64,000 nucleotides of DNA, taken from a virus. The notes under the pieces are model-generated. The model saw only the letters and a program-made list of their open reading frames with translations, was not told the DNA's origin and did no database searches. Below, one piece after another: positions 1 through 64,000 of the stretch; positions within the stretch are counted from its first letter, which is position 1, and every line of letters starts with the position of its first letter. The translations under genes were made by a program, and so were the position numbers. The DNA lies in IMG/VR virus record IMGVR_UViG_3300029893_000003, positions 18,175 through 82,174 of that record, one strand, 5' to 3'.

Positions 1-35
1 TTTTATTATTTTAGACAGACAAGAAAAGATATGGG

Positions 36-46
36 TTATGCGAATC
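36..46 (+). repeat. TTATGCGAAT leader repeat, copy 1
   Basis: The 10-mer TTATGCGAAT occurs here, at 445-454 and at 1626-1635, and a variant (TTATCAGAAT) lies at 1053-1062. The first two copies and the variant lie 12 to 30 bases upstream of a start codon; the third follows the terminator at 1600-1623. It could be a short regulatory or processing signal, or simply an inherited leader. The repetition is visible; the role is unknown. Confidence 0.4.
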
Positions 47-74
47 AACACAGATGTTCACGAAAGGGGTAACG

Positions 75-443
75 ATGATTGACCAGTTGGAATGTCCCGT
101 AGCAGCCCCCAAGCTGCTCAAGGCGAAATCAACTGTCGTGCTTTGCTCCAACTGCAAAGCGTGGATCACTCGCTATCCGACTTTTCTCGGATATGACGAC
201 ATGGATCACTGTGAGCGATGCGGTTGCACCAGCGTCATTATGCGCGAGGGCCGTCCCTATGGTCCGAAATCGGGCTTGTGGGATTGGATCGTCGCTGAGT
301 TTCGCGAAGTGTTCTCCCACCTCGACACGTGGGAGTTCGAGTCCGTTATCTGTGATCCGCCAATCGAGTCGCTCGACTGGAAGGCCATTGACGACTGGTT
401 CAATGAAAACGACTTCCACCGTGCGCCTAGAACAGTGGAATAG
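75..443 (+). CDS. Small zinc-ribbon-like protein, function unknown
   Basis: A protein of 122 residues that I do not recognise. It has two Cys pairs, CSNC near residue 25 and CERC near residue 47, spaced like a small zinc ribbon. The C-terminal half is rich in Trp, Asp and Glu. The start at 75 is preferred over 54 because a purine-rich AAAGGGG lies a few bases upstream. It is first in a run of four plus-strand genes that are clearly more GC-rich than most of the window. A DNA- or RNA-binding accessory role is possible but unproven. Confidence 0.6.
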   Translation: MIDQLECPVAAPKLLKAKSTVVLCSNCKAWITRYPTFLGYDDMDHCERCGCTSVIMREGRPYGPKSGLWDWIVAEFREVFSHLDTWEFESVICDPPIESLDWKAIDDWFNENDFHRAPRTVE

Positions 444-467
444 GTTATGCGAATAGGGGAACACGAA

Positions 468-698
468 ATGAACGCAGCAGAAATTGAACAAAAGCTTGAG
501 CAGTTAGAGCGCAAGCTTGCCCAAGCAGAGTCGGAACAAGAGAAACTAATCTCCATCATCATGCAAGAAACGGATGTATGCCTGTTTGGTGGCGGCGCTA
601 TGCGGGACGGACTCCCCCGCCGCAACAGTTGCCGCTTTGGGCATCCAGGCTGTGCGTGCGCTGATTGGATTGACGCGCACCGACCAGATAACGTATGA
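468..698 (+). CDS. Small coiled-coil protein with Cys/His C-terminus
   Basis: A 76-residue protein of unknown function. The first 35 residues form heptads of Glu, Gln, Leu and Lys that predict a coiled coil. The rest contains Gly-rich and Cys/His-containing sequence (CRFGHPGCACAD) that could bind a metal. The ATG at 468 follows AGGGGAACACGAA. It sits 24 bases after the preceding gene and the repeat TTATGCGAAT lies between them, so the two may be translated from one message. Confidence 0.5.
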   Translation: MNAAEIEQKLEQLERKLAQAESEQEKLISIIMQETDVCLFGGGAMRDGLPRRNSCRFGHPGCACADWIDAHRPDNV

Positions 699-735
699 GA
701 AGGCAGCTACCGGAAATCTATAGGAGATGTGGTTA

Positions 736-996
736 ATGCCCACCCTTTACTACCATCCCCGCCGAGGGGGAAAGGCGACGAAAGTGGCAGCAAACAGACT
801 GGCAGTATTGGACACCATTCGAGAGCGCACAGAAGCAGAGACACCGCCGGAATGGATCAAGCCGCTGCTGATCATTGAGGCGCTGGTGACTGAGATTGAC
901 GCGCTCAAATCTGAGATCGAACTGCTGCGTGCCGAACTGGGCAACCGTCCCGCCGAGGGCGCCAAGCCTGCGGACGTGTGGCCTGACCGCTGGTAG
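736..996 (+). CDS. Small helical protein, function unknown
   Basis: An 86-residue protein. Residues about 45 to 70 are a strong amphipathic helix (EIDALKSEIELLRAEL) of coiled-coil type. The start at 736 is preferred to 727 because the sequence TAGGAG ends right before 727, which is too close for initiation there but well placed for 736. No family was recognised. The gene ends one base before a repeated module (CCGCATCTGT..ACAGTT then a GCGCCCC hairpin) shared with the end of the next gene. Confidence 0.55.
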   Translation: MPTLYYHPRRGGKATKVAANRLAVLDTIRERTEAETPPEWIKPLLIIEALVTEIDALKSEIELLRAELGNRPAEGAKPADVWPDRW

Positions 997-1046
997 CCGC
1001 ATCTGTGCACAGTTCACACACAGCGCCCCGGTGTGTGCCGGGGCGC
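997..1046 (+). terminator. Repeated 3'-end module with GC hairpin, copy 1
   Basis: CCGCATCTGT, ACAGTT and then a perfect 9-bp hairpin GCGCCCCGG/CCGGGGCGC. The same arrangement recurs at 1574-1623 after the next gene. This copy lacks a T-run, so it may act as an mRNA end-protecting hairpin or an incomplete terminator. Confidence 0.5.
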
Positions 1047-1074
1047 GTCACTTATCAGAATAGGAGTACTAAAC

Positions 1075-1572
1075 ATGAAAGGACTGGAGATGAAAAAGTA
1101 CCAGCTTCGGCGGGCAATTCGGCAGACCTGCATTCTTTCGCCACCGCCGCCCCACAGCGAAACGGAGAAATACGACGCTTGGACGCTAGGGCGGCTGATC
1201 GACTACACAGCGAAGGAACTTGAGAAGCAGTTGCCCGCCTACGTCCGCAAGATGGAGTCGGTTGCTCATCCCGATCCGTCTCGCCCGCTGGTTGTCATGC
1301 CGCGAACTACATCCGCCATCCCGCTCACCGCCGACGGATCGCCTGCCTTTCCCGAACCAGAACGGATACGCCGATACGACACGGTGCTGCCGAAACGGTT
1401 TGTTGTACGCTCCGGGGATGGCCCGGCGCTCAATGTCTTCATCGGCTATTCATCGCTCATGGAGACGGTCTACTTCTTTCGCGTCAAACGGTTACTCGAC
1501 GAGGCGACGATCCGCCGCCCAACATGGAAGGGGCGCAAAACACCCCTCAACCGCGAACTGCCCTACGCCTGA
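1075..1572 (+). CDS. Hypothetical protein, basic N-terminus
   Basis: A 165-residue protein of no recognised family. The ATG at 1075 has AGGAG nine bases upstream. The protein starts with a basic segment, has a Pro-rich stretch near residue 25, and contains mixed alpha/beta sequence to a basic C-terminus. It is the last gene of the left-hand plus-strand group, is GC-rich, and ends just before a strong terminator facing the minus-strand structural genes. Confidence 0.55.
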   Translation: MKGLEMKKYQLRRAIRQTCILSPPPPHSETEKYDAWTLGRLIDYTAKELEKQLPAYVRKMESVAHPDPSRPLVVMPRTTSAIPLTADGSPAFPEPERIRRYDTVLPKRFVVRSGDGPALNVFIGYSSLMETVYFFRVKRLLDEATIRRPTWKGRKTPLNRELPYA

Positions 1573-1599
1573 CCGCATCTGTAAACAGTTGCCAGATAG

Positions 1600-1623
1600 A
1601 GCGCCCCAACCGGGGCGCTTTTT
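1600..1623 (+). terminator. Rho-independent terminator
   Basis: A perfect 8-bp stem AGCGCCCC/GGGGCGCT with loop AACC is followed by five T. It closes the plus-strand group. It is preceded by the CCGCATCTGT..ACAGTT repeat also seen at 997. Confidence 0.85.
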
Positions 1624-1680
1624 GCTTATGCGAATCGACCGTTGCAAAACCCACCAGTCTCTTATGAGTGATGTCATCAG

Positions 1681-4083
1681 TTAACTCTCGCTGTAGGATA
1701 CCCATGCGCTAATGAGAGATTGCAGCGTCGCAAAATGTGCGTCTGCAATTGCCTGTTTCGTGCGAAGGTCCGCGATTGATGAGACAACCACCGCTCTAAT
1801 CCCATCAATCGCCTCGCGGATTTGGTCAGTAGTGACACCCAGGTTGGTGCTAAGGTCCAAGCTGGTCCATTGGGTCGGATTAGTGCCAGTGAGTTCTTTG
1901 GGTGACATAAAATAACTGTTCGTTACCGCAGAGGTCACAGAGCCGGTTAAAGAGCCGATTAGCGTATCGGTTATTGTCTGATTGCTGCCAGTGCCTGCCA
2001 GGACCGCGATCCCGGTACTCGACCATACAATATTTTTTTGAAAGGTGCCGTTGTCCCCATCAATGACCATGCCACACAGCACGTCGCCCAGGAAGTTTCC
2101 TCGCACCTTACCATAGGTAGGATCGTGCCAAAAATGGATAGCATATCCCTCTCCGCCGATGAAGATATTTTCTTCGATCAGCGGCTCATCTTCCGCCTGG
2201 GTTATGTCATGATTAGTGTAATAAAGCGAGTGGTAATGGACTCCGCTACCGCACTCAATGAAACGGTTGCGATAGATATGGACGCGGGTAAAGTCTGAAC
2301 CAAGACACTCCCAAAAACCGAAGAAGGTGTTGTACCGGACTACGCAATCAGGCTTTACATGCACGTGCTGGTTGGGGGTTGCAGGTGCAGCAGCCTTAGC
2401 TCCCCCGATCCAACACCCTTCCAGCGTCGCCCCGCTATTTACAACTACAGTGGGCGCATAGCCATCAGTGCGAGTGATTATGGGCTTTGCTCCTGCTGCT
2501 GCCTTGAGCGTGCCGCCCGCTGGAATGTTAATATGATAGCCGTTTACCGTAGTGGCCGGGTCGAGGGCATAGATTCCGTCGGCAAGCTCTACGATTCCCC
2601 CTGCCGCCAATTCCGCATAAGGGAAAACTTGATCGCCAGTCACGGACATCGGCTCCATCAAGACGGGGTCGGGCTGGGAGACGCCGCTACCGGGGCCAAG
2701 ATAAAGCTGTGGGTTAGCGTAGGCCGAAGACGAGATCGGATAACTTTGCAACCCTTCAGGTGATGTTTCTGCCGGGTATACCGCCGCGATTGCCGTTGCG
2801 GTATCCTGGTGCGACACATCCAAGATAGCACCGCGCGACGTCACCGTTTTTCCTGAGCGCGATAAAAAGCGGTGTTGTGTGCCTTCGCACATCACGTCGA
2901 TGCCGGTCGGCGTCCCCACGTTCAGCACATCGGTCCATCCAGCAGGCACAATTTCAGAGCCGCCAACAACTTGTCGCACACAATAATCCCAGGCCGTATT
3001 TGTCTCGTTGCGCCGTATAATGGCTCTCCACTTATTATCTTGATCACCAATGCGGTAGTCGATGGATACTTCTTCGCCTGCCGATGGGGCGTCATTGAGT
3101 ACAAACGTAAAACGATGTATTGCGTCGGCTGACGCTTCATACTGCGATCCAGACACTGGCTCGGTTTCGTAGACGGTGGCAAGCCCGGCGTCCGAATTGA
3201 ACGGCGCTCCAAGAGCAAGCACCGCAATTGAATCCATCTCGAATTTGTCGTTGGTAGATGTTACTCTGGTATACACATCTCCAAGGTTGTAATCATAGTA
3301 TCGCGGTTTAATTAAGGTGAGTTTTGAGGTGGTGCAATTAATGTATAATACCAAAGTGTCGGTATAAATCACCGCAAACCGACGCTGGTCGCTGTAATAG
3401 CCAGAGAAAGTCTCTAAAAAGGAGAGATAGGATGGTGAGATACGGTCTACCGGCACTCCCAACTTTTCGTTGCTAAATCCAACGCGCATGTTAGACCCGC
3501 CAGCGGTATAGTTCGTGCTAAATAATAGAGCTAACCCAGGGACAAATGGGGTTGGGCTTGCGGTAGTCACTGATATGTTGGTGGTGGCAGTTTTCGCCAG
3601 TTTGCCATTGGCAATCGAGAGGTCAGGCGCTCCCGCATCGGAAAATTCTAAGACGCCGGGACCGGGTTCACTTGTGCGTGGTGTCGTTATCGGAGCCGCA
3701 TCAGCGGTTGTAAACTCATCACGCAAAATATAGAGATCGACGGCAAGGCTAAACTGAGTTGCCGCCTTGTTGGCATTACCAGCGAGATCGGTACACACCG
3801 CAGCAGGAATGTCTACGGTGACTATGCCAACATCAATCGTTGGTGTGATCGTCGCTGTCCAGACGGTGTTATCTGCCGTGACAAAGTTTGACATCACGCA
3901 GTTGCCGAGCTTCACATCGCTGTACGCAAATCCGGTAACTTCATCGTCAAACGTGATAATAATCGTAAACGGCCCTTTGGTGGGCGCAACCGCATCGCTC
4001 GTAATCGTTACGGTCGGCCCGCTCACCCCCTGCGCCCCCCGGAACGCCGGATTGTTCAGCAGCAAACCCATCATTCCCGGCAT
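1681..4083 (-). CDS. Tail fibre/spike-like protein with Ig-like and beta-helix domains
   Basis: An 800-residue structural-type protein. The N-terminus is hydrophobic with NNPAF. It is followed by a bacterial Ig-like domain (about residues 24-118, with FTIIITFDDEVTGF). A middle region of beta-sandwich type has a concanavalin-like feel. A C-terminal beta-helix-like region (about 490-730) shows repeating PIITRTDGYAPTVVVNSGATLEG, HVKPDCVVRYN and IYRNRFIE rungs, as in polysaccharide-binding tail spikes. The last 45 residues look like a coiled coil (IREAIDGIRAVV). A GAGGTGAC sequence precedes the start. It probably recognises or degrades host surface glycans; the exact substrate is unknown. Confidence 0.7.
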   Translation of the reverse strand: MPGMMGLLLNNPAFRGAQGVSGPTVTITSDAVAPTKGPFTIIITFDDEVTGFAYSDVKLGNCVMSNFVTADNTVWTATITPTIDVGIVTVDIPAAVCTDLAGNANKAATQFSLAVDLYILRDEFTTADAAPITTPRTSEPGPGVLEFSDAGAPDLSIANGKLAKTATTNISVTTASPTPFVPGLALLFSTNYTAGGSNMRVGFSNEKLGVPVDRISPSYLSFLETFSGYYSDQRRFAVIYTDTLVLYINCTTSKLTLIKPRYYDYNLGDVYTRVTSTNDKFEMDSIAVLALGAPFNSDAGLATVYETEPVSGSQYEASADAIHRFTFVLNDAPSAGEEVSIDYRIGDQDNKWRAIIRRNETNTAWDYCVRQVVGGSEIVPAGWTDVLNVGTPTGIDVMCEGTQHRFLSRSGKTVTSRGAILDVSHQDTATAIAAVYPAETSPEGLQSYPISSSAYANPQLYLGPGSGVSQPDPVLMEPMSVTGDQVFPYAELAAGGIVELADGIYALDPATTVNGYHINIPAGGTLKAAAGAKPIITRTDGYAPTVVVNSGATLEGCWIGGAKAAAPATPNQHVHVKPDCVVRYNTFFGFWECLGSDFTRVHIYRNRFIECGSGVHYHSLYYTNHDITQAEDEPLIEENIFIGGEGYAIHFWHDPTYGKVRGNFLGDVLCGMVIDGDNGTFQKNIVWSSTGIAVLAGTGSNQTITDTLIGSLTGSVTSAVTNSYFMSPKELTGTNPTQWTSLDLSTNLGVTTDQIREAIDGIRAVVVSSIADLRTKQAIADAHFATLQSLISAWVSYSES

Positions 4084-4135
4084 ATCGTCACCTCGCCCTC
4101 GCCTTTATTCGTTATGAGAATGGTCATTCTAAACA

Positions 4136-4597
4136 TTAGCTAATCAAGCTGTATTGTACTAGCAAATCAGTCTGATCTTCATCAGCACCAGTCGCATCAA
4201 CAAACAAAAGGCGTACATACGGGAAAGGAAAAATCTCTGCCCACAAAACAAGCGCATTAGGCTCTCCTGCAACAAGAGTCATTTCAAATGGTGCGTCATT
4301 TGCAGTATCCATCAACGTAGCAAAGTTCGCAGGATTACCATCTGTTGAAACTTGAACACGAAGAACACTACCCGCAATAAAATCGCCCGCAATTACAACA
4401 CCCACAGAAGCCCATCCACGCTTGTCAATTACATCTGATACAGCACCATTAACAGTCATCACATTGTAGGGAGACATAAGACGGGCGGGAAGAACCGTTG
4501 CAGCATCTAGCCCCTCTCCTACAGAAGTAGCTGTAATGTCTCCTGATCCTACAATAGTTACAGGATAGGCGTTACCTGCCAAAGTACCTCTGCTCAT
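4136..4597 (-). CDS. Small beta-rich virion-type protein
   Basis: A 153-residue protein dominated by beta-type and small residues (for example NVMTVNGAVSDVIDKRGW and VLRVQVSTDG). This is typical of capsid-decoration or tail-accessory proteins, but the family is not recognised. Its ATG overlaps the stop of the upstream gene in a TAATG arrangement, so it is translationally coupled to the 5175 gene. The position downstream of the major capsid gene supports a virion role. Confidence 0.55.
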   Translation of the reverse strand: MSRGTLAGNAYPVTIVGSGDITATSVGEGLDAATVLPARLMSPYNVMTVNGAVSDVIDKRGWASVGVVIAGDFIAGSVLRVQVSTDGNPANFATLMDTANDAPFEMTLVAGEPNALVLWAEIFPFPYVRLLFVDATGADEDQTDLLVQYSLIS

Positions 4598-5175
4598 TAT
4601 TCTTCTTCCTTTTCAGGTTCATCAATCCGAACTATATACGTAGAAGAAAAACTTCCTTCTTTGATATGAGGAACAGCAGTCATCGTAGAAATAATATTAC
4701 CCGTAGAATCTATAAATTGAATCACTAACCCATCTTCCGTCGCCGTTCCTATGGTTTCTACTTTTTCGCCTACCTGCCGCAACAAAGCATCCGTCTGATC
4801 CGCCCGTTCTCTAATAAGTTCTTCTAATGTGTCTAGCTTTTTGTCATAAGACGCAGTTACAGAGGTAATTAATCCAGTAAGCGCACCCAAATTTTCACTA
4901 ACCGTACTTAATACTTTCGTGTTAGCTTGATAAGCTAACCGAACAAGCTTTCCTTCTGCTATACTTTCTGCCACCAAATCAGTGAGGGTTTGTTCTAGTC
5001 GAATCTGTTTTTCTTCTAGCCCTATTCTAGCAGAATCCTCTTTACTTTTGCTGGTTGCTTGATGATAAATTGTTCTCGCCAACCACAGCATAATAACTAC
5101 TAAAGCTCCCGCTAAACCCCCCTCTAAATTTGAATCATCGATTCCCAAGAAGTGGTCGCCAAGTAGGAAATACAT
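4597..5175 (-). CDS. Membrane-anchored coiled-coil protein
   Basis: A 192-residue protein with one membrane segment near residues 20-38 (GALVVIMLWLARTIY). It is followed by a long helical, coiled-coil-prone region up to about residue 140, then a short beta-type tail ending in acidic residues. The layout resembles phage membrane proteins such as spanins or tail-associated membrane proteins, but no family is certain. The ATG has CTAGGAG upstream inside the hairpin region that follows the capsid gene. Confidence 0.55.
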   Translation of the reverse strand: MYFLLGDHFLGIDDSNLEGGLAGALVVIMLWLARTIYHQATSKSKEDSARIGLEEKQIRLEQTLTDLVAESIAEGKLVRLAYQANTKVLSTVSENLGALTGLITSVTASYDKKLDTLEELIRERADQTDALLRQVGEKVETIGTATEDGLVIQFIDSTGNIISTMTAVPHIKEGSFSSTYIVRIDEPEKEEE

Positions 5176-5186
5176 GAATAACTCCT

Positions 5187-5214
5187 AGAGGGGGGTAGTT
5201 TAATACCCCCCTCT
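5187..5214 (-). terminator. Hairpin after the major capsid gene
   Basis: A perfect 11-bp stem, AGAG6TA paired with TAC6TCT, with a 6-base loop (GTTTAA on the plus strand). It lies directly downstream of the capsid stop and has no T-run, so it could act as attenuator or mRNA stabiliser. Part of it abuts the ribosome-binding site of the next gene. Confidence 0.6.
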
Positions 5215-5231
5215 GATTACTAGATTTATAT

Positions 5232-6701
5232 CTAACTCGTCAAGTTGTATGGCGCATTATCCCGAACCAACACACCACCATTCACAAAGTAGTGATCGTC
5301 AGGATGCGGCATACGCATTGCCTTGAGCGGCGTGTACAGGACATTCTGTAGACGAGCCGCCAAGTGCGGAGTCTGAAGGCGAAGGCGCGGTTCAATCTTG
5401 GCAGTCCACGACACACACCAGTTGGTGCGGCTGAACGTCCACAAGAACCGACCCCCATCCGTCCAAAATTCGTTGTTCAAACGCCCATCAGCAATACCCT
5501 GCATCACGCCATTAGCGGCAGAGAAGTCAAAGTATTCAAAGTACAACACCGGACGAGAACCACGAACCGTAAACGGAAGCAGATAAATATCACTCGAAAA
5601 AGAACCAGCCGGAACATTCGCGTTTTCCGCATTAGTGTCAATAGGCATATAGTCATCGACAATCACCGGAATACGCATACCGTCAAGCTCAAGATAGTTC
5701 CCATTATACATTGCATCAGACATGGCACGCATCGCCATAGCATCAACATTGCTGCTAGGGGCACCATTGGGAAGATCGCCAGCCTGACCACAACGACCCG
5801 TCGCGTAAACGCAAGGCCAGTAATCAGTGAGAATACGGAACAAAGCTTCTGGCATCACCAGCGCCCACTGTACCGGATTCATCCCCATCGTAGTCGCATT
5901 ATGCTTTACATAGCGCCACATCGTTTGCAACGTATAAAACAGACTATAAGTTGAATCTTCAGCTGAAGCGTAGTTGAAATCAACAATGTATGAGTCAAGC
6001 GACGGACAGGACGTTCCCGTAATCACATCGGTATGTCCCGTCTTCACCAACGATTCAAGACCAAAAAATTCCTTATAACCACCACCAGCTGTATTGTTAA
6101 CCGGAGTACCCGTCCACAGCATCTTGCTAAGCTTGTTCTCAAACGCCACGCCAAGCATCAGCCAACGAGCAAGAACCTCTCGGTTCAATACTGAAGCAGT
6201 TGAGTTAGGAACACTGTCAGGAACGAAAAACCCCTGATCCAGAAGCGGATCGTTAACAAGCTGAAGGTCCATAAACTCGCCACGATTGGTGCGACGGCCC
6301 ACGGTATTCAGTTCAAGAGGTTCTGTCTTGCGACTCACCCGCCCAAAAACCGTACCCTGCATACAGCTTTTAATCTCGCCAGCTTCCGGCGGCTCGTCAC
6401 AGACACCGTCGGCTTCATCACCAGTCTCATCTGTAAAGCCAGTCAGATATGCCTGAATAGGATTGGTATCGACCGTACCGAACGAAGGAAGCACAGCGCC
6501 AAGCCCCGTCCCACGAACACGAGTCGAAAACACATCCCGTTCGACACCCGGCACACCAAAAATTCCGGTTGGCCCGTGCATATAATTGGTCGTCAAACTA
6601 AATCCAGCAGGAAGATCGTGCTTGTAACCGACGCTCTTATCCTGCATCTGACTCAGTTTGGAAAATGCACTAGCCAGTTCCGCGTAATCAATGTTTCCCA
6701 T
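5232..6701 (-). CDS. Major capsid protein, HK97-type
   Basis: A 489-residue protein with the length and composition of a phage major capsid protein. Features include an alpha/beta body, EPLELNTVGRRTNRGEFMDLQ, SVLNREVLARWLMLGVAFENKL, and a spine-like region with QTMWRYVKHNATTMGMNPVQW that resembles major-capsid spine helices. It sits directly downstream of the protease/scaffold gene, the usual gene order. GGTGGAG precedes the start. The fold is inferred from position and composition rather than a signature motif. Confidence 0.8.
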   Translation of the reverse strand: MGNIDYAELASAFSKLSQMQDKSVGYKHDLPAGFSLTTNYMHGPTGIFGVPGVERDVFSTRVRGTGLGAVLPSFGTVDTNPIQAYLTGFTDETGDEADGVCDEPPEAGEIKSCMQGTVFGRVSRKTEPLELNTVGRRTNRGEFMDLQLVNDPLLDQGFFVPDSVPNSTASVLNREVLARWLMLGVAFENKLSKMLWTGTPVNNTAGGGYKEFFGLESLVKTGHTDVITGTSCPSLDSYIVDFNYASAEDSTYSLFYTLQTMWRYVKHNATTMGMNPVQWALVMPEALFRILTDYWPCVYATGRCGQAGDLPNGAPSSNVDAMAMRAMSDAMYNGNYLELDGMRIPVIVDDYMPIDTNAENANVPAGSFSSDIYLLPFTVRGSRPVLYFEYFDFSAANGVMQGIADGRLNNEFWTDGGRFLWTFSRTNWCVSWTAKIEPRLRLQTPHLAARLQNVLYTPLKAMRMPHPDDHYFVNGGVLVRDNAPYNLTS

Positions 6702-6727
6702 TAGTTATCTCCACCTATCGATCAGGA

Positions 6728-7840
6728 TTATTCAATCCCTAGATGTTGCCAAAAACCAACCTGCAAAACGGACGGGGTATCAGAAGTTTCTTTTTCCTCT
6801 ACCTTTCCCTCACGCTTTTGCTTGAGACGATCAACAAGCTCCTGATCACTTTCCTCTTCTTTAGTAAAGGCTTGTGGCATATACTGACGCCATGAACGGG
6901 CCGTAAACGCCTCTGCAATCTTCTCGTCTTCAGACTTACTCTGCTGCTTTTCGATAACAGCAATCTTTTCAGTAAGAGAATTAATTGCCTGCCCGTAGCT
7001 TTCTAGCACTTCAGCAAGCTCCTCAATATTGAGGGCCTTATAAACGCGAGTGTAGACAGCCTGAAAAGGCTCATCAGGAACTTCCTCTTCCGAAGGAGCT
7101 TCTTCTACAGAGTCATTAGCAACTTCCTCTGCCGGAGTCTCTTCGGCAACTTCTTCCGCGTCAGAACTTTCTTCCATTTCCTTGAAAGGAATAATACGAT
7201 CCAAAATTTCGGAAGCCTGAATTAGATTCTCTTCCGCCATCTTTTCGTATTCTTCTCCAAAGATTTGACGCAACCAGTTCCGACGCGCCGAACTAAGCTC
7301 TTTCCCCATTACAAAATCTCCATAAAATGTTGGTTGTGTGAGGACGTTTGCCGCCCACTCATCCGGTAATATTGTGAACTCAAAGCTTCTATATTTCGAA
7401 ATTATTTTATCATCAATTTCCAAAACAATAAAACCATGAGACATACCTAATGAATATTCATTGTTTAGTAGCTTGTTTACAATAGGTTCTTGTTCTGGAT
7501 ATATCTTGCCTAATACCAGCGCAAAGCGCCCGAAAACTTCTACCTGCAAAACCTCTCCAATAGAAAATCCTTTGAAGACAGTTTTTGTAAATTCATTAAA
7601 TTCTTCAGTGGATAATGAACCAGACTCATGCAACAAAAATGCAGTGTACCAGATTCGATCCGGTATCTTAGGTGCGTGCATGATCGTGATCTGTGGGACA
7701 AAGCCTGTTTCTTCAATCCACTGTTTGTAGTTAATGTGGGATTCCTGAGATAGAATATCCCCTTCTCGATCCACATAACTATTAGAGTAGATTCCTAGAA
7801 AATAGCTTTCGCCATTAACCTTAAATATAATAGGCCTCAT
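6728..7840 (-). CDS. Prohead protease fused to scaffold-like domain
   Basis: A 370-residue protein. Residues 1-175 read as a caudoviral prohead protease: DREGDIL near residue 24, a His in IMHAPK near 55 and a Ser in LGMSHGF near 131, the expected spacing for the His/Ser catalytic pair. Residues about 215-260 are very acidic, and the C-terminal third is helical (EELAEVLESYGQAINSLTEKI), as in scaffold domains. In this family the protease matures the prohead and removes the scaffold. Its ATG overlaps the upstream stop (ATGA). Confidence 0.78.
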   Translation of the reverse strand: MRPIIFKVNGESYFLGIYSNSYVDREGDILSQESHINYKQWIEETGFVPQITIMHAPKIPDRIWYTAFLLHESGSLSTEEFNEFTKTVFKGFSIGEVLQVEVFGRFALVLGKIYPEQEPIVNKLLNNEYSLGMSHGFIVLEIDDKIISKYRSFEFTILPDEWAANVLTQPTFYGDFVMGKELSSARRNWLRQIFGEEYEKMAEENLIQASEILDRIIPFKEMEESSDAEEVAEETPAEEVANDSVEEAPSEEEVPDEPFQAVYTRVYKALNIEELAEVLESYGQAINSLTEKIAVIEKQQSKSEDEKIAEAFTARSWRQYMPQAFTKEEESDQELVDRLKQKREGKVEEKETSDTPSVLQVGFWQHLGIE

Positions 7841-8373
7841 TTTAAAACCGCTTTCACTATGATTGTTTTAACTCCCAAAACCACCTGCTTATGAATCTTG
7901 TTGACAATAAACCCCTCAAAATCTCTTGCCTCAATTCCAGGCCACCAAACAGAAGTTCGTCCTTTAACTACTGGACCATAGTATAGCCCACCCCCTGATA
8001 TTCCCCAGCGACCCCCAGGCTGAGTCCTTGCTCGATAACCCTGTTGGTAGATGAGATAGGGCGCTCTTCGTGCATAAATCTGGTGGCCTGCCACCCCACG
8101 ACTGATATAGACCCACTTCATACGATTAAACCCGCCTACCGGATAGACGTAAATCGACATAAACGAGCCACCATAAAACGTAAAGGTGCTTCTAAAAAAT
8201 GGCTTATTTCGCCAGCCCGTCACTGTCAGATATAACCAGTTACGAATCAACTCCTTAACTGGTCCTTTGAGGTAGACAGCTAAATCCTTCTCTATCCGAT
8301 CCCACTTTCTAGTAATATATCCAGCAGGTAGATAGATAGGAATAATCGTAGCATTTTTAAGTCGTGAGGCCAT
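7837..8373 (-). CDS. Head-tail connection-type protein (HK97 gp10-like candidate)
   Basis: A 178-residue basic protein rich in Tyr, Gly and Arg, with a helical N-terminal half (KWDRIEKDLAVYLKGPVKELIRN) and a Gly/Tyr-rich beta-type middle. Its position between the portal/head-morphogenesis genes and the protease, and its size, suggest a head-completion or gp10-like tail-joining protein. It overlaps the preceding gene by 17 bases. Family assignment is tentative. Confidence 0.45.
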   Translation of the reverse strand: MASRLKNATIIPIYLPAGYITRKWDRIEKDLAVYLKGPVKELIRNWLYLTVTGWRNKPFFRSTFTFYGGSFMSIYVYPVGGFNRMKWVYISRGVAGHQIYARRAPYLIYQQGYRARTQPGGRWGISGGGLYYGPVVKGRTSVWWPGIEARDFEGFIVNKIHKQVVLGVKTIIVKAVLK

Positions 8374-9106
8374 GAACTTCTACCTTACTAAATGTATATG
8401 GGCTTTCTGCTTCATGATCTAAACAAACAACACAATTTTCCGCCGAAGGATTTACGTTCCAATAAACGTAATAATTATCCTCATCTTCATCTACTTCCAA
8501 CCAGCATTTGCACAACGATTTTCCAAGACAGTCGTCACCTGGGAGATAAGGCATCATAAAAGTAATATCGACAGGAATAGTGCCCGCTATAAACGGTGCT
8601 CTGGCATACCCATACAGAGAAGAACGCCACTGTAGACGACCACTATAAATTACTCCGCTAGACAACGCCTCACGAATGTCTGCCTCAAATCCATCGAAGT
8701 ATTCATATTCCCTCTCTAAACGCTGTTCTAAGATTTCCCTGTGCCGTTCAGTAAATTCCTCTCCTTGCAAACCCAACAGCATAAGATCAGAAAAATGGAT
8801 ACGCAGACGATCTCTAAACCGCTCCGAAAATTCCCTTATTGATAAGGCTCCCGACAAAACAGCGACCAGCAATTCCTGAAATTCTTGGGATGCCTCTTCA
8901 CAAAGTTCTTCGTATTCCTGTTCGTCCCGCTCATCATACTGCTTCTTTCCTTTACCAGCAGCATGTATGCACGCGAAAATAGCCTCTTCTTCAGACCCGC
9001 CATCTCTCAAAACCGCATTAGCGGCTCTGATACAACGTTTCTTTTCTGAGACTGTCCAATTCTTAGCAACTTTTGGCACGTAATTGGGATAACGATAGGG
9101 ACTCAT
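8357..9106 (-). CDS. Head-morphogenesis (minor capsid) protein with ChaB-like N-terminus
   Basis: A 249-residue protein. Residues 15-55 (WTVSEKKRCIRAANAV, then EEEAIFACIHAAGK) resemble a ChaB-type small helical domain. The remainder is long helices followed by a Cys-rich end (CLGKSLCKCWLEV near residue 195, CVVCLDHEA near 228) reminiscent of SPP1 gp7-like minor head proteins. Its start overlaps the portal stop as ATGA, the usual portal-minor head order. The Cys-rich end may bind metal. Confidence 0.6.
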   Translation of the reverse strand: MSPYRYPNYVPKVAKNWTVSEKKRCIRAANAVLRDGGSEEEAIFACIHAAGKGKKQYDERDEQEYEELCEEASQEFQELLVAVLSGALSIREFSERFRDRLRIHFSDLMLLGLQGEEFTERHREILEQRLEREYEYFDGFEADIREALSSGVIYSGRLQWRSSLYGYARAPFIAGTIPVDITFMMPYLPGDDCLGKSLCKCWLEVDEDEDNYYVYWNVNPSAENCVVCLDHEAESPYTFSKVEVHGLTT

Positions 9107-11664
9107 TTCGTAACCAACTCACTTACTATCCTACGCGCTTCTTGTATGTCTTTAGCAGTTATTTTTTTGTAGCCCTTCCTCTCAGTATGAGAATCAATGC
9201 CACCAACAATCTGATCTGTTCCAAAGGTAATTTCACTCGGCTGCTCCGTAGGCTGCGAAGATAAACGAGATTCGATCTCAGGTATCATCCATTCTGGTAT
9301 ATCACCTGACTCAACCGCCAACTGCCTTGCAGCAATCGCATCAATCTCTCCACTACGAACTAACAAAGCACGTTCTTTAGCTCTAATAAATCTCGCCTCT
9401 GCCCGTTCCCTGTCAGACCGAATATCCTGTTCCTTAAACTCAAACCGAACATTATAAGGAAGATGAGAATTTATCTTATCTTCCAACATCGTCATAATCA
9501 GGGCAGGGCCTTTACCCCTCGTCTTGAGATGGAGAATTTCAGACTGTCCAGATGATCCAAGATTACCGGACATGAGTGGGGCAAACTCTTGATAATCCAC
9601 ACCAAAAGCAAGCGCCAACTGTGCTATATACCATTTAAAGGTTGTGTCTTCGTTAAACGAATCTGGTAATGTTGCCAGATCAATGTGAACGTGACTGAGT
9701 GGGTGAGTAGGATCAACCCCAGGAATAATCACTGGTTGCGAAAAACGATATAAACCACGATTAAGGTTTTGTTCTTCTGCCAGCAACACCGCATCATCAA
9801 TGTTTGATTTTGATACGCCACCGATAATATCAATGGCGCGAGTAAAGTTGCCGCCTACCTTTTCTTTCTTATAGATGGAAATGTCTCTAAGAATTTGGGC
9901 GGCGAGTAGGGCACGGGATGTAGCACAATATTGCATGCCATACATTTCTTCGATGGGAGAAGGAAACTCTTCTAACGTTTCTACTCTCCACCAGGGCATT
10001 GCATGCTCTCTACCATAAAAGTCTCTATAAATAACTGGATATTCTGGATCACCAGTTCGCCAACAACGTCCTGAGTCCAGGTGTGCAAAATTAATCACAG
10101 GAGAAGTAGGGTTATTATTATCAACCCTAATAATTTCCCAAAAGGCGCCATTATCCTGTGTGTTGTGAGAAACAAGATTTCCAGCAATAAAATTGCGAGT
10201 TTTGTCTACTCCAATATGATAGGTGGTTTCTACAACCTTCCCGGTTGCTCCTATATAGTCTTTCTGTTCTATTTTTTCAATTTCATCAAAGTAGATTTTT
10301 GCAGGTTCCAACTCCCACACAGAAGGATTAAATGGTTTTGTGTGTTGTCCCATCTTATACTGCATAGACGGAATTATATATTCGCTGATATAGGACACCA
10401 CTGCACGATAACCATCGGCAGTGAAACGAATCCTATAATACTTGTCCTTTATCGGTTGCACCTTACAAGAAAAACCACGCGAGGTAAGTTCCTCAGCAAG
10501 CCATTCAACATCTTCTTTTTCAAATCCATCTGTGCATAAAACAGCGTGTTCTGATTGATTGTTTGCTGTGGTAAGTGTTCTCTGGCACGCCCCGTCATCC
10601 ATAAACCATATTGCAAGCATACGGGGAGAGAAGTATTTCACAAAGTCTTCCCTATTAACTCGCTTCTTCCCGTCTGGATACCATCTATCAAACCAAGGAG
10701 ATAGCCCCAAAGAAGCTAGCGAGTTTACTCCTATGATGTGTGCTCCTTTTTCTGTGAGCCTAGAATTTTGCCCTGTCCAACCAAACTCTTTTAACAAAGA
10801 CTTCTTAAATTCTAGATAATCAGACTGATCAACAGAGTGTCTAAAGCGGATAATTGCTCTCTTGGTAAAACGAGACATACTCATATCCCCAAGCAACCCG
10901 CCCACAAGTACCTCTGCCTGTTCTTCTGAAGGAACAAGATCAGAAGTACCTATCTTATCAGTAGGTAGCAAGTCTTTAGCTTGTACCCAACCACGATCAG
11001 TTAGCATGGGATGATCTTCAGTTAAAAAGATTCCTCCTTGCTTTCCTCCATGACCATGATTAGTTGCTAGTTTAGTAGACAGGAAATACCATTTACGATT
11101 CCCTAGTGGCGTAGAATGCCATTCAGTAACCATCTGTTCTACCAAAGTTCCGTCAGAACCAACGCTAATCACAGGACCAGGATCACGATCCTTTACCATT
11201 CTTGCTATCGTCTTTGTTTTTCCTAGTCGATCCCCCCCTAGCTTAACTTTAGTATTACCAGCCAAGCAATAGAGGTCAATACAAGTTTTAAGAATTAAAT
11301 CGTACCACCCCTTACCACGATTTGATCGCTGGATAATCTCAGTAACCTTGTTAATTGTATTTTTAGGTCGCGGTTTAGTCTTGTCTGTGCCTTCAATATG
11401 CCACGCAAAACTGGCGTTACGAATTGAAACACCATAAACCGCGCTTGCCAAAAGGGACTCTGTGTGCCAAAATTCCCGTAATTCCCTATCTCGTTTAACA
11501 GGATCTTTGCCCCAGGGCGTAATTGAATCGGCAGTTGTCGCCAGTTGTAAAATCAAGGGGCCAACACGCGGCGTCCTGTTATTAGGCGGCGTCTCAACAA
11601 CAGAGTTTTCAAAAAGCTCTGGTAACAATTCTTTTTCTTCTACAAAATCACTACCGACTGCCAT
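9103..11664 (-). CDS. Portal protein precursor containing an intein
   Basis: An 853-residue precursor. The flanking parts (residues 1-132 and 502-853) read as a phage portal protein: PLILQLATTADSITPWGKDP, FWHTESLLASAVYGVSIRNA, and further on MQYCATSRALLAAQILRDI and a typical helical crown region. A 369-residue intein lies between them. Removing it gives a portal of 484 residues, a normal size. The portal forms the dodecameric DNA entry ring of the head. It overlaps TerL upstream by 14 bases. Confidence 0.85.
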   Translation of the reverse strand: MAVGSDFVEEKELLPELFENSVVETPPNNRTPRVGPLILQLATTADSITPWGKDPVKRDRELREFWHTESLLASAVYGVSIRNASFAWHIEGTDKTKPRPKNTINKVTEIIQRSNRGKGWYDLILKTCIDLYCLAGNTKVKLGGDRLGKTKTIARMVKDRDPGPVISVGSDGTLVEQMVTEWHSTPLGNRKWYFLSTKLATNHGHGGKQGGIFLTEDHPMLTDRGWVQAKDLLPTDKIGTSDLVPSEEQAEVLVGGLLGDMSMSRFTKRAIIRFRHSVDQSDYLEFKKSLLKEFGWTGQNSRLTEKGAHIIGVNSLASLGLSPWFDRWYPDGKKRVNREDFVKYFSPRMLAIWFMDDGACQRTLTTANNQSEHAVLCTDGFEKEDVEWLAEELTSRGFSCKVQPIKDKYYRIRFTADGYRAVVSYISEYIIPSMQYKMGQHTKPFNPSVWELEPAKIYFDEIEKIEQKDYIGATGKVVETTYHIGVDKTRNFIAGNLVSHNTQDNGAFWEIIRVDNNNPTSPVINFAHLDSGRCWRTGDPEYPVIYRDFYGREHAMPWWRVETLEEFPSPIEEMYGMQYCATSRALLAAQILRDISIYKKEKVGGNFTRAIDIIGGVSKSNIDDAVLLAEEQNLNRGLYRFSQPVIIPGVDPTHPLSHVHIDLATLPDSFNEDTTFKWYIAQLALAFGVDYQEFAPLMSGNLGSSGQSEILHLKTRGKGPALIMTMLEDKINSHLPYNVRFEFKEQDIRSDRERAEARFIRAKERALLVRSGEIDAIAARQLAVESGDIPEWMIPEIESRLSSQPTEQPSEITFGTDQIVGGIDSHTERKGYKKITAKDIQEARRIVSELVTK
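10162..11268 (-). mobile_element. Intein with LAGLIDADG endonuclease in the portal gene
   Basis: The intein runs from Cys133 to Asn501. It starts CLAGNTKVKL, has a block-B His in LTEDHPML, LAGLIDADG-like motifs VGGLLGDMS and AIWFMDDGA, and ends AGNLVSHN, with Thr as the first downstream residue. These are the residues needed for standard protein splicing. The endonuclease motifs suggest homing competence. The splice site is Y-C to N-T in the N-terminal part of the portal. Confidence 0.9.
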
Positions 11665-14401
11665 TTATGTATTTCTCCCCCAACTCAGGGAATTTCTGCC
11701 GGACTATTTGTGAGAAGGTTTCCAACTCAATTTCACCCTTTGCTAACATCTGTAGTAAATCTTCCTTCTCAAATTCCCGATTGTCTAATTCCAATTCCAT
11801 ACATTTGTAAGCAGCCATCGACAAAGCAACTGCCGCGTCAATCTTGGCTTCTGGTGACAGCTTTTCTAGGCGTCTTTGCCGTCCCGAAATTACTGCCCCG
11901 GCTTGCCGAATATGCTGATATAGCGTATCTTCTTCTCTCCCAGGACCCCCCACATCCCCGATTGTAGTGGTTCGATTCCAAGTCAGTTGTCGGTGCATCA
12001 CCATGTCATAAAGCTGTTTGTCAGCAATACCTCGCGCCGTATTTTGAGTGAAAGGATCGAACCAACCAAACCCATCCTTACGATAGTCTTGAACAAGTTT
12101 TGCCATCTGGTACGGATCATAAACCCAACATATAACATTCCATCGGGAAGCCCATTCACGAATGGTATTACCAACTGTCTGTTCTTGGTCTATGTTACCA
12201 CCTAACTTTTTAGGATTAAAAATCTTTACAGCCCGAACCGCAACACAAGTATCAGGGTTGATTGGATCGCGAGTTACAGCAACCATCGCCGCTAAGTCAT
12301 TTGATACACTCATATCTATTGCAACCACAACAGGAGTCTTATCTCCCTGCTTAAGAACGGGCAAAGAAGGACTTTCACAATTATCCCACCATTGAGCCTC
12401 GATAAACGCACCCTTCGCACTCACCCAACGATTACGATGGATACGTTCAAACTCCTCTGGTTCTAAGGTATTTTTCTGTTCTTCATAGTAATTAGTACCT
12501 AATTGCCAGGGCATCCGAGGTTCGGTGTCCCAATACATAAACATACGAGAAGGCGCATGAGTATAAACCACTGGACCTTCTTCAGTATCAAGATAGGAAA
12601 AATCTGGATGGGGAGTTCCTTCTTTCTTTCCTGTGTTATAAAGAGATTCTAAAAGAATGGACACTCCGGTATATCCTGCATAGGATTCAACCCACTGCAT
12701 TGCATATCCGTACAAAGTGGGCGGAACCGTAAGTTCTGTCCATAGCTGGCGTTTCTTAGGTGTATCAAATCCCCACAACTCACTGTTGCCCTGGATATGT
12801 ACTTTTCCGTGTCGTCTAACTACTACAGTTTTGTTAGGTACTGTAGGACAGTGGATAATCCCTTCATAGTCTATCTTTTGCCAACGATCTTTTTTAATGT
12901 GAAGTATACGGCTCCCATCCCCCATTGGCTTAACACTAACTGAATATAAAGGCCTTCCCCATCGCCTATCTTGATAGGTAGTTACTGTTACATATCTGCC
13001 CCGCCTAGCATAAATTTCTAACAAATCGTCTCGCAATTTAGGAGAGTTTGTGCTATAAACAATATGCCCGTATTGAGTTACAGCATCACCAGTCTTGTAT
13101 CCATCCCCACGCCAATAAGACTCTAATAACACGTCTAAATATTCATCTGGAAGTTCTTTAATCCATGCCGGTATATACTTTTCGTGTGCCAGCCCAAATT
13201 GCTTTAAATGTTTCGCTATACGAGTATCATAAAACACTAAAGCATCTGTACCCTTCCACACACGCGGAACATATCCGAGATCGGAGATTAGCGTTTTCAA
13301 TTCTTCGTAATAAGGAGATACACTGCTCTGTGCTAACAACACGGTATCGCCCTTATGGGTACATCCCTCAGACAAATACCACCCCAAAAACTTAAGGTAC
13401 AGTTTTACAGGAATCTCAAGACTCGGCCTACGCTTAGTGCCTGGAATAGTCACAAATTCTGGTACATCTACTGGTTTCCTTTTTAGTCCCAAAGATTCTA
13501 CTCGCATACCATACACCCCGGCTTCTATGGCGGATTCTACGGAGCGCTTTTCAAATTGGGCTTTATTAAGGGCTATAGAACTAGAACCAAATTTACCATA
13601 CAGCCTATGATTAGGAGACACGCACAAACTGTATCTGCTAGATTCTAATAGATACATAGGGCCTCCATACTGTGAGACATTTATATGAGTGGGATGTTGG
13701 TACTCTAGATACCCATCCGAACGTAAAGTTAAAAACTGATCATCCATAGAATATTGATCATAGCGTTTCCACCCATCCCTAGTAAGTATCTCTGTGTCTT
13801 CGTCAAAACAAAAGACACTTAGCGTAGGTTCACCACCAGCCTCACCTGCCGCGTCAACCGGAACAGCCTCAATCTTACAAAAATTAGGAAGGGTAACCTC
13901 GTATTCATACGGGTTTATATCCTTAAAGGGGCCTTGTTGCTGTCTATGGAGTCTATAATTTTGTTTTATAGGCGCATAGATACGGTCGTTCGCCTGTTTA
14001 CCATCGTTTGCTACACACGCAATAAACCCATAAGGACTATGATGAGCCACATAAGTAGCTACTGCCGCAGCAACCGCAGACTTTCCGCTTTTCTTTGGGG
14101 CACTATAAACTACCAAAGCATACTTAAATGTCCCATCAGGATTCCGTGATAGGGCTTCATTAATCAAATGCTTTTGGTGATCGGTTAATTGAATCGGGCC
14201 AGCGGGAAGTATTTCGCCAGTCTTAGGGTTTCGAGGTCGAGGTACCCAAAAATATCGTTCAATCCAATCAGCCGGAAGAATTGCTTCCTGATTCTGTTCT
14301 TGCACTAAGTTGCGTGACAACTGCCGTAGTGCCTGATCCAGCAGCGTCTTCGAGTCGCCTTGAGATGTAATCGACAACTGCTTCCCTAACGTGTGCATCA
14401 T
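11651..14401 (-). CDS. terL: Terminase large subunit precursor containing an intein
   Basis: A 916-residue precursor. The flanks carry the ATPase P-loop (YSAPKKSGKSAVAA, near residue 105) and a Walker-B-like site rebuilt after splicing as LSVF-SELWGF. The C-terminal nuclease half has acidic residues in VVVAIDMSVSNDL and IDAAVALSMAA. Without the 342-residue intein the enzyme is 574 residues. TerL packages DNA and cuts concatemers. Start 14401 is chosen because GGAAAGG lies just upstream. It overlaps the TerS gene by about 130 bases in another frame. Confidence 0.88.
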   Translation of the reverse strand: MMHTLGKQLSITSQGDSKTLLDQALRQLSRNLVQEQNQEAILPADWIERYFWVPRPRNPKTGEILPAGPIQLTDHQKHLINEALSRNPDGTFKYALVVYSAPKKSGKSAVAAAVATYVAHHSPYGFIACVANDGKQANDRIYAPIKQNYRLHRQQQGPFKDINPYEYEVTLPNFCKIEAVPVDAAGEAGGEPTLSVFCFDEDTEILTRDGWKRYDQYSMDDQFLTLRSDGYLEYQHPTHINVSQYGGPMYLLESSRYSLCVSPNHRLYGKFGSSSIALNKAQFEKRSVESAIEAGVYGMRVESLGLKRKPVDVPEFVTIPGTKRRPSLEIPVKLYLKFLGWYLSEGCTHKGDTVLLAQSSVSPYYEELKTLISDLGYVPRVWKGTDALVFYDTRIAKHLKQFGLAHEKYIPAWIKELPDEYLDVLLESYWRGDGYKTGDAVTQYGHIVYSTNSPKLRDDLLEIYARRGRYVTVTTYQDRRWGRPLYSVSVKPMGDGSRILHIKKDRWQKIDYEGIIHCPTVPNKTVVVRRHGKVHIQGNSELWGFDTPKKRQLWTELTVPPTLYGYAMQWVESYAGYTGVSILLESLYNTGKKEGTPHPDFSYLDTEEGPVVYTHAPSRMFMYWDTEPRMPWQLGTNYYEEQKNTLEPEEFERIHRNRWVSAKGAFIEAQWWDNCESPSLPVLKQGDKTPVVVAIDMSVSNDLAAMVAVTRDPINPDTCVAVRAVKIFNPKKLGGNIDQEQTVGNTIREWASRWNVICWVYDPYQMAKLVQDYRKDGFGWFDPFTQNTARGIADKQLYDMVMHRQLTWNRTTTIGDVGGPGREEDTLYQHIRQAGAVISGRQRRLEKLSPEAKIDAAVALSMAAYKCMELELDNREFEKEDLLQMLAKGEIELETFSQIVRQKFPELGEKYINGSR
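12785..13810 (-). mobile_element. Intein with LAGLIDADG endonuclease in terL
   Basis: The intein spans Cys198 to Asn539, 342 residues, beginning CFDEDTEILTRDGW. Block B contains SPNHRLYGK. LAGLIDADG-like motifs are LKFLGWYLSEG and LLESYWRGDG. The end reads KVHIQGN followed by Ser. The penultimate residue is Gly instead of the usual His, so splicing may be slow or rely on another residue. It interrupts the Walker-B region, a functionally constrained site. Confidence 0.87.
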
Positions 14402-15071
14402 CAATGTACCTTTCCGTAGCCTCTTTCAATGCCCGTTGAACAACTGAAATAAGATACATCACCTGTTCCATCGTGATCATCAATTTCAGTTCTTTCATTA
14501 CCTTCACTTGTGTAGAGGCTATTGTTTGTTGTGATCCTGCTAGACTTACAATCTCTTGCCAGATTTCTTTTTCTGCATCGCTATGTTTCAAAGCCTCACT
14601 AATAAGGGATTCTGCTTCTAGCAAATTCCCACGCATAAGTTCATGGTAAGCCTCGCTAACCATCCCCCAAGCTTCCTGCCTGCCAGGATGTTCTGAAAGT
14701 CTCTCCAACAACTCCCATTTACGAGCTTCTAACAAATAAATATCAGAGCTACGATCTAGATAGCTGGGGTTATCAAGAACCACCTCTAGCTTTTCCCGTA
14801 AATTAATAGGAACAAGTTCCATCACATCTCTAGGAACACGTCTTGGAGACTGCCCACCATGATACTTACAAACAAAATTCCCAGGCTCAGCAGGTTTACC
14901 ACATTGTGCTTCAGGCCAAAAATCTTCTGCCGGGGAGTCCCAATCCCCCCGCTCTTCTCGCAGCTTGCGTAGACGAGTCTTAGAAACCCCCTGACAACGG
15001 ATGGTTTTTCCATCCAACATAAACCTTACGCCAGAACCCTCATTAAATCGTCGTTCACCAATTGTTGCCAT
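14268..15071 (-). CDS. terS: Terminase small subunit candidate (zinc-binding N-terminus)
   Basis: A 267-residue protein directly upstream of TerL. The N-terminus has a Cys/His motif (QCGKPAEPGNFVCKYHGG, near residues 56-73) seen in phage proteins next to terminases. The rest is almost all helical (EAYHELMRGNLLEAESLI, MKELKLMITMEQVMYLI), consistent with the oligomeric DNA-recognition subunit. GGAGATTAAT precedes the ATG. Gene order is the main support for the TerS call. Confidence 0.65.
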   Translation of the reverse strand: MATIGERRFNEGSGVRFMLDGKTIRCQGVSKTRLRKLREERGDWDSPAEDFWPEAQCGKPAEPGNFVCKYHGGQSPRRVPRDVMELVPINLREKLEVVLDNPSYLDRSSDIYLLEARKWELLERLSEHPGRQEAWGMVSEAYHELMRGNLLEAESLISEALKHSDAEKEIWQEIVSLAGSQQTIASTQVKVMKELKLMITMEQVMYLISVVQRALKEATERYIDDAHVREAVVDYISRRLEDAAGSGTTAVVTQLSARTESGSNSSG

Positions 15072-15114
15072 ATTAATCTCCTTCGTAAACCATATTACTA
15101 TGATATGTAAGAAT

Positions 15115-15146
15115 CAAAAAACCCCCATGAAGAAATTTTCATGGGG
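15115..15146 (-). terminator. Rho-independent terminator upstream of terS
   Basis: On the minus strand the stem CCCCATGAA/TTCATGGGG is followed by GTTTTTTG. It lies just after the stop of the short gene at 15159-15338, so it separates that gene from the terminase operon. Confidence 0.8.
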
Positions 15147-15158
15147 TTTCTACATTTT

Positions 15159-15338
15159 TCATTTCTGTTGTGCAGTAATAATAGCAACAAATAAAGTGTT
15201 TATCGCTTCCTGTAATCTCGGTAGAGGAATCTCTGTATGAGTCTTTGTATTTAACCACTCTACTATGTCAGAAAACGAATCTAGTACCTGCTGTTGCTCT
15301 GCACGCTCCGCCAAAAGCGGATCAAGATACGACAGCAT
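15159..15338 (-). CDS. Short helical protein, 59 residues
   Basis: A short open frame with a good ribosome site (GGAAGGGTGTA before the ATG). The product begins MLSYLDPLLAERAEQQQVLD and ends TLFVAIITAQQK, is acidic and helical, and has no recognised family. It sits alone between two hairpins, directly followed by a terminator, which supports a real transcription unit. Confidence 0.6.
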   Translation of the reverse strand: MLSYLDPLLAERAEQQQVLDSFSDIVEWLNTKTHTEIPLPRLQEAINTLFVAIITAQQK

Positions 15339-15386
15339 TACACCCTTCCTAAAATCTTACGTGATACCTATAATGTCATTAGCGCA

Positions 15387-15430
15387 ATAGATTCTAGGTA
15401 GAGACATTCCTAGAATCTATGTTTTTTCTT
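15387..15430 (+). terminator. Perfect 12-bp hairpin with plus-strand T-run
   Basis: ATAGATTCTAGG pairs with CCTAGAATCTAT across a 10-base loop and is followed by GTTTTTTCTT on the plus strand. No plus-strand gene is visible nearby, so it may block antisense read-through, or act as a hairpin in the minus-strand message after the phosphoesterase gene. Confidence 0.55.
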
Positions 15431-15472
15431 CTCTATTATTACCCCACCAACAGGGCAGGGGGGTAGCAGACT

Positions 15473-16534
15473 TTACAAACCATTCAACAACCAATGTCTA
15501 GCATGGTTAATATTACGAGTCGCATAGACCTGATGATTATTTGGATCGAAAACTAAGATAGGCCACTCAAAGACTCCGACACTCCAATTTTTGATCGTAT
15601 AGGGATCAGGACCAGTCTTAGCAGTTCCAACCTGTATTTTCCAAACAAACGGCGATGGACGATTGCCTGCTTCTACTTCCCACACATAATGAGTATCTTC
15701 CGCAAAGCCGTAAGTGTGCTTGTCTCCCTGCACTATTACGTCAGCCATCGGAAAATTAAACAGCAGGGCGCGGGTATGTGGGTGCATCTTATTGTAGATA
15801 GAACTACCAGGAAACTCATGCGCCATAGCTATCTGATAGGTCTGAGAACCTACATGAAGCTTTACATAAGCTTGACCATCAAAGAAGGGAACATCATGCT
15901 CTAGGTAGATTCGCTTAACAGGGTTGACCCCTGTCTTTCGACTATCCCAATCCCCGCCATGCTGAGAAGCTACGCCCCACAAAAGTTTTTGCTTAGAAGC
16001 TAGCCGATCCAACATCCCCGTTAGCAACTGCCACTGTTCGGGAAGAGTATAGATCATCTCCATCGAAGCACGTTTATCAAAGAAGTCAGGACGAAATCCC
16101 TCTATATCATCCCCCAACGGCCCCCAAAACAAGTTGGGAGTATCAAGAACCTGATCCATCAAGGCACGTATTTGTTTGTAGTAGGTATATCGACCGCCCA
16201 AATGGGCACAGGAAGGAAACAGGATTCCTACTGGTTTGTCTGTTTGGAACGTAATTTCTTCGTGTGTCAGTATCGGATCAAGCGTATTAAAATACCTAGC
16301 ATGTTCATCTGCCCGATCCAACAACTCCTCGAATGTATAGATTTCCTCTGGACTTTCAATTTCCCTAAAATTTTTGTACTTAATTACTCTACCAGACGAC
16401 TCTAGAACGCGGCCTTTCCATCTCCGCGCCGTTCGTGGGCTTGGAGCTAAACCTTTATTAAACAAACTTGTACCGGATACTTCTGGATTTCGTTTTACAT
16501 ATTCGATAAATGTATCTGGAATGTGCTGCATCAT
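15473..16534 (-). CDS. Calcineurin-like metallophosphoesterase
   Basis: A 353-residue protein. The N-terminal 50 residues look like a helix-turn-helix segment (SPRTARRWKGRVL). The body has the metallophosphoesterase pattern in order: SCAHLGG (for DxHxG), GDDIEGF, a degenerate GNHD (SQHGGDWD), MAHEFPG, and GDKHTYG (GHTH-like). Such proteins hydrolyse phosphodiesters, often in phage DNA metabolism. The first Asp of DxH is replaced by Cys here, so metal binding may be altered. Start 16534 follows GGAG. Confidence 0.7.
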   Translation of the reverse strand: MMQHIPDTFIEYVKRNPEVSGTSLFNKGLAPSPRTARRWKGRVLESSGRVIKYKNFREIESPEEIYTFEELLDRADEHARYFNTLDPILTHEEITFQTDKPVGILFPSCAHLGGRYTYYKQIRALMDQVLDTPNLFWGPLGDDIEGFRPDFFDKRASMEMIYTLPEQWQLLTGMLDRLASKQKLLWGVASQHGGDWDSRKTGVNPVKRIYLEHDVPFFDGQAYVKLHVGSQTYQIAMAHEFPGSSIYNKMHPHTRALLFNFPMADVIVQGDKHTYGFAEDTHYVWEVEAGNRPSPFVWKIQVGTAKTGPDPYTIKNWSVGVFEWPILVFDPNNHQVYATRNINHARHWLLNGL

Positions 16535-16550
16535 TAGCTCCAATTAAAGG

Positions 16551-16571
16551 GCAGGTTTCGCCCTGCCCTGC
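16551..16571 (-). terminator. GC-rich hairpin between holin candidate and phosphoesterase
   Basis: A 7-bp stem GGGCAGG/CCTGCCC with a short loop. On the minus strand it is followed by TTTAATT, so partial termination is plausible. Confidence 0.55.
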
Positions 16572-16573
16572 CA

Positions 16574-16963
16574 CTATAGGTTTTTATTATCCAGACGTTC
16601 CCTAACGACCCGCGAGACTTCCCTACGAACTACAGCATCAACCACATCAACATCAACCTCTGGCTTTGTAGGAATTACTTCCTGATAACGGGTTCCGCTC
16701 GGTGGTCGTTCAGTCCATGAGTCGATGACTTTCATTGCAACTAGCAACGAGATGATCCAAGGGACCAGCGTTTCCATCAAAAGCGCAATAGCAGCACCAT
16801 CATCACCAGCAAGCTCACGGATACGAGCAAGAGTTTCCTCTTCTACTCCAAACACGCCTAGCAAAGACAAGATCACCACCGATGCCCCCGCCCAAAAGCG
16901 ACGGTCAATCAAAACAGACCCTAGTTTGTTAATAAAAATCGTCAAACGTTCTTTCGTACTCAT
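16574..16963 (-). CDS. Small membrane protein, holin candidate
   Basis: A 129-residue protein with two membrane segments (FWAGASVVILSLLGVFG and LVPWIISLLVAMKVI), separated by a short acidic loop, and a charged C-terminal tail. This is the shape of a class II-like holin or other phage membrane protein. The start at 16963 overlaps the upstream stop (ATGA) and has GGAGTAGAGAA before it. No lysin gene lies next to it, so the holin call is only a suggestion. Confidence 0.5.
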   Translation of the reverse strand: MSTKERLTIFINKLGSVLIDRRFWAGASVVILSLLGVFGVEEETLARIRELAGDDGAAIALLMETLVPWIISLLVAMKVIDSWTERPPSGTRYQEVIPTKPEVDVDVVDAVVRREVSRVVRERLDNKNL

Positions 16964-17322
16964 TTCTCTACTCCAAAGCTCTGTACAATAATCGAAAATC
17001 GTTCTAGTTGATCCATTAACCAATGCACCGCATCAGACTTTTGGTCAAAGCTTTCTTCTTCGTAGTGCATCACATACTGGTATATCCCTGCTATAGAATA
17101 CTGCCCATAGTAACTCCCCTGAACACCTTCCTCTTCAAGCAGCGCATCTAGTACAGATGATTCTACAGCAAACCTCTCGCTAGATAAAAACGAGCCTGAA
17201 GGCGGAGACTTGTCCGGCTCAATGTAGTACAAACCCCCATCCGGCAAAGTTTTAGGATTCTGCCATACTAATTCAGCAGAAGTATTATTAATCACATACG
17301 CAAGTTGTTCTTCAAAATTCAT
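16960..17322 (-). CDS. Hypothetical acidic protein
   Basis: A 120-residue acidic protein starting MNFEEQLAYVINNT. No family is recognised. Aromatic- and Glu-rich stretches (YYGQYSIAGIYQYVMHYEEE) suggest a small globular protein. The start at 17322 is preferred because GAGG lies upstream and the earlier ATG codons lack a site. It is directly downstream of the TnpB element on the same strand and may have lost part of its upstream region to the insertion. Confidence 0.5.
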   Translation of the reverse strand: MNFEEQLAYVINNTSAELVWQNPKTLPDGGLYYIEPDKSPPSGSFLSSERFAVESSVLDALLEEEGVQGSYYGQYSIAGIYQYVMHYEEESFDQKSDAVHWLMDQLERFSIIVQSFGVEK

Positions 17323-17379
17323 AAGGCTGATGCCTCTTCTTTTTCTATCAAAATTGTCGTGTGACATATCCTGCACGGT

Positions 17380-18610
17380 GACTGCTCCCCACGGCTAAAG
17401 CCGGGGGCTTCTAGGACCGGAGTCCAGGCTCGCCAGCCCGCGAGCCAAAATGTTCAGAGATGCATTGAGATCGCGGTCCAGTTTCAGGCCGCAGTAAGGA
17501 CAGTCGTGGACACGCACACTCAAGTCTTTCGGAACCACCGCGCCGCAGCCGGAGCATTCTTGCGTTGTGCCTCTGGGGTTAACGCGCAGCACAGCACGAC
17601 CGGCACTTTCAGCCTTGTACGTGGTGAACTGCACGAACTGGCCCCAGGCCACGTCCGCGATATTCCGGTTGACAACCCGGTTTCCGTTGGACTGCATGTC
17701 CGCGATGTCCAACTTCTCAAAGACGATCAGGCCGAAGCGGTTGACGAGCTTGCGGCTCTCCTGGTGCGCGAAGTCGGCGCGCCGGTTGGTGGCGCGCTGG
17801 TAGGCATGGTTGAGCGCGCGCAGCACCTTGCGGCGCTCCGGCGAGCCTTTAGCGAACTGTTCTTTCTTGCGCTGCAAGCGGGCGATGTCCGCCGCATCGC
17901 GTTTCATCCAGCACTGGCGCGGGATACTGTCGCCGGTACTCAGCATGGCGAACGTCTTCAGGCCGAGATCCACGCCCACCACTTCAGGCGACGGGGGCAG
18001 AGGCGCGGCGTCTACTTCGCACGAAAAGCAGGCGTACCAGTTGCCTACGCTATCGCGCCGGATGATGACTGTTTTGGGTGTGCCTTCCAGGGGGCGATGC
18101 AGCTTGATTTTCACGGCTCCGATTTTCGAGAGCGTGAGCCGGTTACCGTCCAACTTCACCCCATTACCACACTGCGGATAGGTGAAACTGTCGTACCAGC
18201 CACGTCCCTTGAAGCGCGGGTAGCCGGGCTTCTCACCTGCCTTGACGCGGCGAAAGAATGCCTGGAACGCCAGATCGACGCGTGTGCACGCTTCTTGAAG
18301 CGACTGCGAAAAGGCGTTATTGAGAAATGGCTGCTCGGCTTTCCAGCCGGGGATCAGCTTAATCGTATCGAAGCGCGTCAGCGTTTCGCGGTTAATGTCC
18401 CAGGCATCGCGGCGCACTTCAAGCGTCGTGTTGTAAACCCACCGACAAGCATCCAATGCGCGCAGCAAGGCGGTGCGTTGGGCAGAAGTAGGAAAGAGGC
18501 GGTACTTGTAGGTCAATCGCATAGCCCGATTATACCATTTATGCTACAGGTTCACAAACATATGGCGCACCTTATATCCCCCTGCCTTCAGGCAGAGGTT
18601 TTACGGCGCT
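17380..18610 (-). mobile_element. IS200/IS605-type element carrying tnpB only
   Basis: The element is bounded by a right-end hairpin at 17386-17410 (CCCACGGC..GCCGGGGGC type) and a left-end hairpin at 18579-18598 (CCCCTGCC TTCA GGCAGAGG). It contains tnpB but no tnpA, so it needs a transposase from elsewhere. It is much richer in GC than its surroundings, a sign of recent arrival. In this family the right end also encodes the guide RNA. Exact ends are approximate. Confidence 0.75.
17395..18522 (-). CDS. tnpB: RNA-guided endonuclease TnpB
   Basis: A 375-residue TnpB. It begins with the typical MRLTYKYRLFPT, has the conserved FFRRVKAGEKPGYPRFKG, and a RuvC core with Asp in VGVDLGL, Glu in VFEKLDI and Asp in LDRDLNASLNIL. 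A zinc ribbon (CSGC and CPYC) lies just before the last RuvC motif. All three catalytic acids are present, so it may be active. TnpB proteins cut DNA using an RNA from the element's right end. Confidence 0.9.
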   Translation of the reverse strand: MRLTYKYRLFPTSAQRTALLRALDACRWVYNTTLEVRRDAWDINRETLTRFDTIKLIPGWKAEQPFLNNAFSQSLQEACTRVDLAFQAFFRRVKAGEKPGYPRFKGRGWYDSFTYPQCGNGVKLDGNRLTLSKIGAVKIKLHRPLEGTPKTVIIRRDSVGNWYACFSCEVDAAPLPPSPEVVGVDLGLKTFAMLSTGDSIPRQCWMKRDAADIARLQRKKEQFAKGSPERRKVLRALNHAYQRATNRRADFAHQESRKLVNRFGLIVFEKLDIADMQSNGNRVVNRNIADVAWGQFVQFTTYKAESAGRAVLRVNPRGTTQECSGCGAVVPKDLSVRVHDCPYCGLKLDRDLNASLNILARGLASLDSGPRSPRL

Positions 18611-18716
18611 TTTCCGATAAAGCTGAGTTCTCCCCAGGAGCATCATCACAACACGCCCAACAGGAAGCCCCACACACCGGACACTCTTCTACCACATCAC
18701 AACTCAACACTAACAT
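18588..18716 (-). CDS. Short Cys-rich protein, probably cut by the TnpB element
   Basis: A 42-residue frame starting inside the end of the upstream gene. It contains CPVCGASCWACC, a metal-binding type Cys cluster, and ends in sequence belonging to the left end of the TnpB element. The coding part before the element (about 32 residues) looks phage-derived, so the original gene was probably longer and lost its C-terminus. Confidence 0.4.
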   Translation of the reverse strand: MLVLSCDVVEECPVCGASCWACCDDAPGENSALSEKRRKTSA

Positions 18717-19113
18717 TAATATTCCCTAGATAATTTCGATTGTACATATCCTGCAACAACCGCATACCAAAATACATTACCGCAAGTCTTGATAGAGTCA
18801 AATCTACCAAAACCTCGTTATTCACGTCCATAAGAATGACATTGAACGTCTCCAACGAGTTGTGCCAGATAACGAGACGGTTTAGCGCGTCTCCCTCCCG
18901 AACAACTGTTTTCCCCTCAACGTGCGCAAGTGCAGCAGCAATAATTTTGACAACGAACCCCAACAAGCGTTCAGGTTCAATGTACAGCGTCTTTTCTAGC
19001 TTTCCTTCTGGCACCAGATACAGATGCAACCCGCCCATATTAGGATCAAACCGATACTGCAATGTGTCTGCAATTTTAGTTTTATTCTGTCTGCTAGCCG
19101 TAGTAACAATCAT
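18697..19113 (-). CDS. Hypothetical protein
   Basis: A 138-residue protein, not recognised. It has a basic N-terminus, a mixed alpha/beta body (GFVVKIIAAALAHVEGKTV, LVIWHNSLETFNVILMDVNNEVLVDL) and helix-forming residues near the end. It overlaps the preceding membrane-protein gene by 20 bases and is followed by the TnpB insertion. An early or accessory role is possible. Confidence 0.5.
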   Translation of the reverse strand: MIVTTASRQNKTKIADTLQYRFDPNMGGLHLYLVPEGKLEKTLYIEPERLLGFVVKIIAAALAHVEGKTVVREGDALNRLVIWHNSLETFNVILMDVNNEVLVDLTLSRLAVMYFGMRLLQDMYNRNYLGNINVSVEL

Positions 19114-19321
19114 TCTGATCCTCTGGTAGATAGTGATACACCTGGTTATTTTTAGCTACTAAAGCAAACGTCTTTGCCACGACCGGATCTTCATAGGCCA
19201 TTTCATCAAACACATCTGCCAAAGTAGCAGACCATGACTCAATTGATTTTCCTACCCAACGAATCTGAAGAAACAGTCCAAACTGAAAAACCAGCATAGC
19301 AATCAACAAGCCTAGTTCCAT
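19094..19321 (-). CDS. Small N-terminally anchored membrane protein
   Basis: A 75-residue protein with one N-terminal membrane segment (LGLLIAMLVFQFGLFLQI) and a soluble acidic tail. The ATG at 19321 has AGGAG eight bases upstream, which decides this start over earlier codons. No family is recognised. Confidence 0.55.
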   Translation of the reverse strand: MELGLLIAMLVFQFGLFLQIRWVGKSIESWSATLADVFDEMAYEDPVVAKTFALVAKNNQVYHYLPEDQNDCYYG

Positions 19322-19420
19322 TGCTGTCTCCTGTCTCTGCAAGGAAGGAGAGGTTCGCCAAACGCACAAGCCATAAGGAGAACGGAAAAGGAAAGCGAAC
19401 CTCTCACAAACACCAGTATA

Positions 19421-19711
19421 TCACGGAATGAAATGTCTGTCAATACCAAACAACAAACCTAGATTTCCATTATACCACACTACCATAGCATCTGTTTCTT
19501 GCAAAAAGAAAGCCAGCCCCTCTAACGATTCAATCTCTACAAACCAGCCTTCCCTTTCAGAATCATATTCTTCTACATCAAACCTCAAATCATCCAGCAG
19601 TTTGTAGTTATATCGTTTGGTTTGGTATACGTCCTTATAGGCCGGGGGAGCAGTACGCCGCTGGCTAGGATAGGGATAATCAATAGATCCTTCCAGAATA
19701 ATAAATCTCAT
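19421..19711 (-). CDS. Hypothetical acidic protein
   Basis: A 96-residue protein rich in Tyr, Asp and Glu, without a recognised motif. Its start overlaps the stop of the upstream gene as ATGA, so the two are probably co-translated. A beta-rich C-terminal part (AMVVWYNGNLGLLFGI) is visible. Confidence 0.5.
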   Translation of the reverse strand: MRFIILEGSIDYPYPSQRRTAPPAYKDVYQTKRYNYKLLDDLRFDVEEYDSEREGWFVEIESLEGLAFFLQETDAMVVWYNGNLGLLFGIDRHFIP

Positions 19712-20055
19712 TCAAGTCTCCTAATCTCGTCGTCAGGACAAACCATTGAAAAGAAACGTTCTTCCACCACCAAAAACTCACCGTAATTCAGTTTACGCCG
19801 ATCTCCGTTAATCCAAACTTTTGAATTACTTATCGAATAAGGAAACCCAAGAATTGTTCCATCCGTTTGAGTAGTCTGTCCATAAAGATGCAACGACCAA
19901 CATTCCGACGCTAAGTCATTGTATGTGGCAGAGTTCATCACCACCACAATACCAGGATTCTCTACCAGCTTTCCCTGGCTTTCTATAAAGCGGGGAACGG
20001 CATGTCGGTTGAGATAGGTTTCTATACTACTCAAAAAATCACTATAAAGACTCAT
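19708..20055 (-). CDS. Hypothetical protein
   Basis: A 115-residue protein of mixed alpha/beta sequence, with no recognised family. Its start overlaps the upstream HD-like gene as ATGA, and its stop overlaps the next gene likewise, giving a three-gene translationally coupled unit (HD-like protein, this one and the 19421-19711 gene). Confidence 0.5.
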   Translation of the reverse strand: MSLYSDFLSSIETYLNRHAVPRFIESQGKLVENPGIVVVMNSATYNDLASECWSLHLYGQTTQTDGTILGFPYSISNSKVWINGDRRKLNYGEFLVVEERFFSMVCPDDEIRRLE

Positions 20056-20507
20056 ATTCCCAACACCTTCCCTAAAGACCCGCCCAAAACCTTTTGTAAA
20101 AGCGTATCTCTAGCGTCTGTGTATTGTTCTATTTCTTTCGTCTCTGCCGGAGATCGATCAACAGAAAAATCAAGATCAGAGATTTTAACGACAACTGCAT
20201 GAGGGTTTTTTGATACCTGCTCAATATATTCAAAATAAGATTGGTTAGGCTTTCTTGTTAGTGCAACTACCGCATCCACCACATCATCAGGGAACTCCTT
20301 ACGCAACCGCTCTTCTGTAATGTCCGTTCTTTCTAAAATACCATGAAGCACCGCAATCGTAGACAGCTTTTCATTGTTCTTGATTGCTAGATTATTCATC
20401 ACATCTATAGCATGAAGAATAAAGGGCCTTCCCCTCTCATCTTCATCACAATGATAAATAGCAGCGAACATAATGGCCCTAGCCAGCATCCGTTTTTCTC
20501 TCCACAT
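20052..20507 (-). CDS. HD-domain protein related to RelA/SpoT hydrolases, altered active site
   Basis: A 151-residue protein with the layout of the HD hydrolase half of RelA/SpoT: RAIMFAAIYHCDEDERG, GRPFILHAIDVM, AVLHGILERTDI, and VVVKISDLDFSVDR. In the signature LHDxxED the Asp is replaced by Gly (LHGILER). The metal site may therefore be impaired, making it a regulator or an altered (p)ppGpp hydrolase. The start at 20507 has TGGAG close upstream. It is the first gene of its leftward unit, next to a control region. Confidence 0.65.
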   Translation of the reverse strand: MWREKRMLARAIMFAAIYHCDEDERGRPFILHAIDVMNNLAIKNNEKLSTIAVLHGILERTDITEERLRKEFPDDVVDAVVALTRKPNQSYFEYIEQVSKNPHAVVVKISDLDFSVDRSPAETKEIEQYTDARDTLLQKVLGGSLGKVLGI

Positions 20508-20858
20508 AATATCTCCATTATACTTGTATCTGCCCACAAAGTCAAGCAATGTGGGATAACTTTGGCAAATGTGGGATAATGTGGGATTCCCCTAACAAAG
20601 ACAAATAATGAGTCACTTACAGACTCTTTTACTTTAGATCATACACAGACTCTAAATACAGACTCTATAATAATAAATACTAGAATCTTTATATTATAAG
20701 TATTTATAAAGAGTCTTTTAGAGTCTTTAAGATTCAAAATTTTAGGGTTTTTCAAAATCCCACTTTCCCACTTCAGTATACCAAACTATCCCACATTTTA
20801 CAAGACTCTTGACAAAAATTTACGTTTGTGTTATTCTGTATCTGAGGAGAAAAAAAAA
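20508..20858. promoter_or_regulatory. Divergent control region with repeated GTGGGAT and AGACTCT
   Basis: About 350 bases without a gene. GTGGGATAA occurs at 20551 and 20571, GTGGGATT at 20581. ATCCCAC lies in the opposite sense at 20757 and 20788, with TTCCCAC at 20765. AGACTCT or AGAGTCT appears at least five times between 20620 and 20808. The middle is AT-rich. This looks like a two-way operator or a replication-related region. Confidence 0.5.
20809..20837 (+). promoter_or_regulatory. Sigma-70-type promoter
   Basis: TTGACA at 20809-20814, a 17-base spacer and TATTCT at 20832-20837. It lies just upstream of the ATG at 20859, so transcription would start close to the ribosome-binding site. 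Confidence 0.65.
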
Positions 20859-21314
20859 ATGAAACGACACTGGATGTATTTTAAGTATGTTCTGAAACAT
20901 AAGTGGTTTGTGTTTTTGGCAGGCAGGAAACTGAACGTTCCTTTGTGGTGCTTGTTGTTACATGATTGGGATAAGTTTACTCCTGGTATGTGGATACCTT
21001 ATGCCAGAACTTTTCGCAAACCCAATGGAGAAGGACAATACGAACCTTCAGAGGAGTTTTATGCTGCGTGGAATGGGCATGAAAAGCGGAACAAACATCA
21101 TTGGCAGTATTGGGTTTTGCTAAAAGATTCAGGGGAACTAGTGCCTCTTCCTATACCTGATAAGCACAGACGAGAGATGCTTGCTGATTGGATTGGGGCA
21201 GGCATGGCACTTGGAAAACCAGACACAAAACAGTGGTATCTTGATAATCACAGCAAAATGCACATTCACAAAGATACTAGGATGTGGATAGAAAAGCAAC
21301 TTTCAATTATTTGA
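20859..21314 (+). CDS. DUF5662-like protein
   Basis: A 151-residue protein with a pattern I associate with DUF5662: LLHDWDKFTPGMWIPYARTF followed by WNGHEKRNKHHWQYW. Conserved His/Asp suggest a metal-binding helical fold, perhaps an HD relative, but the reaction is unknown. The start at 20859 has GAGGAG nine bases before it and a clear promoter upstream. It is the first gene of the short rightward unit. Confidence 0.6.
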   Translation: MKRHWMYFKYVLKHKWFVFLAGRKLNVPLWCLLLHDWDKFTPGMWIPYARTFRKPNGEGQYEPSEEFYAAWNGHEKRNKHHWQYWVLLKDSGELVPLPIPDKHRREMLADWIGAGMALGKPDTKQWYLDNHSKMHIHKDTRMWIEKQLSII

Positions 21315-21426
21315 GTAGATTATTATAAGGCATTGTACAATGGAGAAATACCACAGCCAACTATGACAAAAAGACTACTATAAACTTATGGCAGAAGCGA
21401 ATGGTTGGCCTATAGAGGAGGAAAAG

Positions 21427-21768
21427 ATGGAAGAAGAACGTCTTACTTCTAAAGAAATTATCGATCTATCTAAATTGGTAGGCAAGGAACTAGGAAGCCG
21501 TTTTTCTGGTACTCTAGAGTATGTTTTTCAGAACGATAAAATCAATATACGGGCAAGTGGTGGACTAGGGCCTTTTAGTCGCGTCCACATTGAATACTTG
21601 TATCGGGGAGAGTGGACTCCTGTATTTGATTATGAAGGACCGCTTATGCAGGTTACACGCTTTCGTTATGGTAAATGGGTAGATATTCTTGAAGAGTTAG
21701 GCGACAAAGCAGAACGCCGCATTGAGGAACGCGAGAACGAGTTCTTTGGAGATTTGGATGAAGACTAA
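21427..21768 (+). CDS. Hypothetical acidic protein
   Basis: A 113-residue acidic protein starting MEEERLTSKEI. The start at 21427 has GAGGAGG upstream. It contains a beta-rich middle and a helical, acidic C-terminus (GDKAERRIEERENEFFG). No family recognised. Confidence 0.5.
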   Translation: MEEERLTSKEIIDLSKLVGKELGSRFSGTLEYVFQNDKINIRASGGLGPFSRVHIEYLYRGEWTPVFDYEGPLMQVTRFRYGKWVDILEELGDKAERRIEERENEFFGDLDED

Positions 21769-21770
21769 TT

Positions 21771-21896
21771 ATGAGAATAAAAATTTTTTTAATTAAATTG
21801 TTATGGAAAATTTCTTGTTCGATTGAAAAGAAATGCTGGCATTGGGTTGTGGATCATGGGCTGGTATTAGAGTTGTTGGGTAAGGAGAAGGAATGA
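21771..21896 (+). CDS. Short basic hydrophobic peptide, possible gene
   Basis: A 41-residue frame (MRIKIFLIKLLWKIS...) that begins two bases after the previous stop and ends overlapping the start of the next gene (ATGA). The packing supports it, but no strong ribosome site is visible. Confidence 0.4.
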   Translation: MRIKIFLIKLLWKISCSIEKKCWHWVVDHGLVLELLGKEKE

Positions 21897-22123
21897 GCGA
21901 TAAAACTGTTGCAGTATCAGACGTTTTCAATCCCGATGCGATTCTATTTGCAGCAGAAAAGGGAAGCTCAGATTGCCAACGGCTTGATGAGAATTGCGAA
22001 TATCTTGGAACTTTTGATGGGTGTCGTTATTATAAAAACTCGCCAGCCAAAAGTAAGATTCCTGATCGATGGGAAATCTTTTCTAAGTGGAAAGAGAGTA
22101 TTTTAAAGAACAAAGATGGCTAA
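21893..22123 (+). CDS. Hypothetical protein
   Basis: A 76-residue protein with AAGGAGAAGGA before the ATG. It contains CQRLDENCEYLGTFDGCRYY, which has three Cys and resembles a small metal-binding or disulfide segment. Function unknown. Confidence 0.5.
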   Translation: MSDKTVAVSDVFNPDAILFAAEKGSSDCQRLDENCEYLGTFDGCRYYKNSPAKSKIPDRWEIFSKWKESILKNKDG

Positions 22124-22337
22124 TCAAGCAGGAGAACGAAGTTCTAGTACTTGGGTGTTTGTTTGTAGTGCGCCAGATGCTTATGCCGCGTTGTGGGAAT
22201 TTATGGATGATAAAATTAAACGAGAACTAATCTCAAACGGCCCTATTCCCTGTGAAGGAACCTTGAAAACAGGACCGCATTGTATGGATTGCAGGTTTGG
22301 TACGGGAGAGTTGATCGATGAAGACTTTTTTGATTAG
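22116..22337 (+). CDS. Hypothetical protein with CxxC end
   Basis: A 73-residue protein overlapping the previous gene by 8 bases. It ends in a Cys/His pattern (CEGTLKTGPHCMDCRFG). Function unknown; the context is a run of small coupled early-type genes. Confidence 0.45.
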   Translation: MANQAGERSSSTWVFVCSAPDAYAALWEFMDDKIKRELISNGPIPCEGTLKTGPHCMDCRFGTGELIDEDFFD

Positions 22338-22446
22338 CTGGATTAAAAAGCGGATTCCTCTGTGGTTAGCCCTTTGGGGATATGAAAAAGTAAATCAAGA
22401 GGGATACTGGTACATCAAAGAGCAACAGCTAAGGAAACAGCTATAA
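22318..22446 (+). CDS. Short hydrophobic/basic peptide, possible gene
   Basis: A 42-residue frame (MKTFLISWIKKRIPLWLALWG...) overlapping the preceding gene by 20 bases and ending at the convergent SLOG-family gene. One possible membrane-associated helix. Low support beyond packing. Confidence 0.4.
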   Translation: MKTFLISWIKKRIPLWLALWGYEKVNQEGYWYIKEQQLRKQL

Positions 22447-22794
22447 CCAGCATTTAGGTAGAAATATGAGTAAGGGCTTTCCGGCTTTGGCTGAGAGGCA
22501 GATCGTATGGTAGGTTCCTTTGGACTCACCGTCCCAAAAGGCCACTATACGATCTGCCTCATTCACTATGTCATTATTCCGTCTCATTCCTGCTGAACGC
22601 CCATACTTCTTCCAATCAGCAGGGAAAATCTTAGTTTCTAGTCCTCGCATCTTTGCTAGTTGTTCTGCCGCCCGATCTACCCCTATAGCTCCGCCGCTGA
22701 TAACTACGGTTTCTTCATCCAAAGTGTCAATGAAGTTTTTAATTTTTAGTAAGTCTTTCCAATTTCTTGACCCTACTATTGCAATTTTATCCAT
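22441..22794 (-). CDS. SLOG/YpsA-like nucleotide-binding protein
   Basis: A 117-residue Rossmann-like protein with the SLOG pattern: IAIVGSRNW, VISGGAIGVDRAAEQLA, and IFPADWKKYGRSAGMRRNNDI. Such proteins bind nucleotide-derived ligands and are common in phages and in DprA relatives. The GSR start and GGAxGVDxxA site are both intact. It converges with the plus-strand unit and overlaps the next gene at its start. Confidence 0.75.
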   Translation of the reverse strand: MDKIAIVGSRNWKDLLKIKNFIDTLDEETVVISGGAIGVDRAAEQLAKMRGLETKIFPADWKKYGRSAGMRRNNDIVNEADRIVAFWDGESKGTYHTICLSAKAGKPLLIFLPKCWL

Positions 22795-23005
22795 TGTCGA
22801 TCAAACTAATGAGATAATAAGTAGAGGACGCTATCACAATAATCATTCCTAATACAGCTAGAAGATACGGAAAGAACACAATAGAGGCTGCTATTACAAC
22901 AGGCACAACTACAAACCACGTAGATATTGCCCCTAGCAGCTTAACCTTATCAAACTCCCACGCATCAGCAATCCAATCTAAAAGCCGTTCTATTTTATCT
23001 AGCAT
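22787..23005 (-). CDS. Small two-helix membrane protein
   Basis: A 72-residue protein with a charged helical N-terminus and a long hydrophobic stretch that can form two membrane helices (WFVVVPVVIAASIVFF and LLAVLGMIIVIASSTYYLI). Overlaps the SLOG gene start. Function unknown. Confidence 0.5.
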   Translation of the reverse strand: MLDKIERLLDWIADAWEFDKVKLLGAISTWFVVVPVVIAASIVFFPYLLAVLGMIIVIASSTYYLISLIDNG

Positions 23006-23051
23006 GTTAAATGTACTCCGTCTCTAACATATACCAGAACGCCACCAATCG

Positions 23052-23444
23052 TCACTCGATTTTCGCGTCAATGCCCCAGGCCTGCGCAATTTGCAGCAAG
23101 ATTTCTGCTGCTGTGTCCCTGTGGCAGAACTTGCCCCGGCTGCAATAGCACGCCAGCGTCACGACGCCTTTGCCTTGCAGCCAATTACGTAACTCAGGCG
23201 CGTACTGCTTCCAGCGCGCCCGCAATAATTGTTTGTATGCTGCGACGTACTGTTCGTCGTCAATCGCCGCGTACTTCAGCGTCCACGACGGCGGTTGCTC
23301 GCCAGCCCTCTCCGCCGCCCAGCGCTTGTGCCCCCCGACGATTTCCCAGCTGGGCGCAAAGAAGCGCCCAATGCCTGTGCTCGATTTTACGGTCGTGTCA
23401 ATTACTTCGGGTTCGCCAATTCTCCCTGTGCGTATAATTAGCAT
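23052..23444 (-). CDS. DUF488-like protein with CYC...CHR motif
   Basis: A 130-residue protein whose end reads GKGVVTLACYCSRGKFCHRDTAA, the hallmark of DUF488-like proteins. Related proteins are often found in phages; their biochemistry is not settled. An AAAGGAG site sits before the ATG. The coding sequence is clearly more GC-rich than its neighbours, suggesting separate acquisition, possibly from a host. Confidence 0.7.
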   Translation of the reverse strand: MLIIRTGRIGEPEVIDTTVKSSTGIGRFFAPSWEIVGGHKRWAAERAGEQPPSWTLKYAAIDDEQYVAAYKQLLRARWKQYAPELRNWLQGKGVVTLACYCSRGKFCHRDTAAEILLQIAQAWGIDAKIE

Positions 23445-23575
23445 GCGCCTGCTCCTTTCGTAACCCGCGATGACACCGAGCGCGTTGCGGTGTAAAAAGA
23501 GAGTAGAAAAGCAAGCACTAGATTACGCATATCAATAAGGAATTGTAGTCCTACATAAACCAAAGTAATAGCCAT
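23438..23575 (-). CDS. Short membrane-type peptide, possible gene
   Basis: A 45-residue frame starting MAITLVYVGLQFLIDMRN, with GGGGGA close to the ATG, ending inside the start of the DUF488-like gene. One hydrophobic helix is visible. Support is moderate. Confidence 0.4.
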   Translation of the reverse strand: MAITLVYVGLQFLIDMRNLVLAFLLSFYTATRSVSSRVTKGAGAC

Positions 23576-23618
23576 ATATCCCCCATAAATAAGAAGAAAT
23601 CAGAAACTATTCGAAAGA

Positions 23619-23792
23619 TTAATCAGCATATCCCAACTTAATTAACAAAAAAGCAAGGGCATATATAATCCCAAAAGCAGTCAAAAGCTCTAGCATAATG
23701 AGAGGAAAGCAAATAAACAAAACAATAAGACACAGAATACCGCCCACAAAGCAAGATACAAGAAGGGCCGAAAGAAAGTCGTTGTCTAACAT
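23619..23792 (-). CDS. Small two-helix membrane protein, 57 residues
   Basis: A short gene with an excellent ribosome site (AAAGGAG, six bases before ATG). The product MLDNDFLSALLVSCFVGGIL... has two hydrophobic segments and almost no soluble part. This frame is preferred over the overlapping Cys-rich frame because of the ribosome site and membrane-type composition. Function unknown. Confidence 0.6.
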   Translation of the reverse strand: MLDNDFLSALLVSCFVGGILCLIVLFICFPLIMLELLTAFGIIYALAFLLIKLGYAD

Positions 23793-23945
23793 CACACTCT
23801 CCTTTCTTACAAGTATACATTACAAGAGAAATAAAGTCAATAGACGATACAAGAGGGCCTACTAAGAAAAAGATAAGGGGTACATAAAAGAAAAGAGAGG
23901 AACGATATGGGTGGATTAGTTAAGTTTAAGAGAAAAAAAAATAAT

Positions 23946-24602
23946 TTAATGTACTTTACGTAATTTAACATATTTATGTTTGTAAAATTTTCCTACGGGG
24001 GTGAATCCTAAATCAAGCATGTTTTGATGTGTGAGATTTACCTTACCCCGTTTACGGGTTTGGGAGATTCCATTTTTAGTATAAATCCATGTGGGTGTGG
24101 TTTTTCCTACGTAAGTCCAGCCTGAGCTTTTATAAACTTCTCCGGTATGTCCTTGCCATGTGTCCGCATACGTAACAAGACATTTCCACCTTGTATCTAA
24201 CATTTTTATAGATTTACTCAGCATAAAGGACGCAGAGTTTTTAGGGGCAGAAGGAATCAAAACCATTCGTGAAAGAGAGAGAACACGATTAGGTTCTTCA
24301 TAAGTAGCCTCTGCCGCACGCCGAGTAGGGGGCAACCACCAAGTTACTCCAAACAAAACATCAAACTCTTTATGAAACAATCCAAAACAAGCAACACACA
24401 GTTTACTAACACTTCTGGTATAGTGATGTTGAACTATAAGAGTTCTTCCTAATGAGGGATCAATAGGACGTACTTCCCAGGACTCTTTATGTAAGGGGCC
24501 TACAGGCAACATATTTTTCTCCTTTAAAATTTCCAAGTAAATTTCTGAATATTTGGACTTTCTAGGTTCTGGTATATCTTCCTTGTTAATAATGGTAATC
24601 AT
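23946..24602 (-). CDS. mom: Mom-like DNA base modification protein
   Basis: A 218-residue protein that matches the pattern of Mu Mom relatives: QHHYTRSVSKLCVACFGLF, VLSLSRMVLIPSAPKNSASF, YADTWQGHTGEVYKSSGWTYVG. Mom converts adenines to a bulky N6 derivative and protects phage DNA from many restriction enzymes. The GNAT-like fold residues appear intact. It is the first gene leftward of a long non-coding region and lacks an obvious ribosome site. Confidence 0.75.
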   Translation of the reverse strand: MITIINKEDIPEPRKSKYSEIYLEILKEKNMLPVGPLHKESWEVRPIDPSLGRTLIVQHHYTRSVSKLCVACFGLFHKEFDVLFGVTWWLPPTRRAAEATYEEPNRVLSLSRMVLIPSAPKNSASFMLSKSIKMLDTRWKCLVTYADTWQGHTGEVYKSSGWTYVGKTTPTWIYTKNGISQTRKRGKVNLTHQNMLDLGFTPVGKFYKHKYVKLRKVH

Positions 24603-24949
24603 TGTTTTTTTTTTCTACAGAAACGATATTTATCAATATAGCACAGTACAATAAGAATGTCAATAATCAGGCGGTTTAAGTATGACTGAGGGTTAGTTAA
24701 GTTTAAGAGAAAAATAATTTCAAAAAAATTTTTTGTATAAAAATTGTCCAGCGCGCACATCACCGCCGCGAAACCGAACGCGGCTGGCGGGTTCGTTAGC
24801 TATTAGCACTAAGACTACAGTTACCATAATATGCCGTGTTCAGTTTAGAGTTAACTAAGAGTACAGACACCGTTATACTACCTCTTAAAAACCTATCCAC
24901 ACGTTCCCTAGAATCATAATTTTAGGAAGTGCTAACCGGGAGATGGAAT
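24603..24949. other. Non-coding AT-rich stretch
   Basis: No convincing gene. A GC-rich patch (24750-24800, GCGCGC, CGCGGCTGGCGGG) stands out. GTTAAGTTTAAGAGAAAAA occurs at both 23919 and 24693, a direct repeat on either side of the Mom gene. Confidence 0.4.
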
Positions 24950-25195
24950 TTAGGAACACCTAAAATAAAAATTAGGCAGACCAAAATAAAAATTAGGCAG
25001 ACCTAAAATAAAACTTAGGATAATCTTATAACTAATTTTGGTCTGATCCAATCAGAAGCTTTCGGCGCGCCGAATTGTCGCAAGTCTGTTTAATGCTCTA
25101 TTTTCTTATTTTCTGCCATATTCCCTAACTTGATTTTTAGGTTTGCCTAATCCTCTTATTGGCTATTCCCTCATTTGATTCTTAGGTTTGCCTAA
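24950..25195. promoter_or_regulatory. Array of TTAGG-N4-CCTAA dyads
   Basis: Dyads lie at 24950-24963 (spacer AACA), 24993-25006 (CAGA), 25137-25150 (TTTG) and 25182-25195 (TTTG). One imperfect copy lies at 24972-24985. The 21-mer AAAATAAAAATTAGGCAGACC is repeated in tandem at 24962 and 24983. This looks like an operator or iteron array near a control or replication point. Confidence 0.6.
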
Positions 25196-25439
25196 TCTTT
25201 AATACCTTATTATATTGCCAGTCTTTGGATAGTTCACATGTGAACAGTATACATATACTCTATATCTCTATAAGGTTTAATTGGTTTAGATATAAACGAT
25301 CTTATCGCGCTTTGGCGTTACAATCTGGCTATTATCACGAGTCTTTATTTTCGAGAATAGGTTACGCTTTAACGCGGATAAAATCCTATTATCGATCCTG
25401 TGTTTTAACATTCGCAATTTTTGGGAATGGAGCAAATTA

Positions 25440-25507
25440 GAATGTTAAAAAAGTTTGAATCTGCTAACCTTTGAGGGAAAAACGAATGTTAAAATGGTTT
25501 GAATCTG
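25440..25507 (+). repeat. Direct repeat GAATGTTAAAA..GTTTGAATCTG
   Basis: Two copies, starting at 25440 and 25484, share GAATGTTAAAA and GTTTGAATCTG. They lie between the dyad array and the RNA-like segment. Possible binding sites. Confidence 0.55.
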
Positions 25508-25528
25508 GTTAGAATATCTGTAAGATAC

Positions 25529-25558
25529 TTGAACACCTAGCTAAATCTGTGATAGGAT
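25529..25558 (+). promoter_or_regulatory. Candidate promoter for the large RNA
   Basis: TTGAAC at 25529-25534, an 18-base spacer and TAGGAT at 25553-25558. It precedes the point where base composition changes to about half GC and strong stems begin. Confidence 0.4.
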
Positions 25559-25559
25559 G

Positions 25560-26475
25560 TAAGCGCAATTGAGCAAGCGCACATTAAAAATAGCGCCGGC
25601 GCGAAAGTCTGGGGCGATGCAGGAAGCGCCAAGAGATGAGCTTACCCTCAGGCGAGTAGCAATGACGCAATACGCATACGCAACCTTCGGGGGGCTTTCG
25701 TCTAGCCAACGAAAGCTGAGCCGTACGGGGGCTGTAGGAAACTAGTAGACTCGTCCAACCTGAGATCGCACGAGTCTAGAGTAAATCCTAATGGTTGGGG
25801 GCCGGGCGGCCCCTCGCTACTAACTGGATCCCATTAGCCTTACTCTACTAGCCAAGTGAGCAGATAGCCATATCTGTTATGTCACGCTTGGCTAGCCTAG
25901 TTTCCGGCGGCGCAAGCGATTAGAGACCTCTCTAATACGCACGCGCACCTATAGCACGGCAAACCAAGCGCTGAAAACCTGTTAGGTCGATGAAAGCATA
26001 CTACACTAGCCAATAGCAGAAGTCTAGACAAACAGCCTAGAATCGGCGGGATCGAAAGTAGCCTAATCAATGGCTAGCCTAGCCGATAGTGCATACTGGT
26101 GAAAGCGATGACAATGCTAGCTAGTGCAAGTGCCTAAACGCTGACAGTGATTAATCTAAGTGCGATGCTAAGCCTGGCTATAGTTGTTTTGCTTGTTTTC
26201 CCCAACACTCCTCGCAGATAAACCGTACCGCACGATATTAGATGATCAATTGCTTAACTCCCGGCGGCTAGGTTATAGGCTATCCTATACCCCAGTCTAA
26301 GGGACCAAGTTAGGCATGAGAGACTCTATTATCTGGTATAGTCGACTCTGTTAGGTTATGCTAGGCCAAAGCTTAGCTGATCCGCTATAGTGGGATAGCA
26401 CACTAGGATTAGTTAGGCTAGGCTAGTATCTCCCATATCTTATAGTGCCGATAAAATAGGTTATCGGCACTTAGG
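25560..26475 (+). ncRNA. Candidate large structured non-coding RNA, about 900 nt
   Basis: No protein-coding frame fits, yet the stretch is more GC-rich than the flanking AT-rich DNA and full of perfect helices. Examples are 8-bp GCTTTCGT/ACGAAAGC (25694-25716), 9-bp TAGACTCGT/ACGAGTCTA (25746-25778), AGAGTAA with TTACTCT closing CTAATGG/CCATTAG (25778-25846), GGGGCC/GGCCCC (25798-25813), 9-bp CTAGCCAAG/CTTGGCTAG with an inner CAGATA hairpin (25848-25895), ATTAGAG/CTCTAAT (25919-25936) and a final 11-bp hairpin (26444-26471). Loop CCAACC at 25755 can pair with GGTTGG at 25793. The scale recalls phage GOLLD and ROOL RNAs, but family membership is not established. Confidence 0.65.
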
Positions 26476-26512
26476 CTATAGGAGACCATAACCATACAAA
26501 GGAGAAAGGGCG

Positions 26513-26752
26513 ATGAAGCTACAGAAGGTACAGAAGCTACTGACGGGCGAGTACCGGGAATTGTACGGGGGGCATGGTGTGTGGTGGGTATCCGTGAGGT
26601 GGGAAGAGGGGCGGCTCATCAGTGAGTGGTGGGCAGACGGATTACCGGCGGTGAGCAGACCGGTGACTAAGGCTGAGGGCGCGGATGATGTGGAGAGGAT
26701 AATTCGGTCGGTGTGCGCAGACTTCCGCAAGGTGCGGGGTCTGGCTTGGTAG
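26513..26752 (+). CDS. Hypothetical basic protein
   Basis: A 79-residue protein, Trp-rich (GVWWVSVRWEEGRLISEWWADG) and without a recognised family. AAAGGAG lies before the ATG. It is the first gene after the long non-coding RNA-like region and begins a rightward run of small genes, each with its own TAGGAG-type site. Confidence 0.6.
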   Translation: MKLQKVQKLLTGEYRELYGGHGVWWVSVRWEEGRLISEWWADGLPAVSRPVTKAEGADDVERIIRSVCADFRKVRGLAW

Positions 26753-26777
26753 ATAGATTAGCATACAGGAGATCAAA

Positions 26778-27035
26778 ATGGCACACTATTTGGTCGGTAC
26801 GAATACCCGCGGGTATTTGCCCGTGGGCGATCCCATCGAATGCGAGACATTGATCGAAGCTAAGCAAGCAGCACGACAGGAAGCCCTTTACTTGGCTGAA
26901 GAGACCAATAATAAGATCGAAGTTTGGTCATCTCTCAACAGTATCACCAAGCGCGATCTTGTGAACTATGGTGTACCGATTACTTACGCGGTAATCGGAG
27001 ACATCGAAGTTTGGATCGCCATTGAGTCGGATTAG
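26778..27035 (+). CDS. Hypothetical protein
   Basis: An 85-residue protein with CAGGAGATCAAA before the ATG. Mixed alpha/beta sequence: an N-terminal LVGTNTRGYLPVGDP strand, a helix (AKQAARQEALYLAEE) and a C-terminal hydrophobic strand (AVIGDIEVWIAI). Family unknown. Followed by a perfect hairpin. Confidence 0.55.
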   Translation: MAHYLVGTNTRGYLPVGDPIECETLIEAKQAARQEALYLAEETNNKIEVWSSLNSITKRDLVNYGVPITYAVIGDIEVWIAIESD

Positions 27036-27042
27036 GGCAGTT

Positions 27043-27070
27043 AAGGCGTACAAGCGATCTTGTACGCCTT
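27043..27070 (+). terminator. Intergenic hairpin, 12-bp perfect stem
   Basis: AAGGCGTACAAG/CTTGTACGCCTT with loop CGAT, without a T-run. First of a series of similar intergenic hairpins to 30.3 kb. Confidence 0.65.
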
Positions 27071-27113
27071 ATAGTGTTCTAATCCCATAAGGGATCAAAT
27101 AGGAGACTATGCT

Positions 27114-27443
27114 ATGAAACTCACGAATGAAGTAGCGGTATACGTCCCATCTACGCTTGGCGAGTCTAACGCCGATCCGGCGCTGATCTCACGTATCGTT
27201 GATCAGGCATTGACCGATCTTAGTGTCGTCAATGGCGGCGCTACTGTGACTAATGGGATCGGCGCATGGCTATCTCATGACGGTAAGCTCGTAAAGGAGT
27301 CTGTGACTATCGTTTCCAGTAATTGCGAGACGATCACATTACAGACTCTTAGAACACTCGCAAAATTGCGAAAGACTATACGCGAATCGATGAAACAAGA
27401 AGCCGTTACTGTAAGGGTTAACGGTGTTCTCTATATCCGATGA
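27114..27443 (+). CDS. Hypothetical protein
   Basis: A 109-residue protein with ATAGGAG upstream. Composition is Val/Thr-rich with a basic helical part (LRTLAKLRKTIRESMKQ). No recognised family. Followed by another strong hairpin. Confidence 0.55.
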   Translation: MKLTNEVAVYVPSTLGESNADPALISRIVDQALTDLSVVNGGATVTNGIGAWLSHDGKLVKESVTIVSSNCETITLQTLRTLAKLRKTIRESMKQEAVTVRVNGVLYIR

Positions 27444-27452
27444 GACTAGCTA

Positions 27453-27478
27453 GTAGCCATAATGGGAATTATGGCTAC
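27453..27478 (+). terminator. Intergenic hairpin, 11-bp perfect stem
   Basis: GTAGCCATAAT/ATTATGGCTAC with loop GGGA (GNRA-type), no T-run. Confidence 0.6.
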
Positions 27479-27519
27479 AATGGTAGCCTTATCAATCATA
27501 GCCAATAGGAGAATCTACA

Positions 27520-27930
27520 ATGTTCCGTATGATCGATGGATTAGATGACGTCCCAACGGGGGAGTATGCTTGGCAATATTTTAAGTATACGCCTGAATCG
27601 GCACCGATCCAATCGCAATATTGGATCGATCCATGGGGGAATGTCTACCCCGTTGATTGGCACTACGCGTCAGCACCAGAATTGATCATTCGGCACTTCG
27701 GCAAAGATAAGCTTGACTCACTTCGTGATGAAAATGGATACTGGAAAATCACCCCGGTTGATTTTCTTGAAAATAATCGATGGCTCCACGTATCCTATAT
27801 TGGCGTTTTTGGTGACTACACTCAACGAGGGTATGAGGCACTAAAAACATTGCACCAAAGGATGTCTGAAGCGAACGGTAGCGGCCGCGTACGGGATACT
27901 CTGAGGCATATTGCGGTGTATGTTACGTAA
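27520..27930 (+). CDS. Hypothetical aromatic-rich protein
   Basis: A 136-residue protein with AATAGGAG upstream. Many Trp and Tyr residues (YWIDPWGNVYPVDWHYASAP) point to a compact globular domain. No family was recognised. Its 3' neighbour is another hairpin. Confidence 0.55.
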   Translation: MFRMIDGLDDVPTGEYAWQYFKYTPESAPIQSQYWIDPWGNVYPVDWHYASAPELIIRHFGKDKLDSLRDENGYWKITPVDFLENNRWLHVSYIGVFGDYTQRGYEALKTLHQRMSEANGSGRVRDTLRHIAVYVT

Positions 27931-27944
27931 GTTAAGGACAGTTT

Positions 27945-27969
27945 CAATGCCCTACACTGTAGGGCATTG
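27945..27969 (+). terminator. Intergenic hairpin
   Basis: CAATGCCCTA/TAGGGCATTG, 10 bp, loop CACTG; no T-run. Confidence 0.6.
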
Positions 27970-28001
27970 GCTAGTGTCTTTAACCTATAGGAGAATCTAC
28001 A

Positions 28002-28367
28002 ATGACACGGCATGAAACGGGGGCGTACGGGGAACAAATTGTACAGACTCTTACCGCTGGCAGGTTTGGTAAGCTAGGACGTGATTCGGATATTGTCCTG
28101 GCTAACGGCACTCAGATCGAAGTTAAGACCGCACGTAAAGGTAAAGATGGAAAATATCGGGCGCGATTGTACAAGCCCGGTAGCCAAGATCATCGAAAGT
28201 CTGATTTTGTCGTGTTTGTCCTGTTAGATGACGGGGTATACTTTTACGTGATCCCTACAGATGACATTAGAGATCGCGTGCAATTGACCATTACGAGCCA
28301 TCCTAACACCTATAACGGCAAATATGCACAATACAGACAGGAGAGTCTGGCATGGTTAGCGCATTGA
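28002..28367 (+). CDS. PD-(D/E)XK-type nuclease candidate
   Basis: A 121-residue protein. It has GAYGEQIVQTLT at the start, an Asp in SDIVLANGTQIEVKTARKG and the E-V-K triad, the hallmark of small PD-(D/E)XK nucleases such as Holliday-junction or repair nucleases. AATAGGAG-type site upstream (TATAGGAGAATC). It overlaps the next gene by 16 bases. Substrate unknown. Confidence 0.65.
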   Translation: MTRHETGAYGEQIVQTLTAGRFGKLGRDSDIVLANGTQIEVKTARKGKDGKYRARLYKPGSQDHRKSDFVVFVLLDDGVYFYVIPTDDIRDRVQLTITSHPNTYNGKYAQYRQESLAWLAH

Positions 28368-28663
28368 TCATCAGCGTATCCCTGATCGTGGTGGTGAGTC
28401 TATTGCGGCGCATTAGACTCACTAATTATACTCTCGAACAATCTGAATCCGAACGACAACGTGCCTTAGTCCGCCTGGAAGAGTATCATCACGATCTCAA
28501 ATTACTGTCATGTTTGACAGTCGAAGAGTCTGGTCAAGTGTCGTTTTTGGCACTTGTGCCAGATGATACCGCTACCATAAGGTTCAACGAATACGTGATC
28601 GACTACAAATCGCTACTGGAATTTGAACGCGGCGATAGTGACTATATCACAGTCTATAACTAA
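28352..28663 (+). CDS. Single-pass membrane protein
   Basis: A 103-residue protein with an N-terminal membrane helix (ALIISVSLIVVVSLL) and a helical/charged soluble part. Function unknown; coupled to the nuclease-like gene by overlap. Confidence 0.5.
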   Translation: MVSALIISVSLIVVVSLLRRIRLTNYTLEQSESERQRALVRLEEYHHDLKLLSCLTVEESGQVSFLALVPDDTATIRFNEYVIDYKSLLEFERGDSDYITVYN

Positions 28664-28679
28664 ATTGTAGATCAGTCTC

Positions 28680-28705
28680 ACACACACAAGATCGCTTGTG
28701 TGTGT
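28680..28705 (+). terminator. Intergenic hairpin, 11-bp perfect stem
   Basis: ACACACACAAG/CTTGTGTGTGT with loop ATCG, no T-run. Confidence 0.65.
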
Positions 28706-28754
28706 TGGCTGGCATACAATTTATAGGATATGCCATAGCATAGGAGACAAAATC

Positions 28755-29321
28755 ATGAAGATATTAGAATTTCTTTATCGCTTGGATCGCATTTTCCCTA
28801 ATGCCTACTTTAGTTTTGCTCCTGGCTGCAAGGAGCCGGGCTATGATGACAAACCAGTTATCATGGCGGATTGGAATAAAGTCCCAAAACACGTTTTTGA
28901 CAAGTTAGAATCTCTTGGCTATGCCTGCGAATGGTTGGATGAATGGGCTACATGTGCTGAATGCAATAAAGCCGTTCGAACGAGTCCTAATTCGTATGAC
29001 TGGACTTCAGCGTATGTTATCCAAGACGGTGATCTCTTGTGTCTAGATTGTGTCGATGCACAGGCGTACTACGAATCCATCGAAAATCGTTCTGATGTTG
29101 CTGCTAGTAATGAATTCGCCCACCATTACAAGCCGGAAGATTACGGCTATGTTAAAGTGAATGAAGATCATTACATTAATGGCCTTCACGGTATCGTAGA
29201 TGATCCAAAGCAGATTCTAGGTGATCTTTTGAGCGACGATCCTGAAGGACGATTCGTTTTTACACTGGACTATACGTCACAATTCGAAGTCGGGTTCAGT
29301 GTATACCGCAAAGTCGTTTAA
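28755..29321 (+). CDS. Zinc-ribbon-containing protein, function unknown
   Basis: A 188-residue protein starting MKILEFLYRLDRIFP after AGGAGACAAAATC. It contains two CxxC knuckles (CAECNKAV near residue 75 and CLDC near 100) forming a zinc ribbon, then acidic alpha/beta sequence. No family recognised. It may be a nucleic-acid-binding accessory protein. Confidence 0.55.
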   Translation: MKILEFLYRLDRIFPNAYFSFAPGCKEPGYDDKPVIMADWNKVPKHVFDKLESLGYACEWLDEWATCAECNKAVRTSPNSYDWTSAYVIQDGDLLCLDCVDAQAYYESIENRSDVAASNEFAHHYKPEDYGYVKVNEDHYINGLHGIVDDPKQILGDLLSDDPEGRFVFTLDYTSQFEVGFSVYRKVV

Positions 29322-29396
29322 TTAGTGTTTACTACTTAGTGTATACTTAAATTTATTTTTCTTTGAATGTGTTCTGCTAAATCATAGGAGCGTATC

Positions 29397-29630
29397 ATGC
29401 TTAACATTTTCCGCCGTAAAAACAAATCAGTAACTAATAAGCCGATCTTTAAGGCGTCATTTGACACTACTGGCGTAATCACCTTACGCCACAATGGCGT
29501 AGTAGTTTGTCAAGGTGATATTCACGTCTTTAATCAATTCTTACGTGCCAATAAAATCCCGCGCGACCGCATCATCTGGGGCGAATATGACTCAATTAAA
29601 GAGTCATATTGGAAAAGTCGATACAATTGA
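29397..29630 (+). CDS. Hypothetical basic protein
   Basis: A 77-residue basic protein with ATAGGAG upstream. N-terminus FRRKNKSVTNKP, then beta-type sequence. Function unknown. It is followed by a branched RNA-like structure. Confidence 0.55.
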   Translation: MLNIFRRKNKSVTNKPIFKASFDTTGVITLRHNGVVVCQGDIHVFNQFLRANKIPRDRIIWGEYDSIKESYWKSRYN

Positions 29631-29639
29631 ACTAATTAG

Positions 29640-29739
29640 AACACACAAACGTACCAGTGTAGCGATGCTTTGGGTGAGATTCCTATGCTACACTCCTGCC
29701 TTTCAGAGCGGCAGGGTATAGGTATCTGGTTTGTGTGTT
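29640..29739 (+). ncRNA. Branched RNA element (three-way junction)
   Basis: An outer 11-bp stem AACACACAAAC/GTTTGTGTGTT encloses two hairpins: AGTGTAGC/GCTACACT (29656-29694) and CCTGCC/GGCAGG (29695-29715). It lies in a 230-base gap between genes. No known family recognised; could be a regulatory or processing element. Confidence 0.55.
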
Positions 29740-29862
29740 TTGATTAGGCCCATCCTTATTGATAAGGAGTAGTAAGCTCATAATACTTAATTATACTTAT
29801 ATTTAATTTTTACTAGGGCATAGCGTAGCCTTTACGCTAATAATCATATAAAGGAGAATACA

Positions 29863-30162
29863 ATGAATAACGAAGGCTTCAAGGGTGATAAACTTACCTA
29901 TCCAGAAGGCACGACTCTTTGGGTACTGTGTAATGACTCGTTTATGTCTGGATGGGGAAGGGCTGGGGGCGTTATTAATACCCTTATTTTCCCCTGCAAA
30001 GACCTAGCACAAGCGAACATTGTAGCCGATAATGCGAGACGCAGAGGCGATCAGAAATACGTGAGGATCGTAAGTCGCGCGCCCCGCCTGCGCGGCGGGC
30101 ATTACTACCAAGTTAAAACCATTGACGAGTACCCTATGTGGTACAAGTACGGGGCGTTTTAG
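29863..30162 (+). CDS. Hypothetical protein
   Basis: A 99-residue protein with AAAGGAG before the ATG. Mixed alpha/beta, with aromatic-rich ends. Family not recognised. Confidence 0.55.
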   Translation: MNNEGFKGDKLTYPEGTTLWVLCNDSFMSGWGRAGGVINTLIFPCKDLAQANIVADNARRRGDQKYVRIVSRAPRLRGGHYYQVKTIDEYPMWYKYGAF

Positions 30163-30167
30163 TAGAT

Positions 30168-30199
30168 CGATACTGTACATTACAAGTCCAGTAATGTAC
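30168..30199 (+). terminator. Intergenic hairpin, 12-bp perfect stem
   Basis: ACTGTACATTAC/GTAATGTACAGT with loop AAGTCCA (approximate ends). A second hairpin (GTGACATTA..TAATGTGTCAC) follows at 30249-30275. Confidence 0.6.
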
Positions 30200-30309
30200 A
30201 GTAATGGGTCTATTATGGCGTTTATCTCGATTTGTTCTATACTGGCGAGAGTGACATTAAAATCGATAATGTGTCACTAGGCGCAAGTATCGGAGAAGGA
30301 GAGGGTACA

Positions 30310-30483
30310 ATGTTAATGATGATTAACTACTCCACTAGTACTGCGGTGATTATGTTCGCCGCGTACACTGTTATCGTGCCATATCGTATTGCTTCTAATT
30401 TATCCAGAAGCTTAGGTATGGCCAGTAATACATTCGCTACAAAGTCCGGTATCCTGCTAATTTGGCAAAGGAGTACACAATGA
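30310..30483 (+). CDS. Small membrane-type protein, 57 residues
   Basis: AAGGAGAGGGTACA precedes the ATG at 30310. The product MLMMINYSTSTAVIMFAAYTV has one hydrophobic segment. It overlaps the next gene as ATGA. Confidence 0.5.
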   Translation: MLMMINYSTSTAVIMFAAYTVIVPYRIASNLSRSLGMASNTFATKSGILLIWQRSTQ

Positions 30484-30713
30484 ATCGTATAGCCGTCTGT
30501 GAAGTATATTATCTAATCGAGGCGCTTTATAACGTCGGCGGGATCGTGCCCGAACGACCTTTAAATGCGCGACGTAGGGCACATCCCGAAAGCATCGGCG
30601 CACAATTAGCCCGTATGGGGTTTAAGCCCTCTCCGCTTCTCAGTATTGACCGACTGGATGAGGAACAACACAAATATTTCCGTACCCTATTATCGCGGTG
30701 GGGTATTAAATAA
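30480..30713 (+). CDS. Hypothetical basic helical protein
   Basis: A 77-residue protein, start 30480 with AAAGGAG upstream and ATGA overlap. Basic middle (PLNARRRAHPES). Function unknown. Confidence 0.5.
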   Translation: MNRIAVCEVYYLIEALYNVGGIVPERPLNARRRAHPESIGAQLARMGFKPSPLLSIDRLDEEQHKYFRTLLSRWGIK

Positions 30714-30850
30714 TCTTACGTACATACTTATTACATACTTATACTTACTTGTTTATACTTAAATTTAATTCTTTAATGGCGCGAAAAATCCGCCTATATA
30801 TAGATACATTATACAAATCGGCGTATCCTGTTGGATAAAAGGAGATTCAA

Positions 30851-31045
30851 ATGTACAACAAAGGTGATCAAGTTGAAGTCTTGCGTACCGGCTCTCGTAT
30901 TTATGCTGGTACATGGAAAAAGGGAACCGTGATCGAATCTACTCCAAGCGCTACAGTAGTTAGCGTGGATTGTGGTAACAACCAAAGTCTGAAATATACG
31001 ATCAAATCACAAGACGTTGATATTTATATTCGCCGTGTGAGTTAA
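30851..31045 (+). CDS. Small beta-rich (SH3/KOW-like) protein
   Basis: A 64-residue protein beginning MYNKGDQVEVLRTGSRIYAGTWKKGTV, typical of small SH3-like barrels that bind nucleic acids or proteins. AAAAGGAG lies before the start. Function unknown. Confidence 0.5.
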   Translation: MYNKGDQVEVLRTGSRIYAGTWKKGTVIESTPSATVVSVDCGNNQSLKYTIKSQDVDIYIRRVS

Positions 31046-31057
31046 GGAGAAAATAAC

Positions 31058-31132
31058 GTGCCTAACCATCAAGCGAAAGACGATCCCGACAATCTCTTCC
31101 CGATCCTATGTATTTATGACTGGTATGACTAA
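31058..31132 (+). CDS. Possible 24-residue peptide with GTG start
   Basis: AAGGAGAAAATAAC precedes a GTG and a short frame (PNHQAKDDPDNLFPILCIYDW). The ribosome site is good, but the length makes this tentative. Confidence 0.3.
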   Translation: MPNHQAKDDPDNLFPILCIYDWYD

Positions 31133-31196
31133 TCATACCTACCTCTGCACATTGGAAATGGTGTGCAGTATTGGGATGAAAGTAAAGGAGTGTACC

Positions 31197-32120
31197 ATGC
31201 CTAAGAAAAATTCGGTTGAACGGCGTATCCTAGACACACTGATTAAAGCAGTCGAGTCTAGCGGATTGCTGCCCTGGCAACGTCCGTGGGTTGTTGCCCA
31301 TCCTATCAATCTTGTGACATACAATGCTCACAAGTCCGAAGGCACACCGGAAGAAGTGTGTATTAAATACGGTTATAAGGGTATTAATCCCCTGCTCCTG
31401 TCACTGTCTGAATTTTCCAGCCCCTTTTGGTTTACCTACAAACAGGCTACCGATTTGGGGTGGCAAATCCGCAAAGGTGAGAAGTCTTCTTTCATCGTTT
31501 ACTGGAACATTTTTGAGAAGACTGTCACCGATGATGACGGGGATGATCGTATCGTTAAAATCCCGTTCCTTCGGTATTATAACCTGTTTAACGTAGAGCA
31601 GGCCGATCCTGCTGAGGGTAAAGAACCTGCCCCTATTCCTACGATTACAGATATTGATAAGACAGACCGCAAGCGTGATGATATTAAAGAACTACTTACA
31701 GCGTCATGGCTTGCGCCTACTACCTTTAAGGGTACACAAGCAGCGTACATCCCATCACAAGATCGGATCGTGATGCCCCCAGTGGATGCTTTTAAATCCT
31801 ATGCTCATTTTTATTCGACGTGGGCGCATGAGGCAGTGCATAGTACCGGACACATCGACCGACTAGGGCGAGAGGGTGTTGTTAATCCTTCATTGTTTGG
31901 TAGTGAGAAATATGGGTTTGAAGAGTTGATCGCGTGTGTTGGTCAAGCGATGTTCTGTGCACGAGTCGGTGTGCAGAATGAGGACATGAATAAAAACGAC
32001 GCAGCGTATCTCAAAAACTGGTTGCAAGTATTGAAAGATGATCCCCGCATGATCGTAAGGGCTGGATCACAAGCGCAACGTGCAATTGATTTTATCTTCG
32101 GTGACGACTCTCCCCGCTAA
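31197..32120 (+). CDS. ardC: ArdC-like antirestriction protein with zincin domain
   Basis: A 307-residue protein starting MPKKNSVERRILDTL after AAAGGAG. Residues 20-140 are an ArdC-type ssDNA-binding domain (LPWQRPWVVA, GYKGINPLLLSLS, FWFTYKQATDLGWQIRKGEKS). A metallopeptidase-like C-terminal domain carries HEAVHSTGH near residue 220 and a later Glu in FEELIA. ArdC proteins counter restriction during DNA entry. The last residues (SPR and the stop) come from the end of the adjacent TnpB element, so the true C-terminus may have been replaced. Confidence 0.8.
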   Translation: MPKKNSVERRILDTLIKAVESSGLLPWQRPWVVAHPINLVTYNAHKSEGTPEEVCIKYGYKGINPLLLSLSEFSSPFWFTYKQATDLGWQIRKGEKSSFIVYWNIFEKTVTDDDGDDRIVKIPFLRYYNLFNVEQADPAEGKEPAPIPTITDIDKTDRKRDDIKELLTASWLAPTTFKGTQAAYIPSQDRIVMPPVDAFKSYAHFYSTWAHEAVHSTGHIDRLGREGVVNPSLFGSEKYGFEELIACVGQAMFCARVGVQNEDMNKNDAAYLKNWLQVLKDDPRMIVRAGSQAQRAIDFIFGDDSPR

Positions 32121-32239
32121 AGCTAAAGCGGGGAGCTTCCCAGGGCACGCTCGCCGCAACCGGCCACGTTACGCTCTGGCGGCCCCGTCCGGGCCGGGTT
32201 GACCGCAAGCATCAGGATATTCCGAGGTTACACTGCCCA

Positions 32240-33517
32240 TCACCGCGATCCATCCGTTGCAACAGCATCGCCGTTCTGAGCTTCGCGGGACACGTTTGAC
32301 CCACTGGCCTGCGTTTCGTCCCGCGCGCCCGGTACAGGCGCTTTCAACCCTAAGCGAAGGATGTTCTTCGCTGCGTTCACGTCGGCGTTTTCTTCATGCC
32401 CGCACGAAAGACACCGGAACCGCGCTTGTGTTTTACGATTTTCGGCGTCCACTACGCCGCACTCGGAGCACGTTTGACTCGTGTACGCTGGCGGCACCTT
32501 GACCAACTGGACGCCGCGCTCGGCACACTTGTATTCGAGCAGTTGCCAGAAGGTCGCAAAGCCGGCATCGTGCGCGCTCATGGCGAGACGCTTGTTTTCG
32601 ATCATGAAGTCCAGCGTCAGATCTTCGATGGCGATCAGCCCGTAGGTGCTCGTGAGCCAGTCGGTGACGGTGTGCCAGAAATACCACCGCTGTTGTCTGA
32701 TTCGGTCCTCCAGCTTGCGCAACTGGCGCTCGGTTTCCTGCATGCGCGTGGACTTGTGCCAGATGAACACGCCGGGTTTGGGCGTGCCGTCCGCATTGTA
32801 GTTCTGCGGGTTGTTGGCGCGGCGCTGGCGGTCCAGCTTGCGCATAAGCACGCGGCGCTTCTGCTGCCCTTCCCGATACCAGCGCGGGTTATCAATGGTC
32901 GTGCCGTCGCTGAGCGCCAGCAGGTAGACCATGCCCACGTCAATGCCAACGGCGGGCTTCTGTGAAGGTTCCGGCTCGGCGTCGGGTATTTCAAGCTGGA
33001 GGGCGGCGTACCACTGGCCGCGCCGGTTGCGCAGCACGAGCACGTACTTGATGACGCTCAGGGGCGGCAGATCGCGGTGAAAGCGCAGACGGATGTCACC
33101 ACAGTTGGCGATGCGCAGCTTAGCCCACCCGTCCGACGTTTCGATGAGTTTGCACCCACTACCGTACTTGTAACCCAGGCTGCGGAAGTGGTAGCGCCCC
33201 TTGAAGCGCGGGAAGCCCGGTGTTTCGCCCGCCTTGACGCGGCGGAAGAACGCTTTATAGGCTTTGTCCAGGCGGCGCATAAGGTCATCTACCGTGTCAT
33301 AGGGCAGCAGCCCGAACGTGTCCGGTTCCTCTTTGCGCAGTGCGCACCAGTGATCACGCAGGTCATACAGGCTGATGCTCTCGCCGCGTTCCTCATACGC
33401 TTCCTTGCGCATGGCGAGGGCACCGTTGTAGATTTTGCGCCCCTGCCACAGCAGGAAGTCGAACGTCCGCGCTTGCGCCCTCGTCGGATACAGCCGGTAC
33501 TTGTACGTCCGAATCAT
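32240..33517 (-). CDS. tnpB: RNA-guided endonuclease TnpB
   Basis: A 425-residue TnpB with start at MIRTYKYRLYPTRAQ. The upstream part of the longer frame is left-end sequence. RuvC residues are Asp in VGIDVGMVYLL, Glu in AIEDLTLDFM, and Asp in NADVNAAKNIL. A zinc ribbon (CSECG..CLSCG) is present. All catalytic acids are intact. It is not closely similar in sequence to the copy at 17395, so the two elements arrived separately. Confidence 0.9.
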   Translation of the reverse strand: MIRTYKYRLYPTRAQARTFDFLLWQGRKIYNGALAMRKEAYEERGESISLYDLRDHWCALRKEEPDTFGLLPYDTVDDLMRRLDKAYKAFFRRVKAGETPGFPRFKGRYHFRSLGYKYGSGCKLIETSDGWAKLRIANCGDIRLRFHRDLPPLSVIKYVLVLRNRRGQWYAALQLEIPDAEPEPSQKPAVGIDVGMVYLLALSDGTTIDNPRWYREGQQKRRVLMRKLDRQRRANNPQNYNADGTPKPGVFIWHKSTRMQETERQLRKLEDRIRQQRWYFWHTVTDWLTSTYGLIAIEDLTLDFMIENKRLAMSAHDAGFATFWQLLEYKCAERGVQLVKVPPAYTSQTCSECGVVDAENRKTQARFRCLSCGHEENADVNAAKNILRLGLKAPVPGARDETQASGSNVSREAQNGDAVATDGSR

Positions 33518-33555
33518 CGCCGCCCCAGAACAGAACACCCCGCCGAAGATTGTGT

Positions 33556-33626
33556 GTTGTCTAGGCACACGCGCGCGGCAGGGTGTTCCGTCCACAATCA
33601 TAACGCACGTATCATGCCTAGACAAC
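33556..33626. repeat. 12-bp perfect inverted repeat in tnpB left region
   Basis: GTTGTCTAGGCA at 33556-33567 pairs with TGCCTAGACAAC at 33615-33626. Could fold in the tnpB leader or serve transposition. Confidence 0.5.
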
Positions 33627-33742
33627 ATTAGTATACCGCACATTCGTTCGCAAAGCAAAATCAGAAAGGAGGCAAGCGCCATTCCCAACCGGGCTAAAAC
33701 CCGGTGTCCCCTGGCGCAATTTCGATGGGCACGTTAAGACAT

Positions 33743-33982
33743 ATGAGGATACAAGCGACAAAGAAGTTGAAGAATAGTTGCATGATATTCACAGATAAGA
33801 AAACAAAACTATCCGTTGACGTATCGCCTAAGCTGGCGCAGGCATATCATATCTTGCGCCAGCATAACAAATATTTGACTATCGTCTCGGAAAACTATAT
33901 ACTACCAGAAAAAACGGCGTATGATATGCTAGCATGTTTGGGGTATGAGTATGTAAATAATGGCTGGAATAGGTCGTCTTGA
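33743..33982 (+). CDS. Small basic protein, 5' region altered by an element
   Basis: A 79-residue frame starting MRIQATKKLKNSCM, or 66 residues from the ATG at 33782. No strong ribosome site is visible upstream of either. The body (KTKLSVDVSPKLAQAYHILRQHNK) looks like a small nucleic-acid-binding protein. The TnpB left end lies immediately upstream, so the native start may be lost. Confidence 0.45.
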   Translation: MRIQATKKLKNSCMIFTDKKTKLSVDVSPKLAQAYHILRQHNKYLTIVSENYILPEKTAYDMLACLGYEYVNNGWNRSS

Positions 33983-34021
33983 AAGCCTGCCTAAGCGGTG
34001 TTATACAAAGGAGAACAAATC

Positions 34022-35047
34022 ATGTTTTTCTTAAACGGTCAAGAAGGAAATACAAAGAAAACGTGGGCTACTAATGAGTGGCCCCTTACTACTGTCGATG
34101 CGATTGCCGAAGTAGTCCGGCCCCTGTTGCCTTATTCCTCTACTCTAGTAGACAAAATCTACACCGTTCTGGCGGCTATGCCCCTTGACATGCGCCCTGG
34201 TAAGGCATTTGCTAAGGCGTTCTATCAACACAATCAGATCAAACTGAGTGCAGAAATTAAAGCACAGATCGGCCAGCTTCTTTCATCTTTCGTAGACGAA
34301 AACCTAACGCTGCGTCTCACGTTGGGATGCCGCGGTTCTTCATGGGAGTATTACCACGAAGATAGTTGCTGGTGGGGCGACTTCGAAAGAAGCCGCGATG
34401 TATTGGAACACAACGGCGGGGGTGCGATTCGCGCCTATAATGAAGATGATGAACTAGTTGGAAGGGTATGGTTCTTGCCGTATGAGGATCATATCCTTTT
34501 GTTTAATAGCTACGGGAAGGGTGCGTTAGAACATATTTATGCGTGGGGTGTTCTCGTAGAACAGGCGTTTGGGTGGAAATCCAAAAAAGTCTCTGCATAT
34601 TTCAGTTGTGATAATTCCGATCTTTATGTCAACAGCCACACGATGGTGGTTGTTGGCCCTGAAATGTATGAAGGGGAAGGGCCTATTTACCCTAATATCG
34701 ACGTAGATGCGCCGTATTATTACTCGTCTCCACCGGTGTATTGTTCTGGTTGTAATGAACGGGTAAGAGAAGAATATGCCTACTATCATAGACATGTGTA
34801 TGGGATTGGCGAAGGGTATTTCTGTGAACCATGTCATGAAGATATTGTAGATGTTACAGCAGGCCACTATGCCGGATATGAGGCGTTTTACAATGACGTA
34901 TTTGAATTAGAGTATGGCGACTTTGCCACCTGTTTGGTGGAAGAAGTTGAATACAATGATCTTGGTAACGCCTACCTGCCAAAAGACGGTGTGGAAGTTG
35001 GGGGAAGGATCTATTCTCCAATTTCCCTTCCTCTAGAACAGGAGTAA
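34022..35047 (+). CDS. Tandem zinc-ribbon paralogue 1 (new family candidate)
   Basis: A 341-residue protein of no recognised family, first of three tandem paralogues. Shared core: LTLRLTLGCRGSSWEYYHED, DSCWW, NGGGAIRAYNEDDELVGRVWFLPYED, AFGW and DLYVNS. A C-terminal zinc ribbon has CSGCNERV and CEPCHEDI. AAAGGAG precedes the start. The order is conserved N-terminal domain, variable middle, zinc ribbon. Early-type position suggests takeover or nucleic-acid binding; unproven. Confidence 0.6.
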   Translation: MFFLNGQEGNTKKTWATNEWPLTTVDAIAEVVRPLLPYSSTLVDKIYTVLAAMPLDMRPGKAFAKAFYQHNQIKLSAEIKAQIGQLLSSFVDENLTLRLTLGCRGSSWEYYHEDSCWWGDFERSRDVLEHNGGGAIRAYNEDDELVGRVWFLPYEDHILLFNSYGKGALEHIYAWGVLVEQAFGWKSKKVSAYFSCDNSDLYVNSHTMVVVGPEMYEGEGPIYPNIDVDAPYYYSSPPVYCSGCNERVREEYAYYHRHVYGIGEGYFCEPCHEDIVDVTAGHYAGYEAFYNDVFELEYGDFATCLVEEVEYNDLGNAYLPKDGVEVGGRIYSPISLPLEQE

Positions 35048-35052
35048 GTGCC

Positions 35053-36180
35053 ATGTTTTATGCAAACGGACAAAAGGGTAAGGCTGGGGCTAAGACTAAC
35101 TGGCCTTACCCAACTATCGTAGAGGTCACAAAACTGGTACGAGAAGTGTCCTATCTGTACACGGACTCAATCAACTATCTACTAACAAACTGCCTCAATC
35201 CAAACATGAACATTGGTAAGGCGTTTGCTAGTGCCCTATATAAACAGTTTAAGGTGTCCTTACCAGAAGATACGAAAGCCAAGATCGGCTCCCTGCTGTC
35301 AGCGGTGCCGGATGAAGACACAGAAGTTGTCCTGACATTGGGGTGTAAAGGTTCAGCACGTGACTACTATAACCCTGACTCCTGTTGGTGGAACGGGTAT
35401 GCTCGTAGCCGTGATGTACTCGAATATAATGGGGGTGGGGCACTTCGCGCTTACAATGAGGATGGGACACTTATAGGACGTGCATGGTTTTTGCCTTATG
35501 AGGACTGGATCGTCGTGTTTAACTGTTATGGTGATGGCAATCTACAACATGCCCAAACTTGGGCAAGCCTTATCAATAAGGCGTTCGGGTGGTATGCTGA
35601 GGTTGTTAAGACAGATGACTTCAGTATTGCTGTTGCTGATGAAGACCTGTTCGTAAACGATGCGGCAGGAGTCATTGTAGGAACCAAGCCCTACCCCAGA
35701 AAGAAAGTCCATGTTAGACCAGATGTAAATGCCCCGCATATTTACACTAGACCTACAGTTAAATGTGCTGTTTGTGGTTTACGAGTTAGTGTTCACAACA
35801 TAACTGAAATTCATAGCCCTCTAATTCACTTAGATAGTAACCTAGTATGTAATTACTGTCTCAACACTAACATAGATACCATTTCAGCAGGAAAATATGC
35901 TGGTCAACTAGCACTGTCTAGTCAGACAATATTTATGAGCGACAATCGTACCTATTACTATAAAGACCCTGAAGTATACTGTGATCCGTTTGGTTGTTGG
36001 TGTTTTACAGAAGAGGCAATCAACGTAAATGGAACACTGTATGCTCCTTGTGTTATAGTAACGGATGTGTACGGGGGTGTTCATGTGCGTGGTATGGACA
36101 CCTATCAGTATTGCCTCAGTTGCGGTAAGATTTTTCCAGCAGATGATCCACATTTTACGGAGGGCTGCAATGAAAATTGA
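35053..36180 (+). CDS. Tandem zinc-ribbon paralogue 2 (new family candidate)
   Basis: A 375-residue protein sharing the core of its neighbours: VVLTLGCKGSARDYYNPDSCWW, LEYNGGGALRAYNEDGTLIGRAW, FLPYEDW, LFVNDA. Zinc knuckles are CAVCGLRV, CNYC, and a second ribbon at the end (CLSCGKIF). It has 5 bases between it and paralogue 1. Function unknown. The extra Cys pair near residue 355 is shared with paralogue 3 but absent from paralogue 1. Confidence 0.6.
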   Translation: MFYANGQKGKAGAKTNWPYPTIVEVTKLVREVSYLYTDSINYLLTNCLNPNMNIGKAFASALYKQFKVSLPEDTKAKIGSLLSAVPDEDTEVVLTLGCKGSARDYYNPDSCWWNGYARSRDVLEYNGGGALRAYNEDGTLIGRAWFLPYEDWIVVFNCYGDGNLQHAQTWASLINKAFGWYAEVVKTDDFSIAVADEDLFVNDAAGVIVGTKPYPRKKVHVRPDVNAPHIYTRPTVKCAVCGLRVSVHNITEIHSPLIHLDSNLVCNYCLNTNIDTISAGKYAGQLALSSQTIFMSDNRTYYYKDPEVYCDPFGCWCFTEEAINVNGTLYAPCVIVTDVYGGVHVRGMDTYQYCLSCGKIFPADDPHFTEGCNEN

Positions 36181-37369
36181 AGATGGTAAGACGGGTGTTA
36201 CTACCTCGCGATCTGGTGCCTGGTGGACAATGTCCTTATTGCGACAACTTTATGACGCTTTACAAGTAGATGTCTCACCGCGGGATATCAGCCTCTCACC
36301 CTACAGTATCGAAGAAATTTTAGAAAATCTTGATCAGGATATGCGTCCTGGCAAGGCATTTGCTAAAACATTTTTCAAACTGCGGGGAATAAAACTGTCT
36401 CCCAAAACAATAGCCGAAGTAGGCAACCTCATTGCAGCACTACCAGAAGAGCCGCTTACCCTGCGTTTGACGTTGGGGTGTGATGGTACACGCGAAGAGT
36501 ATTACAATGATCGAAGCTGTTGGTGGACGAATTTCCCTAGAGCGAGGGACATTCTGCATTTCAACGGTGGGGGTGCGATACGCGCCTATAAAAATGAGGA
36601 ACTAATCGGACGTGCGTGGTTTTTGCCTTATGAAGATTGGATTGTGTTGTTCAATTTCTATGGGCAGGGCGCTCTACAACACGCTCAAACGTGGATGACC
36701 GTTACCAGCCAAGCCTTTGGTTGGATTACGGCTATTCAGAGTATAGATTTTGAATGTTCAAAAGAAGATTTATATGTTAACTCTCCTACTTGTGTGGTAG
36801 CAGGGACCGTCCCTGCCCCACGCATTTATGTCATCAAACCCGAACTAGATGTGCCCTATCTCTATTCTAAAAAAGAAATTTGCTGTGAGAATTGTGGGGA
36901 CTGCTTTCCAGAAGAGAACGTGCGATTCATGGAAGATACCCTGATAGAACCAGGATATTACTGTGAAAACTGTGAGCGAGACTTGCTCCAAATTACAGCA
37001 GGTAGTTATGTTGGGGAGTGGTGTTTCTACAATTCAGCAGTGTTTCTTGATGATGAGATTTACTTTCACGGCGATCAAGAGATCGTGCTTGATCCGTGCG
37101 GTGCTTGGTGCCGTTGTGCTGATGCAATTCGGGTTGGGGAATTTTACTATGCCCAACAGTCTCTAGTAATAGATGAATACGGTACACCACACCCGCGCAA
37201 CGGGGGTACGTGGCAGCGGTGTGGGTGGTGTGGTAAAATATACCCTAGGGGGGATGAACATTTTGCACAATGCTGCCAACAACACCTAGCAAGACGACAG
37301 CAGCGTGCAGAGGTTAGACAGGGGTTGGAAGAACGCATTACTCAAAGACTTTACAATGATATGTTGTGA
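36170..37369 (+). CDS. Tandem zinc-ribbon paralogue 3 (new family candidate)
   Basis: A 399-residue protein, start MKIEDGKTGV after CGGAGGGCTGCA, overlapping paralogue 2 by 11 bases. Core: LTLRLTLGCDGTREEYYND, SCWW, NGGGAIRAYKNEELIGRAW, FLPYEDW, AFGW, DLYVNS. Zinc knuckles CENCGDCF, CENC and CGWCGKIY. A basic helical tail (RRQQRAEVRQGLEERITQRL) distinguishes it. The tandem triplication suggests strong selection for dosage or diversification. Confidence 0.6.
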   Translation: MKIEDGKTGVTTSRSGAWWTMSLLRQLYDALQVDVSPRDISLSPYSIEEILENLDQDMRPGKAFAKTFFKLRGIKLSPKTIAEVGNLIAALPEEPLTLRLTLGCDGTREEYYNDRSCWWTNFPRARDILHFNGGGAIRAYKNEELIGRAWFLPYEDWIVLFNFYGQGALQHAQTWMTVTSQAFGWITAIQSIDFECSKEDLYVNSPTCVVAGTVPAPRIYVIKPELDVPYLYSKKEICCENCGDCFPEENVRFMEDTLIEPGYYCENCERDLLQITAGSYVGEWCFYNSAVFLDDEIYFHGDQEIVLDPCGAWCRCADAIRVGEFYYAQQSLVIDEYGTPHPRNGGTWQRCGWCGKIYPRGDEHFAQCCQQHLARRQQRAEVRQGLEERITQRLYNDML

Positions 37370-37398
37370 AACATTCTGTTCGAAGAAGAGAAAGAAGA

Positions 37399-37557
37399 AT
37401 GATTGTTTACGTTCTCTTCCGTGTTGAGGACGGGGTGTTTACTACCGTCCTCAACATTTCTTACACCGCATTAGACAGCCAACGTGCTATCTTACAACAA
37501 ACAGGTGAAGTTTGTCAGGTTATTCTATACCTAGAGGGGATTTTTGATGAAATTTGA
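37399..37557 (+). CDS. Hypothetical small protein
   Basis: A 52-residue protein beginning MIVYVLFRVEDGVFTTVLN after AGAAAGAAGA. Mixed alpha/beta. It overlaps the start of the next gene. Function unknown. Confidence 0.45.
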   Translation: MIVYVLFRVEDGVFTTVLNISYTALDSQRAILQQTGEVCQVILYLEGIFDEI

Positions 37558-38548
37558 CTATGATATGCTCAAGACAGTCTGCAATCTTCCGATTGAGGAC
37601 TTCCGTGGATTAGGGACTTACGTGCCCTATTCAATCAATAGTGGGTATACATTCATTGACCGGGGTGCTAAAATCCTGGCCGTAGCACATTTGGATACGG
37701 TACAAGACAAAACTCATTTCTATGTTGAGTCGTATGATGACGTTGGAGATGTGGTCTTTTCTCCACGTCTTGATGATCGACTCGGCGTTTACCTTTTGCT
37801 CGAATACCTGCCTCTACTCGGCTTTCAGTATGATATCCTTTTGTGTGAGGATGAAGAATTTGGCATGAGTACAGCAGCAGGCTTTGATCCTTTTGATGAT
37901 CAGATGCCTGAGTTTGGTAAGCGATATAACTGGATGTTTGAGTTTGATCGGGGTGGATCGGACACCGTACTCTACCGCTACCACACAACAGAACTTGCCT
38001 CGTGGCTAAATCAGTGCGGTACTCAAGTTGGGTATGGTTCCTATACTGATATTTGTGAGCTAGAGGACCTGGGTTGCAAGGGTATTAACTTTGCAACGGG
38101 GTACTACAGCTACCACCAGATCAATGCCTATGCCCTGATCGAAGAGACTCTAGCAGGCGTTGATGCGTTTAAAAATTTCTATCAACGATTCAGCCACAAA
38201 CACCTGGATCACGTCAAGCTAAAGTATTCCTGGAAGTCTCGGTACGATAAGTGTGGCAAGTACGGAGAAAATGATAACGAGTATACATGGAATAAGTGGG
38301 GCACAGTGATGTGTCCTAACTGTAAGGGGCACTATGATTCCGAAGATGAGCGGGTGAACATTGAAACCTTCGGGCGGTGTGGTGCCTGTATGAAATTTCT
38401 ACCTGTAATCCACTCCGCTACCTGCCCTTTTTGCCAGCGTAAATATACATCGCAAGAACACATAAAATCAATCACAGATGCGGGTATGTGCCTAGACTGT
38501 ATGGACGAAGCTCTAGAGGACATGTGGCGGCGGGGAGAAGAGGACTAA
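37547..38548 (+). CDS. M28/M20-like zinc peptidase with C-terminal zinc ribbons
   Basis: A 333-residue protein. The N-terminal two thirds follow the metallopeptidase pattern: AVAHLDTVQ (metal ligand His/Asp), SPRLDDRLGVY (bridging Asp), CEDEEFGMST (catalytic and metal Glu), FEFDRGGSDT, GYYSYHQINAYAL (last His). The C-terminal third has zinc ribbons CPNC, CGAC, CPFCQRK and C-LDC. A peptidase with a zinc-ribbon tail in phage is unusual. GAGGGGA lies before the ATG. Confidence 0.7.
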   Translation: MKFDYDMLKTVCNLPIEDFRGLGTYVPYSINSGYTFIDRGAKILAVAHLDTVQDKTHFYVESYDDVGDVVFSPRLDDRLGVYLLLEYLPLLGFQYDILLCEDEEFGMSTAAGFDPFDDQMPEFGKRYNWMFEFDRGGSDTVLYRYHTTELASWLNQCGTQVGYGSYTDICELEDLGCKGINFATGYYSYHQINAYALIEETLAGVDAFKNFYQRFSHKHLDHVKLKYSWKSRYDKCGKYGENDNEYTWNKWGTVMCPNCKGHYDSEDERVNIETFGRCGACMKFLPVIHSATCPFCQRKYTSQEHIKSITDAGMCLDCMDEALEDMWRRGEED

Positions 38549-38838
38549 TCCTCTTTCTCTCCCACCACAAAAGCCACACCGTATCCGTGTTCGGGAAGGT
38601 AGTTGACGACAAACACAAAAGAAATGTCGGTGGTTTCGGCTGTCTCCTGTGCGTTCCTTAGCAGGGACAGCCCTAACCCCACCGCCCAGCCAACATGGTC
38701 CAGGCTGTCTTTTGTTAGGGTGTTGTACAAGGTCTTGCCCTCTAACAAAGCAGTCCTGGCTTGATTAAGTACCGAAATTTCTTCGTCTGTCAACAAAGAA
38801 CGATCTGTAATCTTGAAAATGTCTGGTCTAACTGCCAC
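38545..38838 (-). CDS. Hypothetical protein
   Basis: A 97-residue protein. A helical N-terminal half (LTDEEISVLNQARTALLEGK) and a beta-type end (ISFVFVVNYLPEHGYGVAFVVG). No family recognised. It is the only minus-strand gene in this region, convergent with the peptidase gene with a 4-base overlap, and its start faces the tandem-repeat region. Confidence 0.5.
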   Translation of the reverse strand: MAVRPDIFKITDRSLLTDEEISVLNQARTALLEGKTLYNTLTKDSLDHVGWAVGLGLSLLRNAQETAETTDISFVFVVNYLPEHGYGVAFVVGEKED

Positions 38839-39256
38839 CTAAATCCACCTTTAACTAAGTCTGAAACGTATAATATTAATAGTTTAAAACTAATGATCTG
38901 CTATAAGACTCTTCTTTGTTAGTTGATCTACTATAAGACTCTTCTTTGTTAGTTGATCTACTATAAGACTCTTCTTTGTTAGTTGATCTTTGTTAGTGTA
39001 TTATATTTTCTTCTTCTTTGTTAGTGGAGTCTAGATTCTTATATTAGAATCTTTTATATACTCCTACGGAGTATAAAAACAAGGCCATCCCGATCCCCGC
39101 CACCACCCACAATTATGTAGGATACTCAGGACTAAAAACTTTGTCAAGAGCAAATCAGGTTTTCTAATCTAATTCTAATGTTCTACTCATCTTCCATTAA
39201 TCTTTTGCGGTATCCTAATAACGTGGTATACTGAACAAAAATTTTGGAGATGAGAC
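38839..39256. other. Divergent non-coding region with 30-bp tandem repeats
   Basis: About 420 bases, AT-rich. It holds the repeats at 38901-38990, several AGACTCTT-type boxes and a palindromic hairpin ATACTCC/GGAGTAT (39058-39074) followed by AAAAA. A promoter for the lipoprotein gene may be TTGCGG-N16-TATACT (39204-39231). It could be an operator or origin. Confidence 0.45.
38901..38990. repeat. Three tandem 30-bp repeats
   Basis: CTATAAGACTCTTCTTTGTT plus AGTTGATCTA repeats exactly at 38901-38930 and 38931-38960. The third copy at 38961-38990 differs in its last base. Partial copies extend on both sides. Confidence 0.9.
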
Positions 39257-41002
39257 ATGAGAAAATTGTTCCTGCTTTTGGTGGTGTTGTTTCTGTCGGG
39301 TTGTGTGGGTGGTCGCTATGTGTTCTACCAATCACCAGACAATCCCGAACAGATTCCAACGGGTGTTTATGAGGATGCAGGGGTTGAAGTAGAAATACGT
39401 AATCTAGAAACAAACACACCGTACCCGACCTACACGTCCTATCCAACTTACACCCCCCTGCCCACTTACACCGCCCAACCAGGACTGCCAGAGCCTACAC
39501 AGGACAGCGGGATCACACCTTCGCCTACTAGTAGCGCTGGCAAGGCATGCCTAGCGACAAGCAGCACGGCCCTGAATTTACGAGCCGATCACACGGTTAA
39601 TTCTGCGATCATCGACAACATCGATCCCGGCGTGCGAATGGAAGTTCTCAGCATTTGGGTGATCCGTGACGTAACCGACGAATGGCTTAAGGTCCGAGCG
39701 GAGACGCGATCCGGCGTCGTGCGTGAGGGGTGGATATTCCGAGGTTCAAGCGTCTATTTCGGGGTTGATGACACTTTGGATTTGTGTTGGGACGTGCCGC
39801 TCGATGGCCCTGGGGCGAACGTGCCGACGCCCGCGCCGACCGCGACACCCGTGCCGGGGCCGACCTGGACACCGGTCCCCACCGGCCCGGCGCCAACACA
39901 GTGCACGTATGTGCATCCGTCCGCCACAATGTCTATCCGCTCGACCTGGAGCACGTCCGGCACGCGATTGGGATTACTGCCGCCGAACACGCGCGTTGTG
40001 GTCGGGCATATCTATCCAGACACTGCGCAAGAGCGCTGGGCGTATATCACCTATCAAGGTCTGACGGGCTGGGTGGCGGTGCGCGCGGGCGGTATCGAGT
40101 ACGGGCGCCTGGAGGGTAACTGCGCACAAGTGCCGCGCTATCAGCCCCAGGTGCTAGTTGGCCCGCACCTGCTGGTTGGCGTGCAGGGTGATGTGGTGGG
40201 CTATGGCTGGGGCACGCTCAAGTGCCTCAACCACACCGAGGCGCTGTGTTTGGCCGCCAAAGCCGCGCGCCCGCAGACGGTCATCGTCTACCGCACGCTG
40301 CACGTCAGCGATGGCATGCGGGACTGTCCCAGTTACAATGAGTGGCTCAACCCGGACGACTGGTACCGCAAGGTCATCCCATTTTGGCCTGCTGGGTTTG
40401 ACTACTACGAGGTCATCAACGAGTGCTGGCCGCCATCGATGCGCGTGATGGTCGATTTTTCTATCCGCATCGCGCAGCTGGCGGCACGGGATGGGCGCGC
40501 CATCCTGGCCTTTAGCTGGTATCCGGGTGCGCCGGAGATTGCGGACTGGGATGTGCTATACGACTACCTGGCCTGGGCCGACGCCAATCCGCTGCCAGAC
40601 GGGCGGCATCACGGCATTGCGCTGCACGCGGCGGGATACGCGCCAGCGGACCAGGTGCCGCCGGGGTCGTGGGTCAACGACCCGTGGATCGCGGGGCGGC
40701 ACGAGTTGGTCAACGCGCGGCTGTTGCAGACCAAAAACTATTCGCTCAAACAGTTTCAAGGGCCAATCGTCATCACCGAACTCGGATGGGATGATGGCTA
40801 CCAGAGTACCTCTATGGGCGCGCTCGGCTGGGACTGCGCGGCATACGGGCGCGCGGTGGCGCGCACGATAGAGGTGCTGTCGCAACAGGGTCTTGTAGAC
40901 GGGTTTCACGTGTGGAACTTCGGCAGCGGCGGGACAACGAAGTGGGTGGACCTGTCGCGGTGCCTGCCGCAGATTGCGGCGGCAGCGGGGGGAACGGCAT
41001 AG
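39257..41002 (+). CDS. Secreted lipoprotein with SH3b repeats and a glycosidase-like domain
   Basis: A 581-residue protein. An N-terminal signal with lipobox LSGC (Cys16) marks a lipoprotein. It is followed by a Pro/Thr-rich linker (residues 54-90, PTYTSYPTYTPLPTYTAQPG). Two SH3b-like domains (residues 95-175 and 235-300) come next, separated by a second linker (PTPAPTATPVPGPTWTPVP). A C-terminal (beta/alpha)8-like domain has a conserved Asn-Glu (YEVINECW) and a late Glu (VITELGWDDG), as in clan-A glycosidases. Possible roles are cell-wall hydrolysis or host-surface change. Base composition switches from AT- to GC-rich around 39540. Confidence 0.7.
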   Translation: MRKLFLLLVVLFLSGCVGGRYVFYQSPDNPEQIPTGVYEDAGVEVEIRNLETNTPYPTYTSYPTYTPLPTYTAQPGLPEPTQDSGITPSPTSSAGKACLATSSTALNLRADHTVNSAIIDNIDPGVRMEVLSIWVIRDVTDEWLKVRAETRSGVVREGWIFRGSSVYFGVDDTLDLCWDVPLDGPGANVPTPAPTATPVPGPTWTPVPTGPAPTQCTYVHPSATMSIRSTWSTSGTRLGLLPPNTRVVVGHIYPDTAQERWAYITYQGLTGWVAVRAGGIEYGRLEGNCAQVPRYQPQVLVGPHLLVGVQGDVVGYGWGTLKCLNHTEALCLAAKAARPQTVIVYRTLHVSDGMRDCPSYNEWLNPDDWYRKVIPFWPAGFDYYEVINECWPPSMRVMVDFSIRIAQLAARDGRAILAFSWYPGAPEIADWDVLYDYLAWADANPLPDGRHHGIALHAAGYAPADQVPPGSWVNDPWIAGRHELVNARLLQTKNYSLKQFQGPIVITELGWDDGYQSTSMGALGWDCAAYGRAVARTIEVLSQQGLVDGFHVWNFGSGGTTKWVDLSRCLPQIAAAAGGTA

Positions 41003-41017
41003 GAATCAGAAAAACCT

Positions 41018-41050
41018 GCGCGGAAGCCCCCACCTAAGGGCGCGGGGAGT
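41018..41050 (+). mobile_element. IS605-type right-end-like hairpin
   Basis: GGAAGCCCCCACCT and CGCGGGGAGTGTCAC form the typical right-end sequence. No tnpB lies next to it on this strand. It abuts the left-end copy, giving a remnant of unclear origin. Confidence 0.5.
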
Positions 41051-41055
41051 GTCAC

Positions 41056-41157
41056 GCCTAGACAGCATCAGCATACCATACATTCAATCAGCAGAAGGAG
41101 GCAAGCGCCATTCCCTGCCGGGTTAAAGCCCGGTGTCCCCTGGCGCAATTTCTATGG
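41056..41157 (-). mobile_element. Solitary left end of the TnpB2-type element
   Basis: Strong match to 33616-33728: shared GCCTAGACA, AGGAGGCAAGCGCCATTCCC, CCCGGTGTCCCCTGGCGCAA and TTT, ending in ATGG. It has the same hairpin as the left end of the second TnpB element, but no gene is attached. Confidence 0.75.
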
Positions 41158-41324
41158 AACGCATATTAGAAGTGGATCGTAAATGGAAGGAACGAAACGA
41201 GCGTATTCTAATGAGGAATGGACCGACTGCATTAGATGAGTATCTAAGGCAGGAAGCGAGGCGTATAGAATCTTTGCGTAGGGAAATGGAAAAGCGTGGG
41301 CTTGAGGTTGATCAAGTCACTTGA
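41154..41324 (+). CDS. Short basic helical protein
   Basis: A 56-residue protein starting inside the solitary element end (MERILEVDRKWKERNERIL). Charged helical sequence throughout. The native start was probably replaced when the element inserted. Function unknown. Confidence 0.4.
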   Translation: MERILEVDRKWKERNERILMRNGPTALDEYLRQEARRIESLRREMEKRGLEVDQVT

Positions 41325-41373
41325 CAATTAGTTAGTCTTGTGGTATGCTGGTCTAAGATAGGCCAGCATTTTT
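41321..41373 (+). promoter_or_regulatory. Promoter fused to an attenuator-like hairpin
   Basis: TTGACA (41321-41326), 17-base spacer and TATGCT (41344-41349). A 9-bp stem ATGCTGGTC/GGCCAGCAT begins in the -10 box and ends in a run of T (41345-41373). If the start lies upstream of the stem, the hairpin could terminate short transcripts. Confidence 0.5.
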
Positions 41374-41387
41374 ATTAGGAGAATGTT

Positions 41388-41534
41388 ATGAAAACCCTAC
41401 TCGAATGGGTGTTAGGCATTTCTGTATGTTCGGTAATTCTGTATGCTGGCTACGAGAATCCAAATAGTTATGTAATGTTGGGAATGGTTGTGACTGTGGT
41501 GGTGTCCAGTCTTTTGCTTACCAAACGGGCCTGA
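41388..41534 (+). CDS. Small membrane protein, 48 residues
   Basis: AGGAG lies six bases before the ATG. The product MKTLLEWVLGISVCSVILYAG has two hydrophobic segments. Its 3' end overlaps a tRNA-like element (41527-41612). Function unknown. Confidence 0.5.
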   Translation: MKTLLEWVLGISVCSVILYAGYENPNSYVMLGMVVTVVVSSLLLTKRA

Positions 41535-41612
41535 CAGGTTTCGATGGCGGGGAGTCTTGCAGTTGGGTGTTAGGCTCCCCGCTAGACCTACGTTCAATTC
41601 GTAGCAGGTCCA
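41527..41612 (+). ncRNA. tRNA-like/tmRNA-like small RNA
   Basis: Acceptor-type stem GGGCCTG/CAGGTCC (one G-T pair), a T arm CTACG TTCAATT CGTAG and discriminator A. Instead of D and anticodon arms there is GGTTTCGAT, like the tmRNA 5' region, and one 8-bp hairpin GCGGGGAG/CTCCCCGC with a 20-base loop. The loop holds GCA GTT GGG TGT TAG. It could be a minimal tmRNA-like RNA or a decayed tRNA. Confidence 0.45.
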
Positions 41613-41754
41613 CCCGTATCCTTATCAGTAAGGAGAGATGCAGAAGAAGATACCCGTACTGCGATGCGGGGTAAGCTGATTGACATCTTACAGGCAGCGC
41701 GAGAACACGGCTATGTCGTGGCTGTGGGTGGCGCTAAGTTCTAAGGAGAGCAGC

Positions 41755-42024
41755 ATGGTAATCGTCATGGTAATGAAGGGAAAGCCCGTACAGTATTTCT
41801 TGTATGAAGATCAGGGCGCAGCCGAAGATTGGGTACGGGATAGAAAACGTGCCCTATTAGGGACACTGGTAGAGGATTGGTTGATCCCTACAGACTATGA
41901 AATCTGGAAGAAACGGGGTGATTTTCTTTTCCTTACTGATAAGGAAGTTGATGAATTGTGGCCTCGGTTTGGTAAGTATTTCTCAGAAGACTTTATCATT
42001 CAGACAGCGGAGATTGTAGGATAG
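41755..42024 (+). CDS. Hypothetical acidic protein
   Basis: An 89-residue acidic protein starting MVIVMVMKGKPVQYFLYED after AAGGAGAG. A shorter possible frame upstream (ATG 41664) is not supported by a ribosome site. Function unknown. Confidence 0.5.
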   Translation: MVIVMVMKGKPVQYFLYEDQGAAEDWVRDRKRALLGTLVEDWLIPTDYEIWKKRGDFLFLTDKEVDELWPRFGKYFSEDFIIQTAEIVG

Positions 42025-42025
42025 G

Positions 42026-42376
42026 ATGCAAATAAAAATTGTGCGGGTTGGTGCAGAGCCGTGTACTATTGAGGCACAAGTGAAGGGAGACTTTGCCTAT
42101 CATCGAACTTACATTGAGGGTAAGGGAACCAGCCATCGACAACACGACTGGTCAGTAACCTATGTTCCTAGTGGTCGCCTAGTTTTTCGTACAAAAACAA
42201 AGGCAGCGGCAAAGACTCTTGTAGATATGTTACAGCCTCTAGAATTACAAGATATTTTCACAGAGGATGAGGTACTCAAGAACGAAATTCGTTTACAGTT
42301 TTATAACATCATGAACGAGGCGCGAAAGAAGTTCCCTGTCGCGTTGGGTAGTGGTCCTTTTTATCCTGCTAAATAA
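42026..42376 (+). CDS. Hypothetical protein
   Basis: A 116-residue protein beginning one base after the previous stop. Beta-rich N-terminal half (WSVTYVPSGRLVFRTKTKAAAK), helical second half. Family not recognised. Confidence 0.5.
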   Translation: MQIKIVRVGAEPCTIEAQVKGDFAYHRTYIEGKGTSHRQHDWSVTYVPSGRLVFRTKTKAAAKTLVDMLQPLELQDIFTEDEVLKNEIRLQFYNIMNEARKKFPVALGSGPFYPAK

Positions 42377-42386
42377 GGAGAGGGTA

Positions 42387-42542
42387 ATGATGGTTGTGAT
42401 CGTTTTAGGAGCGATTGTTGTCTATTTTGTAGCGGTCTATTTGTTTGTGTTGCGCTCACGTGATGGGGTCATTAATCTGTCTTTGCAAGAGTTGGATGAG
42501 TGGTTTAATGGCATCATTGATGACAACTTCGGGGGGCGCTAA
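42387..42542 (+). CDS. Small membrane protein, 51 residues
   Basis: AAGGAGAGGGTA precedes the ATG at 42387. N-terminal membrane helix (VVIVLGAIVVYFVAVYLFV), short soluble tail. Overlaps the next gene by one base. Confidence 0.5.
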   Translation: MMVVIVLGAIVVYFVAVYLFVLRSRDGVINLSLQELDEWFNGIIDDNFGGR

Positions 42543-43096
42543 TGAGTAAACTACTTGATCCTCAAGAGTTTTGGGAGTCTATTCGTAGTGAAGAGAGTGC
42601 AGCGTGGCCTGTTGTGTGTGTTGATTTGAATGGTGTGTTGGATATTCCCTCTCGTTGGAACGGGAAGGTAGAAAAGTATCCAGTTGCACCAGGGGCCTCG
42701 CTGTTTCTTTCCCGGTTGCGTCTTCATTTTAATACGGTCGTTGTATTTACAGCTATTATGCCTGTTGAATTTGCTATAGAGTGGTTAGAAGAACACGATT
42801 TACTAAAGTATGTGCATTTCGTTACTAACTACAAAATTCCCGCTGCTGTATATATTGACGACAAAGCCGTTTGTCATTACGGAAATTTTGATGATACGCT
42901 ACAGCGTGCTATTCGTCATGTTCCGCATTGGCAAAATCATAAACGCTTAGAGCGACCACAAGAGGTAGAACAATTTATTTCTATCTACGACAAAAAATCC
43001 CAAATCACTGGTGGGCATAACGTTTTAGAGTTTGCTGTTGTTCAGTACATTAGACAGCTAGAGGGAAAATTACATGACTTGGAGAGCGGTATATGA
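42542..43096 (+). CDS. HAD-family phosphatase-like protein
   Basis: A 184-residue protein. Motif I is VVCVDLNGVLD (nucleophile Asp, usually DxDG; here DLNG). Motif II is FTAIMP, and motif IV is YIDDKAVCHYG. This matches phage HAD proteins that act on small phosphates or nucleotides. The cap region is short. Coupled to the Fic gene by overlap. Confidence 0.65.
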   Translation: MSKLLDPQEFWESIRSEESAAWPVVCVDLNGVLDIPSRWNGKVEKYPVAPGASLFLSRLRLHFNTVVVFTAIMPVEFAIEWLEEHDLLKYVHFVTNYKIPAAVYIDDKAVCHYGNFDDTLQRAIRHVPHWQNHKRLERPQEVEQFISIYDKKSQITGGHNVLEFAVVQYIRQLEGKLHDLESGI

Positions 43097-43673
43097 CAAG
43101 ATTGGCTGTTTAGAAGAAGACGAATTACTATGGAAACTAATCCTACATGAAAAGGATCGGTTTATGTGTACACTGGCACAAGCGTCGGATTTGTTGGAAG
43201 GGGAGCGGTATCTCGATCATACAGCACATGCAAAGGCTATGATGTATGCTGTTAATGAGGGGGAACAAGGAAAGCCACTAACTTTGTACACGGTGCTTAG
43301 AATACACCAACTTGCCTTTCCGTATGGTGGTCACTTTAGGAATTGTACTCCCATTATCTTTAATAGTTCCTTTGAGCCACCTGCCCCACCTATCGCTCCC
43401 CATGTACAGGATTGGATCAAACGCTATTGGGATGATCCCCTTGCAAATGCAGACATAGAGTATTATGATATAGTTTTAGCACATATTCGGTTTGAAGAAA
43501 TCCACCCGTTTGTAGACGGGAACGGTCGGGTGGGACGGATTCTGAACAACTACATGTGCGCGTATGCGGGGCTTCCTTTGTTGAATATCTGTGATAGAGA
43601 AGCCTATCTAGACTGTATGCGTCGTGGGCATATACAAGATTTAGTCCAGCTTTTTAGAAGGAGTGCGGTATGA
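43074..43673 (+). CDS. Fic-family AMP-transferase-like protein
   Basis: A 199-residue Fic protein. The core motif HPFVDGNGRVGR is complete (residues about 142-153), followed by LNNYMCAYAGLP. Fic proteins transfer AMP or other groups from nucleotide-containing molecules to target proteins. No clear inhibitory (S/T)xxxE(G/N) helix was noticed. Preceded by GAGGGA. Sits in a block of small host-interaction-type genes. Confidence 0.8.
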   Translation: MTWRAVYDKIGCLEEDELLWKLILHEKDRFMCTLAQASDLLEGERYLDHTAHAKAMMYAVNEGEQGKPLTLYTVLRIHQLAFPYGGHFRNCTPIIFNSSFEPPAPPIAPHVQDWIKRYWDDPLANADIEYYDIVLAHIRFEEIHPFVDGNGRVGRILNNYMCAYAGLPLLNICDREAYLDCMRRGHIQDLVQLFRRSAV

Positions 43674-43972
43674 GAACCTATGAAGAGAATAGACTAATTG
43701 CAATCAATATGGCAGGTATCATTTGGTTGCGAACGTTATTAAGTGACGTAGAATCTGATACAGATTTAATAAATAAAATGTTCAAAGATTTTCTAAAAGG
43801 TTTTTATTTATCGCTAGCCACAAGCGAAACATTGGATATTGCCGAAGAACGTTTGGACGGGGTTTTTCAGTATATTGAATTAATGGGCGTAGATGAATCT
43901 GTACTTGAGGGGATGCAGAAAACCCTTAACCAGCTACAAGAATGGCTAACCATACCGGAACTAGATGAATAG
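43670..43972 (+). CDS. Hypothetical helical protein
   Basis: A 100-residue all-helical acidic protein following the Fic gene with ATGA overlap. It could be a partner, but no known antitoxin motif is visible. Confidence 0.5.
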   Translation: MRTYEENRLIAINMAGIIWLRTLLSDVESDTDLINKMFKDFLKGFYLSLATSETLDIAEERLDGVFQYIELMGVDESVLEGMQKTLNQLQEWLTIPELDE

Positions 43973-44270
43973 TGTGAGTGATTTTCTTTACTACTTATTA
44001 CTTATTTTAGACTTCCTTATGCCAAAACGAACTGACAACTACCAGGAATATCTACGATCTTCTAGGTGGAGAGGCATAAGGAAAAGGGCCTTGGAACGGG
44101 CGGGTTATCGGTGTCAGCTATGTAACTCGCCCACCAGACTACAGGTACACCATCGGACGTATGATCGACTAGGAAATGAACGGCTTGATGATCTTATTGT
44201 GCTGTGTCAAAAATGTCATACAGCGTTTCATGTACACAGGAAATTGCACAAACCTAGAAAAAGGGCTTGA
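43965..44270 (+). CDS. HNH endonuclease
   Basis: A 101-residue HNH nuclease: LRSSRWRGIRKRALERAGYRCQLC, LQVHHRTYDRLGNERLDDLI, LCQKCHTAFHVHRK. Both Cys pairs and the HH dyad are intact. Start is uncertain (43965 or 44020, MPKRTDNYQEYL). It may cut phage or host DNA, be a homing nuclease, or help packaging. A promoter for a structured RNA overlaps its end. Confidence 0.8.
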   Translation: MNSVSDFLYYLLLILDFLMPKRTDNYQEYLRSSRWRGIRKRALERAGYRCQLCNSPTRLQVHHRTYDRLGNERLDDLIVLCQKCHTAFHVHRKLHKPRKRA

Positions 44271-44295
44271 CAAAGGTTTTGAGGTATGCTATACT
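44267..44295 (+). promoter_or_regulatory. Consensus-like promoter for the upstream ncRNA
   Basis: TTGACA (44267-44272), 17-base spacer, TATACT (44290-44295). Predicted start about 44302. No protein gene follows, consistent with an RNA gene. Confidence 0.75.
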
Positions 44296-44301
44296 GTGTA
44301 C

Positions 44302-44652
44302 AGTGAGACAGAAAGCTGCGTGGGTGGCGGCTAGGAAACCTTCAGTCGAATTGAGACGAGTTTTATTGTTAGTCCTTAATGCCGCCACCGACGAAGTTGA
44401 AGGGCTTGAAGTAGAGGCAACCAAACATTCATAGCGTACACTCTCCTTTTGGTTAGCCGATGAGAAAACTTTATCCTTAAAGGTTGCCTCTACTTCAAGC
44501 CTTTGCGACGGGCTTTGACCTAGACAATAGGAGTCCCCCTTTGTGCAGAGGGGAGTGCCGTAGGAGCGCAGGTAAAGGTTGCACAGCCATCCTACCTCTT
44601 GATGGTGGGCAGGAGTAAATATAATTTCATACTTATATCCCACCTTTTTTTT
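44302..44652 (+). ncRNA. Structured RNA of unknown family, about 350 nt
   Basis: It has its own promoter, no protein frame and a terminator. Helices: 9-bp GGTGGCGGC (44323-44331) with GCCGCCACC (44381-44389); a perfect 20-bp helix between 44403-44422 and 44482-44501; hairpin TCCCC/GGGGA (44534-44555) and GTAGGA..TCCTAC. It does not match tmRNA, RNase P RNA or 6S RNA as I know them. Its position next to the Ro60 locus suggests a partner RNA; this is inference. Confidence 0.7.
44604..44652 (+). terminator. Terminator of the upstream ncRNA
   Basis: GGTGGG (44604-44609) pairs with CCCACC (44639-44644) and is followed by eight T (44645-44652). Confidence 0.75.
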
Positions 44653-44653
44653 C

Positions 44654-44682
44654 TTGACAAGTTAAATGAAGTGTGTTAAAGT
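44654..44682 (+). promoter_or_regulatory. Promoter of the Y-RNA-like array
   Basis: TTGACA (44654-44659), 17-base spacer, TAAAGT (44677-44682). The predicted start (about 44689) coincides with the first base of the first hairpin RNA (44688), strong support for an RNA gene. Confidence 0.75.
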
Positions 44683-44687
44683 AAGGC

Positions 44688-44751
44688 TAGCGAACCGAAA
44701 AGGCGTGGTTATCCATGATCGAATACTCCACCCTTGTTTACTTGTTCGCTA
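44688..44751 (+). ncRNA. Y-RNA-like RNA 1
   Basis: Terminal stem TAGCGAAC/GTTCGCTA encloses CCGAAAAGG, an inner stem GG-c-GTGG/CCAC-CC with a bulged C, a loop, and CTTG on the 3' side. This is the layout of the Ro60-binding part of Y RNAs (CCGAA opposite CTTG). It is 64 nt. Confidence 0.6.
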
Positions 44752-44757
44752 AAACAT

Positions 44758-44839
44758 GCGTGTCCAGGACTGGCAGGCGTTGGCCCTAAGCGAAGTTCAA
44801 GCCAACATCACCTGCGGGGGTTCAACTCCCTCGACACGC
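44758..44839 (+). ncRNA. tRNA-like RNA with long central hairpin
   Basis: Perfect acceptor-type stem GCGTGTC/GACACGC and a T arm GGGGG TTCAACT CCCTC. Centre: GCAGG..CCTGC and GTTGGC/GCCAAC with a 16-base loop. It is not a canonical tRNA (no 7-base anticodon loop). Could be another tRNA-like Y RNA module. Confidence 0.45.
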
Positions 44840-44841
44840 TC

Positions 44842-44914
44842 TATCGAGCCGAGGGGTTCAGGGTTACCTACATAGCGAATGTAAACCAATTCCCTACCCG
44901 CACCTTGCTCGATA
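44842..44914 (+). ncRNA. Y-RNA-like RNA 2
   Basis: Terminal stem TATCGAGC/GCTCGATA, then CCGAGGGG on the 5' side and CACCTTG on the 3' side. Inner hairpin GGTT..AACC closing TACAT AGCGA ATGTA. Matches the Y-RNA layout with A changed to G in CGAA (CGAG). Confidence 0.6.
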
Positions 44915-44929
44915 AAAACTAGTAATGAT

Positions 44930-45047
44930 GTGAGCCGAAGGAACTTGGTTATCGACTTGTAATCGACGGTTGCGGGTTCGAATCCCGTCCCTGCGGGGTA
45001 GCTTAATGTGGAAAAGCAGTAAAAAGCCAATTCCGTCCCTTGCTCAC
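44930..45047 (+). ncRNA. yrlA: YrlA-like Y RNA with permuted tRNA module
   Basis: Terminal stem GTGAGC/GCTCAC, motif GCCGAAG, inner stem GGAA-c-TTGG/CCAATTCC and 3' CCCTTG. Enclosed module in order: arm ATCGA CTTGTAA TCGAC, T arm GCGGG TTCGAAT CCCGT, fused CCCTGCGGGG, then TA and D arm GCTT AATGTGGAA AAGC. So tRNA parts occur in circularly permuted order. Bacterial YrlA-type Y RNAs are known tRNA mimics that bind Ro60. Confidence 0.75.
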
Positions 45048-45076
45048 GTAATGTATGGACCGTTTTTGTCCGACTA

Positions 45077-45120
45077 GATAGGCGAGATAACAGAGTGGTT
45101 GGTTCCTGTTATTACTATCT
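45077..45120 (+). ncRNA. Additional hairpin of the RNA array
   Basis: AGATAG/CTATCT encloses ATAACAG/CTGTTAT with internal loop GCGAG against TA. The two-stem layout resembles the other units, but the CCGAA motif is not there. It may be a decayed unit. Confidence 0.35.
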
Positions 45121-45147
45121 GTGTCGGGCACATCGTCCGACACTTTT
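45121..45147 (+). terminator. Terminator or attenuator before the Ro60 gene
   Basis: GTGTCGG/CCGACAC with loop GCACATCGT followed by TTTT. It ends the RNA array 16 bases before the Ro60 start; read-through could express Ro60. Confidence 0.7.
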
Positions 45148-45162
45148 CATAAGGAGAATCTA

Positions 45163-46728
45163 ATGGATTACGGAAAGTATTTTAACACCCGCAAGACCCC
45201 TCAGAGCCAACCCCTTCCCAATCAAGTGCAGAATAACGCTGGTGGTTATTCTTTTCAGGTCGATAAGTGGATGTTGCTGGATCGCTTCCTGATCCTGGGT
45301 ACAGAGGGTGGATCGTATTACGTGGGGGAACAAGCTCTCACCGTTGAAAATGCGCGCGCTGCCTACGAATGTATTCAGGAAGACGGTATTCGTGTTGTGG
45401 ATCGCGTAGTAGAAATTTCTGTTCAGGGACGTGCAGCTAAGAATGATCCTGCTCTTTATGTTCTAGCTATGGCAGCAGGGACAGGTAATCTAGCCACGCG
45501 ACGGTACGCTTTATCATATCTTTCTGAGGTAGCGCGTACTGGAACACATCTATTTACCTTTGTTGATTACGTGCAGCAGTTTCGTGGGTGGGGTCGTGCC
45601 CTGAAAAATGCAGTTGGTAACTGGTATCTGGATCGCCCGATTGAGAAGTTGGCGTATCAGGCTATCAAGTACCGCAACCGTAAGGGCTGGACTCACGCTG
45701 ATGTGTTGCGTAAGGCACATCCAAAAGCCCACAACCAGCTTCAAAATGATCTGTTCAAGTGGATTGTAGATGGTGACGTGCCTAGTATCCAACTGGTACG
45801 GGCATTTGAGGCCGCTAAGACCGCTTCGGAAGATGATCTTGTAGCTTTGATTGCACAGTATGATCTTCCTCGCGAAGCCTTGCCTACTGAAGCCCTGAAC
45901 AGCCCGAAGGTATGGCGTTCTTTGTTGGTTCACATGCCGTTGATGGCCCTGGTTCGTAACCTGGGTAAGCTGAGTAATGTTGGCGTGGTCGCTCCTGGTC
46001 GTTGGGTGGAAATTGAACACACGGTTGGGATGCTGACAAACCGCCAAAAAATTCAGCAGTCTCGTATTCACCCTATTCAGGTACTTGCTGCGCTGACTAC
46101 CTATTCTCAGGGACGGGGCGTACGTGGCAGTTTAACGTGGGATGTGGTACCGGAGATTGTTGCAGCACTAAACACAACCTATGAAATGGCGTTTGATAAC
46201 GTAGAGCCGAGCGGAAAAAAGACACTGGTCGCGTTGGACGTGTCCTCGTCAATGACATGGGGCGAAGTGTCTGGTGTTCCGGGCTTGACTCCGCGTGTGG
46301 CGGCGGCTGCAATGGCAATGATGACCATCAAGACCGAACCATATACCCTGCCGTTGGCGTTTTCTACTGAGCCTACGCCGATGAATCTGAATAAGTCTAT
46401 GTCGCTGAATGAAGTAATCCGTGAGATGGAGCGTATTCGGTTTGGTGGTACGGATTGCGCCTTGCCGATGCTATGGGCACTAGAGAACAAGGCTGAAGTT
46501 GATCTATTTGTGGTGTATACAGATAGCGAAACGTGGTACGGAAAGATTCATCCTGTTCAGGCATTGCAAATGTATCGTGAGCAGATGGGCATTCCCGCAA
46601 AGTTGGCTGTTGTAGGGATGCTGGCAAATAAGTTTTCGATTGCCGATCCGAACGATCCTGGTATGCTAGATTTTGTGGGCTTTGATACATCTGTTCCACA
46701 GGCACTAGCCGAATTTGCTAAGATGTAG
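45163..46728 (+). CDS. rsr: Ro60-family RNA-binding protein (TROVE + vWA)
   Basis: A 521-residue Ro60 orthologue, start 45163 after AAGGAGAATCTA. The TROVE half has TPQSQPLPNQVQNNAGGYSF, DRFLILGTEGGSYYV, ARTGTHLFTF, WGRALKNAVGNWY, YRNRKGWTHADVLRKAHPK. The C-terminal vWA-like domain has the metal site LDVSSSM, GGTD and TDSETW. Ro60 is a ring that binds Y RNAs and misfolded RNA and, in bacteria, works with exoribonucleases such as PNPase. The array of Y-RNA-like genes sits immediately upstream, as expected for a functional partner. Confidence 0.92.
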   Translation: MDYGKYFNTRKTPQSQPLPNQVQNNAGGYSFQVDKWMLLDRFLILGTEGGSYYVGEQALTVENARAAYECIQEDGIRVVDRVVEISVQGRAAKNDPALYVLAMAAGTGNLATRRYALSYLSEVARTGTHLFTFVDYVQQFRGWGRALKNAVGNWYLDRPIEKLAYQAIKYRNRKGWTHADVLRKAHPKAHNQLQNDLFKWIVDGDVPSIQLVRAFEAAKTASEDDLVALIAQYDLPREALPTEALNSPKVWRSLLVHMPLMALVRNLGKLSNVGVVAPGRWVEIEHTVGMLTNRQKIQQSRIHPIQVLAALTTYSQGRGVRGSLTWDVVPEIVAALNTTYEMAFDNVEPSGKKTLVALDVSSSMTWGEVSGVPGLTPRVAAAAMAMMTIKTEPYTLPLAFSTEPTPMNLNKSMSLNEVIREMERIRFGGTDCALPMLWALENKAEVDLFVVYTDSETWYGKIHPVQALQMYREQMGIPAKLAVVGMLANKFSIADPNDPGMLDFVGFDTSVPQALAEFAKM

Positions 46729-46753
46729 GGGGAGTAATCCCCCTTATTAATAA

Positions 46754-46826
46754 GGGACTGTAGCTCAGCGGTTAGAGCAACCGGCTCATAACCGGTCGGT
46801 CACAGGTTCGAATCCTGTCAGTCCCA
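46754..46826 (+). tRNA. tRNA with CAU anticodon (Met or Ile2)
   Basis: A canonical cloverleaf: acceptor GGGACTG/CAGTCCC, D arm GCTC..GAGC, anticodon arm ACCGG CTCATAA CCGGT (anticodon CAT, 46787-46789), T arm ACAGG TTCGAAT CCTGT, discriminator A. The G1-C72 pair is unlike initiator tRNA. No CCA is encoded. Confidence 0.95.
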
Positions 46827-46855
46827 TGTTCGGTTAATAATTAAGGAGATATGAA

Positions 46856-47110
46856 ATGCCCCTAGCACAAGAAACAAAAGATAAACGAATTAAGGAACGC
46901 ATCGACAGAATCCAACAGAAAGTTAATGCAGTAACAGAAGTCCTACAAGAACTAGAAGAACACTTTGCCAGCCAATATGAGATTAGTCGCGCAGAGTGGA
47001 GTGAGTTGTTTAGTTCTCTCATCAAGCGTCGTGATACAGCGTTCCGTCAGCTAGAAGACAACTGTTATGACGAGTTTAAATTCTTACTAGAGCAGCTAGA
47101 GGAGAAATAG
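46856..47110 (+). CDS. Coiled-coil protein, function unknown
   Basis: An 84-residue, highly charged helical protein (IKERIDRIQQKVNAVTEVLQ). AAGGAG precedes the start. Family not recognised. Confidence 0.5.
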   Translation: MPLAQETKDKRIKERIDRIQQKVNAVTEVLQELEEHFASQYEISRAEWSELFSSLIKRRDTAFRQLEDNCYDEFKFLLEQLEEK

Positions 47111-47111
47111 C

Positions 47112-47360
47112 ATGAAGTATTTTCTTGTCTACAACAGCGAACTTCACCCCTTTGCTACTGTTCAAGCCGCCGAAAGTGGCTTTTATAATCTGGCAGAGGA
47201 TCATTGGCACAACATGAGCTTTCGTACCAAACAAACCTTACAAGAGTTTATTCGTATTCAGCGTGCAACAATAGTAACACCAAGAGGATCGGAGCTTATT
47301 TTGATGAGCCAGCATCGACCGTTTCATGGTTGGGTACGGACTCAAAACGCTATAAAATAG
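47112..47360 (+). CDS. Hypothetical protein
   Basis: An 82-residue mixed protein beginning MKYFLVYNSELHPFATVQAAESG. No family recognised. Directly followed by the promoter of the helicase gene. Confidence 0.5.
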   Translation: MKYFLVYNSELHPFATVQAAESGFYNLAEDHWHNMSFRTKQTLQEFIRIQRATIVTPRGSELILMSQHRPFHGWVRTQNAIK

Positions 47361-47363
47361 TCC

Positions 47364-47392
47364 TTGACTTTTAGTTACCTCTATGCTATACT
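47364..47392 (+). promoter_or_regulatory. Promoter of the helicase/replication operon
   Basis: TTGACT (47364-47369), 17-base spacer, TATACT (47387-47392), 23 bases before the helicase ATG. Confidence 0.75.
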
Positions 47393-47414
47393 CTAGGCAC
47401 CAAAGGAGAATGAT

Positions 47415-50400
47415 ATGCCTGAGCCTACACAAGAACAAGTTTCTATTATCAACTTCCCTGCTGATGAACATCTAGCTGTTGAAGCGGTCCCAGGTAGTGG
47501 GAAGTGTCTGGGTAAGGATACCCCCGTTATGTTATTTGATGGGACGGTTAGAGCGGTACAAGATATAGTACCCGGCGATTTGTTAATGGGACCAGACTCA
47601 AAGCCTCGCACTGTTTTGTCTACTTCCGTAGGGTATGGAAATTTGTACAAAATTGTACCTACCAAGGGAGATGCGTGGATATGTAATGAAGAACATATCT
47701 TAACATTGGTCTATTCGGGAAAGGAAGAAGTTGAAGACGTATCTCTGTCAGAGTATTTTACTAGGTCAAGAGCATATCGTGAAAGGGCTAAGCTGTTCCG
47801 TGTTCCTGTGGACTTTCCTAAAAAAGAACTTCCTGTTGATCCTTACTTGTTGGGAGTTTGGTTAGGGGATGGACATAGAGACAACCCAATAATCACTAAT
47901 AAAGAACCTATTATACAAGAGTATTGCGTAGCAAAGGCTAATGAGCTAGGAATATCTGCTATTGTAGTAGATGCTCCTGAAATAAATAGCCAATATATTT
48001 ATCTAACAAACAACTACAAAGGAAATCCGTTACGCAAATTTTTTGCTTCTTGTGTTACTGATGATGGAGAAAAATTTATCCCGCAGGACTATCTTACCAG
48101 CAGCAGAGAAGATCGTTTAGATTTGTTGGCAGCCCTATTAGATACAGATGGATATTATAATGGTGGGTCCTTTGAAATTACTACCAAATATAACACCCTG
48201 AAAGACAACATATTGTTTCTAGCCAGAAGTTTGGGCTTTGCTGCCTATGCAAAACGCAAAGTAGCTGCTATCAAATCTCTAGACTTTTCAGGAGAATATT
48301 GGAGAATATCAATTAGTGGGGATGTAAGTATTATTCCCAATAAGATTCCTCGTAAACAAGCGTTTCCGCGACGACAGATTAAAAATGTGTTGCGTACAGG
48401 GTTTTCTGTGGAAGGCATAGGGAAAGGAGCATATTACGGATTTACACTAGATGGTGATGGCAGGTTTTTGTTGGGTGACTTTACTGTAACTCACAATACG
48501 TTTACCATTGCCTACCGAGTAAAGGCTTTCTTGGATCAGGGGGTTGATCCTGCTAATATTCTGGTGTGTACGTTCTCTCGCTCACAGGCAGAAGATATGT
48601 CTCTCCGTATTCTATCCTTCCTAAAGCAGCACTACCCTACTATCGGCCTATCTGCTTTAGCGAATGGGTTTGGCGAGGGCATAGGACAGATTACGACCAT
48701 CCACGCTACAGCTAGACGTATGCTAATCCACTATCCCGAATACACTAAGTATTCAGAACTACAAGTTGCTCCTACATGGAAAGAGCGTAGCATTATTGAA
48801 AACTTTGTGGAAAGAATTAACTGGACGTACTACAATGTCCGAGAGAAAAAAGAAGCTCTCGTTGGCTATCAGTCAATTTTATTCTACATTAACAACGCTA
48901 AAAATGCGGGTGTCAATCTTAATGTAGCAGAACTGACTGAATACTACCTTAGTACGGGATTGGGTAGAGAACACGTTCGTAACTTGGTGTCTACCACCCT
49001 GCACTACCAACAAGAACTACAACGCAACAATATGTGGACGTTTGCTGATATGCTGTATGAGTGCGAGAAGCAGCTTCGAGAGGATGCGGCTTTCCGTTCG
49101 TACTGGCATGATCGGTTTACTCATGTGTTGATTGACGAAGCACAGGACACTAATGGACAGGCTATGCGAATTGTCCATCTCCTTAATCCTAGTAGTATTA
49201 CTGTGGTGGGAGACGCTGATCAAACGTTGTACGCTTTCAATGGAGCAACACCAGATACCAACCTGCGTACAGGTTTTGATCAGCGGTTTGGCGGCGGTCG
49301 TCTTTCTATGTCAGTTAATTTCCGTAGCCAACCTAACATCCTGAAACGAGCAGGGCTTCTTATTCGTCATAACTATGACAGTGAAACGATCAAATATATG
49401 AAAAACCTACAGCCACGCGAGGGTGTAGCTGTTGGAGATGATGTAACCTTTTCGTGGTATCAAGACGCCGAAGAAGAGGCGCGAGGAGTTGTTGCTAATC
49501 TTGTTCAATACATGGAAGAAGGGCATGTCCCTGGTGACTTCTTTATCATGTCGCGCACAAACGCGCAGATGGCGTACTTTGAACTAGAACTTTTAAACCA
49601 CAATCTGCCCTTTGTGAACTTGGGCGTATCTAGTTTCTTTAACCGTCCGGTGCCGCGTATGCTGCTTAACTACATGCGGCTGGCTGTTGATCCGACTGAT
49701 TGGGAAGCTTTTGATATTGTCCACAACGTAGCTTCTTGTTGGATGACTAACAACCAAGGCAAACCAATCAACACACGGTTCTTAGGACAGAAATTCCTAG
49801 AGAGACTTTCCCGCACCAATGGCGATGGAACCCCTACAAACTCTCTGGAAGAGGCGTATGCCCATAAATACGATACTGATCAACGTGGGTGGACACGCTG
49901 GCAGAGGGGTGTTCAGGACTTGCAGGATACTATGCAGGCTCTTGCTGGATATGAAATGTCGCACAACGCAGGATCGTTGGCCTCTGAGATTACACGGATT
50001 GTAGTAGATAAGTGGATTGAAAACGAGTTTGGTGTTGAAACAGACGCTTCTGACGGTGCGCGGGATGATCTTCAGGTGGTGTTGGCGTTGGCTAAACGGT
50101 TTACAGTGCGTGATTTTCTTGAGTATGTGCGCCAGCTAACCGCTACTAAAGACATTAAGCCAGAGAATATGACGGACTATATTCTAATTGGCACAATCTA
50201 TAAGTTTAAGGGTTTGGAGCGTCCGATAGTTTACGTGGTTGGTGCCAGTCAGGGCCTACTACCACACCGTTTCAGTTTGGGGGAAACCCCCCCGACCGAT
50301 GGCTTGCCCATTCCCTCTACCGGAAGTTTGTGGGATGAGCGGAACGTCATGTATGTGGCAGTAACCCGCGCTAAAGACGTATGCCACATTTCGGGTATTC

Positions 50401-50468
50401 AGAACTGGGCAACTATCAAAGACCCGCTTGAGCCTTCTATCTTCGTACAGGAAATGGAGTTGTTGTAA
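47415..50468 (+). CDS. UvrD/Rep-like SF1 DNA helicase precursor with intein
   Basis: A 1017-residue precursor; 686 residues after splicing. Walker A is AVPGSGK-T, split by the intein. Other SF1A motifs: QITTIHATARRML, LIDEAQDTNG (Walker B), VVGDADQTLYAFNGA (motif III), LSMSVNFRSQPNI (IV), GTIYKFKGLERPIVYVVGA (V) and NVMYVAVTRAKD (VI). It unwinds DNA during phage replication or recombination. Strong promoter upstream; first gene of the replication unit. Confidence 0.88.
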   Translation: MPEPTQEQVSIINFPADEHLAVEAVPGSGKCLGKDTPVMLFDGTVRAVQDIVPGDLLMGPDSKPRTVLSTSVGYGNLYKIVPTKGDAWICNEEHILTLVYSGKEEVEDVSLSEYFTRSRAYRERAKLFRVPVDFPKKELPVDPYLLGVWLGDGHRDNPIITNKEPIIQEYCVAKANELGISAIVVDAPEINSQYIYLTNNYKGNPLRKFFASCVTDDGEKFIPQDYLTSSREDRLDLLAALLDTDGYYNGGSFEITTKYNTLKDNILFLARSLGFAAYAKRKVAAIKSLDFSGEYWRISISGDVSIIPNKIPRKQAFPRRQIKNVLRTGFSVEGIGKGAYYGFTLDGDGRFLLGDFTVTHNTFTIAYRVKAFLDQGVDPANILVCTFSRSQAEDMSLRILSFLKQHYPTIGLSALANGFGEGIGQITTIHATARRMLIHYPEYTKYSELQVAPTWKERSIIENFVERINWTYYNVREKKEALVGYQSILFYINNAKNAGVNLNVAELTEYYLSTGLGREHVRNLVSTTLHYQQELQRNNMWTFADMLYECEKQLREDAAFRSYWHDRFTHVLIDEAQDTNGQAMRIVHLLNPSSITVVGDADQTLYAFNGATPDTNLRTGFDQRFGGGRLSMSVNFRSQPNILKRAGLLIRHNYDSETIKYMKNLQPREGVAVGDDVTFSWYQDAEEEARGVVANLVQYMEEGHVPGDFFIMSRTNAQMAYFELELLNHNLPFVNLGVSSFFNRPVPRMLLNYMRLAVDPTDWEAFDIVHNVASCWMTNNQGKPINTRFLGQKFLERLSRTNGDGTPTNSLEEAYAHKYDTDQRGWTRWQRGVQDLQDTMQALAGYEMSHNAGSLASEITRIVVDKWIENEFGVETDASDGARDDLQVVLALAKRFTVRDFLEYVRQLTATKDIKPENMTDYILIGTIYKFKGLERPIVYVVGASQGLLPHRFSLGETPPTDGLPIPSTGSLWDERNVMYVAVTRAKDVCHISGIQNWATIKDPLEPSIFVQEMELL
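47505..48497 (+). mobile_element. Intein with LAGLIDADG endonuclease in the helicase P-loop
   Basis: Cys31 to Asn361 (331 residues). Starts CLGKDTPVMLFDG, block-B His in CNEEHILTL, motifs LLGVWLGDGH and LAALLDTDGYY, ends GDFTVTHN followed by Thr. The insertion splits GSGK/T of Walker A, a classic intein hot spot. Confidence 0.9.
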
Positions 50469-50788
50469 TGGGAATTAAATCACTTAACAAACGTGTGCTA
50501 TCTTTAATGGACTATCTAGAATGGAAGGGTAAAAAGGACTGGTCACAAGAGACAAACCTTGGAACTTCCGTTCTAGAATTTCAAGAGTGGTTGCGAAAGC
50601 ATATCGACTTAATAGGAGAGGAATCTATTCGAAAGATATTGACAGACTACTACTTTGGTGGTAAGATGGGGAACCAGAGTAAGGGATTTTATGTCAAGAG
50701 GGCATATGGTGACTCTATCCTTCTAGCAGTCTACAATAAGGAAATTTCAAGAACCTATAGAGAGATGACTAATGAGCGACGAGCTTAG
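50468..50788 (+). CDS. Hypothetical basic protein
   Basis: A 106-residue protein, TAATG overlap with the helicase gene. Basic and Trp/Lys-rich (MDYLEWKGKKDWSQETN). It may work with the helicase; no family recognised. Confidence 0.5.
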   Translation: MGIKSLNKRVLSLMDYLEWKGKKDWSQETNLGTSVLEFQEWLRKHIDLIGEESIRKILTDYYFGGKMGNQSKGFYVKRAYGDSILLAVYNKEISRTYREMTNERRA

Positions 50789-51083
50789 CATAGAGATTGA
50801 ACAGAGCGCCTGTGATGGAAACTGGTGCCGACTCAAGGTCGAAAAGGTGAGTCTGCACGTCGAACGCCGCAAAGGAAACACTACTCGCGAAGCCTGGGTA
50901 TCCTTTGTACCAGAGACGGGCATGAAACTAACCGTAGCTTTTGAGGAACACCCTGGTGCTGGTCCTCTACCAGAGGGAACCATCAGAGTTATTACGTTGG
51001 GTGATATGCTCAAGAACGCTCTTACTGAATTGCAAGACACTATTCTATTTGCAGAAGATAAAGAAGAAGAAGGAGAATGGTAA
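50772..51083 (+). CDS. Hypothetical protein
   Basis: A 103-residue protein overlapping the previous gene by 17 bases. Beta-rich start, acidic helical end. Family unknown. Stop overlaps the next start (TAATG). Confidence 0.5.
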   Translation: MSDELSIEIEQSACDGNWCRLKVEKVSLHVERRKGNTTREAWVSFVPETGMKLTVAFEEHPGAGPLPEGTIRVITLGDMLKNALTELQDTILFAEDKEEEGEW

Positions 51084-52276
51084 TGGCAAAAAAGGGTTTT
51101 GGTGTGCTTGGCGACTTTAATAATGTCGAGAGCGGATATGAAACAATAGACGATGGTGACTATACTGTAGTAGGAGTGGAAAGCGTCTTCTCTACTGACA
51201 AAAATGGGTATCCTGTTTTTGTGGACCAGAACGGACGGGATGTGGCACGTATCCGCTTCCTGCTAGAGGACGGATCAACTGGCCCCGCGTTTAGTGGGAC
51301 AAAACCGGAACTGGTCCTCTTGGCAGGGTTGTTTGGTGTTGATGTTCGGCAGCTACGTGGCAAGGAAGGAACTTCTTTCCTCTCCACTTTTCAGACAATT
51401 ACTGCCGAAGCCCCTAACAAACTTAATGTCACAAGCAAAAACGGGTGGGTGAATCTTGATCTCCTTCCCCCTGAGAACCTTTATACAGTTAGGTTTGTAG
51501 GTGCCCACCGCCCTGATCGTGGGGATGGACTGTTGTGGCAACCTGGGGAGTACGGAGAAACCCTAGTCTTTGATTTTGAAATTGCGGGTGATGTGCTTGG
51601 TCGTCCTTCTTTGTATGATGAGTATCGGTTCGGTGTCTTTGTACGTAATCCGTTTGCTGAACCGAAGGATGGACAGCCCCGCTTTAAGCTGACAGACAGG
51701 GGCGCTACTCCGGTTGACACGGCCCGTATGATGAAGTTTGTTCAGATGTTTTGTCCGAACATGCTTGACGAATATGAGTGGGAAAGCGATCCACTTGAGA
51801 GTGTGTATGGTACGGATGAAACAGCAAATCCACAAATTCCTATCATCCACGCCGCACGCAAACAAAAGAAGACTGCAATTGTTAATCTCAAGCACAAGAC
51901 TACAAAGGCTGGTCGTAAGGTCATTGACATGGACCTGCTCGATTTGACTACGGCTGAACCTGACGCAGTTGATTACACAGATACGCCGACTCAGCCTGCC
52001 GAACTGTTGGATTTGATTACCTACATTGAGACACGTTGGCCTGATGAAGAAATCTTTGATCAGTCTTCGGATGATGATGAAGTGATCTTCACTGAGGCGG
52101 GTAAACAATGGGCCTCTGAGTACCTTACGGCCCCCTGGAAGGCGGCAGGACTGCCTGCGCGCAATCGCAATCTGGCGTCCCTTACCAATGAGCAGGTTGG
52201 TACTCTGCTACGAGAACTGAAATCTCTGTACGGAGAGATCGACCAGCCAGAAGAGTCTGAGGCTCCTAACTGGTAA
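51083..52276 (+). CDS. Hypothetical replication-block protein
   Basis: A 397-residue protein, start 51083 chosen because AGGAG is 7 bases upstream (the ATG at 51077 is too close). The sequence starts MAKKGFGVLGDFNNVESGYETIDDGDYTV and is acidic and beta-rich in the first half (possible OB-like domain), helical at the end. It lies between helicase and primase-like genes, so a single-strand-binding or loader role is possible but not shown. Confidence 0.5.
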   Translation: MAKKGFGVLGDFNNVESGYETIDDGDYTVVGVESVFSTDKNGYPVFVDQNGRDVARIRFLLEDGSTGPAFSGTKPELVLLAGLFGVDVRQLRGKEGTSFLSTFQTITAEAPNKLNVTSKNGWVNLDLLPPENLYTVRFVGAHRPDRGDGLLWQPGEYGETLVFDFEIAGDVLGRPSLYDEYRFGVFVRNPFAEPKDGQPRFKLTDRGATPVDTARMMKFVQMFCPNMLDEYEWESDPLESVYGTDETANPQIPIIHAARKQKKTAIVNLKHKTTKAGRKVIDMDLLDLTTAEPDAVDYTDTPTQPAELLDLITYIETRWPDEEIFDQSSDDDEVIFTEAGKQWASEYLTAPWKAAGLPARNRNLASLTNEQVGTLLRELKSLYGEIDQPEESEAPNW

Positions 52277-52647
52277 TGTTGAAGAGGGCTTATCACGAAT
52301 CGTTTGGTGAGATAAGCCCCGAACAGGCCGATATGAGGTCGCTTAGTGGTGTGTCTTCGGATAATCCACTAAGCGACCTTTATAACCCGGCCAAGGTCGG
52401 GGATAAACCAACTGATTTGGTAACGTTTCTGCTGGCAGAGCAGCGTAAGGTGTATGGATATACCTACTTAGATAGATTACCTTACCCTGCCCTAGTGAAA
52501 CATGCCAAACTACTGCTGAAAAAGTATTCTCCACAGCTTATTAAAAGAGGAATTGCTTTGTCGGTTAGATGGGGCAAGTATCCGGCATCATTTAAGTTTG
52601 TGGAAGGGTGTATATTAAGAATAATAAAGTCAACTACCCCTGGCTAA
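52276..52647 (+). CDS. Hypothetical protein interrupted by a tnpB remnant
   Basis: A 123-residue frame (TAATG overlap), of which about 119 residues are native; the last residues come from the inserted element. The missing C-terminus appears at 52971 as SYEEAQAARKK plus stop. Joining IIK directly to SYEEAQAARKK keeps the frame. The function is not recognised; it is a helical, basic protein between replication genes. Confidence 0.6.
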   Translation: MLKRAYHESFGEISPEQADMRSLSGVSSDNPLSDLYNPAKVGDKPTDLVTFLLAEQRKVYGYTYLDRLPYPALVKHAKLLLKKYSPQLIKRGIALSVRWGKYPASFKFVEGCILRIIKSTTPG

Positions 52648-52970
52648 AGCCGGGAGCTTGTAAGTCGATACCGCTAGGCGGTACTGCCTACGATTGGCGG
52701 GTTGACAGCCGCCCGGCGGGAGATGTTCACCGCCGCGAAGTGGTCAGCGTGGCCGACGCAGCCACACTCAACGCAGGAGAAGGTGCTTTGATCAGGACGG
52801 TTCCGTTTGTCGATACAGCCGCAAGCCGGACAGGTGCGCGAGGTGTTGCGCGGGTCTACCGCGACCACCGGCACACCTGCCAACCGCGCCTTGTACTCGA
52901 CGTACCGGCGCAATTGAGAGAACGACCAGCTATGCAAGGTGGCGCGTCTAGCATGGTGGTCACAGTTTAA
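52629..52970 (-). mobile_element. Degraded IS605/tnpB remnant inserted in a gene
   Basis: Right-end hairpin sequence CCTGGCTAAAGCCGGGAG at 52638 with the tail of a tnpB gene. The 5' part of tnpB and the left end are gone. GC-rich against the surrounding DNA. Confidence 0.75.
52674..52970 (-). pseudogene. tnpB: tnpB C-terminal fragment
   Basis: The frame encodes HSWSFSQLRRYVEYKARLAG, DPRNTSRTCPACG, CVECGCVGHADHFAAVNISRRA: the last quarter of a TnpB, with the zinc ribbon. The final catalytic Asp region is present (HADHFAAVN), but the first two RuvC motifs are missing. It cannot be active as a nuclease. Confidence 0.8.
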
Positions 52971-53009
52971 ATCATACGAAGAAGCACAAGCGGCTAGAAA
53001 GAAATAACT

Positions 53010-54254
53010 ATGCCTAAAGGATTTGGAGCTAAATATCTTGTACCACTTGAAGCTATCCGTCCCATTCACATCGACCGCATTTTAGCCATGTTTGACATAC
53101 CTAGCGAAGGTGTTTTAACAAGGTGCCCTTTCCATGATGACGAACAGGCGTCTATGCAAATCAACGACACCTGGGTTTATTGTTATGGTTGCAACAAATC
53201 TTGGGATAACTTTGCCTTTGTGCGTGACATGCTTATTCAACAAGGAAAACGTGCTACCTTTGATGCGGTACTTGATTGGTTTACAGATCATATTGATGAT
53301 CTACCAGCATCAAGCTTCACAAAGAGGGAAAAAGCAGAATACGTTGGTCCTGTCGATCCATTCCTTGTAAACTATTGGCACGATTGCATACAGGCAAATG
53401 GACATATCGAACATCTCATGCAAGAACGGCTGTTGACAGAGGAAACAATCAGCCGCTATAAATTGGGGTGGCGACCCGATATGTATGCATGGAGTATCCC
53501 GTTTTGGCGTGGCCTACCAGGAGAGAGTGAAGTAGACATTCTCCAATTTCGGCATACCAAACCTAGTAAAACAAAGTACACTGGTCTGTCAGGCCACAAC
53601 CGGGCATCCGTAATGAACGCACACCTCTTGTCAGAACCACAAGAATATGTTATCATCCTGTTTGGAACGTTCGATCCCATTCTTGCCCTGCAAGACGGGC
53701 TACCAGCCGTAGGTTTTAATGGTGCCTCTCACTTTGTCTCAAGAGATAAAGAACGGCTGTTAGAAATGTTTGCTAGGCAAACAAGAATTTATATCGTACC
53801 CGACAACCAACCAGAGGAACTAAAACATGCTAAGCAACTCAGAAAGGTTTTGGGGGAACACCGAACATCCATCCGTACCTTTCCTGAAGGGTGTGCGGAC
53901 AAAGAGGATTACATTTCATATCGTCATAAGTATACTGTAGAAGATTTTTTAATCGACGTACTCAGAATAAAACCCATTCGTTCAGTAAATGAACAGCTAG
54001 TTATCAACCTGTATGAACTTCTTCGGGTAGGAGATGGGTATGATCTTGCTCCGCTACATCTTTCGTTCTATCAGGGTACGGTAGTGGCAGACGTGGCACG
54101 ATCTCTTGCCTATCAAAAACGGTTTGATAACTATTCTCCTGAAAGTTGGGTTGCTTTACAGGACGATTTTTGTTCAGTCCGTTGTTTAGAAGAGTTTGAG
54201 TCTGTTTATAAGAAGTGGGCCAACCACTCATATACCCTGTTAGGAGGGTGGTAA
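53010..54254 (+). CDS. Primase-like protein with zinc finger and altered TOPRIM
   Basis: A 414-residue protein. CHC2-type zinc finger: CPFHDD..CYGCNKSW (residues about 34-60). A TOPRIM-like region has IILFGTFDPILALQDGLPAVGFNGA and IYIVPDNQPEELKHA. In classical primases the first motif has Glu (EGxxD) and the second DxD. Here they read FGTFD and PDNQ, so catalysis may be lost or altered. Its position before the DnaB-like helicase supports a replication role. Confidence 0.65.
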   Translation: MPKGFGAKYLVPLEAIRPIHIDRILAMFDIPSEGVLTRCPFHDDEQASMQINDTWVYCYGCNKSWDNFAFVRDMLIQQGKRATFDAVLDWFTDHIDDLPASSFTKREKAEYVGPVDPFLVNYWHDCIQANGHIEHLMQERLLTEETISRYKLGWRPDMYAWSIPFWRGLPGESEVDILQFRHTKPSKTKYTGLSGHNRASVMNAHLLSEPQEYVIILFGTFDPILALQDGLPAVGFNGASHFVSRDKERLLEMFARQTRIYIVPDNQPEELKHAKQLRKVLGEHRTSIRTFPEGCADKEDYISYRHKYTVEDFLIDVLRIKPIRSVNEQLVINLYELLRVGDGYDLAPLHLSFYQGTVVADVARSLAYQKRFDNYSPESWVALQDDFCSVRCLEEFESVYKKWANHSYTLLGGW

Positions 54255-55771
54255 TGTTATCTCCGTATGACATAGAGAGAATAGTAATCGGGCTGACAGT
54301 ACGCTATGGTAAGGAGCCTGCTACTATTTTAATGCCTGATCTAACACCCGATAAATTTGTGTTTGATGTAGATGGAAGCTTTGGTAAGGATCATTTAATT
54401 ATCTGGTCTGCTATTTGTGAAACTTTTCTGGAAGATCGCAAGCCACCTACCTTTCTAGAGTTGTCAAGCAACCTATCAGAAAACTATCTGGACTATGTAC
54501 GCCAGCTTGTTCAGTCGCTAGAAAAGGACTACCTGATTACAACGTATGATCCACAACAAACAGAGGAATATGGAATCCTGGTAGACAAACAGGGCGTCCT
54601 GTATAACTTTGCACAAATCTCAAAAGAGAATGGGAACATTACAGCCACAGAAGACGCCTTCACCCGTAAAGTTAAATCAGTCAAAGATATTGAGGCGTGG
54701 GTATCCCAACAACTAGAACGCTACCACAGCCTGTTAAAGCTAGGAACGGGCGGGTATACTCATATTTCAAGCGCAGTAGAAAACACGCTTGAAAACTGGC
54801 GGCGCATGCGGCAAGGAGAACAGCTTGTTATTCTACCATGTGGCATCCCCTCACTGATTGCCCACCAACTCTTTCCACTGGGCAAGATTGCGGTTATTCA
54901 TGGTTTGTCTAGTGGCGGTAAGAGTGCTTTTGTGCACGGTGTTAACCTGGGCACGGCAATCGGCCTGGTGGCAAACAAGATCAAAGGTTCCGTCGCTATC
55001 AACTCTATGGAAATGACACAAACAGATTTGGTAGAACGGTTTATAGGGATGCTGGCACACGTCGATGTAAGTAAGTTTATGGGGGGTAAGGGTAAAATCA
55101 CTGATTGGGAAATGGAACAACTAGAGAAGTGGGGAGAGTTTGTTGCCAAGCTTCCGGTGTATATTGATGACACCAATTTTTTGACTACCTCTGCCCTACA
55201 GTATCGTGCCAGCGGTTTACACGCTTCTGAGCGAGGTCCAGTACGCCAGCTATCTACCGACTATGGGGAATTGTTTTATGATCTGAACGGAGACTCAGAA
55301 GAACAACGTATCAACTATGTATTCAGACAGCAGTTTGCTTTGTCTAGGATGATCAATGCATCTATCCTGGCAATCTCACAAAGTACCCAACCACAGGTAG
55401 GAAGTGCAGCTAGATCTTATATCGCAGGACCAGATGGAACGCGCTACAGTAGGGGAATTCTACAGGCAGCAGACATACTCATTGAAGTGTGGAATCCACA
55501 ACAAATCAGGGCGTCAGGGCGGCCCTTCCAGCCGCCAGAGGAATATTCTGATGCTCATGCGTGGTTATTTGTACAAAAGTACCGTAAAGGCAGTCCTGCG
55601 GCCATTCCGATAGGCTGGAATCCTAGGTACGCCAGTTTCTTTGACATAGGTATCGATCAAGAACCTGATAATGAGATCATGTTCTCCCATTTAGAGGCCG
55701 CTAAAGAAGCACTAGGGCTAGGTGCAAGCCTGCTACCCGTTGAGGACTCTCCGTTTTATGATTGGAGCTAA
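54254..55771 (+). CDS. dnaB: DnaB-like replicative helicase
   Basis: A 505-residue protein, start 54254 overlapping the preceding stop (TAATG) with AGGAGGG upstream. Walker A VIHGLSSGGKSAFVHG, a Walker-B-like LPVYIDDTN, and ILAISQSTQPQ (sensor/H3-like). The N-terminal half is helical as in DnaB. It unwinds the replication fork. It follows the primase-like gene, the usual pairing. Confidence 0.75.
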   Translation: MLSPYDIERIVIGLTVRYGKEPATILMPDLTPDKFVFDVDGSFGKDHLIIWSAICETFLEDRKPPTFLELSSNLSENYLDYVRQLVQSLEKDYLITTYDPQQTEEYGILVDKQGVLYNFAQISKENGNITATEDAFTRKVKSVKDIEAWVSQQLERYHSLLKLGTGGYTHISSAVENTLENWRRMRQGEQLVILPCGIPSLIAHQLFPLGKIAVIHGLSSGGKSAFVHGVNLGTAIGLVANKIKGSVAINSMEMTQTDLVERFIGMLAHVDVSKFMGGKGKITDWEMEQLEKWGEFVAKLPVYIDDTNFLTTSALQYRASGLHASERGPVRQLSTDYGELFYDLNGDSEEQRINYVFRQQFALSRMINASILAISQSTQPQVGSAARSYIAGPDGTRYSRGILQAADILIEVWNPQQIRASGRPFQPPEEYSDAHAWLFVQKYRKGSPAAIPIGWNPRYASFFDIGIDQEPDNEIMFSHLEAAKEALGLGASLLPVEDSPFYDWS

Positions 55772-55775
55772 CACC

Positions 55776-57524
55776 ATGATTTATATCAACCGGATTCCGA
55801 GGGACTGGCCTGCCGAACTAGGCTTAGACATTGAAACGACAGGGCTTGATCCCTTTACAGGACAGATTCTATCTGTCTGTCTATCCGATGGGCGTGATAC
55901 ATGGTTGTTTACCCGCAAATTTGAGGTATTGAAAGGCGTTTTAGAAGATGAAACAGTAACAAAGATTATTCACAACGCTGCCTTTGACGTAAAGTGGCTT
56001 CAAATTCACTTAAATATAGTAGTGAAGAACGTTTTTGATACACTGATAGCCGAACGACTTCTTAACATGGGCAAACAACAGCCCAATGACCTTAAATTTG
56101 TGCTGGCACACCGCTTTGGAGTGGTGTTGGATAAGGAGATGCGAGAATCTTTTGAGGATCGGGTTTCTTTTGATGAAAAACCCATGACGACAGACGAGTT
56201 TGAGTACATTATTCACGATGTAGAGCATCTACCGCGCCTAAAAGCAGCACAAGTGGCTGAAATTTCTAAGAAAGCACTTGGAAGGGTGTTGAAAATTGAA
56301 TTAGATTTGCTTCCGATAGTAATTCAGATGGAAACTAAGGGAGTTAGGTGTGATGTAGACCTGTGGGAACAGTATTTACCACAGTTTTCAGAACAGGTAA
56401 ACTTGTATGAGACAAAATTACGCGAGTTTTTAGGAGAAGGTTACGTTCTGCCTGTGCAGCGTACAAAAAAGGGCGAACAAGTTGTTGTGGAAGTGCCTGT
56501 AGAAGATATTAACTACGGTAGCCCGCAACAAATCAACGCCCTGTTTGCTCAACTGGGTATTGATGTGCCCAATACTTCTGCCCCAACCCTGACAGAATGG
56601 TTAGAAGAAAATAAAGATCACCCTAATGCAAGGTTTGTAGACTATTTGTTGGCTTTTAGACACTGGCAAAAGCTGTCAGGATGGAACTATCCTAAATATG
56701 TACATCCTGTAACGGGTATGGTACATCCCCAATGGAACCAGTTAGGGCCGGGTACGGGTAGGCTTTCTTGTAGCAATCCAAACTTACAGAATGTTCCTCG
56801 CCCTACCCCAGGGGAACCTAATCTTAGAAATCTGTGGATACCAGACACCAAAGACTACGTAATCTTGGGCGCAGACTATTCCCAACAAGAACCAAGAATT
56901 TTTGCTCATCTTTGTCAAGACCCTGCTATGATAGAGGCGTGTAATAACGAAGATGTGTATATTGAATTTGCTAAGCATATGTTTGGCAGGACGGTTGAAA
57001 AGGACAGCGAAGAACGGCACATAGCCAAACAATTTGTATTGGCAGTTGGGTATGGTGCTGGCGCTCAGAAGCTACATAAAACTTCTGGTCTACCTCTAAA
57101 AGAGTGTGAGCGTATTCGTAACATCATTCGAGACACCTTCCCTATAATGGTGGCTTGGAGTCAAGAACAATACCGAAAAGTAATGACGTATGGACACACA
57201 CGCACAGCAATAGGCAGAATAAGATACTTGACTACCGCTTATGATAGGAAGTTTACTAACGCTGTAAACTCTCCGGTACAGGGTACCGCAGCAGATATGA
57301 CAAAGTACGCTATCGTTCGGTGTAATAACTACCTAGAGAGACACAACATAGATGCAAGAATATGGCTTACAGTTCACGATGAAATTGAAATTCAGGTACC
57401 AAAAGCACTTGCGGAATCTCTGTTACCTGCTATAATTAATGAGATGGAAGAGGCAGGTAAAGAAATCTGTCCTTCTGTCTTACATGTTGCGGAAGGTAAG
57501 ATTTATGAGGTATGGGACAAGTAA
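55776..57524 (+). CDS. polA: Family A DNA polymerase (PolA)
   Basis: A 582-residue PolA. A 3'-5' exonuclease domain: GLDIETTGLDP (ExoI), IHNAAFDVKWL (ExoII), IIHDVEHLP (ExoIII). Polymerase domain: DYSQQEPRI (motif A), HIAKQFVLAVGYG (motif B), LTVHDEIE (motif C). The residue aligned with E. coli Phe762 is Leu. No 5'-nuclease domain. GGAGCTAACACC precedes the start. It replicates the phage genome. Confidence 0.9.
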   Translation: MIYINRIPRDWPAELGLDIETTGLDPFTGQILSVCLSDGRDTWLFTRKFEVLKGVLEDETVTKIIHNAAFDVKWLQIHLNIVVKNVFDTLIAERLLNMGKQQPNDLKFVLAHRFGVVLDKEMRESFEDRVSFDEKPMTTDEFEYIIHDVEHLPRLKAAQVAEISKKALGRVLKIELDLLPIVIQMETKGVRCDVDLWEQYLPQFSEQVNLYETKLREFLGEGYVLPVQRTKKGEQVVVEVPVEDINYGSPQQINALFAQLGIDVPNTSAPTLTEWLEENKDHPNARFVDYLLAFRHWQKLSGWNYPKYVHPVTGMVHPQWNQLGPGTGRLSCSNPNLQNVPRPTPGEPNLRNLWIPDTKDYVILGADYSQQEPRIFAHLCQDPAMIEACNNEDVYIEFAKHMFGRTVEKDSEERHIAKQFVLAVGYGAGAQKLHKTSGLPLKECERIRNIIRDTFPIMVAWSQEQYRKVMTYGHTRTAIGRIRYLTTAYDRKFTNAVNSPVQGTAADMTKYAIVRCNNYLERHNIDARIWLTVHDEIEIQVPKALAESLLPAIINEMEEAGKEICPSVLHVAEGKIYEVWDK

Positions 57525-58363
57525 TGGACAAAGTAGTTAATAAACTTACAGAGAAACCCATCTCAGAAATTGCTTCTGATGGGGTAATGTCAAGGGTACT
57601 TATAGAAATACAAAAACTAAACCAAGAGACGGGTGTGGATGTGACTTGGTTTAGTAAAGCAATGAACTTGTTTACGTTTTTTAATAACATAGAAACAGGG
57701 TTCGGTCACGCAAAAGCCTGTATTCTATACCTCATTAAAGAACGTTGGGAAGACCTAGAGTATGAGGTTCGTCGTCAGTATGATCTTAGCTTTATGACAT
57801 TTGCTCGTCGTCTTACTGGCAAAGAAAATAGTACGATTGATAATTGGATGCGTGTAGCAAAGGTCTGGTTAATGCCAGACGGAGCTAGACCCGCCTTTGA
57901 AGTTCCTGTTGTTCAGCGAGAAGCAAATGGGAAACCAAAGGTAGACGAATACGGCAAACAAATAGTCCAATACGAGTCGTTTGACCCCTACAAAGTAGAT
58001 ATGACAAAGCTTCTTTTGCTAACAAACAAGGCATCATCAGGAGCAATGACAGATCGTTTGTGGGAGCTTGCAGCTGATCCTTACTATACGTGTGAAGATA
58101 TTCGACACGAAATAGTAAACGGAGCAGGAGATGGTAGTCCTGTACTAAAGTACATTTTGGTAGGACCAGACATATATGCTACGCGGGATGGGGAAAGTGT
58201 TCCCGTCATTACAGCAGATGAGGGAATTAATTGGGACGCTTTTTATTATGGGGATGGGTTGGAGAAAGAAGCGATCCAGGAGTTACTTCATCGTCTCGGA
58301 ATTAAACTAGATGAGGATGTAATCTATGACGCCAACCACCAACTCTACGGACAGAAAGATTAG
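57524..58363 (+). CDS. Hypothetical helical protein of the replication unit
   Basis: A 279-residue protein, start 57524 overlapping the polA stop (TAATG). Helical, basic first half, and acidic end. A helical stretch around SFMTFARRLTGKENSTIDNW might bind DNA. No family recognised. Confidence 0.5.
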   Translation: MDKVVNKLTEKPISEIASDGVMSRVLIEIQKLNQETGVDVTWFSKAMNLFTFFNNIETGFGHAKACILYLIKERWEDLEYEVRRQYDLSFMTFARRLTGKENSTIDNWMRVAKVWLMPDGARPAFEVPVVQREANGKPKVDEYGKQIVQYESFDPYKVDMTKLLLLTNKASSGAMTDRLWELAADPYYTCEDIRHEIVNGAGDGSPVLKYILVGPDIYATRDGESVPVITADEGINWDAFYYGDGLEKEAIQELLHRLGIKLDEDVIYDANHQLYGQKD

Positions 58364-58658
58364 GGACATTAAGATTACCAATCAATTTATTCAGGATTGG
58401 GAAGCCGCAAGACATGACCCGCAAGTAAAAATCTATGTAGACAGACTGATTAATGTTGTTACCAGATATGGAGAGCTACCAAACAGCCTTAATCCTCACA
58501 AGGCGTTTAAATCATTACCCTATATCATAGGTTATGTGTCGGTTAATAAGGTGGGCTGGCGCATGACCTTCTTGATAGAAGATGGTGTAATGATTTTTGA
58601 TCGCCTGTTACGACACGATGAAATGGACATTTATCTACGGGAGATGGGAAAGATATGA
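58326..58658 (+). CDS. Small protein, ParE/RelE-like candidate
   Basis: A 110-residue protein with alternating helix and strand (FIQDWEAARHDPQVKIYVDRL, GWRMTFLIEDGVMIFDRLLRH), weakly reminiscent of RelE/ParE folds. No antitoxin is visible beside it, so I consider a toxin call unproven. Confidence 0.45.
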   Translation: MTPTTNSTDRKIRDIKITNQFIQDWEAARHDPQVKIYVDRLINVVTRYGELPNSLNPHKAFKSLPYIIGYVSVNKVGWRMTFLIEDGVMIFDRLLRHDEMDIYLREMGKI

Positions 58659-59344
58659 TTGAGTATAGCGCCGAACACCGTAACAATGCTTTGAATGAAT
58701 TTATTACGCCTAGAGAACTTGCGCTTAGGATGGCACAGCTAAGTTATGAGTTTCTACAGGATGCAGATCGTGTCAGCGTCCTTAACGTCATTGATGGGGG
58801 AGCAAACACAGGTCGGTTTGGTAGTGCTGTTCGTCAGGTATACAAAGACGCCTGGATCACTGGCGTCGAACTGATGAAAATGCCGACAAAACCGTTGGTT
58901 TATGACGAGTATTTTGACAACACAGACTTTCTAAATTTTTGGCCTAATAAATCCTATGATTTGGCGATAGGAAATCCCCCCTTTACAGTAAACAATGAAC
59001 CTACGGCAGAGAACTTTGCCAGGAAAAACCTCTATTTACTACGTGATGGGGGATGGAGTATTCAACTGCTCCGTACTAATTTCTTACATTCAGCAGAGCG
59101 AGTAGCGTTCTGGCAAGAATACCCTGCTAAATACGTGTATATATTGGTGCGGCGTCCTAGTTTCTACAAACAAGACCCGCGTGAAGAATTGTTTGGCAAA
59201 GCCAACACTAACGCACATGACTACAGTGTTTTTGTGTGGCAAAAGGGTTGGCAGGGAGAGACAACCTTACGCTGGTTAGAATGGGATTACGAAAAAGAAC
59301 CAGAATACTACCAACTTCCTTTGCCAGGAGTTTTTTCTGCTTGA
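58655..59344 (+). CDS. N6-adenine DNA methyltransferase-like protein
   Basis: A 229-residue protein. SAM-binding motif I: VIDGGANTGRFG. Catalytic motif IV: IGNPPFTV (NPPF), as in adenine methyltransferases. No target-recognition domain of normal size is seen. Its start overlaps the previous stop (ATGA). It probably protects phage DNA or marks it, along with the Mom-like protein. Confidence 0.75.
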   Translation: MIEYSAEHRNNALNEFITPRELALRMAQLSYEFLQDADRVSVLNVIDGGANTGRFGSAVRQVYKDAWITGVELMKMPTKPLVYDEYFDNTDFLNFWPNKSYDLAIGNPPFTVNNEPTAENFARKNLYLLRDGGWSIQLLRTNFLHSAERVAFWQEYPAKYVYILVRRPSFYKQDPREELFGKANTNAHDYSVFVWQKGWQGETTLRWLEWDYEKEPEYYQLPLPGVFSA

Positions 59345-59369
59345 TGCTACTTAAAATGTAGGCTATAAT
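59341..59369 (+). promoter_or_regulatory. Promoter of the recombinase gene
   Basis: TTGATG (59341-59346), 17-base spacer, perfect TATAAT (59364-59369). Confidence 0.75.
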
Positions 59370-59394
59370 AGGGGAAAAGAAAGGAGAGCTTGAA

Positions 59395-60345
59395 ATGTCA
59401 GTAGTTCCGTACAAAAAGAAAGATACTGCACTAGAAGTCCTGCTAGGCTCTCTAGACTCTATGTCATCTAGGGTGGCCTACAAGGGGGCAGTTACCTCAT
59501 TTATCCGTTGGTATCAGCAGACAGGGCAGGCAGACGCCTATCGTGGTGTGCTGGCGTGGAAGGCGTATATGCGAGACGATCTAGGGCTTGCAGCAGCTAC
59601 TATCAACGCCAAGCTGTCGGCGGTGCGTCGTTACTTTGCTACGGCAGCGTCCCTTAACCTGATTGATGCACGTATGGCTACTGCTATTCAGGGGATTGGG
59701 AACGTTGCCAGCGAAGGAAAACGTCTTGCCACGTGGCTTAGCAAAGAGAAGGCGACCGAGCTTCTTAACCTGCCTGATGTAGAAACTCCTACAGGTAGTC
59801 GAGACTACGCTATCCTGAGTTTGTTGGTAGGCGTGGCCCTTCGTCGTGGAGAGCTAATTTCTTTGACCTGGGGGCAGTTTGAGAAAGTAGAAGATAGTGG
59901 TGGAGTGTTTTGGATCATCCGTGATCTCCGCCGCAAGCGAAATCGTACTCAATCAATCCCCGTACCAGGGTGGACGATTGATGCCCTGCTCCATTATGCC
60001 AGTTTTTTACCAGAAGATAAGAAAACTTTTAACGGTCGCGTGTTCTTGTCTTACGTGAATAATGAGTGGGGAAACTCAATCTCTGAGAAAGCAATCTATA
60101 ACATTGTCTCGCAGTACGGAGAGAAGTTGGGTGTGCCAGAACTTGCCCCTCACGACCTTCGCCGTACCTGGGCGGCACTAGCTTATAAAGGGAATGCTGA
60201 TCTACTAGCTATTCAGGAAACGTTGGGACATTCAAATATTGAAACGACCCGTCGTTATCTAGCTGAACTTTCTGTATTTGAAAATGACTCAGTGTATAAA
60301 ACTGGGCTTGACAACCCGAACAGAAGCTTGTACAATGATAGTTGA
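59395..60345 (+). CDS. xerD: Tyrosine recombinase (Xer/integrase family)
   Basis: A 316-residue tyrosine recombinase with N-terminal SAM-like domain and a catalytic domain: GVALRRGELI (Arg I), HDLRRTWA (HxxR), LGHSN (second His/Trp), TRRYLA (Tyr nucleophile). AAAGGAG precedes the start and a near-consensus promoter lies upstream. It may integrate the phage or resolve dimers. No att site was found in the window. Confidence 0.88.
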   Translation: MSVVPYKKKDTALEVLLGSLDSMSSRVAYKGAVTSFIRWYQQTGQADAYRGVLAWKAYMRDDLGLAAATINAKLSAVRRYFATAASLNLIDARMATAIQGIGNVASEGKRLATWLSKEKATELLNLPDVETPTGSRDYAILSLLVGVALRRGELISLTWGQFEKVEDSGGVFWIIRDLRRKRNRTQSIPVPGWTIDALLHYASFLPEDKKTFNGRVFLSYVNNEWGNSISEKAIYNIVSQYGEKLGVPELAPHDLRRTWAALAYKGNADLLAIQETLGHSNIETTRRYLAELSVFENDSVYKTGLDNPNRSLYNDS

Positions 60346-60757
60346 ACTACCGTACCTCGCTGATATAAGTATCAACCACTGTTTTAATCGTGGGCAGGTA
60401 CGGTTTGGATACAAGCAATCTGTGAGGGACTGGAAACAATTACTAAAGGACTCCATACTTGCTGAACTAAATGGTAAAGTATGGAGTCCCCCTATCCATT
60501 TTCAATATCTGGTGTTGTATCCTTCTAGAACAAGGAAGGGTGATCCACCAAACATGAATAAAATCATTCAAGACGCCATAGCCGAGGCTTTGGGGTTTGA
60601 TGACACAATGGAGAATATAATTGGTGGGCCACATTTCGGCTTTAAGACAAGGCATAAAGAGGGAAAGATTATTATTTCTATTCACAAACTAGAAAACATA
60701 GTAGTACCCGACTTTTTACTAGACAGAATAGGAACAGATTTTGTACTGAAGGAGTAA
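60335..60757 (+). CDS. rusA: RusA-like Holliday junction resolvase
   Basis: A 140-residue protein. RusA pattern: DPPNMNKIIQDAIAEALGFDD, with the Asp residues of the active site (D of GDPPN, D of QDA, DD). It cleaves Holliday junctions during replication or packaging. Overlaps the recombinase stop by 11 bases. Confidence 0.78.
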   Translation: MIVELPYLADISINHCFNRGQVRFGYKQSVRDWKQLLKDSILAELNGKVWSPPIHFQYLVLYPSRTRKGDPPNMNKIIQDAIAEALGFDDTMENIIGGPHFGFKTRHKEGKIIISIHKLENIVVPDFLLDRIGTDFVLKE

Positions 60758-60760
60758 TCT

Positions 60761-60949
60761 ATGGCCCTATATGAATTTCGTTGTGCTGGGTGTGGGTATG
60801 TGATTGCTCGTCACTTTCCTATCTCAGAACGACCAGAGTTTTTAGAGTGTCCTAAATGTGGGGAAGAAATGAAGCGTGTAATAACTTCTCCCCACGTTAT
60901 TTATAGAGGAAATGGATGGGGAAAGGACTATAAAACTAATAGTGGATGA
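60761..60949 (+). CDS. FmdB-like zinc-ribbon protein
   Basis: A 62-residue protein: MALYEFRCAGCGYV, then ECPKCGEEMKRVITSPHVI, the FmdB-type zinc ribbon. Usually a small regulatory or rRNA-like accessory protein; AAGGAG site upstream. Confidence 0.75.
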   Translation: MALYEFRCAGCGYVIARHFPISERPEFLECPKCGEEMKRVITSPHVIYRGNGWGKDYKTNSG

Positions 60950-61202
60950 TAGCTTTTTGATTGTGACTGTTGCATACTATCCCACACTACGGGAATATGA
61001 AATAGGCGGAATTTCGTTAGTAAACGAAGAGCCTGTTATTATACAGGGAGAACGAGCAGGAATAGTCTTGGATATGTTGGCAAAAAGAGAACACACTACA
61101 AAAGAAGAAATGTTTAGCCATAGCAAATATCCTGAAGATATTATAGTAAGTATTAAAGAAGTATTTATTGACGATGATTTTGACACCAACGACAGTACTT
61201 GA
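60912..61202 (+). CDS. Hypothetical protein
   Basis: A 96-residue protein overlapping the zinc-ribbon gene by 38 bases. Beta-rich, acidic end (VFIDDDFDTNDST). No family recognised. Confidence 0.5.
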   Translation: MDGERTIKLIVDDSFLIVTVAYYPTLREYEIGGISLVNEEPVIIQGERAGIVLDMLAKREHTTKEEMFSHSKYPEDIIVSIKEVFIDDDFDTNDST

Positions 61203-61557
61203 TCCCGTTCTTTATCCAGAGTTCCGAGGGAATAGCAAAATAACAGAGTGGCGTAAGGAGCTTAAGCGTGCCTTATTAATAAGGCGCAATTGGGTGTCTG
61301 ATTATTCTGGATTGTCTGTAGCTGCTGACTGTGAAATGCATGAAGGAATTATTACGAGGGGAATGGTACAAGGACTTAAATGGCGTTGGATGATTTTTAC
61401 GGAATATAATTGTTTGTTGTTGAGACACACAGAACACCAGCCCCAACCACCCTCTAGACAATGGTGTGTTCAGTGGGCATTTGATATGTATGGTGAAGAC
61501 ACTATAAAAGAATGGTTCTATTCTCTACCCTTTAAGGTGTACCCGTTTAGGATATAG
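61174..61557 (+). CDS. HNH-like nuclease candidate
   Basis: A 127-residue protein with CEMHEGIITRG, YNCLLLRHTEH and WCVQW: a Cys/His pattern like phage HNH-type nucleases. Start at ATG 61174, overlapping the previous gene. Support is moderate. Confidence 0.5.
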   Translation: MILTPTTVLDPVLYPEFRGNSKITEWRKELKRALLIRRNWVSDYSGLSVAADCEMHEGIITRGMVQGLKWRWMIFTEYNCLLLRHTEHQPQPPSRQWCVQWAFDMYGEDTIKEWFYSLPFKVYPFRI

Positions 61558-61559
61558 CA

Positions 61560-61799
61560 ATGAACACTTCATTCTGGAATTTTCCTAAATCTTGCAAGTA
61601 TGATGTGCTAACTGAAGAACGCCATGTACATTTGATACACGGCGCTCTTTGTGATCCCCAAACTAAACTAGAGAAAGTGGATCACGATTTTCTTATGTAT
61701 GGAGATGAAGAAGCTCTTTTAGTAAAAAAACCTAATTCTGCTCCACTACGACTAGCTCTACATCTTTATTCTGCTTTGGTTTACTTACTTGCTAGGTAG
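61560..61799 (+). CDS. Hypothetical protein
   Basis: A 79-residue protein beginning MNTSFWNFPKSCKYDVLTEERHVH. Function unknown. It converges with the tail gene with an 8-base overlap. Confidence 0.45.
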   Translation: MNTSFWNFPKSCKYDVLTEERHVHLIHGALCDPQTKLEKVDHDFLMYGDEEALLVKKPNSAPLRLALHLYSALVYLLAR

Positions 61800-63096
61800 C
61801 TTTCGTCATAGCGGTGTACCACCAATTTGTACCATCACTCGCTACATAATAAACATTCGAACCTGCTCCACTATTATCTAGTAAAGCAGTATATCCTGCC
61901 CCTACTGTAGCAGGTGTTCCTATAGCCGAATCAAGTTCTGCATCGGTAGGCGGATTACTTACATTATTTGTATATACAGGTATATGGGTGCCTAATGGAC
62001 CTATTTCGCTCCCTGAACTGTCTAGAACATAAATCCCGTCTGATTTGGCATATATTTTATGTGTATCGCTGCTTGGGGTAGATGGGGTAGTTATATCGTC
62101 TAACGCAACAGCACCAGAGACATGCAGTTTATCTTCTGGTTCTGTCTGATCAATGCCCACACGTCCCGAAGAACGGAGCGTAATCCGTTCCACAGCATTC
62201 CCGTCTGCGGGAGCAACTCTAAAGGCTAGTTTTGCTGGAACCCTAGAGGGGCCGGTAGTTACTGTGCCATCAACCGTTGCCCGTATTTCAGCGCCCCTAA
62301 CTACGTTCGTCCCGTTGTACGATCCGTAAAAACCTATATCGCCCAGAACATCCCCATCCTCTACAGCAAGGGCCGATTCTACTGATCCTCTGTACCGATA
62401 GAGCGTCAGGGCCGGTGAATCAGAATTTGATTTTGTTATCGCTGTAAACCGAGAAAGTCCACTCTCGATCAGTATGGAAGCAGAAGCAGAACTGAATGCG
62501 TTTAATCGAATCCCTGGTACATCTTCAACTCCGTCACCACTGTTGTTAACTCTTAGTGGTGCTAATGGATAGGTGTATGAAGCGGGGGTATCTGACAGAT
62601 CAAGAAAATCAGTAACTCCACCTGCCAGGGTTTCCGCCTTCCACGTACTTGATCCACTATCAAAAACCAACGCTTGACCATCTGAAGGTGGAATAGTCAG
62701 ATCAACATCTGTTAGATCATCTAGTTCACTTGCACCACCACTAACGGCTTCCCAAGCAGCACCCCCCGAACCGTCAGCAGTTAACACATACCCATCAGCA
62801 GCAGCACCGCTTGTTAGATTGGCTGCATCAAACGTTCCCCCGTCTCCGGGGTCTCCACTGTGGTCGTGATCTGCTAAAGCCCCGCCACCTGCAACAAACT
62901 CTAGACCGTCTTCTCCTGCTGTAACCGCAACAATTTTCCCTGCTTGTCCTATATAATTATCAGGAGCATCAGTAAGTTGCACAAAAGACATAGCATCAGA
63001 TAGATCGGCTACCCCATCTTGTGTTTCTAGGTAGGAAATTCTTTGTCTAAGAGAGCTTATAGCGTCGTAAATATCCCTAAGTAAGCGTTCCATCAT
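61792..63096 (-). CDS. Tail fibre-type protein with repeated beta modules
   Basis: A 434-residue protein with an N-terminal coiled coil (DIYDAISSLRQRISYLETQ) and repeats of the type ELDDLTDVDL, FLDLSDTPASYTY. A fibre-like C-terminal end has repeated YNGTNVVRGAEIRATVDG and RVGIDQTEPEDKLHVSGA (a collar often seen in fibres with a chaperone-like end). Start overlaps the upstream stop (ATGA). Probably receptor binding. Confidence 0.65.
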   Translation of the reverse strand: MMERLLRDIYDAISSLRQRISYLETQDGVADLSDAMSFVQLTDAPDNYIGQAGKIVAVTAGEDGLEFVAGGGALADHDHSGDPGDGGTFDAANLTSGAAADGYVLTADGSGGAAWEAVSGGASELDDLTDVDLTIPPSDGQALVFDSGSSTWKAETLAGGVTDFLDLSDTPASYTYPLAPLRVNNSGDGVEDVPGIRLNAFSSASASILIESGLSRFTAITKSNSDSPALTLYRYRGSVESALAVEDGDVLGDIGFYGSYNGTNVVRGAEIRATVDGTVTTGPSRVPAKLAFRVAPADGNAVERITLRSSGRVGIDQTEPEDKLHVSGAVALDDITTPSTPSSDTHKIYAKSDGIYVLDSSGSEIGPLGTHIPVYTNNVSNPPTDAELDSAIGTPATVGAGYTALLDNSGAGSNVYYVASDGTNWWYTAMTKAT

Positions 63097-64000
63097 CCAC
63101 CGCACAAACCTATTATTTCGCCATTACCAGGAAGTAAATCTAGGTTCCCCTTTCGACTATCAAATGTTCCAAAAAAGTTTTCTGTTACGGATATGTTTTT
63201 ATTTGAGCCAAATGTGTAGATTGCAGCATCCTCGTCTCCTGCTACTGCAATGTGGCGAGTCCAGGTACACCCCGCAATTCTTTCGGTCCACGAGTCTCCC
63301 CCGTCGAGACTCGTATAAACACCATAACAAGCAGATGTAGGACCGCGAGTACCAGCAAGTGCTACCTTTAACCTGTCGTGAGGAGAGGTACCTATACCCC
63401 ACCTACCAGTACGAGTACCTACAGGCCTTCCTGAAGAGGTTGGGTTAGCTGGTTCGTGAGAACCATCTTCATTCCTTCTATAAAGGGTTTGATCCTGATC
63501 TCCCTGGGGATTAGTAATAGCAGTTTTGTTATTATAATACATAATATTGGCATTATCATTGTCATGCCAGGGAATATGCAGACCTGCGCCTAACCCGCTC
63601 CCAAGTACAAAGCCGGTTTCAAATACATTCCAAGAAGCCCCATAGTCATTAGTCACATAACAACGGGGAGCAGCGGCAGTGCGCGGGCCTGTGGCAGAAA
63701 AAGCAAAGGTATACGCCTGTCCAGGGCCTTTAGAAGTAACTAGCAGTCCCGGCATGTGGTAGTAGTTACTGTCAGTTTCTCTATGAGCAGTAATTTGTGT
63801 AGTATTCCAATTTAACCCACCATCAGTTGTGTATAAAGCATAAGTACCACCAGTAGTTTCGTTGTTGTAATGCACCACCGCCAAAACAAACCCTTCTTCG
63901 GCAAAGGAAGCATCTATGTTTACCTGAGGAAGCTCTGCTAACGTTAATGGTAAAGAAGTCTGTTGGGTAACTATTGGAGTTCCGAAAATGTCTTCAACAC
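63093..64000 (-). CDS. BNR/Asp-box beta-propeller protein (partial at window end)
   Basis: The frame is open to the window end. Visible part: at least 300 residues with three Asp-box repeats: TDGGLNWN, NDYGASWN and LDGGDSWTE. Such repeats build sialidase-like propellers in tail or receptor-binding proteins. It lies upstream of the tail fibre-type gene and is coupled to it by ATGA. The true start is outside the window. Confidence 0.65.
   Translation of the reverse strand, partial: VEDIFGTPIVTQQTSLPLTLAELPQVNIDASFAEEGFVLAVVHYNNETTGGTYALYTTDGGLNWNTTQITAHRETDSNYYHMPGLLVTSKGPGQAYTFAFSATGPRTAAAPRCYVTNDYGASWNVFETGFVLGSGLGAGLHIPWHDNDNANIMYYNNKTAITNPQGDQDQTLYRRNEDGSHEPANPTSSGRPVGTRTGRWGIGTSPHDRLKVALAGTRGPTSACYGVYTSLDGGDSWTERIAGCTWTRHIAVAGDEDAAIYTFGSNKNISVTENFFGTFDSRKGNLDLLPGNGEIIGLCGG

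What the first reader, a model, noticed from the sequence alone, without database searches (positions are those of the whole stretch)
44654..46728. Phage Ro60 gene preceded by an array of Y-RNA-like genes
The gene at 45163-46728 has the diagnostic TROVE and vWA motifs of Ro60. Directly upstream, a promoter (TTGACA-17-TAAAGT) whose predicted start matches the first base of the first hairpin drives at least three RNAs with the Ro60-binding layout (terminal stem, CCGAA/CCGAG on one side, CTTG on the other). A terminator sits between array and rsr. Multi-Y RNA arrays beside a phage Ro60 point to a phage-encoded RNP for RNA quality control or degradation. Two diverse Y RNAs may tether different effectors.
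Basis: partly seen in the sequence, partly recalled or inferred. Interest (0 to 1): 0.95.

Follow-up and report, generated by a model that had tools for sequence, protein, structure and literature searches.

The report
Phage Ro60 with three Y RNAs
A virus of microbes carries its own copy of the human autoimmune antigen Ro60 together with three small partner RNAs (Y RNAs) that probably steer it to damaged or structured RNA; such phage pairs are known, but the comparison shows that many of these RNAs are rebuilt tRNAs and share a short motif with animal Y RNAs.

Summary
45163-46728 encodes a full-length Ro60 (TROVE + vWA, intact MIDAS and Y-RNA-binding histidine). Upstream, on the same strand, lie exactly three Y RNAs: two simple ones (44688-44751, 44842-44914) and one tRNA-mimicking YrlA type (44928-45049). 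A covariance model built only from other phages finds these three, at these ends, as the only significant hits in the 82-kb contig. Known kind: 345 GenBank phage records encode Ro60, a phage Ro60 structure is solved, and phage YrlA RNAs are in the literature; of 63 phage loci searched with the Y RNA model (chosen as likely to hold Y RNAs), 34 have at least two. So: a new member of a known kind. Two by-products look new in what I could read. (1) Phage and bacterial Y RNAs carry UUAUC/UUACC just after the upper stem, where animal Y RNAs and sbRNAs carry UUAUC. (2) Many Ro60 loci hold 'tRNA-first' Y RNAs: cloverleafs whose anticodon arm is replaced by a closed Ro60-binding module; in 12 bacterial genomes all 23 hits lie within 1.6 kb of Ro60. 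Likely mechanism (inferred): Y RNAs gate Ro60 and tether a host nuclease such as PNPase.

The parts
44654..44682 (+). promoter-like site TTGACA-17-TAAAGT (TG before the -10) in front of the array
   Evidence: consensus match only, not above chance as a pattern
44688..44751 (+). Y RNA 1, simple type: lower stem TAGCGAAC/GTTCGCTA, CGAA, upper stem, GGUUAUC, ACTT
   Evidence: R3 model made without window sequences, E 8e-6; folds 3.7 sd better than shuffled
44758..44839 (+). tRNA-like element: acceptor GCGTGTC/GACACGC (7/7), T-arm GGGGGTTCAACTCCCTC, long arm in place of D and anticodon arms; not called by ARAGORN; no Ro60 module
   Evidence: (shuffled rate 0.0005 per kb), fold; identity and role unknown
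44842..44914 (+). Y RNA 2, simple type: lower stem TATCGAGC/GCTCGATA, CGAG, upper stem, GGUUACC, CCTT
   Evidence: R3 E 2.6e-4; z -2.98
44928..45049 (+). Y RNA 3, YrlA type: Ro60 module with GGUUAUC and a tRNA-like T-arm / D-arm insert (44968-45017)
   Evidence: R3 E 4.5e-4; Rfam YrlA 33 bits, E 5.3e-5, below gathering; z -2.8
45068..45143 (+). leader of rsr: terminator-like hairpin 45121-45143 and an overlapping alternative hairpin of equal energy; possible attenuator
   Evidence: -26.2 against -26.6 kcal/mol; hypothesis only
45163..46728 (+). rsr, Ro60 orthologue, 521 aa; MIDAS D359-S361-S363, T430, D454; H186 and K169/R173
   Evidence: AlphaFold2 model pLDDT 84.5 matches Ro60 2I91, 1YVP, 2NVO with TM about 0.8
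46754..46826 (+). ordinary tRNA-Met(CAT) directly after rsr

Best explanation
The locus makes a phage Ro60 ribonucleoprotein. Three Y RNAs and one tRNA-like element are transcribed upstream of rsr and cut apart, the tRNA-like element probably serving as a processing signal. Each Y RNA binds the outside of the Ro60 ring through its lower stem and conserved bulge (inferred from the intact binding residues and the conserved RNA site). The bound RNA gates access to the ring, and its outer part (a plain loop in RNA 1 and 2, a tRNA mimic in RNA 3) tethers a host enzyme, most likely the exonuclease PNPase as in Deinococcus, so that structured or damaged RNA is degraded during infection. Shown here: the genes, the RNA structures, their conservation and their link to Ro60. 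Inferred: transcription, processing, binding, gating, PNPase and the RNA substrate. Confidence in the identity of the parts is about 0.95; in this mechanism as a whole about 0.5.
For: Independent covariance-model hits at exact ends. Lower and upper stem covary in 23 simple Y RNAs including two from the window (covariation 0.811 against 0.237 +- 0.023 shuffled, 93.8% of cells paired); the upper stem was not used to select them. In bacterial and phage loci the RNAs lie beside Ro60: all 109 R3 matches in 63 phage loci are on the Ro60 strand, and 83 matches were found in 79 bacterial loci. H186 of the window protein is invariant; it aligns with H187 of animal Ro60, whose mutation H187S abolishes Y RNA binding (PMC11277228). 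Ro60 fold by model. D. radiodurans Rsr is tethered by Y RNA to PNPase for structured RNA decay (PMC7790460, PMC8394870).
Against: No expression or binding data. No nuclease partner in the contig, though those four searches are not exhaustive. The PNPase link is shown only in Deinococcus. The tRNA-like element has no recognised D-arm and no CCA end, so its processing is uncertain.
Confidence: 0.6

Rival explanations
1. tRNA decoy: the tRNA-mimicking Y RNA (and, in relatives, tRNA-first Y RNAs without an anticodon) occupy host anticodon nucleases or other tRNA-directed defences; Ro60 only stabilises and presents the decoy.
For: [quoted passage not shown] Phage Ro60 loci often sit in tRNA arrays. 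Tens of loci carry cloverleafs with the anticodon arm replaced.
Against: Two of the three window RNAs have no tRNA-like part. The same RNAs are found beside bacterial Ro60 genes.
Confidence: 0.2
2. RNA protection: the phage RNP sequesters phage or host structured RNAs (for example phage tRNAs) under stress; the Y RNAs act only as gates, without a nuclease.
For: Ro60 scavenges unassembled small RNAs in animals (PMC11277228); no phage nuclease in the contig.
Against: Bacterial Rsr is known to assist decay, not storage.
Confidence: 0.2
3. Not functional Y RNAs: tRNA-gene debris or coincidental hairpins next to a Ro60 gene.
For: RNA 3 contains tRNA-like arms; tRNA arrays are common near phage Ro60.
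Against: Three matches to an independent model and nowhere else in 82 kb; covariation; shuffled background about 0.01 per kb.
Confidence: 0.02

Closest known systems
Bacterial Ro60 (Rsr) with Y RNAs, as in Deinococcus radiodurans (RYPER) and the Salmonella rsr-yrlBA-rtcBA operon
   Same: Same protein family and fold (2NVO, 42% identity in the structural match), Y RNAs beside the gene, one of them of YrlA type
   Different: On a phage contig; no RtcB; two simple Y RNAs, a tRNA-like element and one YrlA-type RNA in one array; partner nuclease not encoded
Phage Ro60 genes ('Ro-like RNA binding protein', PHROG 850) and phage YrlA RNAs
   Same: 345 GenBank phage records hold a homologue, most covering over 80%; YrlA-like RNAs lie near it in FuzzBuster, Cashline, Sparky, Alice, GMA2 and Forza
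   Different: Under 60% identity to all of them; different array content; host unknown
Thermus phage phiLo Ro60 (PDB 9L5Y)
   Same: A phage TROVE protein of the same fold
   Different: Far relative (20% identity); the window protein is closer to Deinococcus and animal Ro60
Animal Y RNAs and nematode sbRNAs
   Same: Lower stem with CCGA/CTTG, upper stem, and UUAUC right after the upper stem; one phage Y RNA (L060:2714-2787) reaches Rfam's gathering score for nematode sbRNA RF01656 (38.1 against 38)
   Different: The window's own RNAs do not reach that score; animal Y RNAs lack the tRNA mimic

Membership tests
Ro60/Rsr protein | TROVE domain and Ro60-type vWA domain over the full length | tested here: met
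Ro60/Rsr protein | HEAT-ring plus vWA fold | tested here: met
   model pLDDT 84.5, TM about 0.8 to Ro60 structures
Ro60/Rsr protein | Y RNA binding residue (H187 of animal Ro60) and MIDAS DxSxS..T..D | tested here: met
   H186, D359, S361, S363, T430, D454 present; invariance
Ro60/Rsr protein | binds Y RNA | not testable with these tools
   needs a binding assay
Y RNA | terminal stem with CCGAR / CTTG Ro60 site and a covarying upper stem | tested here: met
   all three RNAs match the model, covariation counted on sets that include RNA 1 and RNA 2
Y RNA | gene lies beside Ro60 | tested here: met
   44688-45049, 113 bases before the start codon
YrlA (Rfam RF02553) | tRNA-like T and D arms inside the Y RNA | tested here: met
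   RNA 3 only, 44968-45017 aligned to model positions 27-81
YrlA (Rfam RF02553) | reaches Rfam's gathering score | tested here: not met
   33 bits against 69; YrlA-like RNAs of known phages also fall short (33-52 bits), so RNA 3 is called YrlA-type, not a member of the Rfam family
RYPER complex | physical link of Ro60 to PNPase by Y RNA | not testable with these tools
   no phage PNPase in the contig
tRNA or tmRNA (element 44758-44839) | scores as tRNA or tmRNA | tested here: not met
   ARAGORN none; Rfam none at this place
tRNA-first Y RNA (class III of this report) | acceptor and T arm enclosing a closed Ro60 module | tested here: not met
   44758-44839 has no Ro60 module; the window hit at 44857-44995 is a read-across of RNA 2 and RNA 3

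The most novel reading that the evidence does not exclude
Ro60 loci of phages and bacteria hold an undescribed topological class of Y RNA: an unpermuted tRNA cloverleaf whose anticodon arm is replaced by a closed Ro60-binding module. The UUAUC motif that animal Y RNAs and sbRNAs share is likewise conserved in phage and bacterial Y RNAs, so that its ancestral role lies in the Ro60 particle and not in eukaryotic DNA replication. The window shows the motif and a tRNA-like element between its Y RNAs, but not this class itself.
Probability: 0.5. Interest if true: 0.75.

Novelty: new member of a known kind. Interest (0 to 1): 0.55.

Why it matters
Phage Ro60 particles are widespread but their use is unknown; a compact locus with two plain Y RNAs and one tRNA mimic is a good test case for which part of a Y RNA recruits what. 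The comparison gives covariance models that find these RNAs where Rfam's YrlA model fails, ties the UUAUC motif of animal Y RNAs to phages and bacteria, and shows tRNA-shaped Y RNAs that have tRNA-type ends and could enter tRNA processing.

Tried and rejected
Close relatives by exact peptides of Ro60, of the UvrD helicase or of the Fic protein in IMG/VR: none, or only distant. Rfam at gathering score: only tRNA-Met. Idea that 45068-45128 is a fourth Y RNA: the R3 model gives no hit there even at E 10. Idea that 44758-44839 is a tRNA-first Y RNA: no Ro60 module. Idea that the window holds a class III RNA at 44857-44995 (55.7 bits): it only joins the end of RNA 2 to the start of RNA 3. Phage-encoded nuclease or ligase partner: none of four families. 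Known names or copies for the upstream structured region: none in Rfam, none in the contig or held loci. 'tRNA punctuation' as a general rule: only 24 of 109 phage Y RNAs have a tRNA or tRNA-first RNA within 15 nt, so it is a frequent pattern, not a rule. The key paper (Chen 2014, RNA 20:1715) and the 2018 review could not be read here.

Full report
What was checked. The window is part of an 82,174-base IMG/VR virus record. The same contig is in GenBank as DYFG01000001.1 (82,041 bases), placed in a 'Candidatus Nitrosotalea' metagenome bin from African mines, with an identical Ro60. The archaeal label is probably a binning error (inference): the contig carries a terminase, a tyrosine integrase, a DnaB-type helicase, a family A DNA polymerase and inteins. 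The host is unknown.

The protein. 45163-46728 is a full-length Ro60: TROVE and vWA_Ro60 domains, best solved relative the Rsr of D. radiodurans (2e-129). Its AlphaFold2 model (pLDDT 84.5) matches animal and Deinococcus Ro60 at TM about 0.8, and the Thermus phage phiLo Ro60 (9L5Y) only distantly. The MIDAS residues and H186 are invariant in 13 phage sequences and in a second set of 15. By the alignment, H186 corresponds to H187 of Xenopus Ro60; the mutant H187S loses Y RNA binding (PMC11277228). In a tree of 172 Ro60 proteins the window protein sits on a long branch next to one Poribacteria sequence (local support 98), and viral and genomic labels need 12 changes, that is, repeated exchange between phages and cells (some 'genome' contigs may themselves be phage).

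The RNAs. A simple scan for lower stem - C CGA(A/G) ... (C/T)TT G - lower stem finds three strong places in the window, all in the 480 bases before rsr, and one weak one elsewhere; a graded version finds exactly the three, with 0.0096 hits per kb in shuffled sequence. I aligned 21 simple Y RNAs from other phages, built model R3 without window sequences and searched the whole contig: the three RNAs are the only significant hits and their ends agree to the base with the predicted stems. With the two simple window RNAs added, the lower and the upper stem both show strong covariation. The lower stem was part of the selection, the upper stem was not. RNA 3 carries a T-arm and a D-arm like YrlA.

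The element between RNA 1 and RNA 2. 44758-44839 has a perfect 7-bp acceptor stem, a perfect T-arm and a long third arm. Elements of this kind occur 0.0005 times per kb in shuffled sequence. It lies 6 bases after RNA 1 and 2 bases before RNA 2. Similar tight neighbours occur in relatives: L019 has a real tRNA-Pro 6 bases after its first Y RNA; L083 alternates Y RNA, tRNA-first, Y RNA, tRNA-first, Y RNA with 5 to 11 bases between. I read the element as a processing signal (inference).

Generality. Phage Ro60 is common (345 of 50,697 phage records) and YrlA-like RNAs sit near it in many. IMG/VR holds 294 contigs with relatives. In 63 phage loci, chosen as likely to hold Y RNAs, R3 finds 109 RNAs, all on the Ro60 strand; 48 loci have at least one, 34 at least two, 15 at least three. 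About a quarter (26) carry a T-arm insert. So the array in the window is typical. That phages carry YrlA is stated in PMC7765460 (citing Sim and Wolin 2018); from memory, Chen and others (RNA 2014, 20:1715) reported Y RNAs near Ro60 in more than 250 bacterial and phage species. I could not read that paper here.

By-product 1, the UUAUC motif. In simple Y RNAs the bases after the upper stem read GGUUAUC or GGUUACC almost without exception. In 88 R3 hits outside the training set 79 have UUAYC there, but the model favours this. The fair test is the tRNA-first set, chosen mainly by tRNA-like ends: 16 of 21 have it, against 1.4% in shuffles. A review states that a UUAUC motif in the loop is needed for sbRNA activity in DNA replication and is present in vertebrate Y RNAs, and calls the bacterial RNAs divergent and not homologous (PMC4726728). 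All three window RNAs have the motif (UUAUC, UUACC, UUAUC). Homology or convergence is open.

By-product 2, tRNA-first Y RNAs. In YrlA the tRNA-like part hangs inside an RNA whose ends form the Ro60-binding stem. In many relatives the reverse holds: acceptor stem, D-arm, then upper stem - ACTTG - closed lower stem - CCGAAG - upper stem - GGUUAUC, then T-arm and acceptor. All five helices covary in 21 sequences (0.783 against 0.209 shuffled). The acceptor and T-arm pairing was used for selection; the D-arm, upper stem and lower stem mostly were not. With model R1, 26 clear cases lie in 18 phage loci and 50 in 30 bacterial loci (scores above 65 bits); 69 of 76 have 7/7 acceptor pairs and 10 encode CCA. 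In 12 whole bacterial genomes of 4-16 Mb the 23 hits at E below 1e-10 all lie on the contig of the Ro60 gene, 112 to 1601 bases from it. That search scores only 150 candidates per genome. None of the open papers I could search describes this class; that is a weak test of novelty.

Mechanism. Shown: genes, RNA structures, conservation, linkage. Inferred: the RNAs bind Ro60, are cut from a common transcript, gate the ring and recruit a host nuclease. In Deinococcus the Y RNA links Rsr to PNPase (PMC7790460, PMC8394870). The phage contig has no PNPase/RNase PH domain, RNB nuclease, RtcB or RNA ligase. A decoy role against anticodon nucleases, suggested for YrlA in PMC7790460, is the best rival. 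The rsr leader can form a terminator or an overlapping hairpin of equal energy, which could couple rsr to the array; this is a guess.

Verdict. The locus itself is a new member of a known kind; the wider comparison is where the interest lies.

Noticed in passing
L014:2659-2780, L083:4712-4832 and 4915-5048, L109:3767-3889 and about 70 more: tRNA-first Y RNAs: tRNA cloverleafs whose anticodon arm is replaced by a closed Ro60-binding module; in 12 bacterial genomes all 23 hits lie within 1.6 kb of Ro60.
   Followed up: yes
window 44302-44650: Strongly structured stretch (z -5.7, a hairpin of about 27 pairs) between an HNH gene and the Y RNA promoter, with its own promoter-like site at 44267-44295 (11 of 12) and a hairpin plus eight T at the end; a ~350-nt RNA candidate with no Rfam match. 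A 129-aa minus-strand ORF also spans it.
   Followed up: partly
window 41527-41611: Element with a tmRNA-like start (GGGCCTGACAGGTTTCGATGGCG), long stem, T-arm and 7-bp acceptor but no room for a tag reading frame; overlaps the stop codon of a small gene. No Rfam or ARAGORN call.
   Followed up: partly
L060:2714-2787: A phage Y RNA reaches Rfam's gathering score for a nematode sbRNA family (RF01656, 38.1 against 38).
   Followed up: partly
L071:4976-5116, L074:1344-1492: Y RNAs that seem to hold an unpermuted tRNA-like unit in their loop, a third way of joining tRNA and Y RNA.
   Followed up: no
L159, L134, L121, L099, L174 (bacterial Ro60 loci): Bacterial Ro60 genes often lie in dense tRNA arrays (many tRNA-scoring hits of the R1 model within 5 kb).
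   Followed up: no
L006:5485-5541: Rfam Pistol ribozyme above its gathering score (56.8 bits) in the tRNA array of Gordonia phage GMA2, near tmRNA and YrlA.
   Followed up: no
window 17395-18522 (-), 32240-33688 (-): Two TnpB/OrfB-type genes (IS605 family, Cas12f-like domain in the second) in the phage contig.
   Followed up: no
window 43074-43673: Fic/DOC family protein two genes upstream of the RNA array; only distant phage relatives.
   Followed up: no
window 47415-50468 and 9103-11664: Inteins or homing-endonuclease insertions in a UvrD-like helicase gene and in a second gene.
   Followed up: no
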